64,000 nucleotides of DNA from Myxococcales bacterium (GTDB lineage: Bacteria; Myxococcota_A; Polyangia; Polyangiales; Polyangiaceae). The translations under genes and the position numbers were made by a program. Positions 1 through 64,000 of the stretch are shown piece after piece. The stretch covers positions 62,001-126,000 of the forward strand of contig CAHJWM010000002.1 in NCBI GenBank assembly GCA_903642325.1. The letters run 5' to 3'. How positions within the stretch are numbered: the first letter of the stretch is position 1; the number at the start of each line of letters is the position of its first letter. Below the pieces are notes generated by a model. That model worked only from the letters and a program-made list of their open reading frames with translations. It ran no database searches and was not told the DNA's origin.

Positions 1-1376
1 CCGAGCTTCGTGAGCTCGGTATCACGGTCGTCGAGGTCATGCCGGTTGCCGCATTCGCGGGCACGCGTGGTTGGGGATATGACGGTGTTGGGCTATTCGC
101 GCCGTTCGCCGGTTACGGGTCGCCCGAGCAGCTCGGCTTGTTCGTCGACGCGGTGCATGCTCAGGGCATGAGCGTGATTTTGGACGTGGTTTACAACCAT
201 TTGGGCCCAGACGGAAATGCCCTACCGGCCTTTTCGGATGGCTACTTCGATAGCGAACGTACCAATCCGTGGGGCAAAGCTCCCGCTCTGGAAAAACCTG
301 CGTTTCGCCGGTTCGTTTGCGACAATGCACGCTATTGGCTGAACACCTTCGGGTTCGATGGGCTGCGTTTAGATGCAACGCACGAGCTCGAGCCCGGGGG
401 CGAGCCTCACATCCTGGCGTCTATCGCCCGGGTCGCCGAGGGTTGCACGCCACCGGCGGTGCTGATGGCGGAGGACAGCCGCAATCAGCCCAACGTGCTG
501 CTCGAACACGGGATCGGCGCTGTCTGGAGCGACGACTTCCATCACTCGCTTCACGTCTTGCTGACGCGCGAGCAGGACGGTTATTACGGCGGCTACACGG
601 GCGAGCTGAAGGAGCTCGCGAGCATCATCGAGCGCGGGCAACTGTACGAAGGCCAGGTCTTTGCTCCAAGCGGAAAGCCGCGCGGCGCGCCGGCGGTGGG
701 CCTCGGGCCCGAACGTTTCCTGTTTGCGCTGCAGAACCACGATCAGGTAGGCAACCGCGCGCACGGCGATCGCCTGCAGGCGCTGAGCGGTGTCGATGCC
801 TACCGCGCGGCGTCGCTTTTGCTCTTGTTTCTGCCGGCAACCCCGTTGCTCTTCATGGGCCAGGAGTGGGCTTGCAGCGCTCCGTTCCAGTTTTTCAGCG
901 ATCACTCGGGCGAGCTCGGACACGCAGTGAGCAAGGGCCGCCGCGAGGAATTCGCGCACTTTGCCGCCTTTCGCGACTCGGATCCAGATTCCCTACCCGA
1001 TCCTCAAGCGGAAGCTACGTTCCTGCGCTGTAAGCTGGACTGGTCGGAGAGGCGGTGGCCCGAGCAGGCCCAGACGTTGTCCTTGTACACTCGCGCGCTC
1101 GCGCTGCGGCGGACAGACCCAGTACTGCAAGCGCGCGGCGAGCTGCGCGCCGGCACGGTCGGGCAAACGCTTTGGATCATTCGCAGCGGCCCGAGCGGCG
1201 AACGCCTGCTGCTGTTCAACCCCGGGCCTGCGACCACGCTGATGGAGGTCGCCGGGCGTTCGGCCGCCGATGCTCGGGCTCTTCTGTCGAGCCATGCCCT
1301 GAATCCGAGCTCGTCGTTCGAGCTTGCGGCTAAGAGCTCGACTATTTACATCTTGGACAATACGGCGAAAGCGTAA
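1..1376 (+). CDS. treZ: Malto-oligosyltrehalose trehalohydrolase, 5' end outside window
   Basis: This GH13 enzyme releases trehalose from maltooligosyl-trehalose, the second step of the TreY/TreZ route from glycogen or maltodextrin. The frame is open to the left edge (codons start at base 3), so the N-terminal region, normally including a carbohydrate-binding domain, is missing; 457 residues are visible. GH13 landmarks appear in order: DVVYNHLGPDGN, the nucleophile region GLRLDATHEL, the acid/base region VLMAEDSRN and the third catalytic Asp in QNHDQVGNRAHGDRL. The HDQVGNRAxGDRL form is typical of TreZ rather than branching enzyme. treY follows 10 bases downstream on the same strand, so the two are probably cotranscribed. 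Confidence 0.95.
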   Translation, partial: ELRELGITVVEVMPVAAFAGTRGWGYDGVGLFAPFAGYGSPEQLGLFVDAVHAQGMSVILDVVYNHLGPDGNALPAFSDGYFDSERTNPWGKAPALEKPAFRRFVCDNARYWLNTFGFDGLRLDATHELEPGGEPHILASIARVAEGCTPPAVLMAEDSRNQPNVLLEHGIGAVWSDDFHHSLHVLLTREQDGYYGGYTGELKELASIIERGQLYEGQVFAPSGKPRGAPAVGLGPERFLFALQNHDQVGNRAHGDRLQALSGVDAYRAASLLLLFLPATPLLFMGQEWACSAPFQFFSDHSGELGHAVSKGRREEFAHFAAFRDSDPDSLPDPQAEATFLRCKLDWSERRWPEQAQTLSLYTRALALRRTDPVLQARGELRAGTVGQTLWIIRSGPSGERLLLFNPGPATTLMEVAGRSAADARALLSSHALNPSSSFELAAKSSTIYILDNTAKA

Positions 1377-1386
1377 GACACACGCG

Positions 1387-4191
1387 ATGCGCATACCGAG
1401 TTCTACTTACCGTTTACAGCTTCACGCGGGCTTCGGTTTTTATGATGCCGCCCGAATCGCCAGCTACTTAGAGCGGCTGGGCGTTTCGGAGGTCTACACA
1501 TCGCCGATCTTCAAAGCCGCCCCCGCTAGCACACACGGCTACGATGTTCTCGACCACGATCAGTTGAATCCCGAGCTCGGCGGCCCGGCTGGCTTCGATG
1601 CCTTGAGCGAGGCCGTCAAGTCACGTGACTTGGGTCTGATCGTCGACTTCGTACCCAATCACATGGGGGTCGGGGCGAACGGGAACCGCTTTTGGGAGGA
1701 TGTACTCGAGCATGGGCAAGCTTCCGAGCGAGCGGACTACTTCGACATTGATTGGCAGCCTCCTAAGGAGACTCTAAGCCGCAAAATTTTGCTGCCCCTC
1801 TTACCCGATCAGTACGGAGTGAGCTTGGAAAGCGGCTACTTCGGATTAGGCTTCGACGGCACGGCGATCCGACTGCACGCGGGCTCGCGCACGCTGCCAC
1901 TCCGGCCCCAAAGCTTGGGCCGAGTGTTGGGCCGGGTCGCGGATCTGTTGGAAGCCAGTGGCGCGCCTGACGGGCTCGAAGAGCTACGTCGGCTAGCACA
2001 CGATTTTTCGGAGCTCGACGAAGGCGATTCGGCGCGTCCGGCTGCGACCGAAAACTATCGCAGCCAGGCGCGGTCGTTGCAGCTCGAGCTCGGCGCATTG
2101 GTCCGCGGGGCTAGAATCCAGCCAGCGCTGGAGCAGGCGTTGAGCTCGCTTTCCGGAACTGTTTCGCAGTCAGCGAGCTTCGATTTCTTGGATGAGCTGC
2201 TGCGTGCACAGCACTATCGCTTGAGTGCTTGGCGCTTGGCGCTCGAGGCCGTCAACTACCGCCGCTTCTTCGATGTGACCGAGCTCGCATCGCTTCGCGT
2301 GGAGTTACCCCAGGTATTCGATGAAAGCCACCGCACACTCCTAGCGCTGGTCGAGCAAGGGAAGATCAGCGGCATTCGCCTAGATCATATCGACGGCCTG
2401 TTCGATCCGATCGGCTACCTTCGCCACCTTGCGGATCGTCTACAGCAAGCGCTACCAGGCTCCGATCCGGGCGAGCTGCCCGTGTTTGTCGTGGTCGAGA
2501 AGATCCTGGCCCCGGCCGAGGTTTTGCCGGCAAGCTTTCGGGCGCACGGCACGACCGGCTACGAGTTTGCCCGAGTGGCAGGCGGGGTTCTCACGGACCG
2601 CCGAGCCGAGCTCAATTTGTCGAGCACCTACCGCCGCTTCACCGGCGATCTCGCAAGCTTTGCTGACCATTTGTTGGCGGCCAAGCGCGACGTGTTGTCG
2701 TCCCTGCTTGCGAGCGACGCAGCCATGCTTTCGCGGGCGCTGGAGCGATTGGCCGAACAGGACCGGCGCTGGCGAGATTTGACTTGGCGCAGCCTGCACG
2801 ATGCACTCGTCGAAGTGATGGCTGCGTTCGGCGCGTATCGTAGCTACGTGCGGCCCGATGGCTCACGGACCCCGGAGGACGAGGCCCTCATCAACGGCGC
2901 GGTCGCGGCGGCGATTCGCAGAAATCCAACGACCAGCCGCGGCGCGTATCAATTTCTGCGCTCGCTGTTGCTCATGGATAGCGCGCTTCCAGGCGCGCGT
3001 GAGTTTGCCATGCGCTTTCAGCAAACGACTGGCCCAGTAACGGCAAAAGCGCTTGAAGACACCGCGTTTTATCGCTTCACCCGGAACGTGACCGACAACG
3101 AGGTCGGCAGCCGCCCAGACCGTATCGGGCTCGAGCTGTCGGAGCTGCACACTCAAAATTCAATCGAACAGAGCGAGCACAGGCTGTCGCTCACCGCGAC
3201 GTCCACGCACGACACCAAGCGCGGCGAGGACTTGCGCGCGCGGCTTAGTATGCTGTCCGAGCTGCCAAATACCTGGCGGCGCACGGTGCACGACCTGGCG
3301 CGTATAGCTTCCAAACATCGCGCGGCGTACGAAGGCAGCGAAGCGCCAGCGCGCTCGGACGAATACCTCTATTATCAGGTGCTGATTGGCGTCGTTCCGT
3401 TCGGCAGCCCGCAAGATTTCTTCGCCGCTCCGGACACGCAGACTCGCTTGCAGGCCTATATGCTGAAGGCTTGCCGCGAAGCCAAAACCCACACGTCGTG
3501 GCTCAATCCGAACCCAGGTTACGAAACCGCACTTGAAAACTTCATCGCGAGCACCCTTCAAGACCAGGCGTTCGCTGCGCAAGTACTGCGCTTTTGTCGT
3601 CGAATCGACAGCTACGCGGCGTGCAAAGCGTTGTCCCAGCTAACCCTGAAGATGTGCTCGCCAGGGGTGCCCGACACCTACCAAGGTTCCGAGGTCTGGC
3701 ATCAAGTGTTGGTCGACCCGGACAATCGGCGACCGGTAAACTACGCGGCGCTGGATGCACAGCTTGCCGCACTCGAGGAACGACTTAGCGAACGTGCGAG
3801 ACTCATTCCCGAATTGCTGGAAACGTACGCAGATGGGCGAGTCAAGCTCTTCGTAACCAGTGAGCTACTTCGCTTGCGGCGCGCAGAGCCAGAGTTGTTT
3901 CGAAGCCGCTACACCCCGCTCGACGCGGGCCCGAACGCGATTGCGTTCGCTCGGGGCGAAGGCCGGTGCGAGCTCGTATGCGTCGTCGCGCGTTTTCCGT
4001 TTCGTGTGACTCGAGGGCGCGCTCCTTGGCCGCTCGGCCCGCAATGGCAAGACCAGCGCCTATCTGGCCCCGGCCTCTCCGGCACCTACCGCGACGTGCT
4101 CACTCATGAGGAACTAGAGCTTCAGGAAACCGCGCTCCTTTCCCATGTCTTGTCGCGTTTTCCCGTCGCGGTCCTGCGCCGGGCGAAGTGA
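1387..4191 (+). CDS. treY: Malto-oligosyltrehalose synthase
   Basis: TreY is a GH13 intramolecular transglucosylase that turns the reducing-end alpha-1,4 bond of maltodextrins into alpha-1,1, giving maltooligosyl-trehalose for TreZ. The protein has 934 residues, a normal length. It opens with MRIPSSTYRLQLHAGFGF, the usual TreY N-terminus, which is why the ATG at 1387 is preferred over an in-frame start at 1324 inside treZ. Visible motifs are GLIVDFVPNHMGVG, the nucleophile region GIRLDHIDGL, the acid/base region VVVEKIL and TSTHDTKRGEDLRARL near the C-terminal half. The gene follows treZ closely and converges on the treS fusion. Confidence 0.96.
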   Translation: MRIPSSTYRLQLHAGFGFYDAARIASYLERLGVSEVYTSPIFKAAPASTHGYDVLDHDQLNPELGGPAGFDALSEAVKSRDLGLIVDFVPNHMGVGANGNRFWEDVLEHGQASERADYFDIDWQPPKETLSRKILLPLLPDQYGVSLESGYFGLGFDGTAIRLHAGSRTLPLRPQSLGRVLGRVADLLEASGAPDGLEELRRLAHDFSELDEGDSARPAATENYRSQARSLQLELGALVRGARIQPALEQALSSLSGTVSQSASFDFLDELLRAQHYRLSAWRLALEAVNYRRFFDVTELASLRVELPQVFDESHRTLLALVEQGKISGIRLDHIDGLFDPIGYLRHLADRLQQALPGSDPGELPVFVVVEKILAPAEVLPASFRAHGTTGYEFARVAGGVLTDRRAELNLSSTYRRFTGDLASFADHLLAAKRDVLSSLLASDAAMLSRALERLAEQDRRWRDLTWRSLHDALVEVMAAFGAYRSYVRPDGSRTPEDEALINGAVAAAIRRNPTTSRGAYQFLRSLLLMDSALPGAREFAMRFQQTTGPVTAKALEDTAFYRFTRNVTDNEVGSRPDRIGLELSELHTQNSIEQSEHRLSLTATSTHDTKRGEDLRARLSMLSELPNTWRRTVHDLARIASKHRAAYEGSEAPARSDEYLYYQVLIGVVPFGSPQDFFAAPDTQTRLQAYMLKACREAKTHTSWLNPNPGYETALENFIASTLQDQAFAAQVLRFCRRIDSYAACKALSQLTLKMCSPGVPDTYQGSEVWHQVLVDPDNRRPVNYAALDAQLAALEERLSERARLIPELLETYADGRVKLFVTSELLRLRRAEPELFRSRYTPLDAGPNAIAFARGEGRCELVCVVARFPFRVTRGRAPWPLGPQWQDQRLSGPGLSGTYRDVLTHEELELQETALLSHVLSRFPVAVLRRAK

Positions 4192-4236
4192 GGCCAACTT
4201 CTTCTTGCGTTTAGCCTGGTAGAGGAACTGCTGCCC

Positions 4237-7200
4237 TCAGGCTTTGGCTCCGGCAATCCGAGCCAACCCGGCCAAGGGCACCGGGACCCAAGTCGGTCGG
4301 TTATTCAACTCGTAGTTGACCTCGTACAACACCTTTTCGAGCTCGTAGAACTCGAGCAGCACACGCGCTGATTCGGGTGTCTTCGGGCAATACGATTCTC
4401 CGGCAATACCGGCGAGGTAAGTGCGCACGTAGCTCACACAAACCCACGCCCGGAATGCCTCGGCCCAGGGCGCGAGCCGAGCTCGATCTTCCGGGCGCAG
4501 TCGCTCGGATCGCAGCGCGCTCTCCGCCGCATAGGCGAAAGAACGCATCATGCCCGCCACATCGCGAAGCGGGCTGCGCTTGTAACGGCGATCCGACAGC
4601 GGCCGCCCCGGCTCCCCTTCGAAGTCGATAATCACGAAATCGTCGCCGGTGAACAGAACCTGGCCTAGGTGATAGTCCCCATGGCAGCGGATGCGCGTGA
4701 CCTCCGCCTTCGCGCGCGTGACGAGCCTGAGCTTGTCGTCTATCGCCGTCTGTTGTGCGAGCACGCGCTGAGCGAGCTCGCGCGCATCTTCGGGGAGGGT
4801 AGCTCGGCTGTCGCGCAGCTTCGCAAAACCGCGCGCAAGCTCGCTATGTGCGCTTTGATAGAGCGAATGCTGGTGCAGCACGCTGAACGGCTCCTGGCCG
4901 AAGCCGCGCTCGGACGTTACGCTGCCCAGGGCGCGATGCATCTCAGCGGTCCGCTCGGCGAGCAGCCGCACGAGCGTGAAGTAGGGGCTAGCCAAGCGCA
5001 CGAGCTCATCCGGAATCGCATCCGTGCATTCAGCCGGATGGGCACTAGGCGCAGGAACGACTTCCGCCGAGCCTTCGTTGGTCACGATTCGCTCGAAGAA
5101 AGTGAACAGAGACTCGAGCGTGACGGACCACGCGCTGCCACGGTTCTCGACGTATTCGCTGAGCACGGCGAGCGTACGCGTTCCTAGATCAGAGCTCAGC
5201 TCGAGCACCCCGACCGGGTGCGGAACCTTGGCGGGCGGGGTGGCTTTTGCGAGAAACCGCCCCACCTCGAGTTCCATGTTAGCTCCGACCTCTACTTTCC
5301 GGAGCAACTTGAGCAACCAAGTGGAGCCGTATAAAATCGTCGAGTTGCTTTGGTCGAAGGGCAGGAAGCGCGGCTCGAGTGCCGCCGCCTCGGGCTCCGA
5401 GCCGATGCCGGCAAACAACTGGCCTCGGAGCGAACCGTTCTCGCTCGGCAGTGCTTTTTGGTCTCGAAACATATCGAGCAACGTCTGCGCGAAGGCGCGT
5501 GAGCTGCTCGCATCGAGCAGTGCGCCATGTGCTGTTTGTCCCTCCGCCGGCGAGCTGATCTCCACGTCCGCGACCAGCGACGCTCGGAGCTCGGAGCTCG
5601 CATCCTGAGTCGCCACCGCAAAGCGGAGCGGCATCGAGTAGACCTCACGCGAGCCGTCGTCCAACTCGACGGCAAGCAATACCAGGCAGTGATCGCTCGC
5701 GCCGGGCAAGCCAAACAAAGAGATCTCTTCAATCTCCGAGCTCTTGATGCCAACCGCTTTGCTCCGGTACCAACGTTGCTCGCGCGCGTATCGACTGAGC
5801 CGTTCCGCCAGCGCGCTGCGCGCAGGCTCAGCTGCGAAGTTTTGCCATGACCCGGACAATAGAAGTGGGCCGAGCTCCGCGCTTGCGCGCGTGCCTTGAT
5901 TGGATTCGAGGGAAAACCAAAACACCTGATGCCCACCCAAAGTCAGCGGATAAGGGCGATCGGCGATCTCGGGGAAGCGGCTGCGCCCGAAGAGCTCGCG
6001 CGGCATGCTGCCCAAGTGCTCGGCCAAATCCAACTGCGTGTACTGGGCATTGCGGGACAAATTCGCGACCACTAAGATCCGCTCGTTCTCGTCCTCACGG
6101 AGAAATGCCAGCACTTTCGGATTGCTCGCGCTCAAAAACCGCAGCCTGCCGCGGCTCAGCACGCGGTGCCGCTTACGCATGGCGATGAGTTGCTTCATCG
6201 ACCACAAAAGCGACGCCGGGTTTTCTTGCTGAGTCGCGACGTTGACTGCCTCGTAGTGATATTCAGGCTCGACGATAACGGGTAAATATAGACGCTGCGG
6301 ACTGGCCTTCGAGAAACCGGCGTTGCGATCGGAGTCCCACTGCATGGGAGTCCGCACCCCATCGCGGTCGCCGAGGTAAATATTGTCGCCCATGCCGATC
6401 TCGTCCCCGTAATAGAGGACCGGGGTGCCCGGCAACGCGAAGAGCAGCGCGTTCAAAAGCTCCACGCGGCGCCGTTCGCGGAGCAAGGGAAACAGGCGGC
6501 GCCGAATACCGAGATTGATACGGGCACGGTCCTCCGCCGCGTACACCCGATACATGTAGTCCCGGTCTTCGTCGGTCACCATTTCCAGCGTCAGCTCATC
6601 GTGATTACGCAGGAACGTGGCCCATTGGCAAGACTCGGGGATGGCCGGCGTCTGCTGCAGAATATCGACGATCGGAAATGCATCCTCGCTGTGTAACGCC
6701 ATGAAGAGGCGCGGCATCAACGGGAAGTGGAAGTTCATATGACATTCGTCGCCGTTACCGAAGTAAGCCGCTGCGTCCACTGGCCATTGATTGGCCTCGG
6801 CGAGCAGCATGCGATTTTTGAACTTCTGGTCGACGCGCGCGCGAAGCTTCTTCAGAAAAGCGTGCGTTTCCGGCAAATTTTCGCAGTTGGTGCCCTCTCG
6901 CTCGTAAAGGTAGGGCACGGCGTCGAGGCGTACGCCATCCACGCCTAGCTCGAGCCAGTAGTCCAACACTTTGAAAATGGCTTCATGAACCTCGGGGTTG
7001 TCGAAGTTCAGGTCTGGCTGGTGGCTGTAGAAACGGTGCCAATAATAGGCCTTCGCGATCGGGTCCCAGGTCCAGTTCGAGACCTCGAAATCCTGGAAGA
7101 TCACTCGTGCATCGGGGTATTTGTCGGCGCGATCACTCCATACGTACAGTTCACGCTCTGGTGAACCTGGCGGGCTGATTCGCGCGCGTTGAAACCAAGC

Positions 7201-7581
7201 GTGGTCGCTGGATGTGTGATTGATGACGAGCTCGGTGATCACGCGCATGCCTCGGGCGTGCGCCGCGTCTAGAAACCGCTTGAAGTCGTCGAGCGTGCCG
7301 TAGTTGGCGTGGATGCCGAAGTAATCGGCAATGTCGTAGCCGCCGTCACGGAGTGGCGACGGATAGAAAGGCAATAGCCAGAGCGCGGTGACGCCTAGGT
7401 CGGCCAAGTAATCGAGCTTTTCCACGAGCCCTGCGAAATCCCCGATGCCGTCGCCGTTCGAGTCGGCGTACGCGCGCACGTGGAGTTCGTAGATCAGCGC
7501 GTCCTTGTACCACTCGGGGTCGTCACTCAGCGTGGGGTAGGATCGCAAACGCTTCGCTTTACGCTCGATTGACGCGGACAT
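4237..7581 (-). CDS. treS: Trehalose synthase / maltokinase fusion
   Basis: This 1114-residue protein joins a TreS domain (about residues 15-560), which interconverts maltose and trehalose, to a C-terminal maltokinase domain (about 600-1105), which makes maltose 1-phosphate. In TreS the GH13 residues are visible: Asp220 in [13 protein letters not shown], Glu262 in [10 protein letters not shown] and Asp328 in [12 protein letters not shown]. The kinase part keeps the aminoglycoside-phosphotransferase-like catalytic and metal motifs [11 protein letters not shown] and VIIDFEGEP. In other bacteria maltose 1-phosphate feeds GlgE for alpha-glucan synthesis; no glgE or glgB is seen in this window. 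The gene converges on treY with a 45-base gap, so trehalose made by TreYZ could be rerouted here. Confidence 0.95.
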
Positions 7582-7801
7582 GGTGCTCGCTCGGGGGATA
7601 AGGTGAGAACGGGGTATCGATTAGAATAGTGCGCGGTGGTCGCCAGGTGGCAACGCAGCTCACGCTAGCGGCGGACCTAGTCCGCACGCTAGACGAGAAT
7701 GTAGCAACCCCAAAGGGCTCAGCGCGGCGCTCGACCGGGGCCGACCAATGGCGCTCGGTGCAACCAAACGGGACGGCTGAGCGGGGTGCCTCATGTACGC
7801 G

Positions 7802-8188
7802 CTAAGCGGGGCGACTGCGTAGCTCGGTCAGGCGGCTAGTCAAGGACGCTACCCCGGGCAACGCGCGAGCTCGAGCCTCGAGATCCGATTTGTCGGACGC
7901 ACTGGGGACCGTTCCGTAGAGCGTCACCTGGCCGCCGTCTACCTCTACTCGCAAGTCAGTCACGTCGATGTGGCCCTGGGCTAAAGCCTTCTGCACTGCC
8001 TCTCCCAGCTGCTTATCGCTCGCGCTCGCGGGAAGATCCTGCGCGGCGTCGGGTTCGCTCCCCTTCGCGACCTGGTGGCTGTAGTCTTCACCAAACCCCC
8101 CAACCGCGTTGTCGTCATAGCCGAATACGCCATGCTCGCGCGTCGCGGGCTCCAGCGGCGCGCCGGCCTCGGGCTTATCACCAGACAT
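7802..8188 (-). CDS. BON-domain protein
   Basis: A 128-residue protein without an evident signal peptide. The C-terminal half, about residues 57-125, has the BON pattern: an initial helix (AVQKALAQGHIDVTDLRVEV), a strand with VTLYGTVPSASDKSDLEARA, then PGVASLTSRL. BON domains bind phospholipid or other ligands and occur in osmotic-stress proteins such as OsmY; the N-terminal half is a polar linker of unknown role. Its ATG directly follows the stop codon of the small upstream gene, so the two are probably translated together. The exact role cannot be read from sequence. Confidence 0.8.
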   Translation of the reverse strand: MSGDKPEAGAPLEPATREHGVFGYDDNAVGGFGEDYSHQVAKGSEPDAAQDLPASASDKQLGEAVQKALAQGHIDVTDLRVEVDGGQVTLYGTVPSASDKSDLEARARALPGVASLTSRLTELRSRPA

Positions 8189-8443
8189 TTAATGACCCGC
8201 CGTGCGGAACGCATCACTCAGCAATTTCGCATCAACGCTGGGCTCTGGCTGGCGCGAATCCGAGTGGTCGGTGTCCACTGCCTCGAGCTCGACGCGACTC
8301 GAAACTTCTGAGCAAGCTCCCGCAACAAGAGCGACCGCGGCTTCCCGCGTGCGGCGGGAGGACACGGGTGCTGGCATCGGCAAGGTATCGCGATCGCTGT
8401 CGTCTTGCGCCGCATCGCGCGGGGCGGCCGAATTTTCCGACAC
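8189..8443 (-). CDS. Small hypothetical protein upstream of BON gene
   Basis: An 84-residue polar protein I do not recognise. The start is a GTG at 8443 preceded by a good ribosome-binding site, AGGAG at 8451-8455, seven bases away. The stop codon TAA is immediately followed by the ATG of the BON gene. The sequence is acidic and proline-rich with a short alanine/valine stretch (EAAVALVAGACSE) too short for a confident membrane helix. The coupling and ribosome-binding site support a real gene; the low-complexity composition keeps confidence moderate. Confidence 0.5.
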   Translation of the reverse strand: MSENSAAPRDAAQDDSDRDTLPMPAPVSSRRTREAAVALVAGACSEVSSRVELEAVDTDHSDSRQPEPSVDAKLLSDAFRTAGH

Positions 8444-8721
8444 TGGGACACTCCTGGTTGGTAGACGTTGCGATAGAACGAGGTGCACCATTCGCCGACG
8501 CCTGCGGATGAATAGCAAGTGCGGTGCCAGACGCGCTGCTCGGACTGCTCATCCAAAACCGATGACAACGCCGCGCGTGCGCCCCCTCTTCCGCGATTCC
8601 CCCCTGCCCCGCTGTGGCAATTCGTCACGGGACCGCCCGAGCCGCGCGATGTAACGGGTCGCGCAAAACACTGGCACCGAGTATGCACAGCGCTCGGCTG
8701 GAGACGAGAGGAGCACCGCAC

Positions 8722-9012
8722 ATGAACGAGCTCGAACCCCGAAGTTCTACGCGACGCGAAGGCACCCACAAGGACACGGGCACGGCCGAGACAGACGAAA
8801 ACTACGATTTGGTGAGCGTTCTGTACCATTGCCTCAAGGCCGCTGACGCGTGCACGCAATACATTGCCGACGCAGAGGACGCGGGCGACGACGAGCTGGC
8901 AGAATTTTTCGAAAGTGCCCGTCAAGTCCAAAATCGGTTGGCCAGTGACGCGCGGGCGCTACTCGTCGAGCGCATGAGCGACGCTCGTGCGGCAAGCGAC
9001 GAAGAGGGCTGA
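8722..9012 (+). CDS. Small acidic helical protein
   Basis: A 96-residue acidic protein, probably cytoplasmic. The ATG at 8722 is chosen over an upstream in-frame start at 8614 because GAGAGGAG lies just before it. From about residue 28 it is predicted helical by eye: YDLVSVLYHCLKAADACTQY, then ADAEDAGDDELAEFFESARQ, with a helical-hairpin pattern like small ferritin-like or stress proteins. I cannot assign a function. It is divergent from the BON gene pair, sharing a 278-base intergenic region, so both may answer the same stress. Confidence 0.65.
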   Translation: MNELEPRSSTRREGTHKDTGTAETDENYDLVSVLYHCLKAADACTQYIADAEDAGDDELAEFFESARQVQNRLASDARALLVERMSDARAASDEEG

Positions 9013-9052
9013 CCAATCTCGCGCGCGTCAGCCCCGCGACAGGTGAGCCGGC

Positions 9053-10567
9053 TCATCGCGACGACAATGGAGTCGACGGAAGTGTCGAAGGCGTGGTCGG
9101 GGGCGATGAGCCGCGCGTCCGCTCCTTCACGATCCTGCGCACGATCGCGACCAAATCGTCGAGGTCAACGGGCTTTACCAAGAAGCGGTCTGCGCCCAGA
9201 GACGAAAGCAGCTTCCACTCGTTGGGGCCCCCCGAGGCCGTCAGCACCACGATCGGGACGGTGACGGACGCTGGTCTCGCGCGCAGCATGACGGTGGCGG
9301 CCATACCGTCCACCAGAGGCATCTGTAAATCCAAGATCACTACCGAGGCGGGTTTGCGATCGAAGGCCGCCACCGCCGCCTGACCGTCCGCCACCGCCTC
9401 GACTTCTGCGTCCGGGAATTCCGCGCGCAGTTTGATCTCGAGCAGCTCACGAAAATCGTCTTCGTCCTCCGCCACCAAGATGCGCGTGGGCTCGGCACTC
9501 TTGGCCCGAGCGCCTAGAAGGTCGAGCCTGAATTGCTCGACGCTCGCGGTGCGGAGCGCTGGATCTTTGGTCAACGCGCGCAAAATCACCGCGTCCAGGG
9601 CGCGTGGGAGATCAGTTCTCAGGAAGCTCGGACGCACGACGTTGGCGCTGGCGTGCAGACGAATCAGGCCATCATCGCTATTGGAGTCGAAGGGCGGCTG
9701 GCCGGTGAGCAGCTCATACGCGATACAGCCGAGCGAATATAGGTCGCTCGCCGGGCTCGCTGCGACGCGCGCGGCGGTGTCGAGAGTGAGCTCTGGCGCA
9801 ATGTAACCCAGCGTGCCGACTAACTCCTTGATCGCCTTTGCGGTGACATATTTCTGTGCCAGACCCAGGTCCGCCACCCGCACTCTGAACTCCGCGTCGA
9901 GCAGGATGTTCGCGGGTTTCAGGTCGCGATGCACGATGCCCGCGCCGTGCAGCGCGGCAACGCCGAGGCAAATCTCGTCCAGGATGCGCAACGCGAGGTC
10001 AAGGTCCACTGCATGCCTGCACTCGGCGATGACCCGATCGAGCGTGGTGCCCGCCACGAACTCGGTCACGAAATACGGTGACGAGCGGTGCTCGCCAAAG
10101 GCGTGTATGACGAGAACGTTCGGGTGCGTCACTTCCGCCATGGCTCGCGCTTCTTGCAGAAAGCGGTCGTGAAAATGCTTGGCGAAGAGCGACGACTGAA
10201 TCAGCTTGATCGCGACCTTGCGCTTCAAGCGTTGGTCCACGGCCAGCAGGACCACCCCCATCGCCCCGCTGCCTAGCTCACCCTCCACCCGGTAGGTGCC
10301 GCCAATTATGTCCCCCTCTGCGGGGACGGACATCGGGGGCGGCGCAGCCGCAGCCGGCTCGGGTACCAGAAGGTGCTCTAAACCGGGACCTTCCGTTTTT
10401 TCCCGAGGCGTCAGGCCTTCGAGTATGTCCTCGAGCTCGACCAGCGAGGGGGATACGTGCATCGTGGGAGACAACACACCGGAGGACGTCTCCAGCGTTA
10501 CGTGGTGCTCCGCCATCGGTGGGAGCGGAGGCAACGGCGGAAGGGCTGGTTGCTTGGGTGGCGACAT
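9053..10567 (-). CDS. Serine/threonine protein kinase with C-terminal receiver domain
   Basis: A 504-residue cytoplasmic signalling protein. After a proline-rich N-terminus, a Hanks-type kinase spans about residues 88-350: glycine loop GELGSGAMGVV, Lys121 in VAIKLI, catalytic Asp215 in HRDLKPAN, metal-binding DLG at 233-235 instead of the usual DFG, and GTLGYIAPE as activation segment end. A response-regulator receiver follows at about 361-482, with acidic residues in LVAEDEDD, phosphoacceptor Asp413 in VVILDLQMP and Lys465 in FLVKPVD. No output domain follows. So it joins a eukaryote-like kinase to a two-component phosphoacceptor: a histidine kinase could switch Ser/Thr phosphorylation. The ATG at 10567 gives the proline-rich start; 10609 is an alternative. 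Confidence 0.9.
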   Translation of the reverse strand: MSPPKQPALPPLPPLPPMAEHHVTLETSSGVLSPTMHVSPSLVELEDILEGLTPREKTEGPGLEHLLVPEPAAAAPPPMSVPAEGDIIGGTYRVEGELGSGAMGVVLLAVDQRLKRKVAIKLIQSSLFAKHFHDRFLQEARAMAEVTHPNVLVIHAFGEHRSSPYFVTEFVAGTTLDRVIAECRHAVDLDLALRILDEICLGVAALHGAGIVHRDLKPANILLDAEFRVRVADLGLAQKYVTAKAIKELVGTLGYIAPELTLDTAARVAASPASDLYSLGCIAYELLTGQPPFDSNSDDGLIRLHASANVVRPSFLRTDLPRALDAVILRALTKDPALRTASVEQFRLDLLGARAKSAEPTRILVAEDEDDFRELLEIKLRAEFPDAEVEAVADGQAAVAAFDRKPASVVILDLQMPLVDGMAATVMLRARPASVTVPIVVLTASGGPNEWKLLSSLGADRFLVKPVDLDDLVAIVRRIVKERTRGSSPPTTPSTLPSTPLSSR

Positions 10568-10886
10568 CTGCACGCTGCGGCAAACAAGCTGCAAGGTTAG
10601 ACAATGCATGTCGTATGCCGCGCGGGCCTATTTCAAGGCAATCCAGAAGGCTCGTCGTTGCGGGAGAAACGGCGGCATTCCAGTAACAATAAACGCCCAC
10701 CGGTGTGGCAAAGTGGCGCGAGCGAGGCGTGAGCGCTCGAACGCCGTCACACGTACGAGAGCAATCGATGTTTCTTACGAACGGTGCTCCATGACACCCG
10801 AGCGGGTGAGTTGCAGCCAGAGCCGGCGTTGCTCCCGAATCACGCGCGGCTAGCTCAAGCGCTCCGTCACGTTAGCGGGGGCACCT
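10568..10886. other. Intergenic region between corA and the kinase gene
   Basis: This stretch lies downstream of the CorA gene and upstream of the kinase gene, both on the minus strand. No coding region or RNA gene could be supported. It presumably contains the kinase promoter; a TTGCCT-like element and an ATACGA-like element near 10610-10640 are possible but weak. Confidence 0.5.
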
Positions 10887-11816
10887 TTACATCCAGCCGC
10901 GCCACTTGAACCAAAGCAATGGGACGGTTCCGGTCACGGCCATGAGCAAGAGCGCGCCGGGGTAACCGTAGCGCCAGGCGAGCTCGGGCATGTGTTGAAA
11001 ATTCATGCCGTAAACACCGGCGACGAGCACGGGCGGGACGCCGACCACGGACACGATGGTGAGAGTTTTTACGATGTCGTTTTGTTCGATGCTGATGAAG
11101 CCCAGGGTTGCATCGAGCAGAAACTGCACCTTGCCGGACAAATGCAACTGATAGTCGTTGAGTGACAAAATATCCGCGCGCACCGCCTTGAGGCGCGGGA
11201 TCTCGTCCGTTCCCAACACGTGCGCGCCGGTCTCGCATACGAAGGCCGCGATGCGGCCAAGTCCTAACAACGTGTCTCGGATTTGCGAGATCCAATCTCC
11301 CAATTGACCGAGCTTGCGCAGCCCCTGTCGGAGGGCGCTGCTCGGTCGCTTGTGCGCACCATCGACGTGAAAGGCGTTATGCGAAATCGCGTCCAACTCA
11401 GCGCTCGCGTGCTCCAGCGTGTCCGCGGAGCGGTCCACCAAGGCCTCCAATATGCGCAAAAAAACATCACAAGCATGCAACTGTGGCTCATTGGCACACG
11501 CCTGATACACCGCGTCGAATACCGGATTTTGCGTGAAGCGCACGGTGATCAACACACGCTCGGTCAGCACGAAGCCAGCCGCCGTCAGCGGCTCGGAGGA
11601 TCTGCTAGCCGCCGGCAGCGGGGTCGACAGATAGATGGCGTGATGCTCGGTAAAGGCGCGACTCGTAGTTTCGATCTCGCTGATCGCGCTTTTGTCGGGC
11701 ACGCGAAGCCCCGTGGCGTTTTCGACCGCCGCGCGCTCTTCCTCGCTCGCCTGGCAGATGTCTATCCAGCTTGCGCCCGACCAGGGCGGCTCGACGGGTG
11801 GGTGGCTACGCAGCAT
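10887..11816 (-). CDS. corA: CorA-family divalent cation transporter
   Basis: A 309-residue inner-membrane protein of the CorA/MIT family, which passes Mg2+ (some members Co2+, Ni2+ or Zn2+). It has the long cytoplasmic alpha/beta N-terminal domain and two C-terminal membrane helices. The first ends in the diagnostic selectivity motif YGMNFQHMPEL; the second is YPGALLLMAVTGTVPLLW. The C-terminus is WFKWRGWM, shorter in basic residues than the usual KRKKWL tail. It stands alone, so the physiological ion cannot be read from context. Confidence 0.9.
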   Translation of the reverse strand: MLRSHPPVEPPWSGASWIDICQASEEERAAVENATGLRVPDKSAISEIETTSRAFTEHHAIYLSTPLPAASRSSEPLTAAGFVLTERVLITVRFTQNPVFDAVYQACANEPQLHACDVFLRILEALVDRSADTLEHASAELDAISHNAFHVDGAHKRPSSALRQGLRKLGQLGDWISQIRDTLLGLGRIAAFVCETGAHVLGTDEIPRLKAVRADILSLNDYQLHLSGKVQFLLDATLGFISIEQNDIVKTLTIVSVVGVPPVLVAGVYGMNFQHMPELAWRYGYPGALLLMAVTGTVPLLWFKWRGWM

Positions 11817-12034
11817 GGCACTTACTAATACTGGATCAGCTTCGGCGGAATCAGATTGCGATCGTCAACGCGGGCACGAACAACAACGGTAAACCGGCAA
11901 GGCCGGCGAGCTCTCGGCCTCGCCAGAGCAGAAGCCGGGCGCGTTTGCCTCCATTCGAGGCCGCGAATCGAAGGCAACCCTTTCGACTAAACACACGGTG
12001 CGCCACTCACTCTCGCGGTCCCGCTCTAGCAAGC

Positions 12035-13057
12035 TCAGGCGCGGTCTACCCGCTCGACCTTTCCGTCAGCGTGTTTGGCGAACCGTCCTTCTTCTCGAGC
12101 GTGCACGGGGCCGTCACTCGCCCAAGGCCAGCCTCCAAAGCGAGAGCGTTGATAGTCGGCCAAGGCGCCTTGAATCTCTGCCCGTGTATTCATCACGAAC
12201 GGCCCTTGCTGTATGACGGGCTCGGCGATGGGGCGGCCCTGCAGCATCAAGATTTCGCTTTCTGCGCTGCCATTTTCCAACTCGACCTGCAGATCGCTTC
12301 GGACTTGGACCGCGACGTGCGAGCTGAGCCGCTCGCCGTCGATCATGAGAGAAGTGCCTTTGAAAAAGTAAAGTGTGCGCACCGTGCTGGCGAGGGTCGG
12401 CGGAAGCGTGAACCGGGCCTCGGGGGCAAGCCGGAAGCTCCAAATAGCAACGTCCGCGTCGAGGCGCGAGGCCCAGGAGCGCGGCGGGGGCGAAGGCGCC
12501 TGCACGTCCCCGAGCCTGCCGGCAACGATCGTGATCAGCGTCTCTCGACCCTGCCCGTCCAACAAAGAATACCGAGGTATCTCGCGCTCCCACAGCATCT
12601 TGAAATGCGGCTCGACGAGCTTGTCTTCACTCGGCAAGTTCAGCCAGATCTGAAAGAGCTCCACCGGGTTCGGTTGATCTCGCTGAAGTAATGGAAACAT
12701 TTCCGAGTGCACGATGCCGCCGCCGGCCGTCAGCCACTGGGTGTCGCCGCTGCCAAACCGTGCGGTAGCGCCTAGCGAATCAGCATGGTCGATGTACCCA
12801 CGGCGCACGATGGTGACGGTCTCGAACCCTCGGTGCGGGTGTTGGGGAAAACCCGGCACGACCGCACCGTGATACATGTTCCAGCCGTCCCTACCGGCAA
12901 AGTCTTGACCCAAGTCACGGCCCGCGAGCGACGCGGCCGGGCCCATACTTTCGTTGCCAGCGGGGTATGCATCAATGTGATGCATACAAAACAGGAATGG
13001 ATCCGCGGTCAGCCACGGCAACCCAAGTGGGCGAACAGCGAGCACCGCTCCGGCCAT
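12035..13057 (-). CDS. Pirin family protein
   Basis: A 340-residue two-cupin protein. The N-terminal cupin has the pirin metal site, HPHRGFETVTI followed by the spaced IVHSEMF segment, with the family introduction PAASLAGRDLGQDF. Some bacterial pirins have quercetinase activity and others bind regulatory or metabolic enzymes; which applies here is unknown. The protein is slightly longer than classic pirins because of a charged C-terminal tail. It stands alone between corA and the glutaredoxin gene. Confidence 0.9.
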   Translation of the reverse strand: MAGAVLAVRPLGLPWLTADPFLFCMHHIDAYPAGNESMGPAASLAGRDLGQDFAGRDGWNMYHGAVVPGFPQHPHRGFETVTIVRRGYIDHADSLGATARFGSGDTQWLTAGGGIVHSEMFPLLQRDQPNPVELFQIWLNLPSEDKLVEPHFKMLWEREIPRYSLLDGQGRETLITIVAGRLGDVQAPSPPPRSWASRLDADVAIWSFRLAPEARFTLPPTLASTVRTLYFFKGTSLMIDGERLSSHVAVQVRSDLQVELENGSAESEILMLQGRPIAEPVIQQGPFVMNTRAEIQGALADYQRSRFGGWPWASDGPVHAREEGRFAKHADGKVERVDRA

Positions 13058-13243
13058 CCTCCAACCCTAGCCTGAATCAGACCCTGCGGGGCACGGACGA
13101 GGGACCAGAACCCACGGACCGGCCACGGCGCTGGCTAGATTTGTCGTAAACCCGCATGGCGCGGCGTTTAACCGCCCACTGCGTTCGCCGAAACGACCTG
13201 TCAGGCCAATGACCGGCCCGGCTGGGTCACCCACGAGCGGTAC

Positions 13244-13549
13244 TCATGGGGCGGGCGGCACGCTCTTCCGCGGCGGATCTTCACGCAGCATGGGCTCCAG
13301 CTGGCCGCGCCTGTCGAGCGCCGCGATGTCGTCGAAACCGCCGACGGACGTGCCGTTGATGAAGATTTGCGGGACTGTGCGGCGGCCTGTTTGCTCAATC
13401 AACCAGTCTCGCTTGGCGTCGTCATTGGAAACGTCCACCTCGGTGAAGGCCGCGCCTTTCCGCTTGAGCAACTCCGCGGCGCGGGTGCAGTACGGGCAAA
13501 AGCGCGTTTTGTACATCACGACGTCGGCGGGCATGGCTACGTCAATCAT
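13244..13549 (-). CDS. Glutaredoxin
   Basis: A 101-residue dithiol glutaredoxin-fold protein. The active site CPYC is at about residues 18-21 after a first strand (VVMYKTRF), and the cis-proline and glutathione-binding segment appears as RRTVPQIFINGTSVGGFDD. It would reduce disulfides or mixed disulfides in the cytoplasm using glutathione. The start is uncertain because a GTG lies six bases upstream and no clear ribosome-binding site is seen. The C-terminus carries a short proline-rich extension. Confidence 0.9.
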   Translation of the reverse strand: MIDVAMPADVVMYKTRFCPYCTRAAELLKRKGAAFTEVDVSNDDAKRDWLIEQTGRRTVPQIFINGTSVGGFDDIAALDRRGQLEPMLREDPPRKSVPPAP

Positions 13550-13595
13550 GACCACTCAGCGGCGCCTTTCAAGCACCGCAGTGTGGACGCCTCCA

Positions 13596-16500
13596 TCATT
13601 CGGCCGCGTGCGCGCCTTCCGCTGGCATGACGCCGGACGAGGCGAAATCCGACTCGGAAAGAGCATCCACCGACTCGCGGCGGTGATCTTTAGCGATCAA
13701 CACATACACCGACGGAATTACGAACAAGGTGAAGAGTGTGCCAATGCTCATGCCGCCGACCAGCACCACGCCGATTGAGTTTCGAGCCACGGCTCCGGCC
13801 CCCGTGACCAAGGTAAGCGGGAAGTGCCCCGCCACGGTGGCGACGGTCGTCATCAAGATTGGGCGCAGCCGCGTGGCTGCTGCCTCCTGAACGGCCTCGA
13901 TCTTACTCTTGCCCAGCAATTGCTGAGTGTTCGCGAATTCCACGATCAGGATGCCGTTCTTGGAAACCAACCCGACCAGCGTAACCAAGCCAACTTGCGA
14001 ATAAATGTTGAGGGTAGTGGTCCAACCCTCGGTCAGCTTGAAGTGCATCCCCGGCGGGCCCGAGAATTTCAAGAACGTGAAGATCATGGCTCCGAACATG
14101 GCGAGCGGCACCGAGCCCGCCAGGATCACCAACGGGTCGCGGAACGAATTGAACTGCGCCGCCAGCACCAAGAAAATCAGCAGCAGAGCCAACCCCATGG
14201 CGGGCAAAAACTTGCCGCCCTCCTGCCGAAGCTGGCGTGACTCGCCGGTGTAATCATAGCGGTAGCCGGCCGGAAGAATCCGCTTCGCCTCGTCCTCCAA
14301 GACCTTCAGGCCGGCATCCAAGCCGCGAACGGCCACGCCCGAGAGCTTGACGGCATTCAGCTGCTGAAACCGATTGAGGGTGCGCGGCTCGAGCCCGTTG
14401 TGCAGGGTGGCGACGGCGCTCAGCGGCATCAGCTGGTTATTCGGCCCACCAATGTAGATATCCTTCAGCTGCTCGGCGGTAAGCCGGCTCGAGCGTTCGA
14501 TCTGCGGAATTACCTTGTACGCGCGGCCGTCTATATTGAAGCGGTTCACGAAGTTGCCGCCGACCGCCGCCGCCAGATCCGCGCCCACCGATTGCATGCT
14601 GAGGCCCATGGATGCGACCTTGTCGCGATCGATGACGACATCCGCATTCTGCTGATCGATGCGCACGTCCAAGACGGGCGGGAACGCAAACATGCCGCTG
14701 CCCGCCGCCGCTTGCTGCAACTTTTCGGCGAAGCGCAAGATCTCGTCGTGGGGAGCCGTGGAGGCGATCAAAAACTCGACCGGGAAAAAGCCCGCGCTGG
14801 GCAGGGCCGACGGCAAAAAAACCGGAGCGTGGACGCCGGTGACGGCGCCGAGCTTGCGGTTCAGCTCCTCTTGAATCGGGAAGATGCTGCGCTTTCGCTC
14901 CTCCCACGAGGTGGTGAGGAGGCCTCCGAAGCCAGCCGTTGCAAACGTAACCTGAAAGCTGTTGGCAAACTCCGGCTCAGTCTTGAAAATACGATAAACT
15001 TGGTCCGAATACGTGGTGATTTGCTCGAGCGAAGCGTTGGGCGGCACGTCCAATGCGCCAAACACCACGCCTTGGTCCTCGTTCGGCGCCAGCTCCGCGG
15101 GCGAGAACATGTACATGGGAACCAACACGACCGCCAGCGTGCCCCACACCGCGTACACCAAGCCGCGGTTGCGCAACGTGGCGGCCAACGCGCGCGTATA
15201 GCCCCGCTTGACCGCTTCGAACGTGTTGTCGATGTGGCGCGGCAGCCAGCCCTGGCTGTGCTCGGCCTTGAGCAGACGCGAGGCCATCATGGGCGACAGC
15301 GTGAGCGCGACCAGGCCAGAAATGAAGACCGCGCCCGCCAAGGTGAACGCAAACTCACGGAACAGAGCTCCGGTGAGCCCGCCCTGGAAGCCGATGGGTG
15401 CGTACACCGCGGCTAGCGTGATGGTCATGGACACGATCGGGCCGACTAGCTCGCGCGCGCCGGTGATTGCCGCGTCCATCGGGGTCTTGCCGTCTCGGAT
15501 GTGACGCTCCACGTTCTCTACGACGACGATCGCGTCATCTACGACGAGACCGACGGCCAACACCACGGCCAGCAGCGTGAGCAGATTCAGCGTGAAGCCG
15601 AACACCTGCATCAAAAAGATAGCGCCGATGAGCGAGACCGGAATCGACACGAGCGGCACGAGCACCGTGCGCATCGAGCCGAGGAACATGAAGATGACGA
15701 TGATTACGATCAACACGGTTTCGGCCAGCGTGTGCTTCACCTCTGTGATCGCGCTGTTGATGTAACGCGTAGAATCGAACGCCACGCTGGCCTGCATGCC
15801 CGTCGGCAGCTCGTCTTTGAGCGTGATCATCTCTTTTCGCACGCGCGCGATCACGTCTAGAGAGTTGGCATTGGGCAGGACCCAGATCCCCATGAACACC
15901 GCCCGCTTGCCGGACATGCGCACGTCTTGCTCATAGGTGTCGGCACCGAGCTCCACGTCCGCGACGTCCGAAAGCCGCACCAGGCCGCCGTTTTGGGTAC
16001 GGATGACTAGTTTTTTGAACTCATCGACCGACTTCAAATCGGTCTCGGCGGTGACGTTGACTTGGACTAGCGCGCCTTTGGTCTGGCCGACGGCAGCCAA
16101 AAAGTTGTTTGAGCCGAGGGCCTGGCTGACCTGCGCGGGGCTGACATTGAGGGCGGCCATGCGCTCGGGCTTCAGCCATGCCCGAATGGCAAACGTGCGA
16201 CCGCCCAAAATGTCTGCGCGCTGCACGCCTTCAATCGCGGAAAGCCGCGGTTGCACGACGCGCAGCAGGTAATCCGTCACCTGATTGTCGGCCAAGATGG
16301 TCGAGCCGAAGCTCAGGTACATCGACGCGATTTGCGAGTCGGACGGTTGAATGCTGATGGCGGGGACCTGCGCTTCCGGCGGCAGGTCCGCGCGCACCTG
16401 ATCGACGCGGGCGCTGATGTCGGCTAGCGCGCTGGAAGCGTTGAAGTTGAGCTTCAGGCGAACGTTGATGGTCGATAGACCCTGAACGCTCTGCGACTCG

Positions 16501-16739
16501 ATGTAATCGATACCGTCCGCGGCGGCGATCACGCGCTCGAGCGGCGTGGTGATGAAGCCACGCACGAGCTCCGCATTGGCACCAACGTACACCGTGGTGA
16601 CACTGATCGACGCGCTGTCGAGGCGCGGATACTGCCGCACGTTGAGCGTACGCACGGCTTGCAGACCGGCAATGATGATGATCAGATTGACGACGATGGC
16701 CAAGACCGGCCGGCGTAAAAACAGATCGGTGAACCGCAT
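13596..16739 (-). CDS. RND multidrug efflux permease (HAE1 family)
   Basis: A 1047-residue inner-membrane proton-driven efflux pump of the AcrB/MexF type. The N-terminus MRFTDLFLRRPVLAIVVNL is the first membrane helix; the proton-relay helix shows VGLVVDDAIVVVENVERH, and two repeated halves each carry a large periplasmic loop, as in the family. The C-terminal membrane section contains GLVSKNGILIVEFAN. The ATG follows the adaptor stop codon by one base, so the two are cotranscribed. No outer-membrane TolC-like gene is adjacent, so the channel must come from elsewhere. Substrates cannot be inferred. Confidence 0.95.
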   Translation of the reverse strand: MRFTDLFLRRPVLAIVVNLIIIIAGLQAVRTLNVRQYPRLDSASISVTTVYVGANAELVRGFITTPLERVIAAADGIDYIESQSVQGLSTINVRLKLNFNASSALADISARVDQVRADLPPEAQVPAISIQPSDSQIASMYLSFGSTILADNQVTDYLLRVVQPRLSAIEGVQRADILGGRTFAIRAWLKPERMAALNVSPAQVSQALGSNNFLAAVGQTKGALVQVNVTAETDLKSVDEFKKLVIRTQNGGLVRLSDVADVELGADTYEQDVRMSGKRAVFMGIWVLPNANSLDVIARVRKEMITLKDELPTGMQASVAFDSTRYINSAITEVKHTLAETVLIVIIVIFMFLGSMRTVLVPLVSIPVSLIGAIFLMQVFGFTLNLLTLLAVVLAVGLVVDDAIVVVENVERHIRDGKTPMDAAITGARELVGPIVSMTITLAAVYAPIGFQGGLTGALFREFAFTLAGAVFISGLVALTLSPMMASRLLKAEHSQGWLPRHIDNTFEAVKRGYTRALAATLRNRGLVYAVWGTLAVVLVPMYMFSPAELAPNEDQGVVFGALDVPPNASLEQITTYSDQVYRIFKTEPEFANSFQVTFATAGFGGLLTTSWEERKRSIFPIQEELNRKLGAVTGVHAPVFLPSALPSAGFFPVEFLIASTAPHDEILRFAEKLQQAAAGSGMFAFPPVLDVRIDQQNADVVIDRDKVASMGLSMQSVGADLAAAVGGNFVNRFNIDGRAYKVIPQIERSSRLTAEQLKDIYIGGPNNQLMPLSAVATLHNGLEPRTLNRFQQLNAVKLSGVAVRGLDAGLKVLEDEAKRILPAGYRYDYTGESRQLRQEGGKFLPAMGLALLLIFLVLAAQFNSFRDPLVILAGSVPLAMFGAMIFTFLKFSGPPGMHFKLTEGWTTTLNIYSQVGLVTLVGLVSKNGILIVEFANTQQLLGKSKIEAVQEAAATRLRPILMTTVATVAGHFPLTLVTGAGAVARNSIGVVLVGGMSIGTLFTLFVIPSVYVLIAKDHRRESVDALSESDFASSGVMPAEGAHAAE

Positions 16740-16740
16740 G

Positions 16741-17925
16741 TCAGTGGTTCTCGGGCTTGGGGTTCAGCTCTGGCTTTGCCTGTAACGAATTGTCGACGAG
16801 GATGGGCGAGTTATTGCGCAGCTTGAAGGCGCCTGCGCTGACGACCTCGTCGCCGGCCTTGATGCCGTCGAGGATGGAGGCAAAGTCGCCGCGCGCTTCG
16901 CCCAAACGAACGAACTGCTGACGGGCGTTTTTGATGGGCTTGCCGTCCGGCGTCGTCTTGGACCCTGGCGAGTCCGCCTTCTTGTCCTCCACCACGAACA
17001 CTGAATCGCCGAACGAGGCGTGCACGACCGCGGTGAGCGGCACGGTCACGACGGTGCCCTGGTCAGGCAAAATGACCGCCACGTCGGCGAACATCCCCGG
17101 CCTGAGCTTGGCAGACGGATTGGGCACCGCGGCGCGCAATTTGATCATGCGCGTGGTGCTATCGATGGTCGGATCGACGGCCGCGATGGTCCCATCGACC
17201 GCCGGGTCGGAAGAACCCTCGATGCTGACCTTTACAGGCATCCCGTTATTGAGCGTGGTCAACTGTTGCTGCGGCAACGAAAAGTCGACGAACACCGCGC
17301 CCACCGCTTGCAGCACCGTCAGCGCGGTACCCGGGGACAGGTACTGGCCCACGTTGACGGCACGAATGCCTAGACGCCCGGCGAAGGGCGCGCGCACGAT
17401 CTTTCTGGCGATCTGCGCCTGAATCGTCTGTGCATCGACCGCCGAGCTTTTTACGCTCGATTCATCGGCGTCGAGCAGGGATTGGCTACTCACCTGCTCC
17501 TTCACGAGGGCGCGCGAACGATTCACGTTCACCAACGCCAGATCGTGCCGCACCACGGCCGAGGCGAGCTGCGCGCGTTCGACACTGGTGTCGAGCTCCA
17601 CCAACACCTGACCTTGCTTCACCAGATCTCCCGACTCGAAGTCAATCTTGGAGACGACCCCGGGGGAATCATTGCTGAGCGCAACGCCTTGCACGGGCGC
17701 CACGGTACCTACGGCGGTCATCTGGGATTGCCACGATTGAGCCGTCGCCACGGCCGAGCTCACGGACTCAGGCGGGGGCCCAGCCTTCGCCATCTCCTTA
17801 CCCATGCTCATGAGTGAGGAGATCTGTGAAAACTTGATGAACCCGAGGGTGCCAACGAGGAGCAGTAGACCCACGATCACGGTTAGAATTCTGAGTGCCT
17901 TGCGAGGCTTGGGCGCGGTGTTCAT
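16741..17925 (-). CDS. RND efflux periplasmic adaptor (membrane fusion protein)
   Basis: A 394-residue adaptor linking the RND pump to an outer-membrane channel. It has an N-terminal membrane anchor (ALRILTVIVGLLLLVGTLGF), a lipoyl/barrel-sandwich segment (VAPVQGVALSNDSPGVV, GDLVKQGQVLVEL), an alpha hairpin, then a second lipoyl half (IVRAPFAGRLGI) and a C-terminal beta-barrel region (LRPGMFADVAVIL). The ATG at 17925 puts the basic residues directly before the anchor; upstream in-frame starts at 17952 and 17997 lack better signals. It is the first gene of the pump operon, divergent from the OprB-like porin gene. Confidence 0.92.
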   Translation of the reverse strand: MNTAPKPRKALRILTVIVGLLLLVGTLGFIKFSQISSLMSMGKEMAKAGPPPESVSSAVATAQSWQSQMTAVGTVAPVQGVALSNDSPGVVSKIDFESGDLVKQGQVLVELDTSVERAQLASAVVRHDLALVNVNRSRALVKEQVSSQSLLDADESSVKSSAVDAQTIQAQIARKIVRAPFAGRLGIRAVNVGQYLSPGTALTVLQAVGAVFVDFSLPQQQLTTLNNGMPVKVSIEGSSDPAVDGTIAAVDPTIDSTTRMIKLRAAVPNPSAKLRPGMFADVAVILPDQGTVVTVPLTAVVHASFGDSVFVVEDKKADSPGSKTTPDGKPIKNARQQFVRLGEARGDFASILDGIKAGDEVVSAGAFKLRNNSPILVDNSLQAKPELNPKPENH

Positions 17926-18333
17926 GGTCAGGTTGTTCTTCGGCCCTTGCATGTGGTGAAAAGGCGCCGACCGCAATCGGTCTAAGCGAGATTGCACGCC
18001 GGGTGGTGCGAATCGGACGCTCAGCGTAGCTCTAGGCTACAATTAGTTGCCATTTGCTCCAGGACTTGCCGGCGGAAACCGCCGGGAAAAAGCCGATCAT
18101 GGGTCGGGGGCGCCGGCCACCCTGACGTCCAGTGTCGGGCGAGACCAAGCGACGGCGGCGACGGCCTCGAGCCAGCCTGAGGCGAACCACGCCTTGAGCC
18201 AACCAGGCTGCAGCCGTGGCGATAAGCAGCTTGGCGACGACGGTGCCGGGCGTTCCGTTGGTGTTGTCAGTTGGTTGCCAAGAGCGGCCTGGGGCGGCAT
18301 AAGGAGCGCCTCGCCGTCGAGGACCGAGCTCGC
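17926..18333. other. Divergent intergenic region with a perfect hairpin
   Basis: This 408-base region separates the divergent efflux and porin genes and must hold both promoters. I see no supportable coding region. It contains a perfect GC-rich stem, CCGGCGG at 18069-18075 and CCGCCGG at 18079-18085 with an AAA loop, followed on the plus strand by GAAAAAG. With no T-run on either side it is more likely a leader or regulatory structure than a terminator. Confidence 0.5.
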
Positions 18334-19710
18334 ATGAATCGCCAGAGCTCATTCGTCGCGCTGATTGCCGTGTGCTGGGCGCTCTCGGTAGCATGCGACG
18401 CGGCCGCCATGAGCCCGCGGGACGAACCCTCGGAGGACAAGCCCACTCCGCCCGTCGACCCGACGCGAGGCGAACGCGAGCTCTTCAGCGTGCACTTTCA
18501 GTCGACGATGGTGACCGCTTACCATCCGGCATTCGCCGCGAAGTATTCCGGCGAACACAGCTTGAGCTCACGCGGCGAGTCGGCGACCGCGTTCGTGTCC
18601 ACGCTGTACGCCGACCTGCGCCTCTGGCCTGGCGCCGAGCTGCTGTTCAATCCCGAGATCAGCGGCGGCAAGGGCCTGAGCAGCACGCTCGGTGTGGCGG
18701 CGTTCCCGACGGGCATCGTGTATCGCGTTGGCGACCCCGCGCCCGCTGCGTACGTGGCGCGCCTGGCGTTGAGTCAAACGTTCGGCCTGGGCGGCGGGCG
18801 CGTGAGCAACGAGGCGGGACCGAATGAGCTGGCCGACACCCGTGATCGCGACGTGCTGGCGATCACCGTGGGCCGGGTCTCGGTGGCCGACGTGTTTGAC
18901 GGCAATCGCTACGCGCACGACGCCACCGAGCGTTTTTTCAATTGGGCGCTGTTCGCGTCTGGCGCGTGGGACTATCCCGCGGATACCCGCGGTTATACCT
19001 GGGGCCTGCTCGCAGATGTGGCGATGGGCTGGTGGTCGGCACGTGCAGGTATCGCGCTCGAGCCAAAATCCGCCAATGAAGCCAACATGGACTGGCGTGT
19101 CGGGAAATCGCACGGGCTGATGGCCGAGTACGAGGCGCGCTACGCCATCATGGGTCAGCGCGGCGCGCTGAGCACGCTGCTGTTTTTGAATCAGGCGCGC
19201 ATGGGCAGCTACGCGCAGGTCTTGAGCGACCCCGCGCGCTACGACAACAGCATCGTTCGAACCCGCGAGGACTCCAGGAGTAAATACGGCATTGCGCTAT
19301 CGCTCGAGCAACAGCTCCGAGCTGGAACCGGGGTTTTTCTGAGGCTCAGCGCCAATGACGGAAAGACGGAGTCGTGGGCCTTCACCGAAATCGATCGTTC
19401 GGTTGCGCTGGGTGCCGTGCAGGACGGCAAGCTCTGGCACCGCGAGCGAGACGAGCTCGGGGCTGCTTTCGTGTTGGACGGGCTCGCGCCGCTGCACCGC
19501 GCTTATCTGCAAGGCGGAGGCTCGGGCTTCATTTTGGGCGATGGCGCGTTGCGTTACGGACCCGAGATGCTGTTCGACATCTATTATAAGCTCTCGCTCG
19601 CCGACGACATTTCCTTCAGCGGCATCTACCAACCGATCATCAACCCCGGATACAATCGTGATCGCGGGCCGGTGCACGTGCTCACAGGGCGCTTGCATGT
19701 TGCTTTTTAG
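18334..19710 (+). CDS. OprB-like carbohydrate porin family protein
   Basis: A 458-residue secreted outer-membrane protein. The ATG at 18334 gives a clean signal peptide (MNRQSSFVALIAVCWALSVA, cleavage near CDAAA); an upstream in-frame start at 18271 would bury it. The mature part has alternating strands and the OprB-family features SVHFQSTMVTAYHPAF, the Asp-Val-Phe-Asp segment SVADVFDGNRYAHD and a terminal RGPVHVLTGRLHVAF ending in Phe, as expected for an outer-membrane barrel. OprB porins pass sugars; the substrate here is not known. Confidence 0.8.
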   Translation: MNRQSSFVALIAVCWALSVACDAAAMSPRDEPSEDKPTPPVDPTRGERELFSVHFQSTMVTAYHPAFAAKYSGEHSLSSRGESATAFVSTLYADLRLWPGAELLFNPEISGGKGLSSTLGVAAFPTGIVYRVGDPAPAAYVARLALSQTFGLGGGRVSNEAGPNELADTRDRDVLAITVGRVSVADVFDGNRYAHDATERFFNWALFASGAWDYPADTRGYTWGLLADVAMGWWSARAGIALEPKSANEANMDWRVGKSHGLMAEYEARYAIMGQRGALSTLLFLNQARMGSYAQVLSDPARYDNSIVRTREDSRSKYGIALSLEQQLRAGTGVFLRLSANDGKTESWAFTEIDRSVALGAVQDGKLWHRERDELGAAFVLDGLAPLHRAYLQGGGSGFILGDGALRYGPEMLFDIYYKLSLADDISFSGIYQPIINPGYNRDRGPVHVLTGRLHVAF

Positions 19711-19721
19711 CGGCCCGCGGC

Positions 19722-21203
19722 TCAGCGACCACACGCGGCGGAGACGTGCTCGGGCGCCGGTACTTTGTCGGCGGCGGCGTTCATACCCGTAGTCGTGACG
19801 CAGGCGACCGGCGTTCCTCGTTCGACGTAGCTGAGGCCGCCGTGAACGGTATCGGCGGCCGCTGCGGGCGTCCAAACCAACTGTTTACCTACGCGCAGTG
19901 GGACGAGCTGTGCGCGTAAGGTGGCTACGCCGGCTGCGTCGAGATCCAAGCGAGCGGGGTCGCTGAAGAGGTCGTCGAAGAGATCGAGCGGAAATGGCAG
20001 CAAATGCACGTCGAGGGTTACGCGGTCTGGAAAAGCCCGCAGGCTCTGGGACGGGTCCTTCGGAAAAGAGCGTGTGACGTGGCTTTGGTAGTAGAGCGGA
20101 GACGCTTTATCGAAGCTGAGCTGACCGGGGATGAGGTTCGAGTCCATGCTGGCCGCTTGCCAGAGCTTGGACACTTGGTTGCCTTGGCCGTCGAGCATGC
20201 AATCGCGCATCAACCACAAATTTTCATCGTCGAGAAGAGCGGGCTCGGAGCCGGGCGGCACTTGGCCGCTGTGCAAGAGCTCACTGCCGTTGGCGAGGGC
20301 GGTGACCTCGAACCAAGCCCGCCGGTCTTGAGCTGCGCCGCTCGGCCACGCATGGCCGGAGGCAACGTTATCGACGATCACCAGCACGCTCGCGCTTTTA
20401 CCTTGCCCACGCACGCATAGGGCCGTCTGCAACGTGGTGTCGAGAAATGCCTGCACCGCCTGGCGCTGGCGATCCGCCTCGGGAAGCTCGGTCAGCGCCA
20501 GGTCTACGCCCGGAAATTCGTGACTGTGCAAGTCGCGGATGGGCGCGCCGGGGACGCTGGCGGCGGGGGAGCGCTCCGCATCTTTGACCATGTGACACTG
20601 CGTGCAGGTGGCCCCGTTCACGCTCGAGAATGCCGATTCAGTCCACTCCACGAAGCTCCGCTCCACCGCCGCTCCGTGGCCATTCACCAAGTCGTGACAG
20701 CTGCCACAGAGTGTTGCCGATTGTGATTGCGTGCGGTCGTGCAGCGGCGAGTACGCGGAGCCGTGCACGTCATTCGGATACGGGTCCTCGTATTCTCCGC
20801 GTAACGCGCCATCGTCCGCAAGGTGTATGGCGTCGTCATGCGAGCCCGTGATGCGGTCCGCGCTATGACAGGCGTAACAAGTGACGCCGCGTAAGGACGG
20901 CGCGAGCGTGCCAAGATTGAGGCCGTCCGTGGTCGCGTTGCTGCGTGCGGCCATCGGCGCATGGCAGTTGACACAAAAAGTTCCGAGCTGCGCCTCCTCT
21001 TGGGCGCGCCGGTTGAGAGCAGCGAACAGCGGGTCGTCGCTCGCATAGGCGTGCATGCTGCCAGACCATTGCTGATATTGTTTTTGGTGGCAGGGGGCGC
21101 AGCTGGCCGGATCCATGAGCCGCTCCCGTAGTACGTTCGCATCGTTCTTCGGATTGCTACCGCAACCGAGCAGCAACCAGCAAACGGCCAGAGCACGCTT
21201 CAT
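19722..21203 (-). CDS. Multiheme c-type cytochrome lipoprotein (five CxxCH)
   Basis: A 493-residue exported lipoprotein. The ATG at 21203 gives a lipoprotein signal, MKRALAVCWLLLGC, with the lipid-attached Cys at 14. Five heme-binding CxxCH motifs lie in the first 205 residues, at about 35, 77, 109, 166 and 200 (CAPCH, CVNCH, CYACH, CGSCH, CTQCH), in a cytochrome c554-like arrangement. The C-terminal half lacks heme motifs and has a beta-sandwich look (LVIVDNVASGHAWPSGAAQD). It probably transfers electrons in the periplasm or on the outer membrane. The start lies 10 bases after the stop of the small lipoprotein gene, so they form an operon. Confidence 0.85.
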   Translation of the reverse strand: MKRALAVCWLLLGCGSNPKNDANVLRERLMDPASCAPCHQKQYQQWSGSMHAYASDDPLFAALNRRAQEEAQLGTFCVNCHAPMAARSNATTDGLNLGTLAPSLRGVTCYACHSADRITGSHDDAIHLADDGALRGEYEDPYPNDVHGSAYSPLHDRTQSQSATLCGSCHDLVNGHGAAVERSFVEWTESAFSSVNGATCTQCHMVKDAERSPAASVPGAPIRDLHSHEFPGVDLALTELPEADRQRQAVQAFLDTTLQTALCVRGQGKSASVLVIVDNVASGHAWPSGAAQDRRAWFEVTALANGSELLHSGQVPPGSEPALLDDENLWLMRDCMLDGQGNQVSKLWQAASMDSNLIPGQLSFDKASPLYYQSHVTRSFPKDPSQSLRAFPDRVTLDVHLLPFPLDLFDDLFSDPARLDLDAAGVATLRAQLVPLRVGKQLVWTPAAAADTVHGGLSYVERGTPVACVTTTGMNAAADKVPAPEHVSAACGR

Positions 21204-21213
21204 CGGTCGCGAC

Positions 21214-21756
21214 TTACTCGATGCAGAACCTGAAGACGGCAACGTCAGCGGCGTTCGTCGTGCTCGCTTCACCTGCGGCCCCATCTGCGCTCGTGCCGGG
21301 CCGGAAGGTGAACGTAATTCGCCACAGGCCAACCATGAACAGGTCCATGGGGTCGAGCGAGAAGGCCTGCGCGTGCTCGTCGAAGCGGATCGCAGGTGCC
21401 GCTGGGCTCGGGTGCCCGTGCTGGGGCATGTCCAGCGCTACCCCCAGCTCCCCGTTCAATGACAGACCATCCGAGCCACGCACCTTAAGCACGAACGTGT
21501 TGTCGTCGAGCGCGGGCGGGGCGGGCATGCTCGACACGAGCTCGAAGCTGTACCGCCCAGACTCCCCGGTCTTCTTCATGCCCGCAACGTAGGCGTCGGC
21601 GTCGGTCTGGCCTGCGCAGCCCACCTGAACGGTCGGCGCACCCGTGTCCGCATGGCTGCCGGTGGCGGGCTCCGCTCCGGCGAAGCTGTTCGAGGAAGAG
21701 CACGCGGAACATGCCGCAGCGATCAACAACGTCAGATGTGTGCCGCTGTGAGACAT
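21214..21756 (-). CDS. Small lipoprotein with YtkA/FixH-like domain
   Basis: A 180-residue putative lipoprotein, MSHSGTHLTLLIAAACSAC, with lipid attachment likely at one of the Cys near residues 16-19. The mature part (YSFELVSSMPAPPALDDNTF, then LDMPQHGHPSPAAP and DLFMVGLWRITFTF) matches the YtkA-like/FixH-like fold, which binds Cu or assists periplasmic redox proteins in known cases. It is the first gene of a two-gene unit with the multiheme cytochrome, so a role in metal or electron handling is a reasonable inference. Confidence 0.7.
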   Translation of the reverse strand: MSHSGTHLTLLIAAACSACSSSNSFAGAEPATGSHADTGAPTVQVGCAGQTDADAYVAGMKKTGESGRYSFELVSSMPAPPALDDNTFVLKVRGSDGLSLNGELGVALDMPQHGHPSPAAPAIRFDEHAQAFSLDPMDLFMVGLWRITFTFRPGTSADGAAGEASTTNAADVAVFRFCIE

Positions 21757-21851
21757 CCATCCGAAGCATGGACCGAGCCGACCGCTTCGGCCGGAAAACC
21801 TGCGTGGGCTCGAAAAATTCCGGCACTTCGCGCGAGGACGGAGCTCATCGG

Positions 21852-22688
21852 TTAGCGGGCCATTTGATAGCGCAGAAACAGGTGCGAACCGTGGCGGCGA
21901 GCGCTCAATAGGTCGAGGCGCACTCCGTTCAAGTCCGCCCCCTCGCTGAGCCCCTTACGCTCGTCGTGCGAGAAGCGGCCGAACAAGGCCGGGGACGACG
22001 TCAGAAACAATTGGTCGAGCAGCCGCTCGCGAACGAGCGCCGCGAACAGTATGGGGCCACCCTCGGTGAGCACGCGATTATAACCTTCACGTCGCAGCTT
22101 CGCGAGCACGTCCGCGGGCGCAATGCGCTCCGTGTCGAAGACCGACAGCCGCGCCGTCTCGGGAAGCTTGCCGCGGAGCACGCCCTCCCCCCTGGGCGTC
22201 GTGATGATCCAAGCGGTCTGCGCCGCGGGCTGGCTGACATCGAGCTCGCCAGAACCGCTGATCAGCACTAACTGCGGTGCTTCGCGCAGCCCGAGGGCCT
22301 CGCGTGCCTCGCTGAATAGCGCGGCCGCCGGCGGGTAGATGCGCTCGGCGCACCAGGCGTGCCCCGGCGACTTGCGAAACGTGCCCGCACCGATCAGTAC
22401 GGCGTCTGCGCAGCTGCGAAGTAGCCCCATCACGAAGCGATCGGCTTGGCTGTGACCGCTGATGATCTGCCCGGACTCGGCGTCGCCGGGCAGCGCGACG
22501 AGGCCGTCGAGCGACGCTACGAAGTTGGCGAAGACGCACTGACTCGGCAGGCCGAACGAGCCACCATAGATTTCGTTCAGCTGGCTCGGCAGCTCGAAAG
22601 ACGGCAGACTCGGGCGCTCGAACAGCACCTGAAGTGGCTCGGCCGCAAGTATTCGGCGGACGTCGAGAACCGAGTCGATGGGTTGCAC
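21852..22688 (-). CDS. RibD C-terminal domain (pyrimidine reductase-like) protein
   Basis: A 278-residue protein with the dihydrofolate-reductase-like fold of the RibD C-terminal domain. Seen are FANFVASLDGLVAL at the N-terminus, the NADPH-binding region VLIGAGTFRKSPGH, RVLTEGGPILFAAL and DQLFLTSSPALFGR. In RibD this domain reduces the riboflavin precursor, but stand-alone copies outside riboflavin operons often have other substrates. No riboflavin genes are adjacent, so it is an NADPH-dependent reductase of unknown substrate. Confidence 0.85.
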   Translation of the reverse strand: MQPIDSVLDVRRILAAEPLQVLFERPSLPSFELPSQLNEIYGGSFGLPSQCVFANFVASLDGLVALPGDAESGQIISGHSQADRFVMGLLRSCADAVLIGAGTFRKSPGHAWCAERIYPPAAALFSEAREALGLREAPQLVLISGSGELDVSQPAAQTAWIITTPRGEGVLRGKLPETARLSVFDTERIAPADVLAKLRREGYNRVLTEGGPILFAALVRERLLDQLFLTSSPALFGRFSHDERKGLSEGADLNGVRLDLLSARRHGSHLFLRYQMAR

Positions 22689-22756
22689 GGAAGCAAAAAG
22701 CTACCATCTCCCGGTCACTCGAGCGCCGGAAAAGATTGGAGAAAGCCGGAGCCGCC

Positions 22757-24583
22757 TCAGATCGCCTCGCCCCTGAATTGGCTCGTGTACAGGCGGTGGT
22801 AAACGCCGTGGCGAGCCAAAAGCTCCGCGTGCTTGCCGCGCTCGGCGATTGAGCCATGGTCGATGACCAAGATCTGATCCGCCTCCGCGATGGTGCTCAG
22901 CCGGTGCGCAATCACGAAGCTCGTCCGACCGCGCATCAACGTCAACAAGGCGCGCTGAATGCGGGCCTCCGTGCGCGTGTCGACGCTGCTCGTCGCTTCG
23001 TCCAATATCAAAATGGCCGGATCTGCCAAAATCGCACGAGCGATCGCCAGCAGCTGGCGCTGACCTTGGCTGAGGTTGCTGGCTCGTTCAGAAAGCTGCG
23101 TTTCGTAAGCTTGCGGCAGAAGCCGGATGAAGGGGTCCGCTTCGGCCAGCTTGGCCGCGTTCATCACCTCGGTGTCACTTGCTTCGAGGCGGCCGTAACG
23201 AATGTTGTCCAGCACGGAGCCGGAAAATAGAAATACATCCTGCAATACCAAGCCGAGATTGATGCGCAGATCGCGCTTTTCGACGCGATCAATGGGCTGC
23301 CCGTCGATCGCGATCGAGCCTCCGTTGAGCTCGTAGAAGCGCGTCAGAAGATTGATGATCGTGGTCTTGCCGGCGCCCGTGGGCCCGACCAGCGCCACCA
23401 CTTGGCCTGGCTGGGCTTCGAATGAAAGGTCCCGCAGCACCGGCACGCCCGGTTCATACTCGAACTTGACGTGGTCGAAGCTAACTCGTCCGCGCACCTT
23501 GCCGAGCCCCGAGCTGGGTGCGAGCGCGTCGGGTTCCGCCTCGAGATCCATAATCGCGAAGATGCGCTCGGCACCCGCCAACGCGGCTTGGATCGAGTTG
23601 TACAAATTCGCCAACTGCCGCAGCGGCCCGACGAAGCTTTGCCCGTAGCTGATGAAGGTCGCGATGATGCCCACACTGACCAAGCCCGAAAGCGCCAACC
23701 AACCCCCCAAGCCGGCCAACACGATCACGAACAAGTTGCCGAGCACCGAGGTGATCGGCATGAGCAACAGCGCGTAGCTGTTTGCATATACTGCAGCCTT
23801 GAACACGCGCTGATTCCCGGCTCGAAAAGCAGACACGGCGGCTTCCGTGCGGCGAAACGCCTGAGAAGTTCGCTGGCCGCTGATCGCTTCCTCCATCACC
23901 CCCGTCAGCTGGCCCAGGTCCCGTTGCAGGTCGCGGAAGCCCTTACGTGTGTAACGGGCCACGAAGCGTGTGAAGCCGAGCATGATCGGCAGGACCAGCA
24001 ACGAAGCGAGCGCAAGCCAGTAGTTCAGAACGAACATCGCCAGCACGATGCCCACCATGGACAACAAGCTGGCGACCAGCGTGGTCACGTTCTGGGAAAT
24101 GGCTTGATTGATGGCGTCGATGTCGTTGGTCAGGCGGCTCAGCAAGTCACCCGCCGGATTGCGGTCGAAGAATGCGACTGGCAGGCGTTGCACGCGCAGG
24201 AACAGGTCCGCACGCAGCTCCTTCAAGGCCAGCTGCGAAACGCCCGCCATCAGGCGCCCGGCCAGCGCCTGAAGCAGATTGTACGCCACGTACACCCCCA
24301 ACATCGCCAGACTGATTTGCGCTAAGCCCTCGCTGTGCCTCGTGCCCAGCAGGCGATCGATGGCAACGCCCATCATATAAGGGCCGAGTAAGCCCAGGAA
24401 TGTGTAGGCGACGACCAATACCAGCACCGCCGACACCGTCTTGCGAAACGGGCGCAGATACGGCAGCAAACGAGTGAGCGTGCCGCGCGGGTCTTTCGCC
24501 GCCTCGATTTTGGCGATGTGCAAGGGGCGCGGTGGCGCCGCTTCAGGCGTCTGCCCCCGCGGCCCGATGGGCATGCCGTTCAT
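22757..24583 (-). CDS. ABC exporter half-transporter with canonical nucleotide site
   Basis: A 608-residue fusion of a six-helix exporter membrane domain (about 45-340) and an ATPase domain (about 370-600). Walker A is VGPTGAGKTT, the signature is NLSQGQRQLLAIARA and Walker B is AILILDEATSSVD with the catalytic Glu present. Its start overlaps the stop of the upstream ABC gene by four bases (ATGA), so the two proteins are made together and probably form a heterodimer. Substrate unknown; such pairs export drugs, lipids or peptides. Confidence 0.93.
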   Translation of the reverse strand: MNGMPIGPRGQTPEAAPPRPLHIAKIEAAKDPRGTLTRLLPYLRPFRKTVSAVLVLVVAYTFLGLLGPYMMGVAIDRLLGTRHSEGLAQISLAMLGVYVAYNLLQALAGRLMAGVSQLALKELRADLFLRVQRLPVAFFDRNPAGDLLSRLTNDIDAINQAISQNVTTLVASLLSMVGIVLAMFVLNYWLALASLLVLPIMLGFTRFVARYTRKGFRDLQRDLGQLTGVMEEAISGQRTSQAFRRTEAAVSAFRAGNQRVFKAAVYANSYALLLMPITSVLGNLFVIVLAGLGGWLALSGLVSVGIIATFISYGQSFVGPLRQLANLYNSIQAALAGAERIFAIMDLEAEPDALAPSSGLGKVRGRVSFDHVKFEYEPGVPVLRDLSFEAQPGQVVALVGPTGAGKTTIINLLTRFYELNGGSIAIDGQPIDRVEKRDLRINLGLVLQDVFLFSGSVLDNIRYGRLEASDTEVMNAAKLAEADPFIRLLPQAYETQLSERASNLSQGQRQLLAIARAILADPAILILDEATSSVDTRTEARIQRALLTLMRGRTSFVIAHRLSTIAEADQILVIDHGSIAERGKHAELLARHGVYHRLYTSQFRGEAI

Positions 24584-26376
24584 AGGGTCGCCTGCGGCCG
24601 TTCGAGCGCCGGCAGACCCGCGCTGCCTAGCTGCGAGACGTATATCTCTCGATAAACTTGGCTCGAACGCAATAGCGCGGCGTGCGTGCCCTCGGCCACG
24701 ACGCGCCCTTCGTCGAGCACGATGATCTTATCGGCTCGGAGGACGGTGCTGATGCGCTGAGCGACCACGACGCGCGTCTGCGCGTGGCCGAGCTCGGCGA
24801 GCGCACGCTGAATGTGGGTCTCCGTCTCGACGTCGACCGCGCTCGTGCTGTCGTCCAAGATCAAGATCTTGGGTTTGAGTAACAGCGCTCGCGCCAAAGC
24901 GATGCGCTGTCGCTGGCCCCCGGACAGATTCGCGCCCCGTTGTTCGACGCGGCTGTCATAACCATGCTCCATATCCGCAATGAAGCCGTCGGCTTGGGCG
25001 GCTCGCGCGGCCTCCACGACCTGCGCTTCGCTGGCCGTGGGCTGGCCATAGCTGATGTTGTCGCGGACAGTGCCGGAAAATAGCAGCGTTTCTTGGGGTA
25101 CGATGGCGATTTGGGCCAAGAGCGAATCTTGACTCACGGCGCGCACGTCGATGCCGTCGATGGTCACTCGACCCTGACTCACGTCGTAAAAGCGTGGGAT
25201 GAGCTTGGCCAAGGTCGACTTGCCCGCGCCGGTCGCGCCCAGGATGGCGACCGTCCGTCCGGGCTCGGCAACGAAGCCGACATCCTTCAGCACGGCGTCC
25301 GCGCTGATGCCGCGGTAGGCGAAGCTGACCCGTTCGAACGCGATGCGCGGCGCCGATTCGAGCCGCAAAGTGATCGCGTCGGGCGCATCGCTGATCTCCG
25401 GAATTGCGCTCAAGACGTCATCCAGCCGTTTGGCGGACGCGATACCGCTCGCCCACACGCCAGACAAGAGCGTCATCATGACCAGTGGCGTCATCGTCGT
25501 CATCAGATAGTTGGTGAAGGCCACGATCTGACCCGCTGAAAGTTTGCCGTGCACGGCTTGCACGCCGCCGGCCCAGATCACGACCACCACGCCGATGTTG
25601 ACGCAAAGCGTGAGCGTCGCCGGCATGAGGGCGGAAAACTGCATTACTTTCGCGGACTCTTCAGCGTACGCGCGGTTACTGCTCTCGAATCGTTTGGCCT
25701 CGAAGCCCTCGCGGACGAAGGCCTTGACGAGGCGAATGCCCGCAATGTTTTCCTGAAGCACGGCATTCATGCGATCGAGCCGCAGTTGAACTACGCGAAA
25801 CATCGGCTCCATCTTGATCAGAAAGAAGACGATCGCAGCGGAGGTGATCAGGAGCAGCGGCAGCATGGTGAGCGCCAACGCCGGGCTCGTGGAGATCATC
25901 AATATTAGACTGCCCAACATCAACAGCGGCGCGCGCGTGCCGATGCGCAAACTGATCTGCAGCAGGCGCTGCACGGCGCCGGTGTCACTGGTCAGGCGTA
26001 CCATCAGCTGGCCGGTATTCTGACGGTCTAGGTTGCCATTCGAAAACGTCTGGATTTTGAGGAAGACTGCTTCGCGGAGATCCCGCGCCACGCTCTCGCC
26101 CACGAAGACCGAAAGGTTGTTGTTGCCGACAGCGACCACGATACTCACGGCGGAAACAGCGAGCATCAGTAACGAGGTGTGGAGTACGAGCGTCCGATCG
26201 TGGCCCAAGATCCCGCGGTCAATCAGGCGCTGGATCAAGCGGGGGATCGAGAGATCGAAGACGACTAACGTCGCGAGCAGGAACAGTGCCACCGAGGATT
26301 TTCCCCAGTACGGCTTGGCAAAGCGAACTAGCTTTCGGAGCGGGCTCATGGCGCGGCGAGCGGCAAGATAGCGCAC
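24580..26376 (-). CDS. ABC exporter half-transporter with degenerate nucleotide site
   Basis: A 598-residue exporter half with membrane domain first and ATPase domain from about 360. Walker A is LGATGAGKST and the signature NLSGGQRQRIALARA, but Walker B reads ILILDDSTSAVD, with Asp in place of the catalytic Glu. This matches heterodimeric exporters in which one ATP site is non-hydrolytic, with the downstream protein supplying the active Glu. A GTG start at 26376 is preferred because AGGGAGG lies at 26383-26389, six bases before it; the ATG at 26349 has no such site. Confidence 0.92.
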   Translation of the reverse strand: MRYLAARRAMSPLRKLVRFAKPYWGKSSVALFLLATLVVFDLSIPRLIQRLIDRGILGHDRTLVLHTSLLMLAVSAVSIVVAVGNNNLSVFVGESVARDLREAVFLKIQTFSNGNLDRQNTGQLMVRLTSDTGAVQRLLQISLRIGTRAPLLMLGSLILMISTSPALALTMLPLLLITSAAIVFFLIKMEPMFRVVQLRLDRMNAVLQENIAGIRLVKAFVREGFEAKRFESSNRAYAEESAKVMQFSALMPATLTLCVNIGVVVVIWAGGVQAVHGKLSAGQIVAFTNYLMTTMTPLVMMTLLSGVWASGIASAKRLDDVLSAIPEISDAPDAITLRLESAPRIAFERVSFAYRGISADAVLKDVGFVAEPGRTVAILGATGAGKSTLAKLIPRFYDVSQGRVTIDGIDVRAVSQDSLLAQIAIVPQETLLFSGTVRDNISYGQPTASEAQVVEAARAAQADGFIADMEHGYDSRVEQRGANLSGGQRQRIALARALLLKPKILILDDSTSAVDVETETHIQRALAELGHAQTRVVVAQRISTVLRADKIIVLDEGRVVAEGTHAALLRSSQVYREIYVSQLGSAGLPALERPQATL

Positions 26377-26550
26377 CGGGCGCCTCCCTGACCGGCGGTT
26401 TTGCCTCGTCGTCGGAGGCGCGGCCGACGCTCGGCAGTCCCGGCCCGTAAAGCACCGCTAACCTTCGCTTCCGCCGATATTCGCCAGGCCGGGGCTTGAC
26501 AAAGCAGTATGCAGCCCACCCTCCTGTCGAAAGCGCAGCAGAGAGACGCC

Positions 26551-26916
26551 ATGCAAGATACCGTTCAGCCGTACGTTATCGTGGTCGGTGTGGATTACTC
26601 GCCGGCAAGCGACCTCGCGCTCGCCCGCGCCTTCGAGCTCGCCGCAGAAAGCCCACAGGCAGAGGTTCACGTCGTGCACGTCGCGCTGTTGAACGCCGGG
26701 CAGGCCGTGGTCGATTCGCCGCCACCGGCGGGCAAGAGTATTGGTGCGAACAGCATCGCGCGCGCCATGGCCAGCGCCATACCTACCGCCAGGGGGACCG
26801 CGCGGGTTCCGAGACGAAGTTGCCGCTCGCGTGCCACGGCTAACTGCCGGGTGCGCGGGTCCGCCGGTCATTTCGGGGCAAATCACCACAGCGGGCCGCG
26901 TGCCCGGTCGATATAA
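26551..26916 (+). pseudogene. Truncated universal stress protein (UspA-like)
   Basis: The first about 60 residues are clearly UspA-like: YVIVVGVDYSPASDLALARA followed by PQAEVHVVHVALLNAGQAVV. A complete Usp has about 140 residues with a GxxGRRG-type ATP-binding segment near the end. Here the similarity stops after about residue 70, and the rest of the 121-residue frame is Arg/Ser-rich and unlike Usp. None of the three frames downstream restores the family sequence, so the 3' part seems lost by deletion rather than a single frameshift. It could still be expressed as a short fragment. Confidence 0.5.
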
Positions 26917-26917
26917 T
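26912..26917 (+). promoter_or_regulatory. Possible -10 element very close to the M48 gene start
   Basis: A perfect TATAAT at 26912-26917 ends six bases before the ATG at 26924, and no ribosome-binding site is seen between. If used, the transcript would be leaderless. No good -35 hexamer is visible at the right distance, so this remains a weak call. Confidence 0.3.
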
Positions 26918-26923
26918 CGGCGC

Positions 26924-27919
26924 ATGTTCACCGTTCCTTTTTCGCGATGGGCCACGGTCTCTTTGCTCGCGGCGTGCTCCGCCTGCGCCAGCGAACGAAC
27001 GACGTCCTATCCGCCGCAAACACCTCAGGCCCAAAGCGCGTCGCCAGCGCCCGTAGCTGCATCCCCCGGTCAGGCGGCACCCCTGCCTCCGGCAGGCTCG
27101 ATCGTGTCGCCAGTCCCCAATGATCCGATAACTACGGTCGATCTCGGCTATCTACGCGGAGAAGCTCAGTCATTGCTGAACGAGCTCGTGGCGACGTTGC
27201 CGCCGCCTCAGCAAGCACGAGTGCAGGGGATCCCCCTCGTGGTCGACAGCACGGTGGGCGACGTGAACGCGTTCGCAGCCTGCACGAAGGACGGGCACGC
27301 CGCGATGGCGATCACGGATGGCCTGCTGGACATCGAAGCCCATCTAAGCCAGGCGCAAGCGACCGACGAAATTTTCGGCCTGCACACACTTGTCGCGTAC
27401 ATCAAGCTCATTGCGACGCAGCAGCGGCCGAATCAACCCATCGTTCAACCGCCGGCGGGCTTCTTCGATTCGACGCAAATGGCGGATGGTCGCAAAGTCG
27501 CGCGCCAGCATCAGATCCTCGAGGAGCAGGTAGGGTTCGTGCTCGGTCACGAGCTCGCGCACCATCACATGGGTAACTTGCCGTGCACGTCCGCCGGTCA
27601 GCTGCCGCTTGCCGAGCTCGGGCAAGTGCTGTCCGGGTCAGTACCGCTTTTCAATCAACCGAATGAGTTCGCGGCGGATGCGGCTGGTACCAACACCCTG
27701 CTCACCATGGGCTTTCGCCGGAGCGGCTACCATCTGACCGAGATGGGCGCGCTGATAACCATGCAGTTTTTCGCGGGGCTCGAACAGTTCACGCCCGGTG
27801 ACTTGGTCTTCGCGTTTCAGAACACGCACCCGCCAGCGGTGATTCGCGCGCCGATCATCAGGCAGACGGCAATGGCTTGGCGCATGACGTCCGGGCGCGG
27901 GCTGCCCTACTTGATCTGA
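26924..27919 (+). CDS. M48-type metalloprotease lipoprotein
   Basis: A 331-residue exported protein. The ATG at 26924 gives a lipoprotein signal (RWATVSLLAACSAC). After a Pro/Ala-rich linker comes a zinc-peptidase domain with HELAHHHMG (HExxH) and a downstream glutamate-ligand segment NEFAADAAG, the pattern of M48 (HtpX/Oma1/BepA-like) proteases. It lies outside the cytoplasmic membrane, unlike HtpX, so periplasmic or outer-membrane quality control is likely, by analogy with BepA/LoiP. An in-frame start at 26741 would hide the signal peptide and is rejected. Confidence 0.85.
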   Translation: MFTVPFSRWATVSLLAACSACASERTTSYPPQTPQAQSASPAPVAASPGQAAPLPPAGSIVSPVPNDPITTVDLGYLRGEAQSLLNELVATLPPPQQARVQGIPLVVDSTVGDVNAFAACTKDGHAAMAITDGLLDIEAHLSQAQATDEIFGLHTLVAYIKLIATQQRPNQPIVQPPAGFFDSTQMADGRKVARQHQILEEQVGFVLGHELAHHHMGNLPCTSAGQLPLAELGQVLSGSVPLFNQPNEFAADAAGTNTLLTMGFRRSGYHLTEMGALITMQFFAGLEQFTPGDLVFAFQNTHPPAVIRAPIIRQTAMAWRMTSGRGLPYLI

Positions 27920-28116
27920 GTACGACCCGCCGCGCCTTTCGTCCGGTTTACCTGGAAACGCTCGATGCACGGCGGGCCGCTGCTCGATCACCCGAAGCGC
28001 ACGACTCGAGCAGACGGCATCCCAAAGTCGAACTGACGGGCCCATTCGGAAATCAGATCGAGCGAGACATGCTGCGAACGCGACCGCGGGCCGCCGCAAT
28101 CCCGACACGATAGTGG

Positions 28117-28731
28117 CTAGACGACACCCGGGACGAGAGCTTCGACACCAATGACGAGCCCCAATCCGACGCTGAGCAGGCCGGGGGCGCGCAAGACCCA
28201 GCGCGAGACCCTACCCTTATTGCGCTCGGCCCAGGTGATCGGCCACGCGAGCACGAACGTGAGAACCGCCATGCCGAGCATGGTCCCAGCACCGAACAGC
28301 GCCAAATAGACGCTCGCCCATAGCCGCGACTGAATGGTCGTCGCCGCCAGCAACGCAACGGTGGCCGATCCGGCGAGACCGTGCAGCAAACCAATCGCGA
28401 TCGGCTGCCGCCGGTTAGCGCTGTGCGGATGCGCTAGCGCGGCTCCGTTCGACAGATGCCTGACCCCGAGCGCGACCAACATCGACGCGACCAGGATGTC
28501 CGCCGCGCGTTCGAAGCTCGCGGGAACGCGCAGCCCAATCACGACAATGCACAGGCCCACGCTCAGAAATGATCCGGCATGACCCAAGCCCCAGAACATG
28601 GCCACCCGCGCCGCTTGCACTGCGCCCGTCTCGCGCCGGATGAGCGTCGTGACGGCAGCCACATGATCGGGCTCCGTGGCATGGGTGAAGCCAAGCCCAA
28701 GACCAACCAGTGCTGCCGCGGGATCGATCAT
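28117..28731 (-). CDS. NicO/NiCoT-superfamily-like metal permease
   Basis: A 204-residue, very hydrophobic protein with about six membrane segments. The first helix ends in LGLGFTHATEPDHVAAVTTL, a variant of the HxxxxDH nickel/cobalt signature of NiCoT/NicO transporters; further segments include MFWGLGHAGSFLSVG and GLLHGLAGSATVALL with conserved-looking His. Whether it imports or exports, and Ni, Co or Zn, cannot be told. A copy of the island palindrome at 28762-28776 sits 31 bases before the ATG, placing it in the putative Fur-family regulon. A GTG start lies 15 bases upstream. It is cut off from the genes upstream by the site-bearing gap, so it has its own promoter. Confidence 0.75.
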   Translation of the reverse strand: MIDPAAALVGLGLGFTHATEPDHVAAVTTLIRRETGAVQAARVAMFWGLGHAGSFLSVGLCIVVIGLRVPASFERAADILVASMLVALGVRHLSNGAALAHPHSANRRQPIAIGLLHGLAGSATVALLAATTIQSRLWASVYLALFGAGTMLGMAVLTFVLAWPITWAERNKGRVSRWVLRAPGLLSVGLGLVIGVEALVPGVV

Positions 28732-28761
28732 TCCCGCCTGTAACACTAGCGGGCCGGCTAT

Positions 28762-28776
28762 TGCAATCTAGTTGCG
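28762..28776. promoter_or_regulatory. Island palindrome site A (putative Fur/Zur-family operator)
   Basis: The sequence is TGCAAT-CTA-GTTGCG, an imperfect 15-base palindrome matching the consensus YGCAAY-N3-RTTGCR found seven times in this island. It lies upstream of the NicO-like permease gene. Confidence 0.6.
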
Positions 28777-28860
28777 TAAACGAGCGGACCGAGCGCCTCA
28801 ACTCGAGGGGGGCGGGTGGCGACATCGCGCGCTCGAAAGACGAGCGCGACGCGCGCGCGC

Positions 28861-29286
28861 TCAGCTGCCCTGGACCGACCCATGGTCGTCGCAGTGGCCG
28901 GTGTGCAGATGGCCAGCGACGATGTAATCGATATGGTCTGCGTGGGGCACGGCTTCGTGGCCGCAGCTCGAGCCATGAACGTGGGATTTCGGATGCGCTC
29001 CACAATCGTGGGACGGCGTGCACGCGGCGGGATTTTTGGCGCTCTCTTCGAGCACGCACTCGTCGACGTGTCCGTCATGGGCATGATGCAGATGGCCATC
29101 GTGCACGTAATCGGTAACATACGAAGCAGAACCAACGCCGGTACGATGCCCAGGACCGCGCCGTCCAAAGCCGCCAGGGTCACGTTCGTGCCGCGCGTCC
29201 ACAACACGAGTGCGGGCCGACGAAGAGACCCAACACTGACAGGACGACGGCTAAAACGAACACCGAGCGGCACGCCTCACGCTCAT
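28861..29286 (-). pseudogene. His-rich membrane protein gene broken by apparent 1-base deletions
   Basis: An uninterrupted frame (28861 to about 29202) encodes a very His-rich tail: DYVHDGHLHHAHDGHVDE, SHVHGSSCGHEAVPHADHID and AGHLHTGHCDDHG. No good start precedes it. Reading upstream, an ATG at 29286 overlaps the stop of the preceding gene (ATGA) and gives MSVRRAAR. Shifting frame near 29265, 29215 and 29121 then gives two membrane helices (SVFVLAVVLSVLGLFVG; AALDGAVLGIVPALVLLR) leading into YVTDYVHDG. Each shift is explained by one missing base. I infer an original membrane protein with a metal-binding His tail, similar in style to small Zur-regulated His-rich proteins. If the breaks are sequencing errors the gene is intact. 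Confidence 0.5.
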
Positions 29287-29569
29287 ACCCCGGGCTGCCC
29301 GTCAGCAAGCCGCTCGATTGCGGCCCTCAGCTCTTCATCCGTTACGTCGCGTGCAGCGCGGTGGATCTTTATCTGCCGCGGGGCCGGCCCGCTCGCAGCA
29401 GTGCCACGACGGTTTCGGTGGGCGGACATCCCGGTTCGCTGCATTGCAGCTCGTTAACGGGCACGGCGTCCTGCTCATTCGCGTTGAACAGCCGCGCCGC
29501 ACTGGCCTTGAGGCGCACTAGCGCCGCGTTACGGGCGGCGTCCCGGGGCGGGCGGAATCCGAGGGTCAA
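29283..29569 (-). pseudogene. Small protein gene with one frameshift, between WD40 and His-rich genes
   Basis: From a TTG at 29569, overlapping the WD40 stop (TTGA) and preceded by GGGAG, the frame reads RNAALVRLKASAARLFNANE then VNELQCSEPGCPPTETVVAL and hits a stop at 29369. One base earlier the other frame continues with IKIHRAARDVTDEELRAAIE to a stop at 29283. Together they match a family of about 90 residues (xELxCxEPGCPPxETVxA ... KIHKPxxEVT) that I recall beside COG0523 GTPases. The break is near 29377-29383 in CCCCGCGG and needs one added base. Function unknown; the Cys pair suggests metal or iron-sulfur binding, which is inference. Confidence 0.55.
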
Positions 29570-30606
29570 CTCGGCTCCCAATAGGCGACCGCACCGCTTG
29601 CATCACCGCCCATGAGGCGCCGATTTTCTGGGTGCCAGGTGAGGCAGGTCAACGCGGCCGGCATGAACGCATAACGGATCGGCCGAGACGAACGCCGCGG
29701 ATCCCAAAGCAACACCGACGTATCCTGGGCGCCGCTCGCGAGTATCCCTTTCTTTGCGTCGAAGGCCAGGCGGGTGCACACGCCTTGGTGACCCTCGAGC
29801 TCGATGGGCCGCGTTCCCTCCGGGCCTTTGCCACGGAAGTCCCAAACCGTGACTGTCGGCCCACCACCGGTAGCGAGCAGCCGAGATTCTCGATCCCACG
29901 CCAACGCCTTGGGCTTCACGGGATAACCGCTCATTTCCGAGTCTTTGCCGCTTGCGAGTCGCCAAAAATGAACTGAGCCATCCTGACTGCCGCAGGCGAT
30001 CACCTTGCCGTCGGGGCTCCAGGCAAGAGAGATGAGCGAGCCCTTCCAAGCGAGGTGACGCGCTTTCGCGTTGGGGACGAATGGCCACACGTGGACTCCG
30101 CCGTAGCAGGCGACCGCGAACGCGCTGCCGTCAGCGCGAAACGCGAGGGCCGTCACCGTGCTGCTCAGGGTCTCCGTCTCGAGCAGAGGCTCGCCTTCCG
30201 AATTCCATAGCCGCACCGCACGTCCGGCTGCGGTCGCGATCCGCTCACCAAGCGGCGCCCAGGCGACCTGCTCGACCCAGCCGGCACCCCCGCCAGGTAG
30301 CTCGCGCAGCATATCCCCCCGACTGTTCCAGAGCCGGGCGCTCGAGTCCTGTCCACACGTCACGAAGCGCGTGCCCTGCGGTGAGATGCTGATGCCGAGG
30401 ACACTCCCCTGATGAGCACGCACTCTGAACCGCTCGTGGCCCGTCGCCTCGTCGACTCCGATTACCGAGCCGTCGCCCGTGCCGATCACACACAGCTGAT
30501 CCTCGGCCGAAATTTCCGCGGCACACACGTAGTCACCGGCGTCGAGCCGCCACTTGCACTGGAGCTCGACCTCGGCGAGAGCCGGATCCGTCGTCAGACC
30601 CGGCAT
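29566..30606 (-). CDS. WD40-repeat beta-propeller protein, paralogue 1
   Basis: A 346-residue cytoplasmic protein built from about seven WD40 repeats, for example [39 protein letters not shown] and [20 protein letters not shown]. No enzyme domain is present, so it should be a binding scaffold. The ATG at 30606 lies inside the last codons of cobW (13-base overlap), indicating translational coupling; an upstream in-frame start at 30690 is inside cobW and is not preferred. WD40 genes next to COG0523 GTPases recur in zinc-responsive loci; the propeller may assist metal loading or GTPase control, which is inference. A second copy lies at 40684-41679. Confidence 0.9.
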
Positions 30607-31934
30607 TGTTCGAACGCTTTGGTGAGACTCTGCCGATCCAGGTTCTTGCCAATGAACACCAAATCGCTGGCGCGCGGACCCTCTCCCCACGGCTTGTCTT
30701 CGCTGCTGTCGAACAGCATGTGCACGCCTTGAAAGACGAAGCGATTGGGAGAGCCCTGGACGTTCAGAATGCCTTTCATTCTAAAGATGTCCGTGCCTTT
30801 TTCGCGGAGCAGCGCCGACACCCAGCGATTCAAGCGCTCGGGATCGATCTCGCCTTCGAGGTGGATACCGACGGAGGTCACCTCTTGGTCGTGAGTGTGG
30901 CCTGCGGCGAACTCCCGCTCGGCAACGGGCGCGCGCAGAACTACGCCACGTAGAACGCGCAGTCGAAATTCCGCAGGCAGGTGCTCCGTATAGAGCGCCA
31001 AGCGCCCGGTACGCGGCACGCGGATCTGAAAGCGCTTCGTGCCCGGGCCGCTAGATGGCAAAGCCGTTGGCTCGTTGGCGTCGACTGCGATTTCGCCGCC
31101 CAGTGAGACCGTGAGTGGCGGGTTGGCCCAGACGCGCATGGCGTGCTCAGCGGCCGCCTTATCCGAGGCGGCGCCTCCGGCCGGCAAATGAGCGGCGAAC
31201 ACGCGCATGCTCGGGTCCGGGCCCGCTTCCAGTACTAGCTCGTAGCTGCCCTCCTCCACTTCATAGGTACCTGCCCATTCGAACGGATATTCCGGTTCGA
31301 GAAAGGTGGGCTTGGTCTCGAGTGCGCGTTCTAGATCGAAGCCGCCCACGTCGAGCACGGCGGCGATGGGCACGTTCGCGTTCTGCGCGTCCAGTACCTT
31401 CGCCATGGCATTCATGCGAGTGACGCGCGCCCGTAGCGCGCCTAGCTCGTCAGCGCTCACGAGATCGGTCTTGTTCAAGATCAGGACATCCGCAAAAGCA
31501 ATTTGTTCCTTGCACTCGCTAGAATCCTCGATGTGCAGCTGCACATGCTTTGCGTCGACCAAGGTAACGATGCCGTCCAGCGAGAAAAGATCGCGCATTT
31601 CGTGATCGACGAAGAACGTTTGCGCCACCGGGCTCGGGTCGGCCATACCCGTGGTCTCGACCAAGATGTGGTCGAACTTGTCCCGGCGCTTCATGAGGTT
31701 GCCCAAGATTCGAATCAGATCGCCGCGCACGGTGCAGCAGATGCAGCCATTGTTCATCTCGAAGACTTCTTCATCGGCATTGATAACGAGCGCCTGATCG
31801 ATGCCTATCTCCCCGAACTCGTTTTCGATGACGGCGATTCGCTTGCCATGGGATTCGCTCAAAATGCGGTTCAACAGCGTCGTCTTCCCCGAACCTAGAA
31901 AGCCCGTCAGCACTGTAACTGGTATCTTCTTCAT
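30594..31934 (-). CDS. CobW/COG0523-family metal GTPase
   Basis: A 446-residue P-loop GTPase of the COG0523 metallochaperone family. It shows Walker [12 protein letters not shown] at 11-21, [10 protein letters not shown], the metal-binding GCICC at 63-67, the DxxG-type [11 protein letters not shown] and NKTDL. Between the GTPase domain and the C-terminal CobW_C region ([19 protein letters not shown] through [10 protein letters not shown]) lies an extra about 120-residue beta-rich insert ([20 protein letters not shown]). The ATG at 31934 is preferred over 31991, whose frame would run across the operator. Upstream lie one island palindrome (31976-31990) and one DmeR-type palindrome (32033-32048). 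Zinc delivery under starvation is the most likely role; cobalt or nickel cannot be excluded. Confidence 0.93.
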
Positions 31935-31975
31935 CGCTCGACCGCCTTGGTTGTTCGCCTGGGGAATACTCAATG

Positions 31976-31990
31976 TGCAACCAGGTTGCA
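31976..31990. promoter_or_regulatory. Island palindrome site B, upstream of cobW
   Basis: TGCAACCAGGTTGCA is a perfect palindrome around a central base, 42 bases before the cobW ATG. It is one of the best copies of the island consensus and is the expected binding site for the local Fur/Zur-family regulator. Confidence 0.7.
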
Positions 31991-32032
31991 ACCTAGATCA
32001 CGCGGTCAGCGCGGCGGCACGCCACGATTACG

Positions 32033-32048
32033 ATACCCCGGCGGGTAT
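32033..32048. promoter_or_regulatory. Second DmeR/RcnR-type palindrome, upstream of cobW
   Basis: ATACCCCGGCGGGTAT has half-sites ATACCCC and CGGGTAT, differing by one base from a perfect copy of the operator before dmeR. RcnR/CsoR-class regulators bind such C/G-tract palindromes flanked by A/T. It lies in the 247-base gap between dmeF and cobW, about 100 bases before the cobW ATG. Confidence 0.6.
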
Positions 32049-32181
32049 GCGACCGCGTTCCGTTCGAGATCGCCCGAGCAGCTCGACGCTGTAGCTGCTC
32101 GTTGACCGTTCGTGTCGCGGAAGTCGGGCTTACAGCGCGCCTCGATCGGCTAATGGCCAGTGAAAAAGCGTGATGCACGGG

Positions 32182-33327
<1,146 letters not shown>

Positions 33328-33335
33328 GTCGCGAC

Positions 33336-33608
33336 TCAGCCGATGAACTGCCGAATAGTGAGCACCAGCTCCGTCGCCGCCTCAACGCGGGCGCCTTTGG
33401 CGAGGCGCGGAGCCGCGACGTGCTCCGTAACATGGTCGCAGAGCACCTCTGCGGCGAGTGCGTTGATGGCGCCTCGTGCCGCGGAGATCGCTCTAATCAC
33501 CTCTTCACAGCCTCTCTCTTCCACCAGCGCTCGTTCCACGGCTTCTACTTGACCGCGTACGCGCCGCACGCGAGCTATCAGACGTTTTTTGTTGCGCACA
33601 GTGTGCAT
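33336..33608 (-). CDS. dmeR: RcnR/DmeR-family metal-sensing repressor
   Basis: A 90-residue all-helical regulator of the CsoR/RcnR family (DUF156): KKRLIARVRRVRGQVEAVER at the start. Candidate metal ligands are His2, Cys34, His59 and His63, the same pattern and spacing as the nickel/cobalt set His3-Cys35-His60-His64 of RcnR; Cu-type CsoR ligands are absent. It is the first gene before dmeF, eight bases apart. A perfect ATACCCC-N2-GGGGTAT palindrome starts 10 bases upstream of the start, so it should repress its own operon and release DNA when Ni or Co is high. Confidence 0.9.
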   Translation of the reverse strand: MHTVRNKKRLIARVRRVRGQVEAVERALVEERGCEEVIRAISAARGAINALAAEVLCDHVTEHVAAPRLAKGARVEAATELVLTIRQFIG

Positions 33609-33618
33609 GCGTCAATGC

Positions 33619-33634
33619 ATACCCCGGGGGGTAT
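33619..33634. promoter_or_regulatory. DmeR-type operator before dmeR-dmeF
   Basis: ATACCCCGGGGGGTAT is a perfect inverted repeat of seven-base arms with a two-base centre. It matches the TACCCC/GGGGTA type bound by RcnR/InrS/CsoR-class proteins and lies directly upstream of the dmeR start. Confidence 0.75.
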
Positions 33635-33819
33635 TTCACGTCTAGGGCCTCGGGGGGACGGGCCGGGTCGGGTCAGCGGCGCTCTGATCGAGCTTCGCTC
33701 GGGTCAGGCACCGAACTGTCTGCCTGCCGCACCGTTGCACGCGGACGAGCTCAAAGTCAGTTACCGAACAAGAACTCATGCGATCCTGCCGCTTGGTGGC
33801 CCCTTTTTTGTCACATAGC

Positions 33820-33834
33820 TGCAACGCGGTTGCA
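33820..33834. promoter_or_regulatory. Island palindrome site C, upstream of TonB-receptor operon
   Basis: TGCAACGCGGTTGCA has perfect six-base arms with a three-base centre. It ends 14 bases before the receptor ATG at 33849, so a bound repressor would cover the transcription start or leader. Confidence 0.7.
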
Positions 33835-33848
33835 CGTCGAGGGGTGGC

Positions 33849-36476
33849 ATGATACTCGCGCACCCTCACATGTTCGCGCAACGCGCAGCTTCAGTTCCTC
33901 GTCAGTCCTCTCGCGTGCCTCTCGCTTTTCATGCAACTTCTCGTCCCACTGGAGTGTTGCTTTGTATCGCGTGTGCGACGGCTGTGGTGTGCGCACCTGG
34001 CACTGCCCTCGCTCAAACGACGGAGCCGCCGCTCGTGACCCAGCGCGTGGAGGCGGTCACACCTCCGGAAGCGAGCGGCCTGAGGCGGCCCGTGCAGGTC
34101 ATGTTGTCGATCGTCGTTGATCAGGACGGTCAAGTCACCACTCCAATCGTCATTAGCAGCGCGGGGCCCTCCTTCGACGAGGCGGCTTTGGCGGCTGTGA
34201 AAAAATGGCAATTTAGCGCAGCTAAACGGGAGGGGCAGCCGGTGAGCAGCCGCATCCGGGTCGCCTTCGAATTCTCGGCGCCAGCCGCGCCAGTCCTAGC
34301 GACGGGCTCGGCCACGCCAGTCGATCCACCCACCGCGCTCCCTTTGGGAAAACCAGAATCAGCGACCAGCGGTGCGCCGAATACGCCATCGCCGACCGAG
34401 GTCACCGTTCAAGGCGCGACGGCGCAGCGCAGTCACGGAGCCTCCGACTTTCAGATCACCGTGGGCGCGTTGCGCTTGATTCCGCGCCAGAACGCGACAG
34501 ATTTCCTGAAGCTGGCCCCCGGCATCCTGCTCACCAACGAAGGGGGGGACGGGCACGCCGAGCAAGTGTTCCTCCGCGGCTTCGACGCACGCGAGGGCCA
34601 GGACGTCGAATTCAGCGTCGACGGCATACCGATCAATGACAGTGGAAACACGCACGGCAACGGTTACGCAGATACCCACTTCATCATTCCAGAGTTGATT
34701 CAGGGACTGAGGGTCACCGAAGGCCCGTTCTCGCCTTACCAGGGCAACTACGCCGTCGCCGGCAGCGCAGATTACCACCTAGGCCTCGAAGCCCGCGGCG
34801 TGACCGGCAAGGTGACCTACGGCTCTTGGCAGACTCAGCGCTTGGTTCTGACCTGGGGCCCGCCGAGCGAATCCCAGCAGACCTTCGGCGCGGTCGAAGC
34901 GTACCGAACAGACGGCTTTGGTCCGCACCGCTCTTCGCGCCGCACCTCCGCCATGGGGCAATACGAAATCCCGCTCCCTTCTGGGGCAACGTTGCGCATC
35001 GGGGGGCAAGCGTACGCGACGCATTACGAAAGTGCCGGGGTGATTCGAGAGGACGACTGGCGAGCGGGTCGCGTTGGTTTCTTTGGTACGGAGGATCCGC
35101 TGCAAGGAGGCGATTCGTCGCGCTTCTCGCTGTATGCAAATTACGATAAATCCGGCGCGCACTCCGGTTTCTCCCAGGGCGTCTACTTGGTTAGGCGAGC
35201 AACGCGCAATCGCGAGGACTTTACCGGCTTTCTGCTGGATACCCAGGACGTCCTCGACACGCTTCACGGCCAACGCGGTGACCTCATCGACACGAGCTTT
35301 GGCGCGTGGACGCTCGGTGGCCGCGGGCTCGGCCGCGTGTCCACCGTCATGGGTGGCCTCGAGCAATCGATTGACGTCGGTTATCAGGCGCGCGTCGATT
35401 TGACCCATGGCACGCAGTACCGCGACACCGTCCCGGGGAACATCCCTTACCGGCTGGAGAGCGATCTCGACTCCACTCTGACGGACGTTGGGCTTTTCGC
35501 AGACGCCAATCTGCGCCCGCTTTCGTGGCTCGCGTTTCGCGGCGGCGTTCGGGTGGATAGCTTTTCCTTCGATGTGCTGAACAATTGCGCGTCTCAGGGC
35601 GACTTCGACAACCCATCCCGAATGCGGCCGCCTACCAATGAGTCGTGTCACGACCAGCTTCCGAACGGCGCGCACCGCGAACCGATTCAGCGATCGTCGA
35701 CTGGAGCGATCAAGGTAATGCCCCGCGTCACCGCGCTCGTGGGGCCGTTCCAACACTTCAATTTGTCATTCAGTTTCGGGGAGGGTGTGCGTTCCATCGA
35801 TCCCTCGTACATATCGCAAGACCTCGATACCCCATTCGCCAGCGTCCGGGCTTATGAGGGTGGGGTGCAGTATGCGCATTCGCTCGGCCCGGTCGAGCTC
35901 TCCGCGCGCTCGATTTTCTTCGTGACCAAAGTAGATCGCGATCTCGTTTTCAGTCAGACGGCGGGTCGAAACGTCTTGGCCAACGGTACGACGCGCGTCG
36001 GCTGGGCCGGCGCGGCACGGGCGGCGGGCTCGTTCTTCGACGAATCCGCAAACCTCACCTTAGTCAAGCCGACGTTCGACGACACGGGGCTTGCCATTCC
36101 GTACGTTCCGTCACTCGTTTTTCGCGACGACGCCGCGCTATTCCGTGACTTGCCGTGGACCATCGGCGAGTCCCCGCTCAAGGCCTCTCTAGCCGTTGGC
36201 TGGACATTCGTCGGAAAGCGCGCGCTCCCCTACAACGAAGTGAGTGAGGTAATATCGGTGATCGACGCAAATGCGGCGGTCGGCTGGCGCGGGCTCGAGC
36301 TGTCACTGGCCGTGACGAACCTCTTCGATACCCGCTATCGGTTGGGCGAATACAACTTTGCATCGGACTTCCACAGCGCGCCCGAGCCGACGCTGGTCGC
36401 CGCGCGAGCGTTCACTGCCGGCGCGCCACGCGGCGTCTTTCTGTCCCTGTCCGGGAACTTGGGAGGGCAATCATGA
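33849..36476 (+). CDS. TonB-dependent receptor with N-terminal TonB C-terminal domain
   Basis: An 875-residue exported protein. GAGGGG precedes the ATG at 33849; a signal region follows at about 33-56 (TGVLLCIACATAVVCAP ... ALAQ). Residues 80-143 form a TonB_C domain (VMLSIVVDQDGQVTTPIV, DEAALAAVKKWQFSAAKREG). Then come a plug (about 185-300: FLKLAPGILLTNEGGDGHAE, VFLRGFDAREGQDVEFSVDG) and a beta-barrel to the C-terminus. Receptors normally meet TonB as a separate protein; here the energy-transducer domain is fused to the receptor and has no membrane helix besides the signal. Operon with two lipoprotein genes, under palindrome site C. Import of zinc or another scarce metal, or its chelate, is inferred from the regulon. 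Confidence 0.9.
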   Translation: MILAHPHMFAQRAASVPRQSSRVPLAFHATSRPTGVLLCIACATAVVCAPGTALAQTTEPPLVTQRVEAVTPPEASGLRRPVQVMLSIVVDQDGQVTTPIVISSAGPSFDEAALAAVKKWQFSAAKREGQPVSSRIRVAFEFSAPAAPVLATGSATPVDPPTALPLGKPESATSGAPNTPSPTEVTVQGATAQRSHGASDFQITVGALRLIPRQNATDFLKLAPGILLTNEGGDGHAEQVFLRGFDAREGQDVEFSVDGIPINDSGNTHGNGYADTHFIIPELIQGLRVTEGPFSPYQGNYAVAGSADYHLGLEARGVTGKVTYGSWQTQRLVLTWGPPSESQQTFGAVEAYRTDGFGPHRSSRRTSAMGQYEIPLPSGATLRIGGQAYATHYESAGVIREDDWRAGRVGFFGTEDPLQGGDSSRFSLYANYDKSGAHSGFSQGVYLVRRATRNREDFTGFLLDTQDVLDTLHGQRGDLIDTSFGAWTLGGRGLGRVSTVMGGLEQSIDVGYQARVDLTHGTQYRDTVPGNIPYRLESDLDSTLTDVGLFADANLRPLSWLAFRGGVRVDSFSFDVLNNCASQGDFDNPSRMRPPTNESCHDQLPNGAHREPIQRSSTGAIKVMPRVTALVGPFQHFNLSFSFGEGVRSIDPSYISQDLDTPFASVRAYEGGVQYAHSLGPVELSARSIFFVTKVDRDLVFSQTAGRNVLANGTTRVGWAGAARAAGSFFDESANLTLVKPTFDDTGLAIPYVPSLVFRDDAALFRDLPWTIGESPLKASLAVGWTFVGKRALPYNEVSEVISVIDANAAVGWRGLELSLAVTNLFDTRYRLGEYNFASDFHSAPEPTLVAARAFTAGAPRGVFLSLSGNLGGQS

Positions 36477-37327
36477 GGAGCTGGCTCGCCTGGTCATCCA
36501 CCGCGCTGCTCGCGCTCATTGGCTGCGGGCCGAGTGAAACGGGTGGCGAGCTCGTGACCTTTCAGCCCCTCGCGAGCGGCCTAGTGGGCGTCCACGGTTC
36601 GACTGACTTCGATACTGGGTCCGGTTACCGAGTCCACCTGTCGGCGGCCAAGCTGCATATTGGCGCGATCTATCTGCGCCTGGGCCAATCGAACCCTGGC
36701 TCGGCAAACGCAAGCTGCGTGGGCGCGACGACTTATGGCCTGCAGGTACCCGGTCCGGCTGACGTGGATGTGCTCTCGGACGAGCTTCAGCCCTTCACCG
36801 TGCAGGGCAATGCAACTTCTGACCTGGATCAAAGCGCCGAAATTTGGCTGAACGGCGAGCAAGAATCGGTGACGAGCGGAAACGGCGAAACGAGCGGGCG
36901 CGGCGACATCAATGCCATCGACAGCACGACCATCGTCGCCTCGGTGGCGGGCGTGGCCCGCAAGGGCGACAAGGCTTTCCCCTTCGAGGGCTCCATCCGC
37001 ATCGGGCGCGATCGACTCATTCCAACGTCAAACCCCGCGCAGCCGGGACAAAACCCGATCTGCAAGCTCCGAATCGTCTCGCCCATCCCCGTACACATCC
37101 GACCCGAAGCAGGCGGCCAGTTGCTGCTACGCGTTGACCCCCGGCCGTGGCTCGACAGCGTCGAATTCGCAACGCTCTTGCCCGGCGAAGACGGAACGAC
37201 ATTGGAAATTCGCGACGTAAGCAATGGTTCGGGCCCGGACGTCGCAGCGTCGCGCAACTTCTTCAGCGGTGTCACCGGGGCATCGGCTGACGTTTACCAG
37301 TTCTCTTGGTTTAACCCGGCACTCTGA
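36473..37327 (+). CDS. Lipoprotein of unknown function in receptor operon
   Basis: A 284-residue lipoprotein, signal WLAWSSTALLALIGC with lipid Cys near residue 18. The ATG overlaps the receptor stop (ATGA), so it is translated with the receptor. The mature part is beta-rich with few Cys (GTDFDTGSGYRVHLSAAKLH-like segments, KAFPFEGSIRIGRDRL). I do not recognise a family. Coupling to the TonB receptor suggests a surface or periplasmic partner for ligand capture, which is inference. Confidence 0.8.
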   Translation: MRSWLAWSSTALLALIGCGPSETGGELVTFQPLASGLVGVHGSTDFDTGSGYRVHLSAAKLHIGAIYLRLGQSNPGSANASCVGATTYGLQVPGPADVDVLSDELQPFTVQGNATSDLDQSAEIWLNGEQESVTSGNGETSGRGDINAIDSTTIVASVAGVARKGDKAFPFEGSIRIGRDRLIPTSNPAQPGQNPICKLRIVSPIPVHIRPEAGGQLLLRVDPRPWLDSVEFATLLPGEDGTTLEIRDVSNGSGPDVAASRNFFSGVTGASADVYQFSWFNPAL

Positions 37328-37347
37328 ACGACTGCAAAGGATCCAAT

Positions 37348-38583
37348 ATGAAACATACTATTTCTAGCTCCCTGATCGCCCTAGCCGCCGCCGTTCCAAT
37401 CGCCCTCGCGGGTTGTTCGAGCGACAGCGACAGCAACGGCGATACCAACAGCAACGGAAACGGCAACGGCGCGGCGACCGATCCGGGGCCCGGAGGGGTG
37501 CAGCTGACCGCTTCGGGTGAAGCCCTCGCCGTCACTGGCTACAACTTCCCGCCTGGTCCGGACGACGACACCTTTCTCGTGGACGGTTGGGTCTTTCGCC
37601 TCGATCACGAAATCGTCGCCATCGACCATGTCAGGCTTTGGGATAACCCGGACAAGGTCCCGGCGGATCAATCGCAACACGGCGCTCAAGTCGCTCATCT
37701 AGATGGCCCATGGGCCATCGATCTCCACAACGGCGGGCCGTTGACCGGTGAAGGAGGCGATCCGGAGAAGGCGCAGCCCTTCGGCTCCATCAAAGCAAAA
37801 GACGATGGCTCAGCGTTCGACACGACCGTGCGCTACGGCATCGGCTTTTCGACGATCGCGGCGACCGCTTCGGCGACGAACGTCAATTTGGATGCCGACG
37901 GCAAAACCGAATACGATTACATGGTCGACAAAGGCTACTCGGTCCTTTACGTGGGCACCGTCAGCCGACCCGAGAAGGACGACTGTTCGAGCGCCGGCGG
38001 CGATGCCTACGACTTTTCGAAATTGCCCAAGACGCTCAAGTTCAGGTTGGGATTCGCGACCCCCACGAGCTACGTCAATTGCCAAAACGGCAGCCAGTTT
38101 CCGGGCGTGATGGGTTTAAACGGCGAGGACTACCAACGCGGTATTCAGTTCAGCTCCAGTAAATCAGTGATCGGCCAAGTCACCGTGCACGCCGATCATC
38201 CTTTCTGGGAGAGCTTTGCCGAAGACTCCGCGCTTCGCTTCGACCAGATCGCCGCGCAGTACTTGGGCGTCGCTTCGCCGGTGGCGACCGTCGAGGACAT
38301 GCAGGGCGTGGACTTCACGGCGTTCACCGACAAAAAGGGAAAAAAGCTGCCAATGCGCAGCTGCGTGGACGACAAGCTCTACACGCCCCCGTACACGGTT
38401 GGCGATCAACTTCACTTCGACCCGTTGAAGGTTCCGGTCGACAAGTCCGGCACGGACCCGTCGAAGGCCCTCCGCGACTATTCGGATTATATCCGGTACA
38501 CGCAGTCCACCCAGGGCCACATCAACTCGCAGGGCTTGTGTTTCGTGAATCGGAACTACCCCTCGCCCGCGGGCGGATCCTGA
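37348..38583 (+). CDS. Second lipoprotein of unknown function in receptor operon
   Basis: A 411-residue lipoprotein; AAAGGA precedes the ATG by seven bases. The signal LIALAAAVPIALAGC is followed by a Ser/Asp/Asn/Gly-rich linker of about 25 residues, typical for surface lipoproteins of this group. The rest contains WVFRLDHEIVAIDHVRLWDN, FDTTVRYGIGFSTIAA and a few spaced Cys (DDCSSAGG, YVNCQNG, MRSCVDD, GLCFVN) that could form disulfides. Several His and acidic residues would suit metal binding. Not recognised. It closes the operon begun by the TonB receptor, 20 bases after the first lipoprotein gene. Confidence 0.8.
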   Translation: MKHTISSSLIALAAAVPIALAGCSSDSDSNGDTNSNGNGNGAATDPGPGGVQLTASGEALAVTGYNFPPGPDDDTFLVDGWVFRLDHEIVAIDHVRLWDNPDKVPADQSQHGAQVAHLDGPWAIDLHNGGPLTGEGGDPEKAQPFGSIKAKDDGSAFDTTVRYGIGFSTIAATASATNVNLDADGKTEYDYMVDKGYSVLYVGTVSRPEKDDCSSAGGDAYDFSKLPKTLKFRLGFATPTSYVNCQNGSQFPGVMGLNGEDYQRGIQFSSSKSVIGQVTVHADHPFWESFAEDSALRFDQIAAQYLGVASPVATVEDMQGVDFTAFTDKKGKKLPMRSCVDDKLYTPPYTVGDQLHFDPLKVPVDKSGTDPSKALRDYSDYIRYTQSTQGHINSQGLCFVNRNYPSPAGGS

Positions 38584-38680
38584 ACGATCTCTCGACGTAT
38601 CCGTAACGAGAATCGTCGGCCAACGCGCGTCACTCGCGTTGGCCTGTGTGGTGCGCGTTGCCCTTCGCGAAGTCCCCTGT

Positions 38681-38695
38681 CGCAACTCGGTTGCA
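38681..38695. promoter_or_regulatory. Island palindrome site D, upstream of DUF1826 gene
   Basis: CGCAACTCGGTTGCA matches the consensus with one outer-base change and lies 34 bases before the ATG at 38730. Its right arm overlaps a TTGCAT that could be a -35 element, with TAGTAT at 38712-38717 as a possible -10, an arrangement suited to repression. Confidence 0.65.
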
Positions 38696-38729
38696 TCTTA
38701 TGCCGGCCCCGTAGTATGGTGGCCCGCGC

Positions 38730-39410
38730 ATGGAGCGAACGCAGCTATTATCATTGGCCGACACCGGGAAGCTGGCAGGGGTCGCCCGCGGCACGAGAGA
38801 GAGCGTCCTATCCGCAATTCGCGAACCGGACATCAGTCTGTCCGTGTGGGGTCGAACACTGCCGGCTAGTCTTGAGCGGCGAATCGCCGCGTGGGGCGCC
38901 GCCGCGCCGCCTGCTTTCGATGAGGTCTTGCCGGCCGAGGGTTACGATTGCGGCGGCCTAGCCACAGGCATGGAGCACAGTTTACGACGCTGGCTCCTGA
39001 ACGACGTCGGCAGGATCGTTAGGCACTTTTTGAGGGTGGTCGATGGGCCCAGATTCCGGCTGTTCTTCGGCGCCGTGTGCCACGACCAGTGCCGAAAGTT
39101 CCACGTCGACTATGTTCGCTTACGACTCGTCAGCACATACGCGGGCCCCGGGACAGAGTGGCTGCCCGATGCTGCTGTAAACCGCAGCGAGCTCGCTCAG
39201 CCCGGCCAGCTCGTTCCGGACGCAAACCGGCGCATCGTCAAGGACACGCGCGAGGTGCGGCGCGCGCGCCCGGGCGAGGTTTTGTTCATGAAAGGCGCGC
39301 TATTTGGAAACGGTCATGAACGAGGCGCAGTGCATCGCTCGCCGGAGATCGTGGGCACGGGCGTAAGCCGCGTGGTCCTCACCCTGACCGCGCTGGGAGG
39401 CGCCCCTTGA
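38730..39410 (+). CDS. DUF1826 family protein
   Basis: A 226-residue protein matching the DUF1826 pattern: CHDQCRKFHVDYVRLRLVST with AGPGTEWLPDAAVNR, and near the end PGEVLFMKG and RGAVHRSP. His125, Asp127 and His202 are spaced like the HxD...H metal triad of cupin/2-oxoglutarate-oxygenase folds, and Cys117/Cys121 sit just before it; this reading is inference. DUF1826 genes are known to travel with COG0523 GTPases in zinc-responsive loci. It has its own palindrome (site D) and converges on the Fur-family gene, six bases apart. Confidence 0.88.
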   Translation: MERTQLLSLADTGKLAGVARGTRESVLSAIREPDISLSVWGRTLPASLERRIAAWGAAAPPAFDEVLPAEGYDCGGLATGMEHSLRRWLLNDVGRIVRHFLRVVDGPRFRLFFGAVCHDQCRKFHVDYVRLRLVSTYAGPGTEWLPDAAVNRSELAQPGQLVPDANRRIVKDTREVRRARPGEVLFMKGALFGNGHERGAVHRSPEIVGTGVSRVVLTLTALGGAP

Positions 39411-39416
39411 AGAAAT

Positions 39417-39845
39417 TCAGGCGCTGACACACGCGGCGCAGCGCCCACGCAGCTGAACCTCCGCCACTTGGCTCTTGGCAGCTTCACCATGGAGCTTGAC
39501 GGTACTCGCGGGCAGGCAGCGTACGTTTCCGCACTCGGAACAGACCAGGTGCGGGTGATGCGAGTGGTCGGAGCTCAGCGTTCTCGGCAGTTCGAAGCGC
39601 CACACGTTATCGCCGAGCTGAGTGCGGACGACCACCCCCGCATCGGCCAGCGTCAACAGGTTCCGGTAGATCGTCGCTCTGTCCAAGGTGGTGCCCGACA
39701 TGCGCTCCGTGAGCTCAGGATGACTGATTGGAGAGCGAACCTTCATCATTTCGAGCAGCAATGCGACGCGCTGTTCCGTGATACGCAGGCCGCGCGACGC
39801 GAGGAGCTCACGCAAATCAGCGTCTCTGGGGTTCCCAGCCTTCAT
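39417..39845 (-). CDS. Fur/Zur-family metalloregulator
   Basis: A 142-residue ferric-uptake-regulator family protein. The winged helix includes GLRITEQRVALLLEMM and the recognition helix TLDRATIYRNLLTLADAGVV. The regulatory zinc/metal region is DHSHHPHLVCSECGNVRC with Cys102/Cys105, and the structural pair is Cys136/Cys139 (RCAAC). The ATG at 39845 removes an unlikely 40-residue extension. The neighbours (COG0523, DUF1826, WD40, His-rich proteins) argue for a zinc sensor (Zur); nickel (Nur) cannot be excluded because NicO-like and urease genes are near. It is divergent from the small secreted protein gene across palindrome site E and is the best candidate to bind all seven sites. Confidence 0.88.
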   Translation of the reverse strand: MKAGNPRDADLRELLASRGLRITEQRVALLLEMMKVRSPISHPELTERMSGTTLDRATIYRNLLTLADAGVVVRTQLGDNVWRFELPRTLSSDHSHHPHLVCSECGNVRCLPASTVKLHGEAAKSQVAEVQLRGRCAACVSA

Positions 39846-39960
39846 TGCTGAATCATCCCGCGCGGTTCGGGCGGGCGCAAGGAAATTGCAGGCAAACTCT
39901 CTCTCCTGCCTTATCATCCAGAATTGCATGCGTCGGTACCAGCACCTGACTTTTCGAGCG

Positions 39961-39975
39961 TGCAATCCCGTTGCA
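39961..39975. promoter_or_regulatory. Island palindrome site E, between regulator and secreted-protein genes
   Basis: TGCAATCCCGTTGCA lies in the divergent region, 31 bases before the ATG at 40007 and 115 bases before the regulator ATG at 39845. It could serve autoregulation and control of the plus-strand genes together. Confidence 0.65.
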
Positions 39976-40006
39976 GGTGCGATGCCGGCCGTTTCTGGCT
40001 AATCCG

Positions 40007-40474
40007 ATGAAAAAGCGGAGCTGCCCAACGCTGGTGTCGTTCAGGACCCCGACCCGTCGCTTCGGATGGCGTGCGCTGCACGCGGTCGTTCTGGCCCTGG
40101 CGGTATCCGGGCTGCTTGCCGACGTCTGGCGCGGTGCTCACTTGCTTTTGGAAAGCCACCTGCGGTGCCCCTACGACGGCGCGTACATGCACGCGGGGGA
40201 CTTGCCGCCGGTTCTGCGCTGGGCGACACGGGTTGGCGAGCCCCGACGCGGCCTACCGTCTTCGGCGGTGCCGCGTCATGACCATGCTGATTGTGATGTC
40301 TTCGGCGGGGCAGGTCGGTTCGCGGTCACCCTCACGGTCTGCCGCCCCATCGCTCGGCGATTGGTGAGCCGCGCTCCCAGCGCTGCCGTCCAATGTGACG
40401 CGGTGCTGCCGTGCGCGGTGTTGAGCTATGCGCCCAAGCTTTCCCCGCCGCTTCGAGATGCCGCGACATCGTGA
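40007..40474 (+). CDS. Small secreted or membrane-anchored His/Cys protein
   Basis: A 155-residue protein of unknown family. After a basic start there is one hydrophobic segment (ALHAVVLALAVSGLLADVW) that is a signal peptide or anchor. The rest holds possible metal ligands: ESHLRCPYDGAYMHAG, PRHDHADCDVFGGA and two late Cys, ending in YAPKLSPPLRD. The ATG at 40007 is chosen over 39971, which lies in the operator. Its place behind site E, next to the regulator and in the same region as a TonB receptor, suggests a role in metal handling outside the cytoplasm. Confidence 0.65.
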   Translation: MKKRSCPTLVSFRTPTRRFGWRALHAVVLALAVSGLLADVWRGAHLLLESHLRCPYDGAYMHAGDLPPVLRWATRVGEPRRGLPSSAVPRHDHADCDVFGGAGRFAVTLTVCRPIARRLVSRAPSAAVQCDAVLPCAVLSYAPKLSPPLRDAATS

Positions 40475-40683
40475 ACTGCAGTCGAAATTAACTAGTATCG
40501 ACCTCAACGCGTGCCCTTGAAACTGGGTGCTGACGCAGCGTCGAGTCGGCAGTCAATTCACCATTAGGACGCAGCGCCATCCCGTGCCCCCCCGTCCGAG
40601 CGCCTCGTGCGCCAATGATCCAGATACCCGTGCGCTCAGCCATGATTGCAAATTGCTCTGATAACCATTTGTTAACGCGAGAT

Positions 40684-41679
40684 ATGCATTGGACGCCGGA
40701 CTGGACCGCACATCTTTCCAGCGACGTAACCGCAATGAGCATCGCGGGAAATGGGCTCGTCGCCGTAGGTACAGGCTCAGGGGCCGTCACCCTGCTCGAA
40801 GCCGGATCGGGCTCCATTCTACGCAGCACGTTGGCTCACGTCGGCGGCGTAATGTCACTCGAATGGTCTTCTGGCGGTCGTGCCCTCGCCAGCGCGGGAC
40901 ACGACGGACGGGCTTGTTTGTACGATGCGCGGGGGGCCGAGGTTGCGGTGCTATCACGACCAAGCGAAGCCATCGAGCACGTTGCCTGGTCGCCTGATGG
41001 TAGGTGGCTCGCGACTGCCTCCGGACAAGTCGCACGCATCTGGAGCGCATCCGGGGAGCTTGCCTGGACCACCGATGCGCACGAGGGCGCAATCACCGGG
41101 TTGGCGTGGAACCCGGTCGGCTCGGAGTTAGCCACCATCTGCTTTGGCGGCGTGCAGTTGTTCGGAATCGCTCCCGATCCGATTACTCGCAGACTGCCCT
41201 GGAGGGGATCCTTGATCTCCCTCGCTTGGAGCCCGACAGGATCCGTCCTGGCGTGCGGTACGCAGCAGCGCTCGGTCCGCTTTTGGCGAACTGCGAGTGG
41301 TCAAAATTCCGAGATGCTGGGCTTCAAGGCCAAGCCGCGTGCTCTGGCCTGGAGCTCGACCGGTGAGCTCTTGGCAACCGCCGGCGACAAGACCGTTACC
41401 GTCTGGGTCTTCGACGATGCAGGACCGGAAGGTCAATCGCCAATTCAACTCGTCGGTCATGACGCGCTGTGTACCGCACTTGCGTTTCATCCACATTCCG
41501 GCTGCCTGGCTTCGGGCGCCGACGATATGCGAGTCATCCTCTGGGATCCAAGCACTAGCACTGTAGCCATCGCCCACGAGCGCTTGAACGAGACGGTGAC
41601 TGCTTTAGGTTGGACGAGCGACGGCGCGCGGTTGGTCGCAGCCGACGCAGCGGGGACCGTGCGCTCGTGGGCCGCCTAA
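40684..41679 (+). CDS. WD40-repeat beta-propeller protein, paralogue 2
   Basis: A 331-residue WD40 protein closely related to the one at 29566-30606: both share the order [13 protein letters not shown](S/T)Q, (V/R)FWR.ASG, KPKALAW/KPRALAW, TVTVW and GPEG, and both lack other domains. Repeats include RALASAGHDGRACLYDARG and CLASGADDMRVILWDPSTS. The ATG at 40684 (MHWTPDWTAHLSSDV) is preferred over 40615. It follows the small secreted-protein gene by 209 bases and may share site E or use its own promoter. Confidence 0.88.
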   Translation: MHWTPDWTAHLSSDVTAMSIAGNGLVAVGTGSGAVTLLEAGSGSILRSTLAHVGGVMSLEWSSGGRALASAGHDGRACLYDARGAEVAVLSRPSEAIEHVAWSPDGRWLATASGQVARIWSASGELAWTTDAHEGAITGLAWNPVGSELATICFGGVQLFGIAPDPITRRLPWRGSLISLAWSPTGSVLACGTQQRSVRFWRTASGQNSEMLGFKAKPRALAWSSTGELLATAGDKTVTVWVFDDAGPEGQSPIQLVGHDALCTALAFHPHSGCLASGADDMRVILWDPSTSTVAIAHERLNETVTALGWTSDGARLVAADAAGTVRSWAA

Positions 41680-41699
41680 CTTGTTTGTGTTCCTTTTAA

Positions 41700-41714
41700 T
41701 GCAACGAAATTGCG
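41700..41714. promoter_or_regulatory. Island palindrome site F
   Basis: TGCAACGAAATTGCG fits the consensus with weaker right arm. It lies 21 bases after the WD40 paralogue 2 stop, with no gene directly downstream on either strand. Confidence 0.45.
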
Positions 41715-41964
41715 TTGCTCGTAAAACAGCGAGACCAATTTACTGGCATCGCCGCCGGTCCGTCTCCGCGGCCTGACGGACCGCTCGCCAACTGGGCGGC
41801 AAGCATCCATTCGGCGGCTTGATCGAAGGCGCGGTCCGTTTCGCACTACAAATGGCGTCGCGTCGCCTCGGCAGCAGCCCAAAGCACCATCGAAGGAAGA
41901 CACCGACGACGAAGCGAGCGACTTCGACTTCTTACCGCCCCGTCGCCCGGGCGCCAAGTATTTT

Positions 41965-41979
41965 TGCAACTGGGTTGCA
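41965..41979. promoter_or_regulatory. Island palindrome site G
   Basis: TGCAACTGGGTTGCA has perfect six-base arms. It lies in the orphan region before urtE's 3' end, so its target is unknown. Confidence 0.6.
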
Positions 41980-42075
41980 TTTATATCACCGGCCACTTGC
42001 GCGCGCCAAGCCGGTCGTATGCCCGGTGTATTGGCATGATCGTGGCTGTCGGCCTCTTCTTCGTAAGCCTATTCT

Positions 42076-42765
42076 CTAAACCGTCAGATAGCGCGCGACC
42101 AGCTCATCGTTGAGCTCGGGCATATCCCCTTGGGCGACGGAGCGCCCGCGATCCATGATGACGAAGCGTTGGCCGACGCGGCGAGCGAAGGTTAGCTTCT
42201 GTTCAACGAGCAGTATGGTGAGTTTTTCCTTTTGATTCAGCTCAATCAAAATGTCGGCGATCTCGCTCACGATGTTGGGTTGGATGCCTTCGGTCGGCTC
42301 GTCCAAAATCAAGAGCTTTGGATGCAATGTCAGTGCGCGGCCGATGGCCAGTTGCTGTTGTTGGCCACCGGACAGATCACCACCGCGGCGAAGCAGCATC
42401 GACTTCAGGACCGGAAAGAGCTTGAAGATGCGCTCCGGCACGTTCTTTTCGCCCGTTACGCCCAGACCCACGCGCAGGTTCTCGCCCACACTGAGCTGAC
42501 CGAAGACCTCACGACCCTGAGGCACGAAGCCAATGCCTTTGCGCGCGCGCAGCTCGGCGGGCCGGGACGCCAAATCCTCACCCAGGAATTTGATTTTGCC
42601 GGAGCGTGTGCGCAGGTTCCCCATCACGGTTTTCAGCAATGTGGTCTTACCCACGCCATTTCTGCCCATGAGCACCGTGCAGCTGCCTTCAGGCACGCTC
42701 AGCGCCATATTCCAGAGCACGTGCGTCTCGCCATAAAACTGATTGAGACCTTCGACCTCTAACAT
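42076..42765 (-). CDS. urtE: Urea ABC transporter ATP-binding protein UrtE
   Basis: A 229-residue LivF-like ATPase, last gene of urtABCDE. Walker A is MGRNGVGKTT, signature DLSGGQQQQLAIGRA, Walker B LLILDEPTEGIQPN; the QPN variant and length fit UrtE. The ATG at 42765 opens with MLEVEGLNQFYGETHVLW; upstream in-frame starts run into urtD. It powers urea uptake with UrtD on the cytoplasmic side of the permeases. The gene starts 49 bases after the urtD stop. Confidence 0.95.
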   Translation of the reverse strand: MLEVEGLNQFYGETHVLWNMALSVPEGSCTVLMGRNGVGKTTLLKTVMGNLRTRSGKIKFLGEDLASRPAELRARKGIGFVPQGREVFGQLSVGENLRVGLGVTGEKNVPERIFKLFPVLKSMLLRRGGDLSGGQQQQLAIGRALTLHPKLLILDEPTEGIQPNIVSEIADILIELNQKEKLTILLVEQKLTFARRVGQRFVIMDRGRSVAQGDMPELNDELVARYLTV

Positions 42766-42814
42766 CGCAACGCTCCGACCCAAGTTGAGGCGTGCTCCGC
42801 CCCTCGAAGCGAGC

Positions 42815-43725
<911 letters not shown>

Positions 43726-43726
<1 letters not shown>

Positions 43727-44826
43727 CAACTTTTTCGCTTCAAGCGGCCGAGGGCGCCTGCCACTCCGTCGGGAAAGAACAACGTGACGGCGATGAATAG
43801 TGATCCAAGAATGTAGAGCCAGGCGTTGGGCATTGCCGCGGTAAAGAAGCTGCGCATGCCATTCACCAAGAACGCGCCCAAAATCGCGCCAAAGAGCGTG
43901 GCGCGCCCGCCCACCGCCACCCAAATGGCCATCTCGATCGAGTTCGCCGGTTGCATCTCACCCGGATTGATGATGCCCACTTGAGGAACGTACAGGGCGC
44001 CCGCGAGCCCACACAGAATTGCGCTCAGGGTCCATGCGAACAGCTTGTAGCTCGTCGGATTGAAGCCCACGAACATAGCCCGACTCTCGACATCGCGAAT
44101 TGCACGCAGCACGCGGCCCGCCTTGGAAGTCACGATGAAACGGCAGAGCAAGTAAGTGAGCAACAGGCCAAGAGCCGAAAGCACGTACAACGCGACTTTG
44201 GTTGATGGCTCGTGGAGGTCGTATCCGTATAGTGACTTGAAGTCGGTGAGACCGTTGTTGCCACCGAAGCCTGTCTCGTTGCGAAAAAAGAGCAGCATCA
44301 GCGCGTACGTCAACGCCTGGGTAATGATCGAGAAGTACACGCCGCGGATGCGCGAGCGGAACGCAAAATAACCGAACGCGAAGGCCAGCAGCCCCGGCAC
44401 CAGCAGAGCGGCGGCCAGCGCGACGCTCAGGTTGTCGAAGCCACGCCAGAACCAGGGCAATTCCTTCCAATCCAGGAACACCATGAAATCAGGAAGCACG
44501 CTCTTGTACACACCTTGAGCGCCGATGGACAGCATCAAGTACATGCCCATGGCGTAACCGCCGAGCGCAAAGAATACGCCATGGCCCAAGCTCAAGATGC
44601 CGGTGAAGCCCCAGATCAGATCGATGGCCAGAGCGACGATTCCGTAACACAGGAATTTACCCAACAGAGCGACAAGGTAGTCCGGTACATGCAGGGGGGA
44701 GCTGGCAGGTACCGCGACGCTCAGCAAGGGCACGATGACGCCCACGATCAACGTAGCGGCGCCGACGCCAATCCAACCACGCCTGCTGTGGAGAGCCTTC
44801 AAGCCAACTGCGGGCTCAGCGGTCAC
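43726..44826 (-). CDS. urtC: Urea ABC transporter permease UrtC
   Basis: A 366-residue LivM-like permease with about nine membrane segments. Family features include LIWGFTGILSLGHGVFFALG, RSRIRGVYFSIITQALTYAL, ETGFGGNNGLTDF and AIWVAVGGRATLFGA. The GTG at 44826 overlaps the urtB stop (GTGA) and follows GGAGG at a suitable distance, so it is preferred to a start at 44910 inside urtB. It forms the channel with UrtB. Confidence 0.95.
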
Positions 44827-46469
44827 ATGCCCTCCGCAGCGCGGCCCTTGAGCGCGAAGATTCCCTGAGGACGGCGTTGGATGAACACGATGATGAAGCC
44901 GAGAATGCAAATCTTGCCAAGCACCGCGCCCGCGACGGGCTCCAGGTACTTATTCACGAGGCCCAAGCCCAAGCCGCCGACGATGGTGCCGGCGAGCTTA
45001 CCGACCCCGCCCAGCACGACCACCATGAACGAATCCACGATATAGCCCTGACCGAGCTCGGGCCCGACGTTGCTCAGCTGTGAAAGCGCAACGCCGCCGA
45101 GGCCGGCCACCCCTGAGCCGATGCCGAATGTCCACATGTCCACGCGGCGGGTCGAGATGCCCATGGCGGCCGCCATTTCACGGTTCTGGGTGACCGCGCG
45201 CACCTCCAAACCGAGCCGCGTTTTTTGCATCAGGGCCCAGACGAAGAGCATGACCACGATGCTGAAGGCGATGACCGCCAAGCGGCTATAAGTCAGTACG
45301 ACCTCCGGCAGGATCTCGACCCCACCCGAGAGCCAGGAAGGGTTGGCCACCGTCACGTTTTGAGCGCCAAAGATCAAACGCACGGTTTGAATAAGAAGCA
45401 GGGAGATGCCCCACGTGGCCAGCAGGGTTTCGAGCGGGCGGCCGTATAGGTGGCGGATCACGGTTCGCTCCATCAGCACGCCGACGGCCCCGCTCACGGC
45501 AAAGGCAGCGGGCACGGCCACGGCAATGTACCAATCCAAATGCGAGGCGAGGTGGGCGATGAAAAAGTTTTGCACGACGAACGACGTGTAGGCGCCGATC
45601 ATCATCATTTCGCCGTGCGCCATGTTGATCACGCGCATCAAGCCGAAGGTGATGGCAAGACCGAGCGCGCATAAAATCAATACGCTACCCAAGCTCAAGC
45701 CGTAGAAAGTGTTTGCCACCGAATTGATCAGGAACTGTCGGGTTTCGATGGCCGAAATCGCCGCGCTCGCGGCCGCGCGCACGCTGGCGTCCGGTTCGAC
45801 GAACTTGCCATCCTCGCCCTTGAGCAGCAGGCGCTCCACGTCGCCCTTGAAGGTCGCGTCGGAGGCCGTTCGAATCGCTTCTAAAGCGCGCACGCGGTCT
45901 GCCGGCTTCGGGCTCACCATGTCCGCCGGAGCGAGCGCAAGGGCCAGGGCCATCTTGACATCAGCGTCCGACTCCTTTGTCTTCAGCTTGCGCAAAATCG
46001 GCACGATTTCGTCGCTTGGGCGGCCCAGCGATCGCGCGGCCGCCAAGCGCGTTTTGGGATCCGGCGCGGATAGGCTGAGCGAAGCCAGCGCGGGCGACAG
46101 CGCACGTCGGACCTCGTTGTCGCTCGCCGGCTCTTCGAGCTTGCCCTGGGCATTGGCGGCCGCACCGGTGAGCGCATCGCTCAGCTTGCCAGTATCGGCC
46201 TTGATCAATAAGTGTTTGACCGTGTCGAAGCGCAGCTTGCCATCGTCGAGCGCGTGCAGCGCCGGCAGCGCGCGCGCGTCCCCGCGGTTGGCGGCTTTGA
46301 TGATGGCTCTGGATACGTCAGCCGCGTCCTTACTGGCGAGGCCAGCAAGGTCCTCGCTGAGCTGGTCAGCGCTTGCGTTGACCGCAACGCCGAAAGCGAG
46401 CAGCCCAACCACGGCGCCCAGCGCTCGCCGAAGACGAGCCGCGACATTGAATGATCCGCTTCGAGTCAT
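44823..46469 (-). CDS. urtB: Urea ABC transporter permease UrtB
   Basis: A 548-residue LivH-like permease. After a signal-like segment (ALGAVVGLLAFGVAVNASA) comes an about 200-residue helical extracytoplasmic domain, as is usual in UrtB, then the permease core with LGLAITFGLMRVINMAHGEM and FMVVVLGGVGKLAGTIVGG. A ribosome-binding GGAG lies five bases before the ATG. It is separated from urtA by 132 bases containing a strong hairpin. Confidence 0.95.
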   Translation of the reverse strand: MTRSGSFNVAARLRRALGAVVGLLAFGVAVNASADQLSEDLAGLASKDAADVSRAIIKAANRGDARALPALHALDDGKLRFDTVKHLLIKADTGKLSDALTGAAANAQGKLEEPASDNEVRRALSPALASLSLSAPDPKTRLAAARSLGRPSDEIVPILRKLKTKESDADVKMALALALAPADMVSPKPADRVRALEAIRTASDATFKGDVERLLLKGEDGKFVEPDASVRAAASAAISAIETRQFLINSVANTFYGLSLGSVLILCALGLAITFGLMRVINMAHGEMMMIGAYTSFVVQNFFIAHLASHLDWYIAVAVPAAFAVSGAVGVLMERTVIRHLYGRPLETLLATWGISLLLIQTVRLIFGAQNVTVANPSWLSGGVEILPEVVLTYSRLAVIAFSIVVMLFVWALMQKTRLGLEVRAVTQNREMAAAMGISTRRVDMWTFGIGSGVAGLGGVALSQLSNVGPELGQGYIVDSFMVVVLGGVGKLAGTIVGGLGLGLVNKYLEPVAGAVLGKICILGFIIVFIQRRPQGIFALKGRAAEGM

Positions 46470-46567
46470 GGTCGCTCCGCCTGCGCTCCTTCATAACCGA
46501 GCACTTGAAAGGCCCACTGGAACGTGTACGCGTCCCAGCAGGAGATCAGAACACGGAAAGTCGCTCG

Positions 46568-46594
46568 GCCGCCGTGTCCGACGAACACGGCGGC
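46568..46594 (-). terminator. Strong hairpin between urtA and urtB
   Basis: GCCGCCGTGT (46568-46577) and ACACGGCGGC (46585-46594) form a perfect ten-pair stem with a seven-base loop, starting 7 bases after the urtA stop on the minus strand. No T-run follows, so it is more likely a transcript-stabilising or partial attenuating stem that keeps binding-protein message above the permease message than a full terminator. Confidence 0.6.
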
Positions 46595-46601
46595 GGTCGC
46601 T

Positions 46602-48011
46602 TCATGGCGTCAGGCTGGCCGTCTTGTACTTGCCCTCGGTGCAGTTGCCGCACACCCAGGGGAAAGTCCAATCGGCAATCTTTTTGGAGCTGTCAGGCAC
46701 ATACGGGCTCCAGGGTGCGGCCACCACCGGGCCGTCCGTCTTCCACACGACGTTGAACTGACCGTCGGCTTTCACCTCGGCGATAAAAACCGGCTTGTGC
46801 AGATGGTGGTTTTTTGCGTCCATCACGATGTCGAAGCCGGATGGGGACTTCACGACCTGACCGCCAACCGCTTGCCGTACCGCATCCACATCCGTGGTGC
46901 CCGCCTGTTCGACCGCCTGCGCCCACATCGTTATGCCCAGATAAGTGGCTTCCATCGGGTCGTTCGTGACGCGCTTGTCGCCATCCGGCAGGTTCTTTTC
47001 CTTCACGTAAGCCTTCCACTGCTCGATGAACCCCTTGTTCACGGGGTTGTCGATAGACATGAAGTAGTTCCACGCGGCGAGGTAACCAACCAGCGGCTTC
47101 GTATCGATTCCGCGCAGCTCTTCTTCACCGACGGAGAAGGCCACCACCGGCACGTCCGACGCCTTCAAGCCTTGGTTCGCGAATTCCTTGTACAACGGCA
47201 CGTTCGAGTCTCCGTTGATGGTGGAGACCACTGCGGTGTGCTTGCCGGCGGCGAACTTTTTGATGTCACTGACGATGGTTTGATAATCGCTGTGTCCGAA
47301 CGGCGTGTATTTCTCCATGATATCCGCCTCGCCTACGCCCTTGGACTTCAGAAAGTAACGTAAAATTTTGTTCGTGGTTCGCGGGTAAACGTAGTCCGTG
47401 CCCAACAGGACCCAGCGCTTGGCACCACCGCCCTTGTCGCTCATCAGGTACTCCACAGCGGGAATTGCCTGCTGATTGGGCGCCGCACCGGTATAGAATA
47501 CGTTGTACGACGACTCTTCGCCCTCATACTGCACGGGATAGAACAGAAGACCGTTCAGTTCCTCGAACACCGGCAATACGGATTTGCGAGAGACGGATGT
47601 CCAACAGCCAAAAGTTACCGCAACCTTGTCTTTCTGCAGTAATTCGCGCGCTTTCTCGGCGAACAATGGCCAATTCGAAGCCGGATCCACGACCACGGGC
47701 TCGAGCTGTCGCCCGAGCACGCCGCCCTTCTTATTGATGGCGTCGATGGTCATCAAAGCGACGTCCTTCAGAGACGTTTCACTGATGGCCATGGTGCCGG
47801 AGAGCGAGTGCAGGATACCGACCTTGATCGGCGACGTGTCCTTGCCTTTGGGCGCATCTGGCGTCGACGCTGGCGCGGTGGATGCCATCGTGTTCGCGCT
47901 CGGCGCGGGCGCTGCCGTGGTGGTGGAGGCTTCGGGACCTTTGCATCCCCCCATGGCGGCGACGCCCAGCAAGCCGAGAAACGAAGCAGAAGCAACGGAC
48001 CAACTATTCAT
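46602..48011 (-). CDS. urtA: Urea ABC transporter substrate-binding protein UrtA
   Basis: A 469-residue periplasmic lipoprotein, signal SFLGLLGVAAMGGC with lipid Cys at 23, then an Ala/Pro/Thr-rich linker. The mature domain has UrtA features: IKVGILHSLSGTMAISETSL, VAVTFGCWTSVSRKSVLPVF, NGLLFYPVQYEGEESSYNVF and YLAAWNYFMSIDNPVN. GAAGGAG stands eight bases before the ATG. It is first in urtABCDE and captures urea. The upstream 234-base gap to ureG should contain its promoter. Confidence 0.95.
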   Translation of the reverse strand: MNSWSVASASFLGLLGVAAMGGCKGPEASTTTAAPAPSANTMASTAPASTPDAPKGKDTSPIKVGILHSLSGTMAISETSLKDVALMTIDAINKKGGVLGRQLEPVVVDPASNWPLFAEKARELLQKDKVAVTFGCWTSVSRKSVLPVFEELNGLLFYPVQYEGEESSYNVFYTGAAPNQQAIPAVEYLMSDKGGGAKRWVLLGTDYVYPRTTNKILRYFLKSKGVGEADIMEKYTPFGHSDYQTIVSDIKKFAAGKHTAVVSTINGDSNVPLYKEFANQGLKASDVPVVAFSVGEEELRGIDTKPLVGYLAAWNYFMSIDNPVNKGFIEQWKAYVKEKNLPDGDKRVTNDPMEATYLGITMWAQAVEQAGTTDVDAVRQAVGGQVVKSPSGFDIVMDAKNHHLHKPVFIAEVKADGQFNVVWKTDGPVVAAPWSPYVPDSSKKIADWTFPWVCGNCTEGKYKTASLTP

Positions 48012-48189
48012 TTCATGCGCTCCTTCGAAGCGGTGTTTACGCGATCAACCAAGATTCGGCGCCGAGACGCCGTGCTACCATCACGCGTTTTCCCTACGGC
48101 GTTTTTGGCCGAGGTGACGTTTCGTCTTTGTGTCGGCCGTTAGCCACGCCGATGTCGGATGACGAAGAAACGTTGAATGTCAGCAGTCG

Positions 48190-48240
48190 CGAGACCCAAG
48201 ATCTCACGATTGTCTGATGGCTGATTCCGGGGGGGTCTCG
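48190..48240. other. Inverted repeat between ureG and urtA
   Basis: CGAGACCC at 48190-48197 and GGGTCTCG at 48233-48240 are complementary with a 35-base spacer, just downstream of the ureG stop on the minus strand. It could fold into a long stem-loop or be a regulator site; the long spacer makes either call weak. Confidence 0.3.
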
Positions 48241-48245
48241 GCCGA

Positions 48246-48860
48246 TCAAGCCTCGAGCAAGCCCTCGCGCACGATGAATGCACAGACTTCCTCGACGCCG
48301 GCGCCCGTTTTCAAGTTCGTAAACACGAACGGCTTCGAGGCGCGCATCTTCCGGGCGTCGCGATCCATCACTTCCAGCGAAGCGCCGACGTGCGGCGCGA
48401 GGTCGGTTTTGTTGATGATCAACAAATCGCTCTTCGTGATTCCGGGGCCGCCTTTGCGCGGTATTTTGTCGCCGGCGGCCACGTCGATGACATACAGCGT
48501 GAGATCGGAAAGCTCGGGGCTGAAGGTCGCAGCGAGGTTGTCCCCTCCACTTTCGATGATCACCAGATCCAGGTCGGTGAATTTCCGGTTGAGCGCAGCG
48601 ACGGCTTCTAAGTTGATCGAGGCGTCCTCGCGGATGGCGGTATGCGGGCAGCCCCCGGTCTCGACCCCGACGATGCGGTCTTCCTCGAGAGCGCCACTAC
48701 GCAGCAAAAAGTCAGCGTCCTCTCGCGTGTAGATGTCATTCGTGACGACGGCTATCTGAAAGCGGTCGCGGAGCCGTTTGCACAACGTGTCGACGAGCGC
48801 GGTCTTGCCCGAGCCGACCGGACCACCGACACCGAGTCTCAAAGCAGGTTTCTCTTTCAT
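48246..48860 (-). CDS. ureG: Urease accessory GTPase UreG
   Basis: A 204-residue SIMIBI GTPase that drives nickel insertion into urease. Walker A is [12 protein letters not shown], the nickel-binding CPH motif is in [15 protein letters not shown], and the G-motifs [15 protein letters not shown] and [12 protein letters not shown] are present. The ATG at 48860 is preferred; a start at 48914 adds an unlikely tail. It follows ureF by 19 bases and is the last urease gene. Confidence 0.96.
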
Positions 48861-48879
48861 TACGGAGACCTCACATCCT

Positions 48880-49557
48880 TCACGATCGAAACAGCCGGCT
48901 GTATGCCGTCTCATGTAGTGCGCTTGCGAGCGCGAGCCCTGGCGCCAGAAAACCCGCGTCGACGAGGGTCAGATCGAGCCCGCGCGTCACGGCTTCTGGC
49001 AAGCGCTGGAGCACCCGCGAAAGCAAACGCTGCGCGGCAATGTGCCCGATCGGAAGCAGGCGCGTTGCGGCAGCCACCTGTTGCTCGAGCCACGAGAACG
49101 AAAAGCCCAAGGCCGCGCTGCGCAGCGGCACCTGAAAGTGCACTGCGGCCAACGAGAACGACGTAGCGAATGTCGCATCCGCATCGGCGATGAAGGCCTG
49201 GGCGTGTGGCACGCCAAGACCGCCCAGCACGCGGGCCAGGGCTGCGCCCAGATGGCGATCTTCGGCGGCGAGCTCGGCAGACTCTCGACAGGCATGGAGG
49301 AACTGGCTGAGAAAGCGCACCCGTTCCAGGTCACCGGCAGCCCAGGCCGCATACAGCTCGGCCAATACGGGCAAGTCCAAGCGTGGCAATATTTCGGTGA
49401 TCACGCCTTCGATCCACTCGCTCGCGCTGGGCTCGTCTTCCACCCAGCGGAGCAACACCGCTTGTTCGAGCCCTTGCGAGTACGCAAATGCACCGATCGG
49501 CAGGGCTGGGCTGGCGATCTGCAGCAGGCGCAACAGGGCGAGATCAGGCTGGTCCAT
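48880..49557 (-). CDS. ureF: Urease accessory protein UreF
   Basis: A 225-residue all-helical protein that bridges UreD-bound apo-urease and UreG. Seen are [20 protein letters not shown] near the start and the UreF pattern [20 protein letters not shown] toward the end. The ATG at 49557 lies 14 bases inside the end of ureE, giving translational coupling; the in-frame start at 49695 lies fully within ureE and is not used. Confidence 0.95.
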
Positions 49558-50053
49558 GCTCGTGATCGGCGTCCTTCTTGGGGTGTGGGTGGGCATGGCC
49601 GTGGCCGGGCGCGGGCGCCATGTGCGCGTGCCCGTGGCCGTAGGCGCCCGACTCTGGCTCGAACGCTTCGTCGACGAATCCCACCTGAAAGCCAAGCTCC
49701 CTCAGCATGTCATCGAGCACGTGGTCGTGAAGATAAGCCAAACGCTGCTCGTCTATTTGCAGCGCAATGTGCCGGTTGCCCAAATGATAGGCGGCTCGCG
49801 CCAGATCGGATGGCTCCTCGGCCGTCACCACCGAGAGCGGCTCCAGCGCGGCCTGCACCAGCACGACCGCGCCGTCGTCCGCTAGCAATCGATCCCCGTG
49901 GCGCAGGCCCGAGCCGCGCTCGAGCAGCATCCCTGCCGTGGTACCGTCGTCGAGATGCAGCAAGCCGCGCGACTTTTGACGGTCCGAATGCGCGAGGGTG
50001 ACCGTCGTGTCCGCGGCCGCGACTCCGACCGCCCTGAGTAAAATCTTGCGCAT
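49544..50053 (-). CDS. ureE: Urease accessory nickel chaperone UreE
   Basis: A 169-residue metallochaperone with an N-terminal peptide-binding domain (TVTLAHSDRQKSRGLLHLDD) and a central metal domain with AYHLGNRHIALQI. The C-terminal tail is strongly His-rich (HGHAHMAPAPGHGHAHPHP, then DADHEHGPA), the nickel-storing form of UreE. The ATG at 50053 opens MRKILLRAVG. It receives Ni and hands it to UreG. Confidence 0.95.
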   Translation of the reverse strand: MRKILLRAVGVAAADTTVTLAHSDRQKSRGLLHLDDGTTAGMLLERGSGLRHGDRLLADDGAVVLVQAALEPLSVVTAEEPSDLARAAYHLGNRHIALQIDEQRLAYLHDHVLDDMLRELGFQVGFVDEAFEPESGAYGHGHAHMAPAPGHGHAHPHPKKDADHEHGPA

Positions 50054-50076
50054 GGCTTCGACCTCGGCGATGCGAC

Positions 50077-51780
50077 TCAAAATAGAAAATAACGCTGGGC
50101 GAGCGGGAGCACGTCCGCCGGCTCGCAGGTCAAAAGCTGGCCGTCGGCGCGGACTTCGTAGGTTTGCGCATCTACCTCGATCTTGGGCAGAGCACCGTTG
50201 TGGATCAGATCGATCTTCTTGATGCTGCGCGTGCCGCGCACCGCGACCGCGCGCTTCTTCATCCCGACGCGCGCCACCACGCCATCGTCGAGCGCGGCCT
50301 GCGACACGAAGCTCACACTGGTTGCCGAACGCGCGCCGCCGAGCGAGCCGAACATGCGACGATAGTGCACCGGCTGCGGAGTCGGGATCGATGCGTTGGG
50401 ATCGCCCATGGGCGCCGCTACGATCATGCCGCCTTTGATGATGAGCCCGGGCTTGGCGCCGAAAAACATCGGATTCCAAAGCACTATGTCCGCCAACTTG
50501 CCGACTTCGAGCGAGCCGACCTCGTGCGCGATACCGTGGGTCAACGCCGGGTTTATCGTGTATTTGGCAATGTAGCGCTTGATCCGGAAGTTATCGTGCT
50601 GGGCTGGGTCTTCAGGCAGGCTGCCGCGTTGCACTTTCATCTTGTGCGCGGTTTGCCAGGTGCGCGTGATGACCTCACCCACGCGCCCCATCGCCTGAGA
50701 GTCCGACGAGATCATGCTGAACGCGCCCAGGTCGTGCAAAATGTCCTCGGCCGCAATCGTTTCGCGGCGGATACGGGACTCGGCAAACGCCACGTCTTCG
50801 GCGATGTCCGGATCGAGGTGATGGCAGACCATGAGCATGTCCAAGTGCTCGTCGATGGTATTTACCGTGTAGGGCCGCGTGGGGTTCGTCGACGATGGCA
50901 GCACATTCGGCTCACCGCAGGCCTTGATGATGTCCGGCGCGTGCCCGCCGCCCGCGCCTTCGGTGTGGTAGGCGTGAATCGAGCGGCCTTTGAAGGCCGC
51001 AAACGTGTCCTCGACGAAACCGGACTCGTTCAACGTGTCGCTGTGGATGGCCACTTGCACGTCCAATCGCTCGGCGACGTTCAAACAGTTGTCAATCGCC
51101 GCGGGCGTCGTTCCCCAGTCCTCGTGCAACTTGAAACCCATCGCGCCGGCGCGCGCCTGCACTTCCAGGGCCTCGGGCAGGCTGGTGTTGCCCTTACCCA
51201 GAAAGCCGAGATTCATCGGCAATGACTCGGCGGCTTGCAACATGCGCTCGAGGTACCAGGGGCCCGGCGTGCAGGTGGTCGCGTTGGTGCCGGCGGCCGG
51301 CCCCGTGCCACCACCGATCATCGTGGTGACGCCACTCATCAGCGCGTCCTCGATCTGCTGCGGGCAGATGAAGTGAATGTGCGAGTCGATGCCCGCAGGG
51401 GTGGCGATCAATCCCTCTCCCGCGATGACCTCGGTGCCCGGGCCAACCACGATGTCGACCCCAGGCTGGACATCCGGATTGCCGCCCTTACCGATGCCGA
51501 CGATGCGGCCGTGCTTGATGCCGATGTCCGCCTTGATGATGCCCCAATGGTCGACGATCAAGGCATTGGTGATGATCGTGTCTACGACGGCGGCATCCAC
51601 GCGCTGACTCTGCCCCATGCCGTCCCGAATCACCTTGCCACCGCCGAACTTCACTTCCTCGCCGTAGATGGTTCGGTCAGCTTCGACTTGTAGAAAGAGC
51701 TCGGTATCCGCCAAGCGCATGCGATCGCCGGTGGTGGGTCCAAACATTGCGGCGTATGCCGCGCGGTCGATGCGCAGCAT
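50077..51780 (-). CDS. ureC: Urease alpha subunit UreC
   Basis: The 567-residue catalytic subunit that hydrolyses urea to ammonia and carbamate at a di-nickel site. Landmarks are [12 protein letters not shown] (Ni-binding His pair), the carbamylated Lys in [22 protein letters not shown] and [13 protein letters not shown] (further His ligands), the flap [13 protein letters not shown] with catalytic His, and Asp in [14 protein letters not shown]. All key residues appear intact. Its ATG shares one base with the ureB stop. Confidence 0.98.
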
Positions 51781-52100
51781 CAGCTCTTTGCCCCCCCCAA
51801 GGGGCCCATGATTTTACCCTGGAAACCGTAGACTTTGCGTTCTCCTGCGTAGGCCACGAGCTCCACCTCGCGCTCTTGGCCTGGCTCGAAGCGCACGGCG
51901 GTGCCGGCCGCGATGTTCAAGCGAAAACCGCGTGCCCGCTCGCGCTCGAAGTGGAGCGCGTCGTTGGTTTCGTAGAAATGATAGTGGGAGCCAACTTGAA
52001 TCGGGCGGTCGCCCGTGTTCGAAACCTTGACGCGCAGTGTATCGCGCCCAGCGTTGAGCTCGATGTCGCCTTGCGCTAACAGCAACTCACCAGGGATCAT
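51780..52100 (-). CDS. ureB: Urease beta subunit UreB
   Basis: A 106-residue beta-rich structural subunit: [18 protein letters not shown] at the start, [20 protein letters not shown] in the middle and FQGKIMGPL at the end. The ATG at 52100 gives this standard N-terminus; upstream in-frame codons are not homologous. It is separate from UreA and UreC, as in most bacteria outside Helicobacter. Confidence 0.97.
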
Positions 52101-52113
52101 CGTTGGCCTCGGC

Positions 52114-52416
52114 TTACGGAATGGGGTTGTGGACGGTGACGAGCTTGGTGCCGTCCGGAAATGTGGCTTCGACCTGAACCTCGGCAATCATCTCGGGCAC
52201 GCCTTCCATGACCTCGGTCCGCGTCAATAGCTTGCTGCCGTAGCTCATCAGCTCGGCCACGGTTCGACCGTCACGAGCGCCCTCCAGAATGGCCGCGCTG
52301 ATGAACGCCACGGCCTCGGGGTAGTTCAGCTTCAGACCGCGGGCCTTGCGACGTTCGGCGAGGAGCCCGGCCGTGAAGATCAATAACTTGTCTTTTTCGC
52401 GAGGAGTGAGCTCCAT
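52114..52416 (-). CDS. ureA: Urease gamma subunit UreA
   Basis: A 100-residue helical structural subunit: [40 protein letters not shown] and [20 protein letters not shown], ending in VTVHNPI. Length is the family norm. It lies 31 bases after ureD and 13 before ureB. Confidence 0.98.
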
Positions 52417-52447
52417 CTTGGACTTTCTTCGAGCGTCAGCGGGAACG

Positions 52448-53314
52448 TCAGGTCAACCAGATGCGCGGCGGGCTTGCGGGTCGCCCAAACAAGACCGGCC
52501 GAACCGCGGCCCAGGCGGCTGCCAGGACTTGCCGGGCACGTTCGGTATTGTCGCCTAAGTAGCGACACAGGATGACCGAACGCGTCTGGGTCACCGCAAA
52601 GAGCTCCTTGGCCGGGTCGTAGTCCACGGCGGCGCGCGCTGCGGCCACGGCCACGGGGCTCAGGCCGGTACACACGAACGTGCCGGATACGCGCCGCCCA
52701 CCCAGGCCCCAGGCCGCGTTGCGCACCGCCGCCGTCGCCGCGAAGCGCGCGCGTTCGATCCAAAGCGGCCGTGAGCCCTGCCAAAGCTCGAACGCCTGGT
52801 CGAGCTCACCAGCCGTGAAGTGGTCCCCCGAGGCCGCACGTCCTAAACAAACGATGTCCCACCCGCAAAACGACGCGCCTGGCTCGAGCTCCACGCGCGT
52901 GCGGGTCTTCACCTGCGCCGCACCGTACACGATTGTCTCCTGCGGCAGGTATTCGAGGCAGCCGCCTTCTTGGACGCAGAGCAGTTGCCGCTGCTCGGCG
53001 ACGCGGCCCTGACTTCGATAAAACTTGGTGGCGGCAGGCGTGGTCACGAGGACCTGGGCACCCGTTGCCACGCTAATCTGAACGGACAACAGATCGCCGG
53101 CCACGACGCCCCCTGGCGGATGAAGCAAGTAGACGTGCGCGACGCCACCTTCGGGATAAAACGGACGCTGCACGGACAGGGGCCCGCGGTGTAGTCGGTG
53201 CACGAGCGCGGTCCGCCCCGCGACGACGGCGAAGCCGAGCTCGAGCTCCGCCGCCCAGCCCGGCTGGGCTAGCTCTGCGACGCCCCGCGTGCTCGCGGGC
53301 GATAATGCGTTCAT
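52448..53314 (-). CDS. ureD: Urease accessory protein UreD (UreH)
   Basis: A 288-residue scaffold protein that binds apo-urease and recruits UreF and UreG. Family segments are [53 protein letters not shown] and [14 protein letters not shown]. The ATG at 53314 overlaps the cupin stop (ATGA), so urease expression is translationally tied to the transport genes upstream. Earlier in-frame codons lie in the cupin gene and are rejected. Confidence 0.95.
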
Positions 53315-53655
53315 CCGTCGACGAACTCCACCGGCTGATCCCAAGTGACGAAAACGATGCAGCCTTCCGGGCTGGTCACCTCGTGGCTCGAACCCGGCGG
53401 ATTGACCACCACCGTGCCCTTGCCGTAACGGCCGCGCTCGTCGACTTGCGCCCCCTGTAAGACGAGGATCTGCTCGAAGCCGCCGTGGCGATGCGCGGGT
53501 AAGGCGGCGCCCGGCGCATAGCGCAGCAACGCCGCCGCGCGCCCACCCCCCATCTCCCCGTACAATGGGTGGATCTCGATCCCGGTTCTGAAAGGCTGCC
53601 ACGTCATCTCTCCCTGCAGTAGCGCGTCGAGATCAACTCTGAATGATTTCTGCAT
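53311..53655 (-). CDS. Cupin-domain protein (ChrR-like)
   Basis: A 114-residue single cupin. The metal motif reads YAPGAALPAHRHGGFEQILV, then GTVVVNPPGSSHEVTSPEGC, and the fold matches ChrR-type or small regulatory/enzymatic cupins. The ATG at 53655 is two bases after the ATPase stop. Placed between the transporter ATPase and ureD, it could be a metal-dependent enzyme or a sensor for the pathway; the function cannot be assigned. Confidence 0.85.
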   Translation of the reverse strand: MQKSFRVDLDALLQGEMTWQPFRTGIEIHPLYGEMGGGRAAALLRYAPGAALPAHRHGGFEQILVLQGAQVDERGRYGKGTVVVNPPGSSHEVTSPEGCIVFVTWDQPVEFVDG

Positions 53656-53657
53656 CG

Positions 53658-55238
53658 TCAACCGCGGCCTGCCATGTGTCGGCCGATTTCTTGCAAATCA
53701 GCGCGCGCGGCAGGGGCTTCGTGCACGATAGCACCTTCGCTCATCACCAAAATACGATCGGCGAGCGCAAAGACTTCGTCGAGATCCGCGCTCACGAGCA
53801 GCACCGCCGCTCCCGCATTGCGCGCGCCCATGATGCGTGTGCGGATCTCGGCAACCGCGGCAAAATCGAGGCCAAAGCAGGGGTTAGCTACGATCAACAG
53901 GCGCACTTGTCCGGTCAGCTCACGAGCCAAAACCGCGCGCTGTACATTGCCACCCGATAGATTGCCGATGCGCTCGTCCGCCGACGGGGTCTTGATCCGA
54001 AATTCGTCGATCGCGACATCGGCATGCCGCCGGAGGCTTCCGTGACGCACGAGCCAGCGCCAGAGCGTAAATGGGCTAACGTCGAAATTTCGAAAGCCGA
54101 TGTTCTCGGCAACCGACATGTTCGGCACGCAAGCGTTCCGGAGAGGCGCCTCCGGCAGCAAGCGCACGCCTTGCTCGCGGATCTCCCGGCGTGTGGCGCC
54201 GTATGGTTCCCCTGCGACGGCTACGCTCCCCGAGCGTAGCCGTCGCTGGCCAGCAAGCACCTCCACCAACTGATCTTGCCCATTGCCGGATACACCGGCG
54301 ATGCCCACGATTTCACCGGCTCGGACCTCGAAGCTCACGCCATCGAGCACGGGCAGGCCAAGATCGTCGTCTGCTTCCAGCCGGGCCACGCTCAGCACGA
54401 CCGCGGTCGCGGTCGTGGCCTCGCGGGCGGCCGACGCGCTCGGCGGCTCAGCTCCCACCATCATCTCCGCCATCTGCGCCGTCGTCAGCGCGCTCACCTT
54501 GCCCGAGCCCGCAAAACGACCCTTGCGAAGTACGGTAACCTCGTCACAGAACCGCGTCACCTCCCTGAACTTGTGCGTTATCATCAGCACGCTGAGCTCG
54601 CCGCGGTGGGCCATGTCCCGGACCATGCCGAGCACGCTGTCGGCCTCGTCCGGCGTGAGAACACTCGTCGGCTCATCCAAAATCACGATCTGGCTGCCCA
54701 AATAAAGTTGCTTCAGTATTTCTAGCTTTTGCTTTTCACCTGCCGCGAGCTGACGCACGAGGCGCGTCGGCGAGATCGAAAATGGCATTCGCGCCATGAA
54801 CGAGTCGAGCATGGCGTGCTCCTTCTTCCAGTCGATGAACGCTGGCACCTGGGCGCGGGAAAGCACCAAGTTCTCGGCCACGGTCATATTCTCGACCAGC
54901 GTGAAGTGCTGATAGACCATGCCGATGCCATGCACCTGCGCGTCCTTGGGATTTTTGATCGAGACCGCGGCACTGCCAACCAGCACCCGCCCGCCATCCG
55001 CGTGATAAAAACCCATGATGCACTTCACGAGCGTGCTCTTGCCAGCACCGTTCTCGCCCAGCAGCGCGTGCACGGAGCCTGGCTCGAGCCGCAGCGACAC
55101 CGAGTCCAGCACGGTCAACGCACCAAAGCGCTTGCTGACCCGCTCCGCGATCAAGAGCGGCGGCGCTGAAGGCATTGCCGCGAGCCGGCGGCCAAACCCA
55201 CGTTCGATGCCTGCTGGTTGGGCGGCGGCCGCGCTCAC
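53658..55238 (-). CDS. Double-domain ABC ATPase of a BMP-family (nucleoside-type) importer
   Basis: A 526-residue tandem ATPase like NupO/RbsA-type proteins. The N-terminal half has Walker A LGENGAGKST, a variant signature LAAGEKQKLEIL and IVILDEPTSVLTP. The C-terminal half has a degenerate Walker A (IAGVSGNGQDQL) with signature NLSGGNVQRAVLARE, as usual for this group. The GTG at 55238 overlaps the hydrolase stop (GTGA); an ATG at 55175 is the alternative. It energises the two permeases at 55952-58035. Confidence 0.93.
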   Translation of the reverse strand: MSAAAAQPAGIERGFGRRLAAMPSAPPLLIAERVSKRFGALTVLDSVSLRLEPGSVHALLGENGAGKSTLVKCIMGFYHADGGRVLVGSAAVSIKNPKDAQVHGIGMVYQHFTLVENMTVAENLVLSRAQVPAFIDWKKEHAMLDSFMARMPFSISPTRLVRQLAAGEKQKLEILKQLYLGSQIVILDEPTSVLTPDEADSVLGMVRDMAHRGELSVLMITHKFREVTRFCDEVTVLRKGRFAGSGKVSALTTAQMAEMMVGAEPPSASAAREATTATAVVLSVARLEADDDLGLPVLDGVSFEVRAGEIVGIAGVSGNGQDQLVEVLAGQRRLRSGSVAVAGEPYGATRREIREQGVRLLPEAPLRNACVPNMSVAENIGFRNFDVSPFTLWRWLVRHGSLRRHADVAIDEFRIKTPSADERIGNLSGGNVQRAVLARELTGQVRLLIVANPCFGLDFAAVAEIRTRIMGARNAGAAVLLVSADLDEVFALADRILVMSEGAIVHEAPAARADLQEIGRHMAGRG

Positions 55239-55930
55239 GAGAGCGCCTCGATCAAAGCGGCGGATGTGCTGACGGCTCCGAACACGCCGCTTTGCATGGT
55301 GACCATCTTCAACGCGGCGGCATGGTTGCCGGCGTCCGTCGCCGCGCAGCAATCCGACAGGATCACGCATTCGAAGCCGCGGTCATTGGCTTCTCGCATG
55401 GTGGTGTGCACGCAGACGTCGGTGGTGATGCCAGTCAAAATGAGATTTTCGATTCGACGCTGATGCAAAATTAACTCAAGATCGGTGGCACAAAACGAGC
55501 CTTTACCCGGTTTGTCGATGATCGTTTCACCGGGCAGCGCCGCAAGCTCCGGAATGAGATCCCAACCCGGTTCGCCGCGCACGAGCACGCGCCCGCACGG
55601 GCCACTGTCCCCAATGCCGGTTTGGCCGACGCTGCCGTCGTCGCGGCGCCTCGATCGCCAGCGCTTATTATCGGGCAAGTCAGCTAGATCGGGGCGATGG
55701 CCTTCTCGAGTGTGGAGGATGTGATAGCCGCGCGAGCGGAGCGCGGTCAGCACGCGCTGAATGGGCGCGATGCAGGCACGGCTGTTCGAAATATCGTATC
55801 CAAGCAGATCGATGTAGCCACCCTTGCCGCAAAAATCGGTCTGCATGTCGATTACGATCAGGGCCGTGTTCTCCGGACGTAAATCTCCGTTGTAAGGCCA
55901 GGGGTAAGGGTTTGCGGCGGCATATGACAT
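55235..55930 (-). CDS. Isochorismatase-fold amidohydrolase, biuret-hydrolase-like
   Basis: A 231-residue cysteine hydrolase. The triad is visible as Asp28 in VIDMQTDFCGKGGYIDLLGY, Lys139 in IIDKPGKGSF and Cys172 in GITTDVCVHTTMREAND; Lys-Cys spacing is as in BiuH. The N-terminus WPYNGDLRPENTALIVIDMQ and HTREGHRPDL, plus GPCGRVLVRGEPGW, closely resemble biuret hydrolases (and more distantly RutB and N-carbamoylsarcosine amidase). GAAGGAGA precedes the ATG. It sits between permease and ATPase genes of a BMP-type importer and upstream of urease, so it probably acts on the imported compound. A biuret, triuret or other N-carbamoyl substrate is inferred. Confidence 0.85.
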   Translation of the reverse strand: MSYAAANPYPWPYNGDLRPENTALIVIDMQTDFCGKGGYIDLLGYDISNSRACIAPIQRVLTALRSRGYHILHTREGHRPDLADLPDNKRWRSRRRDDGSVGQTGIGDSGPCGRVLVRGEPGWDLIPELAALPGETIIDKPGKGSFCATDLELILHQRRIENLILTGITTDVCVHTTMREANDRGFECVILSDCCAATDAGNHAAALKMVTMQSGVFGAVSTSAALIEALS

Positions 55931-55951
55931 TACTGAGATCTCCTTCAGACG

Positions 55952-56875
55952 CTAGCGGGCTACGGTGAGCTCCGCGGGTTGATCGGCCGAGACGCGGGTG
56001 GCGGAGCTACTCAGGATCATGATCAGCAGCGTGAGAGCGTACGGAGCAGCGTTGAATAAATAGTAGCCCTTGCTCACGCCCACCGCCTGCAACGCGGGAC
56101 CGAGCGCGCTTGCGCCACCAAAAAGCAAGGACGCGTACAGGCAGCGCACCGGGCTCCAGCGCGCAAAAATCACCAAAGCCACCGCCATTAGGCCTTGGCC
56201 GCTAGACAAGCCCTCGTTCCAGCTGCCGGGATAGAATAGCGATAAGAACGAGCCGCCCACGCCAGCCAAAAAACCGCCCGCCATGGTGGCCAAGGTGCGC
56301 ACGCGGTTCACGTCATAGCCCATGGCCCGCGCCGCCTCCGCGCTCTCGCCGACGGTGCGCACGATCAAGCCCCAGCGTGTGCGGCGCAAGGCGAAGCTGA
56401 CCGCCGGCGCGAGCAACACGCCGAGAATGAAGAGCACGTTCACGCGCAGCGCGTCTTCCACTTGCGATGTGTGGCTCCAGAATCCGAATGGAATCGCGGG
56501 CAGCCGCGGCGCGGTCGGCTGGATCAACGGCTTACCCAAGAAAAACGCCAAGCCGGAGCCAAACAGCATTAGCCCGATGCCCACTGCCACGTCATTGACG
56601 CGCGGCCGGCCGCACAGAAAACCGTGCACTGCGCCCAGCAACACGCCGACGAGCCCCGCCCCGAGCACGCCTAGCCAGGGCGAGCCACTCAAGTAGGACG
56701 TGCCGTAGCCGACCATGGCACCCATGACGAGCGTGCCCTCCAGACCGAGGTTTACGCGCCCGCTGCGCTCGGTGATACATTCACCCAAGCTCACGAAAAT
56801 GAACGGCGTGCTGACGCGAATGGCGCCCGCGCACACTGCCAGTGGCACACCCCAAGCGCCGAGCACGTCCGACAT
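55952..56875 (-). CDS. BMP-family ABC importer permease 2
   Basis: A 307-residue permease of the nucleoside/BMP type (YufQ-like) with about eight membrane segments: STPFIFVSLGECITERSGRV, NLGLEGTLVMGAMVGY and RAMGYDVNRVRTLATMAGGF are characteristic. The ATG at 56875 shares one base with the stop of permease 1 (TGATG). The upstream frame of the same phase inside permease 1 is out-of-phase noise and is excluded. Confidence 0.93.
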   Translation of the reverse strand: MSDVLGAWGVPLAVCAGAIRVSTPFIFVSLGECITERSGRVNLGLEGTLVMGAMVGYGTSYLSGSPWLGVLGAGLVGVLLGAVHGFLCGRPRVNDVAVGIGLMLFGSGLAFFLGKPLIQPTAPRLPAIPFGFWSHTSQVEDALRVNVLFILGVLLAPAVSFALRRTRWGLIVRTVGESAEAARAMGYDVNRVRTLATMAGGFLAGVGGSFLSLFYPGSWNEGLSSGQGLMAVALVIFARWSPVRCLYASLLFGGASALGPALQAVGVSKGYYLFNAAPYALTLLIMILSSSATRVSADQPAELTVAR

Positions 56876-58035
56876 CAGGCTACCGACCCCACCGACTCCG
56901 CGGCGGCGGCTCGCCGCGCAAAGCGCCAAACGTCCAGCCGCCCGTACAGTGTCTCGCTGGCCAAGATGACCATGAATAAAATACCTTGCAGCACGTTGAC
57001 GCTCGCATCCGGGAGGTTGAAATTGCGCTGCAGCAGGCCGCCGCTGGCGCTGATCCCGCCCACCAAGAGCGCCACCGGAATTACCCCTAGCGGGTTTTGA
57101 CGCGCTACGAAGGCGACCAAAATGCCCGCGTAGCCGTAGCCCGCCACGAGCGAGGCATTGGCGCGGCCATGCACCGCGGCGACCTCCACCATGCCAGCCG
57201 TACCGGCGGCAGCGCCCGCCAAAAAGCAGGTGAAAATCAGCAACCGACGCACGCGCAGTCCACTCAGCAATGCCGCCCTCAAGTTGCCGCCCGTCATGGC
57301 CGCGGCAAAACCAAAGACGGTGCGCTTCATCAACACATAGGCGAGCAGGCAGGCCACGACACCGTAAAGGAGGCCCCAATGCACGTCCAAACCAGGGATG
57401 GGACCCAGCATATTTGCTTCACCGATGTGGCGCGTCGCAGGCTTGTTCAAACTCAGCGGATCGCGAAGCGGCCCTTCCACCAAATGGTTCATCAGGGCGA
57501 TGGCTATGTACGCCAAGAGCAAACTGCTGATCGTCTCGTTCACCCCGCGATAAGCTCGGAGCGCCCCCACAAGCCCGATCCAGGCGCCGCCGGCGGTGGC
57601 GCCTGCCAAGAACATGGTAATCAAAACCAGATACGAGCTCGAGCCATGCATGGCCAAACCTGCGACAGCTGCGGCTACGCCACCTACGACTAGCGCTCCT
57701 TCACCGCCAATGACGACCAAGCCGAGCTGAGCCGGCAACGCCGTGCACAGCGCGGTGAGCATCAACGGCGCTGAGCGCTGAAGAGTGTTTTGAAACGAGA
57801 ACCATGTGCCGAATGCGCCGCGGAACATCTCTTCGTACACGGCCATGGGGTTCAGGCCATCCAGGGCCAGAAATCCCCCAAAAAGCAGCATCGCCACGAG
57901 TACGGCCAAGAGCGAGATCAAGACCGGTTCGAGCTTCTTGACCCAGCTGACCCCGACGAGGCCAGGTGCTTGCGGCGTGGCTGCTTTCGGGATCGCCCCT
58001 GCCGGGCTAGACGGCACGGGCGAGGCTTGGCTCAT
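56875..58035 (-). CDS. BMP-family ABC importer permease 1
   Basis: A 386-residue permease (YufP-like) with a longer N-terminal cytoplasmic tail and about nine membrane segments. Features include FSFQNTLQRSAPLMLTALCT, GLVVIGGEGALVVGGVAAAV, GVNETISSLLLAYIAIALMN and AAAMTGGNLRAALLSGLRVR. It follows the BMP lipoprotein gene by one base. With permease 2 it forms the channel. Confidence 0.93.
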   Translation of the reverse strand: MSQASPVPSSPAGAIPKAATPQAPGLVGVSWVKKLEPVLISLLAVLVAMLLFGGFLALDGLNPMAVYEEMFRGAFGTWFSFQNTLQRSAPLMLTALCTALPAQLGLVVIGGEGALVVGGVAAAVAGLAMHGSSSYLVLITMFLAGATAGGAWIGLVGALRAYRGVNETISSLLLAYIAIALMNHLVEGPLRDPLSLNKPATRHIGEANMLGPIPGLDVHWGLLYGVVACLLAYVLMKRTVFGFAAAMTGGNLRAALLSGLRVRRLLIFTCFLAGAAAGTAGMVEVAAVHGRANASLVAGYGYAGILVAFVARQNPLGVIPVALLVGGISASGGLLQRNFNLPDASVNVLQGILFMVILASETLYGRLDVWRFARRAAAAESVGSVA

Positions 58036-58036
58036 C

Positions 58037-59227
58037 TCAGTGTACCGAGCCCTTCACCCCGTCGACGAGGTAGGCCATGCTCTCGAGCGCAATGTCCCGT
58101 TGCGGGTGTTGAGCGCCAGCCGCGATCACTTCCTTGCCCGTGTTGTCCTTCAGTGGGCCAGCGTAGATAACCATGGTGCCGTCCAGGAACTTTTTCTTCG
58201 CTTCTTCCGCCTTGGCTTTCGCCGCGTCTGACACTGCTGCTCCATAAGGCGCCATCTTGACGAAGCCCTCTTTGAAGCCGCCGCGCACGAGGTGTTCCCA
58301 TGGCTCACCCTTCTGAATCTTCTCGATATATGCCTTGTACACGACCTCCCAATTCCACTCGGCGCCCGTCAAGTAACCCTTGGGCGCCAGGGCCGCTTGG
58401 CTGGCGTGGTAACCGGTGCTGAAGATGCCGCGGTGCTCGGCAGTCTCGATGACCACTTTGGGCGAATCCACATGCGCGGTGAGCACGTCGGCTCCTTGAT
58501 CGATCAGGCTATTGGAGGCCTCGGCTTCCTTCACTGGCAGCGCCCAATCACCGGTAAAAATGACGTTCATGGTCACCTTTGGATTCACGGAACGTGCGCC
58601 GAGAGTGTAAGAATTGATATTTCGCAAGACCTGAGGAATCGCCTTGGCCGCAACGAATCCGAGCTTGTTGGTCTTGGTGGTCAAACCGGCAACGATGCCG
58701 GCCACGTACTCCGCTTCGTCGATATAACCGAAGTAGCTCCCCACGTTCTTTGGGTGCTTCTTCTCGTCGTACAACCCGCCGCAGTGGAGGAACGTGACGG
58801 TCGGATATTTTTCCGCCATTTTCAGAATGTGAGGGTCGAAATAGCCGAAAGAGGTTGGGAACAGGACCGTCGCGCCGTCCAGATTGATCATGCTCTCCAT
58901 GGTCTTCTGGACGGCGAGCGTCTCGGGCACGTTTTCTTCCTCACGGAGCTTCACGCCCATGCCGGCGAGCGTTTTTGCACCTTCAGCGTGCGCCTGATTG
59001 TAACCGTAGTCACTCTTCGAGCCGACGTAGATGAAGCCAACGGTGAACGGCTTGCCGGGAGCCGGCGCGGCCGGGGCAGCGGCCGAATCCCCGGCCATGG
59101 GCGCGGGCGCATCGCCCTTTTTGCTGCAGCCCAGAAAGCCTGCCGTAAGTGCCAGGGCGACGCCAAAACCAGAACACAAGGCGCGGCGAGAATGCATGCG
59201 CAATAGCGCCTGAAAAGTCGTGTGCAT
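58037..59227 (-). CDS. BMP-family substrate-binding lipoprotein
   Basis: A 396-residue lipoprotein of the BMP (basic membrane protein/PnrA) family. The ATG at 59227 with AAAGGGA before it gives a signal ending FGVALALTAGFLGC. The mature domain shows FTVGFIYVGSKSDYGYNQAH, VLFPTSFGYFDPHILKMAEK, KLGFVAAKAIPQVLRNINSY and DVLTAHVDSPKVVIETAEHR. BMP proteins bind nucleosides and related N-rich compounds; here the operon context suggests a urea-yielding ligand. It is the capture component of the importer. Confidence 0.93.
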   Translation of the reverse strand: MHTTFQALLRMHSRRALCSGFGVALALTAGFLGCSKKGDAPAPMAGDSAAAPAAPAPGKPFTVGFIYVGSKSDYGYNQAHAEGAKTLAGMGVKLREEENVPETLAVQKTMESMINLDGATVLFPTSFGYFDPHILKMAEKYPTVTFLHCGGLYDEKKHPKNVGSYFGYIDEAEYVAGIVAGLTTKTNKLGFVAAKAIPQVLRNINSYTLGARSVNPKVTMNVIFTGDWALPVKEAEASNSLIDQGADVLTAHVDSPKVVIETAEHRGIFSTGYHASQAALAPKGYLTGAEWNWEVVYKAYIEKIQKGEPWEHLVRGGFKEGFVKMAPYGAAVSDAAKAKAEEAKKKFLDGTMVIYAGPLKDNTGKEVIAAGAQHPQRDIALESMAYLVDGVKGSVH

Positions 59228-59264
59228 GAGAAACGTCCCTTTAGATTGAATGTCGAACGAAGCG

Positions 59265-59294
59265 AAAACGCGGCGAGCTCTTCTGCTCGCCGCG
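59265..59294 (-). terminator. Intrinsic terminator or attenuator between porin and BMP genes
   Basis: On the minus strand CGCGGCGAG (59294-59286), an eight-base loop and CTCGCCGCG (59277-59269) form a perfect nine-pair stem followed by TTTT (59268-59265). It lies 22 bases after the porin stop. With only four T residues it may terminate partly, giving more porin than importer transcript. Confidence 0.7.
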
Positions 59295-59315
59295 CCTTCG
59301 ATGACATGGTGGACG

Positions 59316-60698
59316 CTACTTCTGGATCTGTACGCCGGCGAAGACGGCGTTACTCTTCGGGCCGTCGTTGACGCTTCCATGCGTAAAGCCGAGCGTGACG
59401 CGAGTCGCGTAACTGTCGATTACGTCGGTGATCTGTGCGTCGATCTGGGACACGGTGGGGCCGCCGTTTTTATTTTTGGCTTGCTGCAAACGAACCAGGG
59501 GTTGAAGCTTGCCCAGGGCACCGGTGTCTGGAGTGAGGTAGCTTGCCAGCACGAAGTGCGACCACGTCAGGGGCTCACCGTCGCCAGCGTACTTGTAAAA
59601 TGCACCCTCAGCGTCGAACGCGCCCCCGTCTCCCAGCTTCTTCTCGAACAGGATGTCCGCGTTGAACAAGCCGTAGTCCTTGAGAGCGTTACCGACCAAG
59701 TCCTGGTTCTTCGAGTATTGACCGCCAACGCCGATGGCTAGAATGTCCATGCCGTAGTATGTGCTGCTGCTGTAGTAGCCGGGTTCGGGGTTGAGCAAGC
59801 TCAGATTCAAGCGGCCGCTGAACAAAGGCTTCTGTCGTGCATTACCGCCACCAGCCGGTGACGCATCGTCGAACACGCGGTATGCACCCAAGTAGTACTT
59901 CATCAGCCCGCCCTGGAATTGACCCCAGACGGTGGCGCCATCGTTACGACCGTTTGGACCTTCCTGAGGACCGACGACCGCGTAGGGATTGCCTTGCGGA
60001 CCGAGAAACAATGGATAGATCCAGGGCGCCATGAACCAAGGACCGCTGAAGTTGGAGCGGTCCGAGGCCACCAGCATGCGGCCGACCCAGAGGTGAAATG
60101 CGTCGTCAGGCTCGTACTGCGCGATCAAATCGAGGACATTCACGGTGCCCGTGACCGCTCCCGGTCCGCCGGACGCAGGAGCGATGAACGAGCCGCCATC
60201 ACGGGCGCCGTACCCGGCCGTGAAATTGGCGGTCCAGAGCAACGACTTTCGCATCTGGTTGCTGAAATGGAGCTCCACGTCACCGCCGCTACCAAAACCG
60301 CCGAGCTTTTTCGGATTGTCGGACCTCTGCATCGCAGCGCCGATGCGAAACCAGACGCCCACGTCGATGTGCTTGTACTTTTCCTTCATGGGGTCCACCG
60401 TTTCGGCGGGCACCGCGGGCGGGGCCGGCGGGACGTCCGGCGCCGGTGGCGCCATCACTGCGGGCGCTGGCGCAGGGGCGACAGTGCCAGCGGCGGCCGC
60501 GTCTTTGTTGGCACCGGTCGCCTGCGCCGTTGTCGGCTCGGGAGCCACTACCGCAGACGCGGGAGCCGGCGCGGCGGTGGGTGCCGTAGTGGGCGGGGGT
60601 GTCTGCGCGTTCGCGAGGCCTGCATGCAGCACAGGTAGCGCCGCGCTGGCGATTACCAATGACCGCTTCGCCAAGCTATATCGAAAGGTCGCTTTCAT
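59316..60698 (-). CDS. Outer-membrane porin-like protein
   Basis: A 460-residue exported protein. The ATG at 60698 has AGGAG five bases upstream and gives a signal peptide (SLVIASAALPVLHAGLANAQ). A Pro/Ala-rich linker of about 70 residues follows, then a beta-barrel-like part (VGVWFRIGAAMQ, FLGPQGNPYAVVGPQ, LNLSLLNPEPGYYSSSTYYG) with final segment VNDGPKSNAVFAGVQIQK. The family is not certain, but it resembles myxobacterial porins that accompany importers. It is first in the importer-urease unit and would bring the substrate across the outer membrane. Confidence 0.8.
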   Translation of the reverse strand: MKATFRYSLAKRSLVIASAALPVLHAGLANAQTPPPTTAPTAAPAPASAVVAPEPTTAQATGANKDAAAAGTVAPAPAPAVMAPPAPDVPPAPPAVPAETVDPMKEKYKHIDVGVWFRIGAAMQRSDNPKKLGGFGSGGDVELHFSNQMRKSLLWTANFTAGYGARDGGSFIAPASGGPGAVTGTVNVLDLIAQYEPDDAFHLWVGRMLVASDRSNFSGPWFMAPWIYPLFLGPQGNPYAVVGPQEGPNGRNDGATVWGQFQGGLMKYYLGAYRVFDDASPAGGGNARQKPLFSGRLNLSLLNPEPGYYSSSTYYGMDILAIGVGGQYSKNQDLVGNALKDYGLFNADILFEKKLGDGGAFDAEGAFYKYAGDGEPLTWSHFVLASYLTPDTGALGKLQPLVRLQQAKNKNGGPTVSQIDAQITDVIDSYATRVTLGFTHGSVNDGPKSNAVFAGVQIQK

Positions 60699-61030
60699 AT
60701 TTACTCCTATCAATCAACCAAAATTGGACCATGTGCTGACCGGCACACACGCCGCCTACCAGTGGTAGCCATCTACATTGGGCCGTATGAACAACGTGTT
60801 TCGTGTGAGGTGACTCGTGTAGATGAAACCGGTGACCGAAGTGTTTCGAACCTCCGCGCGCGAATCGTGGTCAATTCGAATTCCACGAACCTCTCACCAT
60901 CAGGCGCCGCGACCGAGATCTGGTGAGTTGCCGGCTCGCACAACGCCGTTTGCCAGCAGCGTCGTTTTCACGCCGCTCCCTCGGCGCGCCAAGTCAAGCG
61001 AACGTTGCTCGCACGCTCTTCCTACGCTTT
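60699..61030. other. Intergenic region upstream of the porin-importer-urease unit
   Basis: This 332-base stretch lies between the second hydrolase gene and the porin gene, all on the minus strand. No coding sequence or RNA gene is supported. It should contain the promoter of the porin-importer-urease unit; I could not identify a convincing -35/-10 pair or a known nitrogen-regulator site by eye. Confidence 0.5.
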
Positions 61031-61696
61031 TCAAGCCAGTGCACTCAGGATCTTCTTGGAGTCCGACACCCAACCAAAGATTCCGCCCTGTGCTTTGATC
61101 ATGCGTAAACCCATCTCGTGAAATTCCGGAAAGTAGGAGGCGCAGCAATCCGCCGGCACGATGCAGCGAAAGCCGCGATCATTGGCTTCCCGCACCGTGG
61201 TGTGGACGCACACCTCTGTCGTCACGCCGCAGACGATCAAGCTCTCGATGCCCTTATGCAGTAGAATCGAGTACAGGTCCGTGGCGTAAAAAGCGCCTTT
61301 TCCAGGCTTATCGATGACGGGCTCCCCCGCCAACGGATATAGATCGGGGATGATATCGTGGCCTGCCTCGCCGCGGATCAGAATTCGTCCCATCGGTCCG
61401 GAAGCGCCAATGCGGGTGCTCGGGTCGCCGCGCTCCACCTTGGCTTTCGGCGCATCCGTCAAGTCGGGCCGGTGGCCCTCGCGCGTGTGGATCACGAGCA
61501 TCCTCTTCTCGCGAGCGCCGCCCAACAACGCCTTGATCGGTGCGACCGCCGCGCCAAGCAAAGAAACGTCATTACCCAGGGATTCGCCGAAACCGCCCGG
61601 CTCCAAAAAGTCACGCTGCATGTCGATGACGATCACGGCGGTACGTTCAGGGTTTATGCCAATCGCTTCCGGTTCGGCTTCGATCATCGTGACCAT
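61031..61696 (-). CDS. Second isochorismatase-fold amidohydrolase
   Basis: A 221-residue paralogue of the hydrolase at 55235-55930. Triad residues are Asp25 in VIVIDMQRDFLEPGGFGESL, Lys130 in VIDKPGKGAFYATDL and Cys163 in GVTTEVCVHTTVREANDRGF; HTREGHRPDL and RILIRGEAGHDIIPDL are also shared. It is shorter and differs around residues 85-100, where substrate specificity is set in the family. Possible roles are triuret, biuret, ureidoacrylate or N-carbamoyl-amino-compound hydrolysis. It lies upstream of the porin on the same strand. Start uncertain (GTG at 61702 or ATG at 61687 also possible). Confidence 0.85.
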   Translation of the reverse strand: MVTMIEAEPEAIGINPERTAVIVIDMQRDFLEPGGFGESLGNDVSLLGAAVAPIKALLGGAREKRMLVIHTREGHRPDLTDAPKAKVERGDPSTRIGASGPMGRILIRGEAGHDIIPDLYPLAGEPVIDKPGKGAFYATDLYSILLHKGIESLIVCGVTTEVCVHTTVREANDRGFRCIVPADCCASYFPEFHEMGLRMIKAQGGIFGWVSDSKKILSALA

Positions 61697-61891
61697 CAGC
61701 ACGTCGCACTTTCTCGCGGGCTCACAGCTCGCGCTCTCGACTTCGAGCTGAGCCTATCGGGGTGCCGTTTCGGCCCGTTTTCAGGGCCGTAAAATCCGCT
61801 CGATACGCCTTGCGCCGCGGCTCGAGCGCGCTGTTTTCCCGCTCGGGGCGAGCTGTTCTTGGCAGCGCTAGGCTTTGCAAGCTAGACCCAG

Positions 61892-62533
61892 ATGTCAATG
61901 ACCGCTCCCAGTTTGGATGCAGCGCGCGTCGCCGTTCTGGTGGCGCATCCGGACGACGAAACGCTTTGGTGCGGAGGGACGTTGCTGCTGCATCCCGCGC
62001 CGGAGAAGATGATCGGCGCGTTGTGCCGCGCGAGCGACTCGGATCGCGCGCCCAAGTTCGCTCGTGCCGTGACCGCGCTCGGAGCCAAGTGCGGCATGAT
62101 GGATCTGGACGACGGTCCGGAACAACTACCGCTAGACCGCGGCGCCCTTCGCAACGCGCTCCGCTCTCTAATCGGTGAGCGAGGGTTCGATCTCGTGATC
62201 ACGCACTCGCCGCGTGGTGAGTACACGCGCCATGTCAGACACGAAGAAGTGGGCGCCGCCGTGCTCGAAATGTGGAGGGATGGCGAGCTGCGCGCGAACG
62301 AGCTTTGGCTGTTCGCGTATGAAGATGGCCAGCGCAGTCATTTGCCGCGTGCCGTGTCGACGGCTGACCTCACGCTCGATCTGCCTGATGAACTTTGGTC
62401 TCAGAAGGCGCGCCTGATCACGGACGTGTACGGGTTTGCCAGCGAAAGCTGGGAAGCGCGTGTCACGCCGCGCCGCGAGGCTTTTTGGCGCGTGACTTCG
62501 ACGAGTGACGCGCTGGCACGTCTCGACGATTGA
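61892..62533 (+). CDS. PIG-L/LmbE-family deacetylase
   Basis: A 213-residue zinc-dependent N-acetylglucosaminyl-type deacetylase family protein. The metal and catalytic motif AHPDDE is at 18-23 (VAVLVAHPDDETLWCGG), and a second His-containing segment reads THSPRGEYTRHVRHEEVG. Family members act on GlcNAc-lipids, mycothiol or bacillithiol precursors and lipopolysaccharide sugars. No pathway genes adjoin it, so the substrate is unknown. Confidence 0.9.
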   Translation: MSMTAPSLDAARVAVLVAHPDDETLWCGGTLLLHPAPEKMIGALCRASDSDRAPKFARAVTALGAKCGMMDLDDGPEQLPLDRGALRNALRSLIGERGFDLVITHSPRGEYTRHVRHEEVGAAVLEMWRDGELRANELWLFAYEDGQRSHLPRAVSTADLTLDLPDELWSQKARLITDVYGFASESWEARVTPRREAFWRVTSTSDALARLDD

Positions 62534-62863
62534 CGGCGCGCCTAACACGCGCTCGAGGGCGTCCACCAATACTCAATCACGGTCATGCGCCGCTTGCCCG
62601 CCGGGCGCGGCCTCACCGGCAATGCGAACTTGCAAACGCGTCAAGTGTGCGGCGACGCAGAGGCCGCCGGCCTATTGCCGTACACGCCTTGACAGGAGCA
62701 AACGTACGCCGGCACGTAGCAATCGGCCTCAGTGAGCGTCGGCGCACGAGGTATTACCTTCGGAAGTCGCGCGTTGGCTCAGTTCGGCGGGAAATACCAC
62801 TCGGATCCGCGTTGCTTGCGCTGGCATTGAGTTTGCTGAGGCGTGCGCAGGAGAATCAAGACT
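62534..62863. other. Intergenic region before hemerythrin-like gene
   Basis: A 330-base stretch with no supportable gene. A TTGACA at 62689-62694 could be a -35 element but no good -10 follows at 17 bases. It should contain the promoter of the hemerythrin-like gene. Confidence 0.45.
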
Positions 62864-63469
62864 ATGAATACTAAGAAGAAGACGCGCGGCGCCGGCGGCA
62901 CGGTCAAGCGCACCGTCCGGTTGCTGAAAGATGCCTTTTCTGGCGAGGAAACAGCGATCGATTTGCTGAAGGCCCAGCACGAGGAAGTGGCCGCGCTGTT
63001 CAAGAAGATCGAAAAAACCAGCGCGCGCGCCCAGAAGACCAAGCTGTTCGACGAGATGGCATCCAAGCTCGCTGGCCATGACGCGATCGAACGCGAGCTA
63101 TTTTACCCCGCGTGCGAAAAGGCCATGGGCATGACGGACCTTCTTGGCGAAGCCCTCGTGGAGCACGGCATCGTCGAATTCAGTATTTACCAGGCTGACC
63201 AGGCGCGCCAGGGCAAAGACTTTCAGTTCAAATGCACCGTGCTGAGCGAGATCGTCGAGCACCACGTGAAAGAGGAAGAGGAAGAGTTCTTCCCCAAGGT
63301 CGAAAAGGCCATTGGCAAGGACAAGCTCGTGGAGCTTGGTGCACGCATGAAAGAGCGCTTCGAAGAGAGTCAGGCCGAGGACTATCGAGCGGCGGTACAA
63401 AATAACTTGAAGCAAGTCTTCGCCGGGGCGCTCAAACCGGCGAAGAAGGTCAAACCTACGGCTGCGTGA
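62864..63469 (+). CDS. Hemerythrin HHE-domain protein
   Basis: A 201-residue protein with a Lys-rich start and a hemerythrin-like four-helix domain. Candidate ligands are His39 (LLKAQHEEVAALF), His72 and Glu76 (GHDAIERELFYPA), His101 and Glu105 (EHGIVEFSIY) and His133/134 with Glu138 (EHHVKEEEEEFFP). Such proteins bind a di-iron or hemelike centre and respond to O2, NO or oxidative stress; the C-terminal Lys-rich tail might bind nucleic acid, which is inference. AGGAG precedes the ATG at 62864. Confidence 0.9.
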   Translation: MNTKKKTRGAGGTVKRTVRLLKDAFSGEETAIDLLKAQHEEVAALFKKIEKTSARAQKTKLFDEMASKLAGHDAIERELFYPACEKAMGMTDLLGEALVEHGIVEFSIYQADQARQGKDFQFKCTVLSEIVEHHVKEEEEEFFPKVEKAIGKDKLVELGARMKERFEESQAEDYRAAVQNNLKQVFAGALKPAKKVKPTAA

Positions 63470-63478
63470 AAGCGAATT

Positions 63479-63520
63479 GGGGCGGTGATGTGATCGTGGC
63501 GGAGAACGGTCACCCGCCCC
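63479..63520. terminator. Possible bidirectional terminator hairpin between convergent genes
   Basis: GGGGCGGTGA (63479-63488) and TCACCCGCCCC (63510-63520) can pair with one bulged C and a 21-base loop in the gap between the convergent hemerythrin and desaturase genes. There is no clear T-run, so the call is weak. Confidence 0.4.
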
Positions 63521-63531
63521 ATGTCGTCACT

Positions 63532-64000
63532 CTAGAGCTCGTCGGCTCGCTCTCGTCGCGCTCGCTTGACTCGGCTAAAAGCGCCGAGCTCTGGCCGCAT
63601 TACGAACTGCCACAGCGTGTTGGTCCACGAGCGGTGGTGGTAAAGGTCGTCGTAATACTCCGGCGCGATGGCTCGCACCGATGCTAGTCGCGAGCCCGGA
63701 ATGTACGGGAAATCGTGGTGCTCGTTGTGGTAGCCCACGTTGAAGGTGAGCCGGTTCAGCGGTCCGTAGTACGAATAGGTTTCCTGCCCCTTCCGGAACA
63801 CGTAGTGTTCGGAGACGTAATGGCCCGCGACGGGGTGGAGCCCCATGACGATCAGCGAGCTGATGGGCAAATAAGCGAGCGCGCGCGGGCCCCAAAAGTA
63901 AAGGACCAGCGCGTCGAAGACGAGCTGTAGCGCCAGATTAAGGAGCTCAGCCGCACTCGGCCGTTTGGGGTGGACGAATAGCGGCCGCAAAGCGTAGGCA
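63532..64000 (-). CDS. Sphingolipid delta-4-desaturase-like fatty acid desaturase, 5' end outside window
   Basis: The visible C-terminal 156 residues match the eukaryotic DES1/DEGS pattern: GLHPVAGHYVSEHYVF, KGQETYSYYGPLNRLTFNVG, the third His box YHNEHHDFP, then IPGSRLASVRAIAPEYYDDL and SRVKRARRE at the end. The frame stays open to the right edge, so the N-terminal His boxes lie outside. The enzyme introduces the 4,5 double bond into dihydroceramide in eukaryotes; in a bacterium it suggests sphingolipid synthesis, known in Sorangium-like myxobacteria. It is membrane bound and di-iron. Confidence 0.85.
   Translation of the reverse strand, partial: AYALRPLFVHPKRPSAAELLNLALQLVFDALVLYFWGPRALAYLPISSLIVMGLHPVAGHYVSEHYVFRKGQETYSYYGPLNRLTFNVGYHNEHHDFPYIPGSRLASVRAIAPEYYDDLYHHRSWTNTLWQFVMRPELGAFSRVKRARRERADEL

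Follow-up and report, generated by a model that had tools for sequence, protein, structure and literature searches.

Fur-type and DmeR-type palindromes paired upstream of a cobW-WD40 operon suggest joint control by zinc scarcity and cobalt or nickel excess

Introduction

Can a single operon for a COG0523 GTPase and its WD40 partner be controlled both by a repressor that responds to the scarcity of one metal and by a repressor that responds to the excess of others? The question is of interest because the role of COG0523 subfamily 5 is debated between zinc delivery under scarcity and defence against wrong metals. The subfamily includes human homologues, its genes adjoin WD40 genes, and some of them are located behind Zur sites (PMC2770081). 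In the window (the whole stretch of DNA that was analysed, 64 kb), a cobW gene is preceded by two palindromes, one of the Fur/Zur type and one of the DmeR type. The initial annotation had taken them to mean that two metal regulators act on cobW and the WD40 gene behind it. If one promoter responds to both signals, a single reporter would suffice to test the debated role directly.

Results

Two palindromes upstream of cobW

The Fur/Zur-type box TGCAACCAGGTTGCA and the DmeR-type palindrome ATACCCCGGCGGGTAT are both present before cobW where they had been placed, 42 bp apart (Table 1). A chance origin of either palindrome was ruled out by shuffles and whole-genome counts. The proposed resemblance of the cobW-side DmeR-type site to the dmeR operator also holds, as these are the only two exact ATACCCSSSSGGGTAT sites (ATACCC-SSSS-GGGTAT) in the whole genome (5.83 Mb, 140 contigs). 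By chance, 0.00 such palindromes would be expected in the window, where both are located. Sites with one mismatch elsewhere in the genome are found within an oxidase reading frame in one case, and not preceding any gene in the other.

Table 1. Features of the window around cobW, dmeRF and the Fur-family gene
Feature	Position	Strand	Basis and remarks
WD40 protein gene	29566..30606	-	Domain search; overlaps the cobW end; follows cobW in nearly all relatives
cobW, COG0523 GTPase, 446 aa	30594..31934	-	Pfam cobW and CobW_C; nearest solved structure YjiA
Inferred cobW core promoter	31963..31991	-	-35 TTGCAA 31991-31986 (in Fur box), 17 bp, -10 TATTCC 31968-31963
Fur/Zur-type box of the cobW promoter, TGCAACCAGGTTGCA	31976..31990	-	Exact copy, 1 of 3 in genome
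DmeR-type palindrome before cobW, ATACCCCGGCGGGTAT	32033..32048	-	1 of only 2 exact sites in genome
dmeF, CDF Co/Ni efflux transporter	32182..33327	-	NCBIfam NF033827 DmeF, 349.8 bits, cut-off 250
dmeR, RcnR/CsoR-family repressor	33336..33608	-	Pfam PF02583; alignment; H2-C34-H59-H63 and extra C57
Inferred dmeR promoter	-35 33644-33639; -10 33621-33616	-	-35 TAGACG, -10 TATGCA
dmeR operator, near-perfect palindrome ATACCCCGGGGGGTAT	33619..33634	-	Exact ATACCCSSSSGGGTAT site; 10 bp before dmeR
Fur-type box before TonB-dependent receptor gene (33849-36476)	33820..33834	+	Exact copy
Fur-type box before DUF1826 gene (38730-39410)	38681..38695	+	Motif search; 1 mismatch
Local Fur-family regulator	39417..39845	-	Pfam FUR; 1 of three Fur-family genes in genome
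Fur-type box before the Fur-family gene	39961..39975	-	Motif search; 1 mismatch
Fur-type box, no clear gene downstream	41965..41979		Motif search; exact; strand not assigned

The cobW and WD40 genes, whose reading frames overlap, form one operon, and the pair is widespread among related loci. The G3E GTPase and CobW_C domains together with the adjacent WD40 gene place cobW in COG0523 subfamily 5 (an assignment by domains and neighbour), and its product is a putative zinc-delivery protein.

Several other genes in the window touch on this module. Another WD40 gene (40615-41679, plus strand), paralogous to the partner of cobW, is near the Fur-family gene and has no cobW of its own. A short conserved protein (29369-29581, minus strand) with the motif EL[QR]C.EPGCPP.ETV[IV]A matched no Pfam family; it is encoded beside or a few kb from cobW-WD40 in several phyla (L042, L044, L046, L049, L078, L083, L089 and others), and may belong to the module as well. 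A His-rich protein (28861-29202, minus strand; HDGHLHH...DEC...CGHEAVPHxDHxDYLVxGHLH), likewise without a matching Pfam family, is also encoded near cobW-WD40 across phyla (L044, L047, L051, L053, L086, L093, L140). A function in metal binding or storage is possible.

A DmeR with an additional cysteine

The HCHH fingerprint of DmeR is complete, with H2, C34, H59 and H63 invariant in the alignment. As is typical of the family, dmeF is adjacent, and the operator overlaps dmeR's own inferred -10, occupying both the spacer and the -10 of the inferred promoter. In the window, dmeRF is upstream of cobW and oriented like it, and the dmeR operator is about 1.6 kb from the cobW-side site. DmeR differs from other family members by an extra cysteine at residue 57 (around 33438-33440), which precedes the metal-binding His59 by two positions in the motif VLC[DE]H. 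This cysteine is found in all six cobW-linked DmeRs (window and five relatives) and is absent from that position in 34 others of the alignment. It may alter the metal preference of the cobW-linked proteins. The dmeF gene contains a very long repeat loop rich in His, Glu and Asp (around 32680-32890), where matches to relatives break.

A local set of Fur-type boxes and their likely regulator

The Fur-type box TGCAACNNNGTTGCA has three exact copies in the 5.83 Mb genome, all of them within the window, which also contains two boxes with one mismatch. Only the box before cobW had been noticed in the earlier reading; those at 33820, 38681, 39961 and 41965 had been overlooked. Five boxes with at most one mismatch in 64 kb compare with 0.23 expected, and none of 100 shuffles reached five. 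This excess marks the boxes as a predicted local regulon. The box-linked genes of the window encode a TonB receptor, a DUF1826 protein and the Fur-family protein itself, and in relatives the boxes are linked to further COG0523 paralogues, TonB receptors and an MbnH-like di-haem protein (names read from translations). A NicO-like gene is present in some box-led operons. Neither znuABC nor a ribosomal paralogue was found under a Fur-type box. The urease and urt (urea-transporter) promoters are not preceded by one, despite the urease cluster being a neighbour of the regulon. The exact box at 41965 has no convincing gene on either side. It is flanked by the ends of the second WD40 gene and of the urt operon, with a weak second copy nearby at 41700, and its target may be a small RNA or a short protein.

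The Fur-family protein, encoded nearby and with a box upstream of its own gene that suggests autoregulation, is the natural and likely reader of these boxes. Its top solved-structure match is 3mwm, which we take to be Streptomyces coelicolor Zur, and the third is 3eyy, presumably Nur. The protein is thus probably a Zur, yet with Zur as the best and Nur as the third match, sequence alone cannot fix the metal. TGCAAC-N3-GTTGCA is unlike the Zur boxes known to us, and the motif also resembles that of the nickel-sensing Nur. The gene content, with several COG0523 paralogues, DUF1826, TonB receptors and the COG0523-WD40 pair, makes zinc the most likely metal: COG0523, DUF1826 and outer-membrane receptors are found together in described Zur clusters (PMC2770081).

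Promoter anatomy

A consensus sigma-70 scan of 31900-33900 found no promoter, and the -35 and -10 of cobW were assigned instead by promoter comparison. In 17 promoters with or near boxes, hand-chosen and with letters shared between box and -35, TTGCA[AT] is followed by TA at a spacer of 17 bp in 11, and at other spacers from 10 to 25 in zero to two. The preference indicates that the box usually contains the -35, and is a strong hint that the Fur box supplies TTGCAA as the -35 of cobW. The cobW-side DmeR palindrome ends 41 bp above this -35. In neither direction is it accompanied by a good -35: ACGCGG, the hexamer found 17 bp before its TATCGT, is a poor match.

Conservation of the pairing

In five related genomes, dmeRF also adjoins cobW, with dmeR and cobW divergent in all five (G158 (L042), VGTK01000220 (L076), JALHOP010000001 (L077), G255 (L158) and G013 (L177), where the contig ends just within cobW). 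The named relatives among the homology matches belong to the Myxococcota. In the gap shared by the two genes, a single DmeR palindrome precedes dmeR by 9-10 bp, and a single Fur box is separated from the palindrome by 13-15 bp. The 42 bp of the window are about three times this spacing. The six cobW-linked DmeRs form a single clade (support 100/100, in all bootstrap trees). A Fur box is located 53-55 bp before dmeR in five of the six members, whereas the nearest intact box in the window is at 226 bp.

Loci outside the clade served as controls. No Fur box occurs within 250 bp before dmeR for any of 34 other DmeRs, and no DmeR palindrome (at most two mismatches, 300 bp upstream) at any of 95 cobW loci without a clade dmeR, a set in which the genus Prochlorococcus accounts for many. 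A search of 379 genomes of the phylum with a combined two-site pattern, whose spacing range did not span the wider gap of the window, matched only G158 and G255. A plasmid-borne member of the DmeR clade was not found, the best match being 58%. The conserved pairs and the absences in the controls therefore indicate that both sites travel with this clade of DmeR. Judged from these comparisons, and given the recurrence in five relatives, the pairing of both metal-regulator sites at cobW is real. Further afield, cobW-WD40 operons of marine Synechococcus that are orthologous to that of the window carry a cyanobacterial Zur-like box 60-75 bp upstream. In one other locus (L046, G065, 7414-8330), dmeF is divergent from cobW, no dmeR was found, and Fur-type half-sites lie between the genes, so that the exporter may be under a Fur-type regulator alone.

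No related genome with the tandem dmeRF-cobW order of the window was found, and neither gene order could be identified as the older one from trees of DmeR and CobW. Selection for the cobW-side site and a recent inversion are therefore inseparable. A duplication of a longer segment bearing the operator was considered and rejected, since the flanks of the two sites lack similarity (17 and 14 of 60 bases) and there is no inverted repeat around dmeRF. Next to the cobW-side palindrome, none of the six reading frames showed traces of a former dmeR start.

Discussion

The data can be explained by two repressors: Zur would occupy the cobW promoter, and a DmeR dedicated to this locus would bind just upstream. 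We give this explanation as a whole an even chance of being correct. The cobW-WD40 operon would be a member of the small local regulon of the Fur-family repressor, most likely Zur. With adequate zinc, the repressor would cover the box with the cobW -35; when zinc is scarce, it would leave, and cobW would be transcribed. Both zinc as the signal and the repression of cobW by the Fur-type regulator are inferred. DmeR, of a clade found only beside cobW of the cobW-WD40 type, would bind the palindrome just upstream and be released by cobalt or nickel. Bound there, it could act as a second brake, or as a block on read-through from dmeRF, that is lifted by Co/Ni. Together, the two repressors would let the cell make more of the COG0523 GTPase, the WD40 protein and DmeF whenever zinc sites are endangered by a shortage of zinc or a surplus of cobalt or nickel. 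Such control may protect zinc sites from mismetallation, as proposed from the outset. In the relatives, both promoters share one short region, with each box just above the -35 of the other promoter, so that either protein could affect both genes.

Direct control of cobW by DmeR, beyond that of dmeRF, is plausible and the least certain step. Of the original proposal that two regulators act on cobW-WD40, the presence of two metal-regulator sites and their conserved pairing with dmeRF in five relatives stand. The inference to control of cobW is weaker. In the relatives, the DmeR palindrome is positioned for dmeR, as its own operator inside its promoter in the shared divergent gap, and a DmeR palindrome beside cobW is therefore insufficient on its own to establish control of cobW. 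A separate cobW-side copy is kept only in the window, where it lacks a convincing -35 of its own. In favour of two repressors, a DmeR site has stayed with cobW in the window even though a separate operator precedes dmeR. We propose more tentatively that the dedicated clade with the extra cysteine is Zur's partner in a two-input switch. One short region would read both zinc scarcity and Co/Ni excess and drive the exporter together with the zinc-delivering COG0523-WD40 operon, and the re-supply of zinc proteins would coincide exactly with the threat from wrong metals.

The cobW-side palindrome could instead be a functionless relic of an ancestral shared operator, left by an inversion in this lineage, with cobW answering only to the Fur-type regulator. 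The divergent order and single DmeR site 9-10 bp before dmeR in the five relatives would fit such a history, as would the missing -35 and the spacing to the Fur box that has not been kept. We nevertheless consider it rather unlikely. There are two operators where the relatives have one, and their unlike flanks are not those of a simple recent duplication. Moreover, an unused near-perfect palindrome of 16 bp would be expected to decay, and the nearest cobW already differs by 24% in protein sequence. The coupling could also run in the reverse direction, with Zur beside the dmeR promoter activating or repressing dmeRF, and cobW merely a neighbour. The position of the Fur box, which starts 53-55 bp before dmeR in five relatives, is suggestive in this respect, and Zur is known to activate metal exporters in Streptomyces (PMC5472717), Caulobacter (PMC4176598) and, through czcR, Pseudomonas (PMC9827704). 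The distance of 226 bp in the window, the retention of both sites by cobW, and the cobW -35 within the box, which fits repression of cobW, make this explanation unlikely.

Two further alternatives, both of which we regard as improbable, concern the metals. The motif TGCAA-N5-TTGCA resembles that of Streptomyces Nur. If the Fur-type regulator were to sense nickel (Nur-like) or manganese (Mur-like), the pair of sites could oppose nickel scarcity to nickel excess, with urease as the client. This would agree with the motif, with the genes for urease and urea transport at 42-53 kb, with a weak NicO-family match in the operon, and with Nur 3eyy as the third-best solved match. It is at odds with the lack of a box at the urease or urea-transporter promoter, with the COG0523 paralogues, TonB receptors and MbnH-like di-haem protein behind boxes in relatives, with Zur 3mwm as the best solved match, and with the description of DUF1826 and COG0523-WD40 as zinc/Zur-linked (PMC2770081). 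On the side of DmeR, the extra cysteine in VLC[DE]H, invariant in the clade (6/6) and absent there in 34 others, could make it a sensor of zinc or another thiophilic metal rather than Co/Ni. In this family, a single-residue change, as in an FrmR variant, is known to affect the response to metals (PMC4528141). Against such a switch, the RcnR/DmeR fingerprint HCHH is complete (PMC7055735), the partner protein is recognised by score as an exporter of Co/Ni, and a cysteine at this position may not reach the metal. If its promoter does read both signals, the locus would offer a small natural model for logic with two metals, together with a DmeR clade whose metal site has changed.

Comparison with known systems

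The zinc-linked COG0523-WD40 pair is already known. Its conserved genomic, and probably cis-regulatory, coupling to DmeRF appears to be new, as we found no description of it in the open-access literature. The locus resembles the Zur-regulated COG0523 subfamily 5 systems of Haas et al. 2009 (PMC2770081) in the order of cobW and WD40 gene, in the Fur/Zur-type box, and in the nearby DUF1826 and TonB receptor genes. It differs in the DmeRF partner and the second metal site, which we did not find described there. With the dmeRF systems of Rhizobium, Agrobacterium and Sinorhizobium (PMC7055735, PMC6044271), it shares an HCHH repressor of the RcnR/CsoR family, a CDF exporter, and an inverted repeat between the -35 and -10 of dmeR, which extends over spacer and -10 as in Sinorhizobium (PMC6044271). 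Unlike in the rhizobial systems, the operator is a shorter, near-perfect ATACCC-N4-GGGTAT, DmeR has the extra cysteine, and the regulatory region is shared with a COG0523-WD40 operon. The proximity of a Zur box to a metal exporter promoter is reminiscent of the Zur-activated zitB (PMC5472717) and czrCBA/zntA (PMC4176598), but those are zinc exporters without a DmeR partner.

Combined control by zinc starvation and Ni/Co toxicity is less unusual than had been supposed at first. Zinc control of COG0523 proteins is common, and zinc and cobalt homeostasis are already linked in Cupriavidus metallidurans, where COG0523 proteins under Zur control and the cobalt exporter DmeF interact in a CobW2/CobW3-ZupT-DmeF network (PMC11340326). 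In C. metallidurans, the link is physiological, whereas in the window it is also genomic and, presumably, cis-regulatory.
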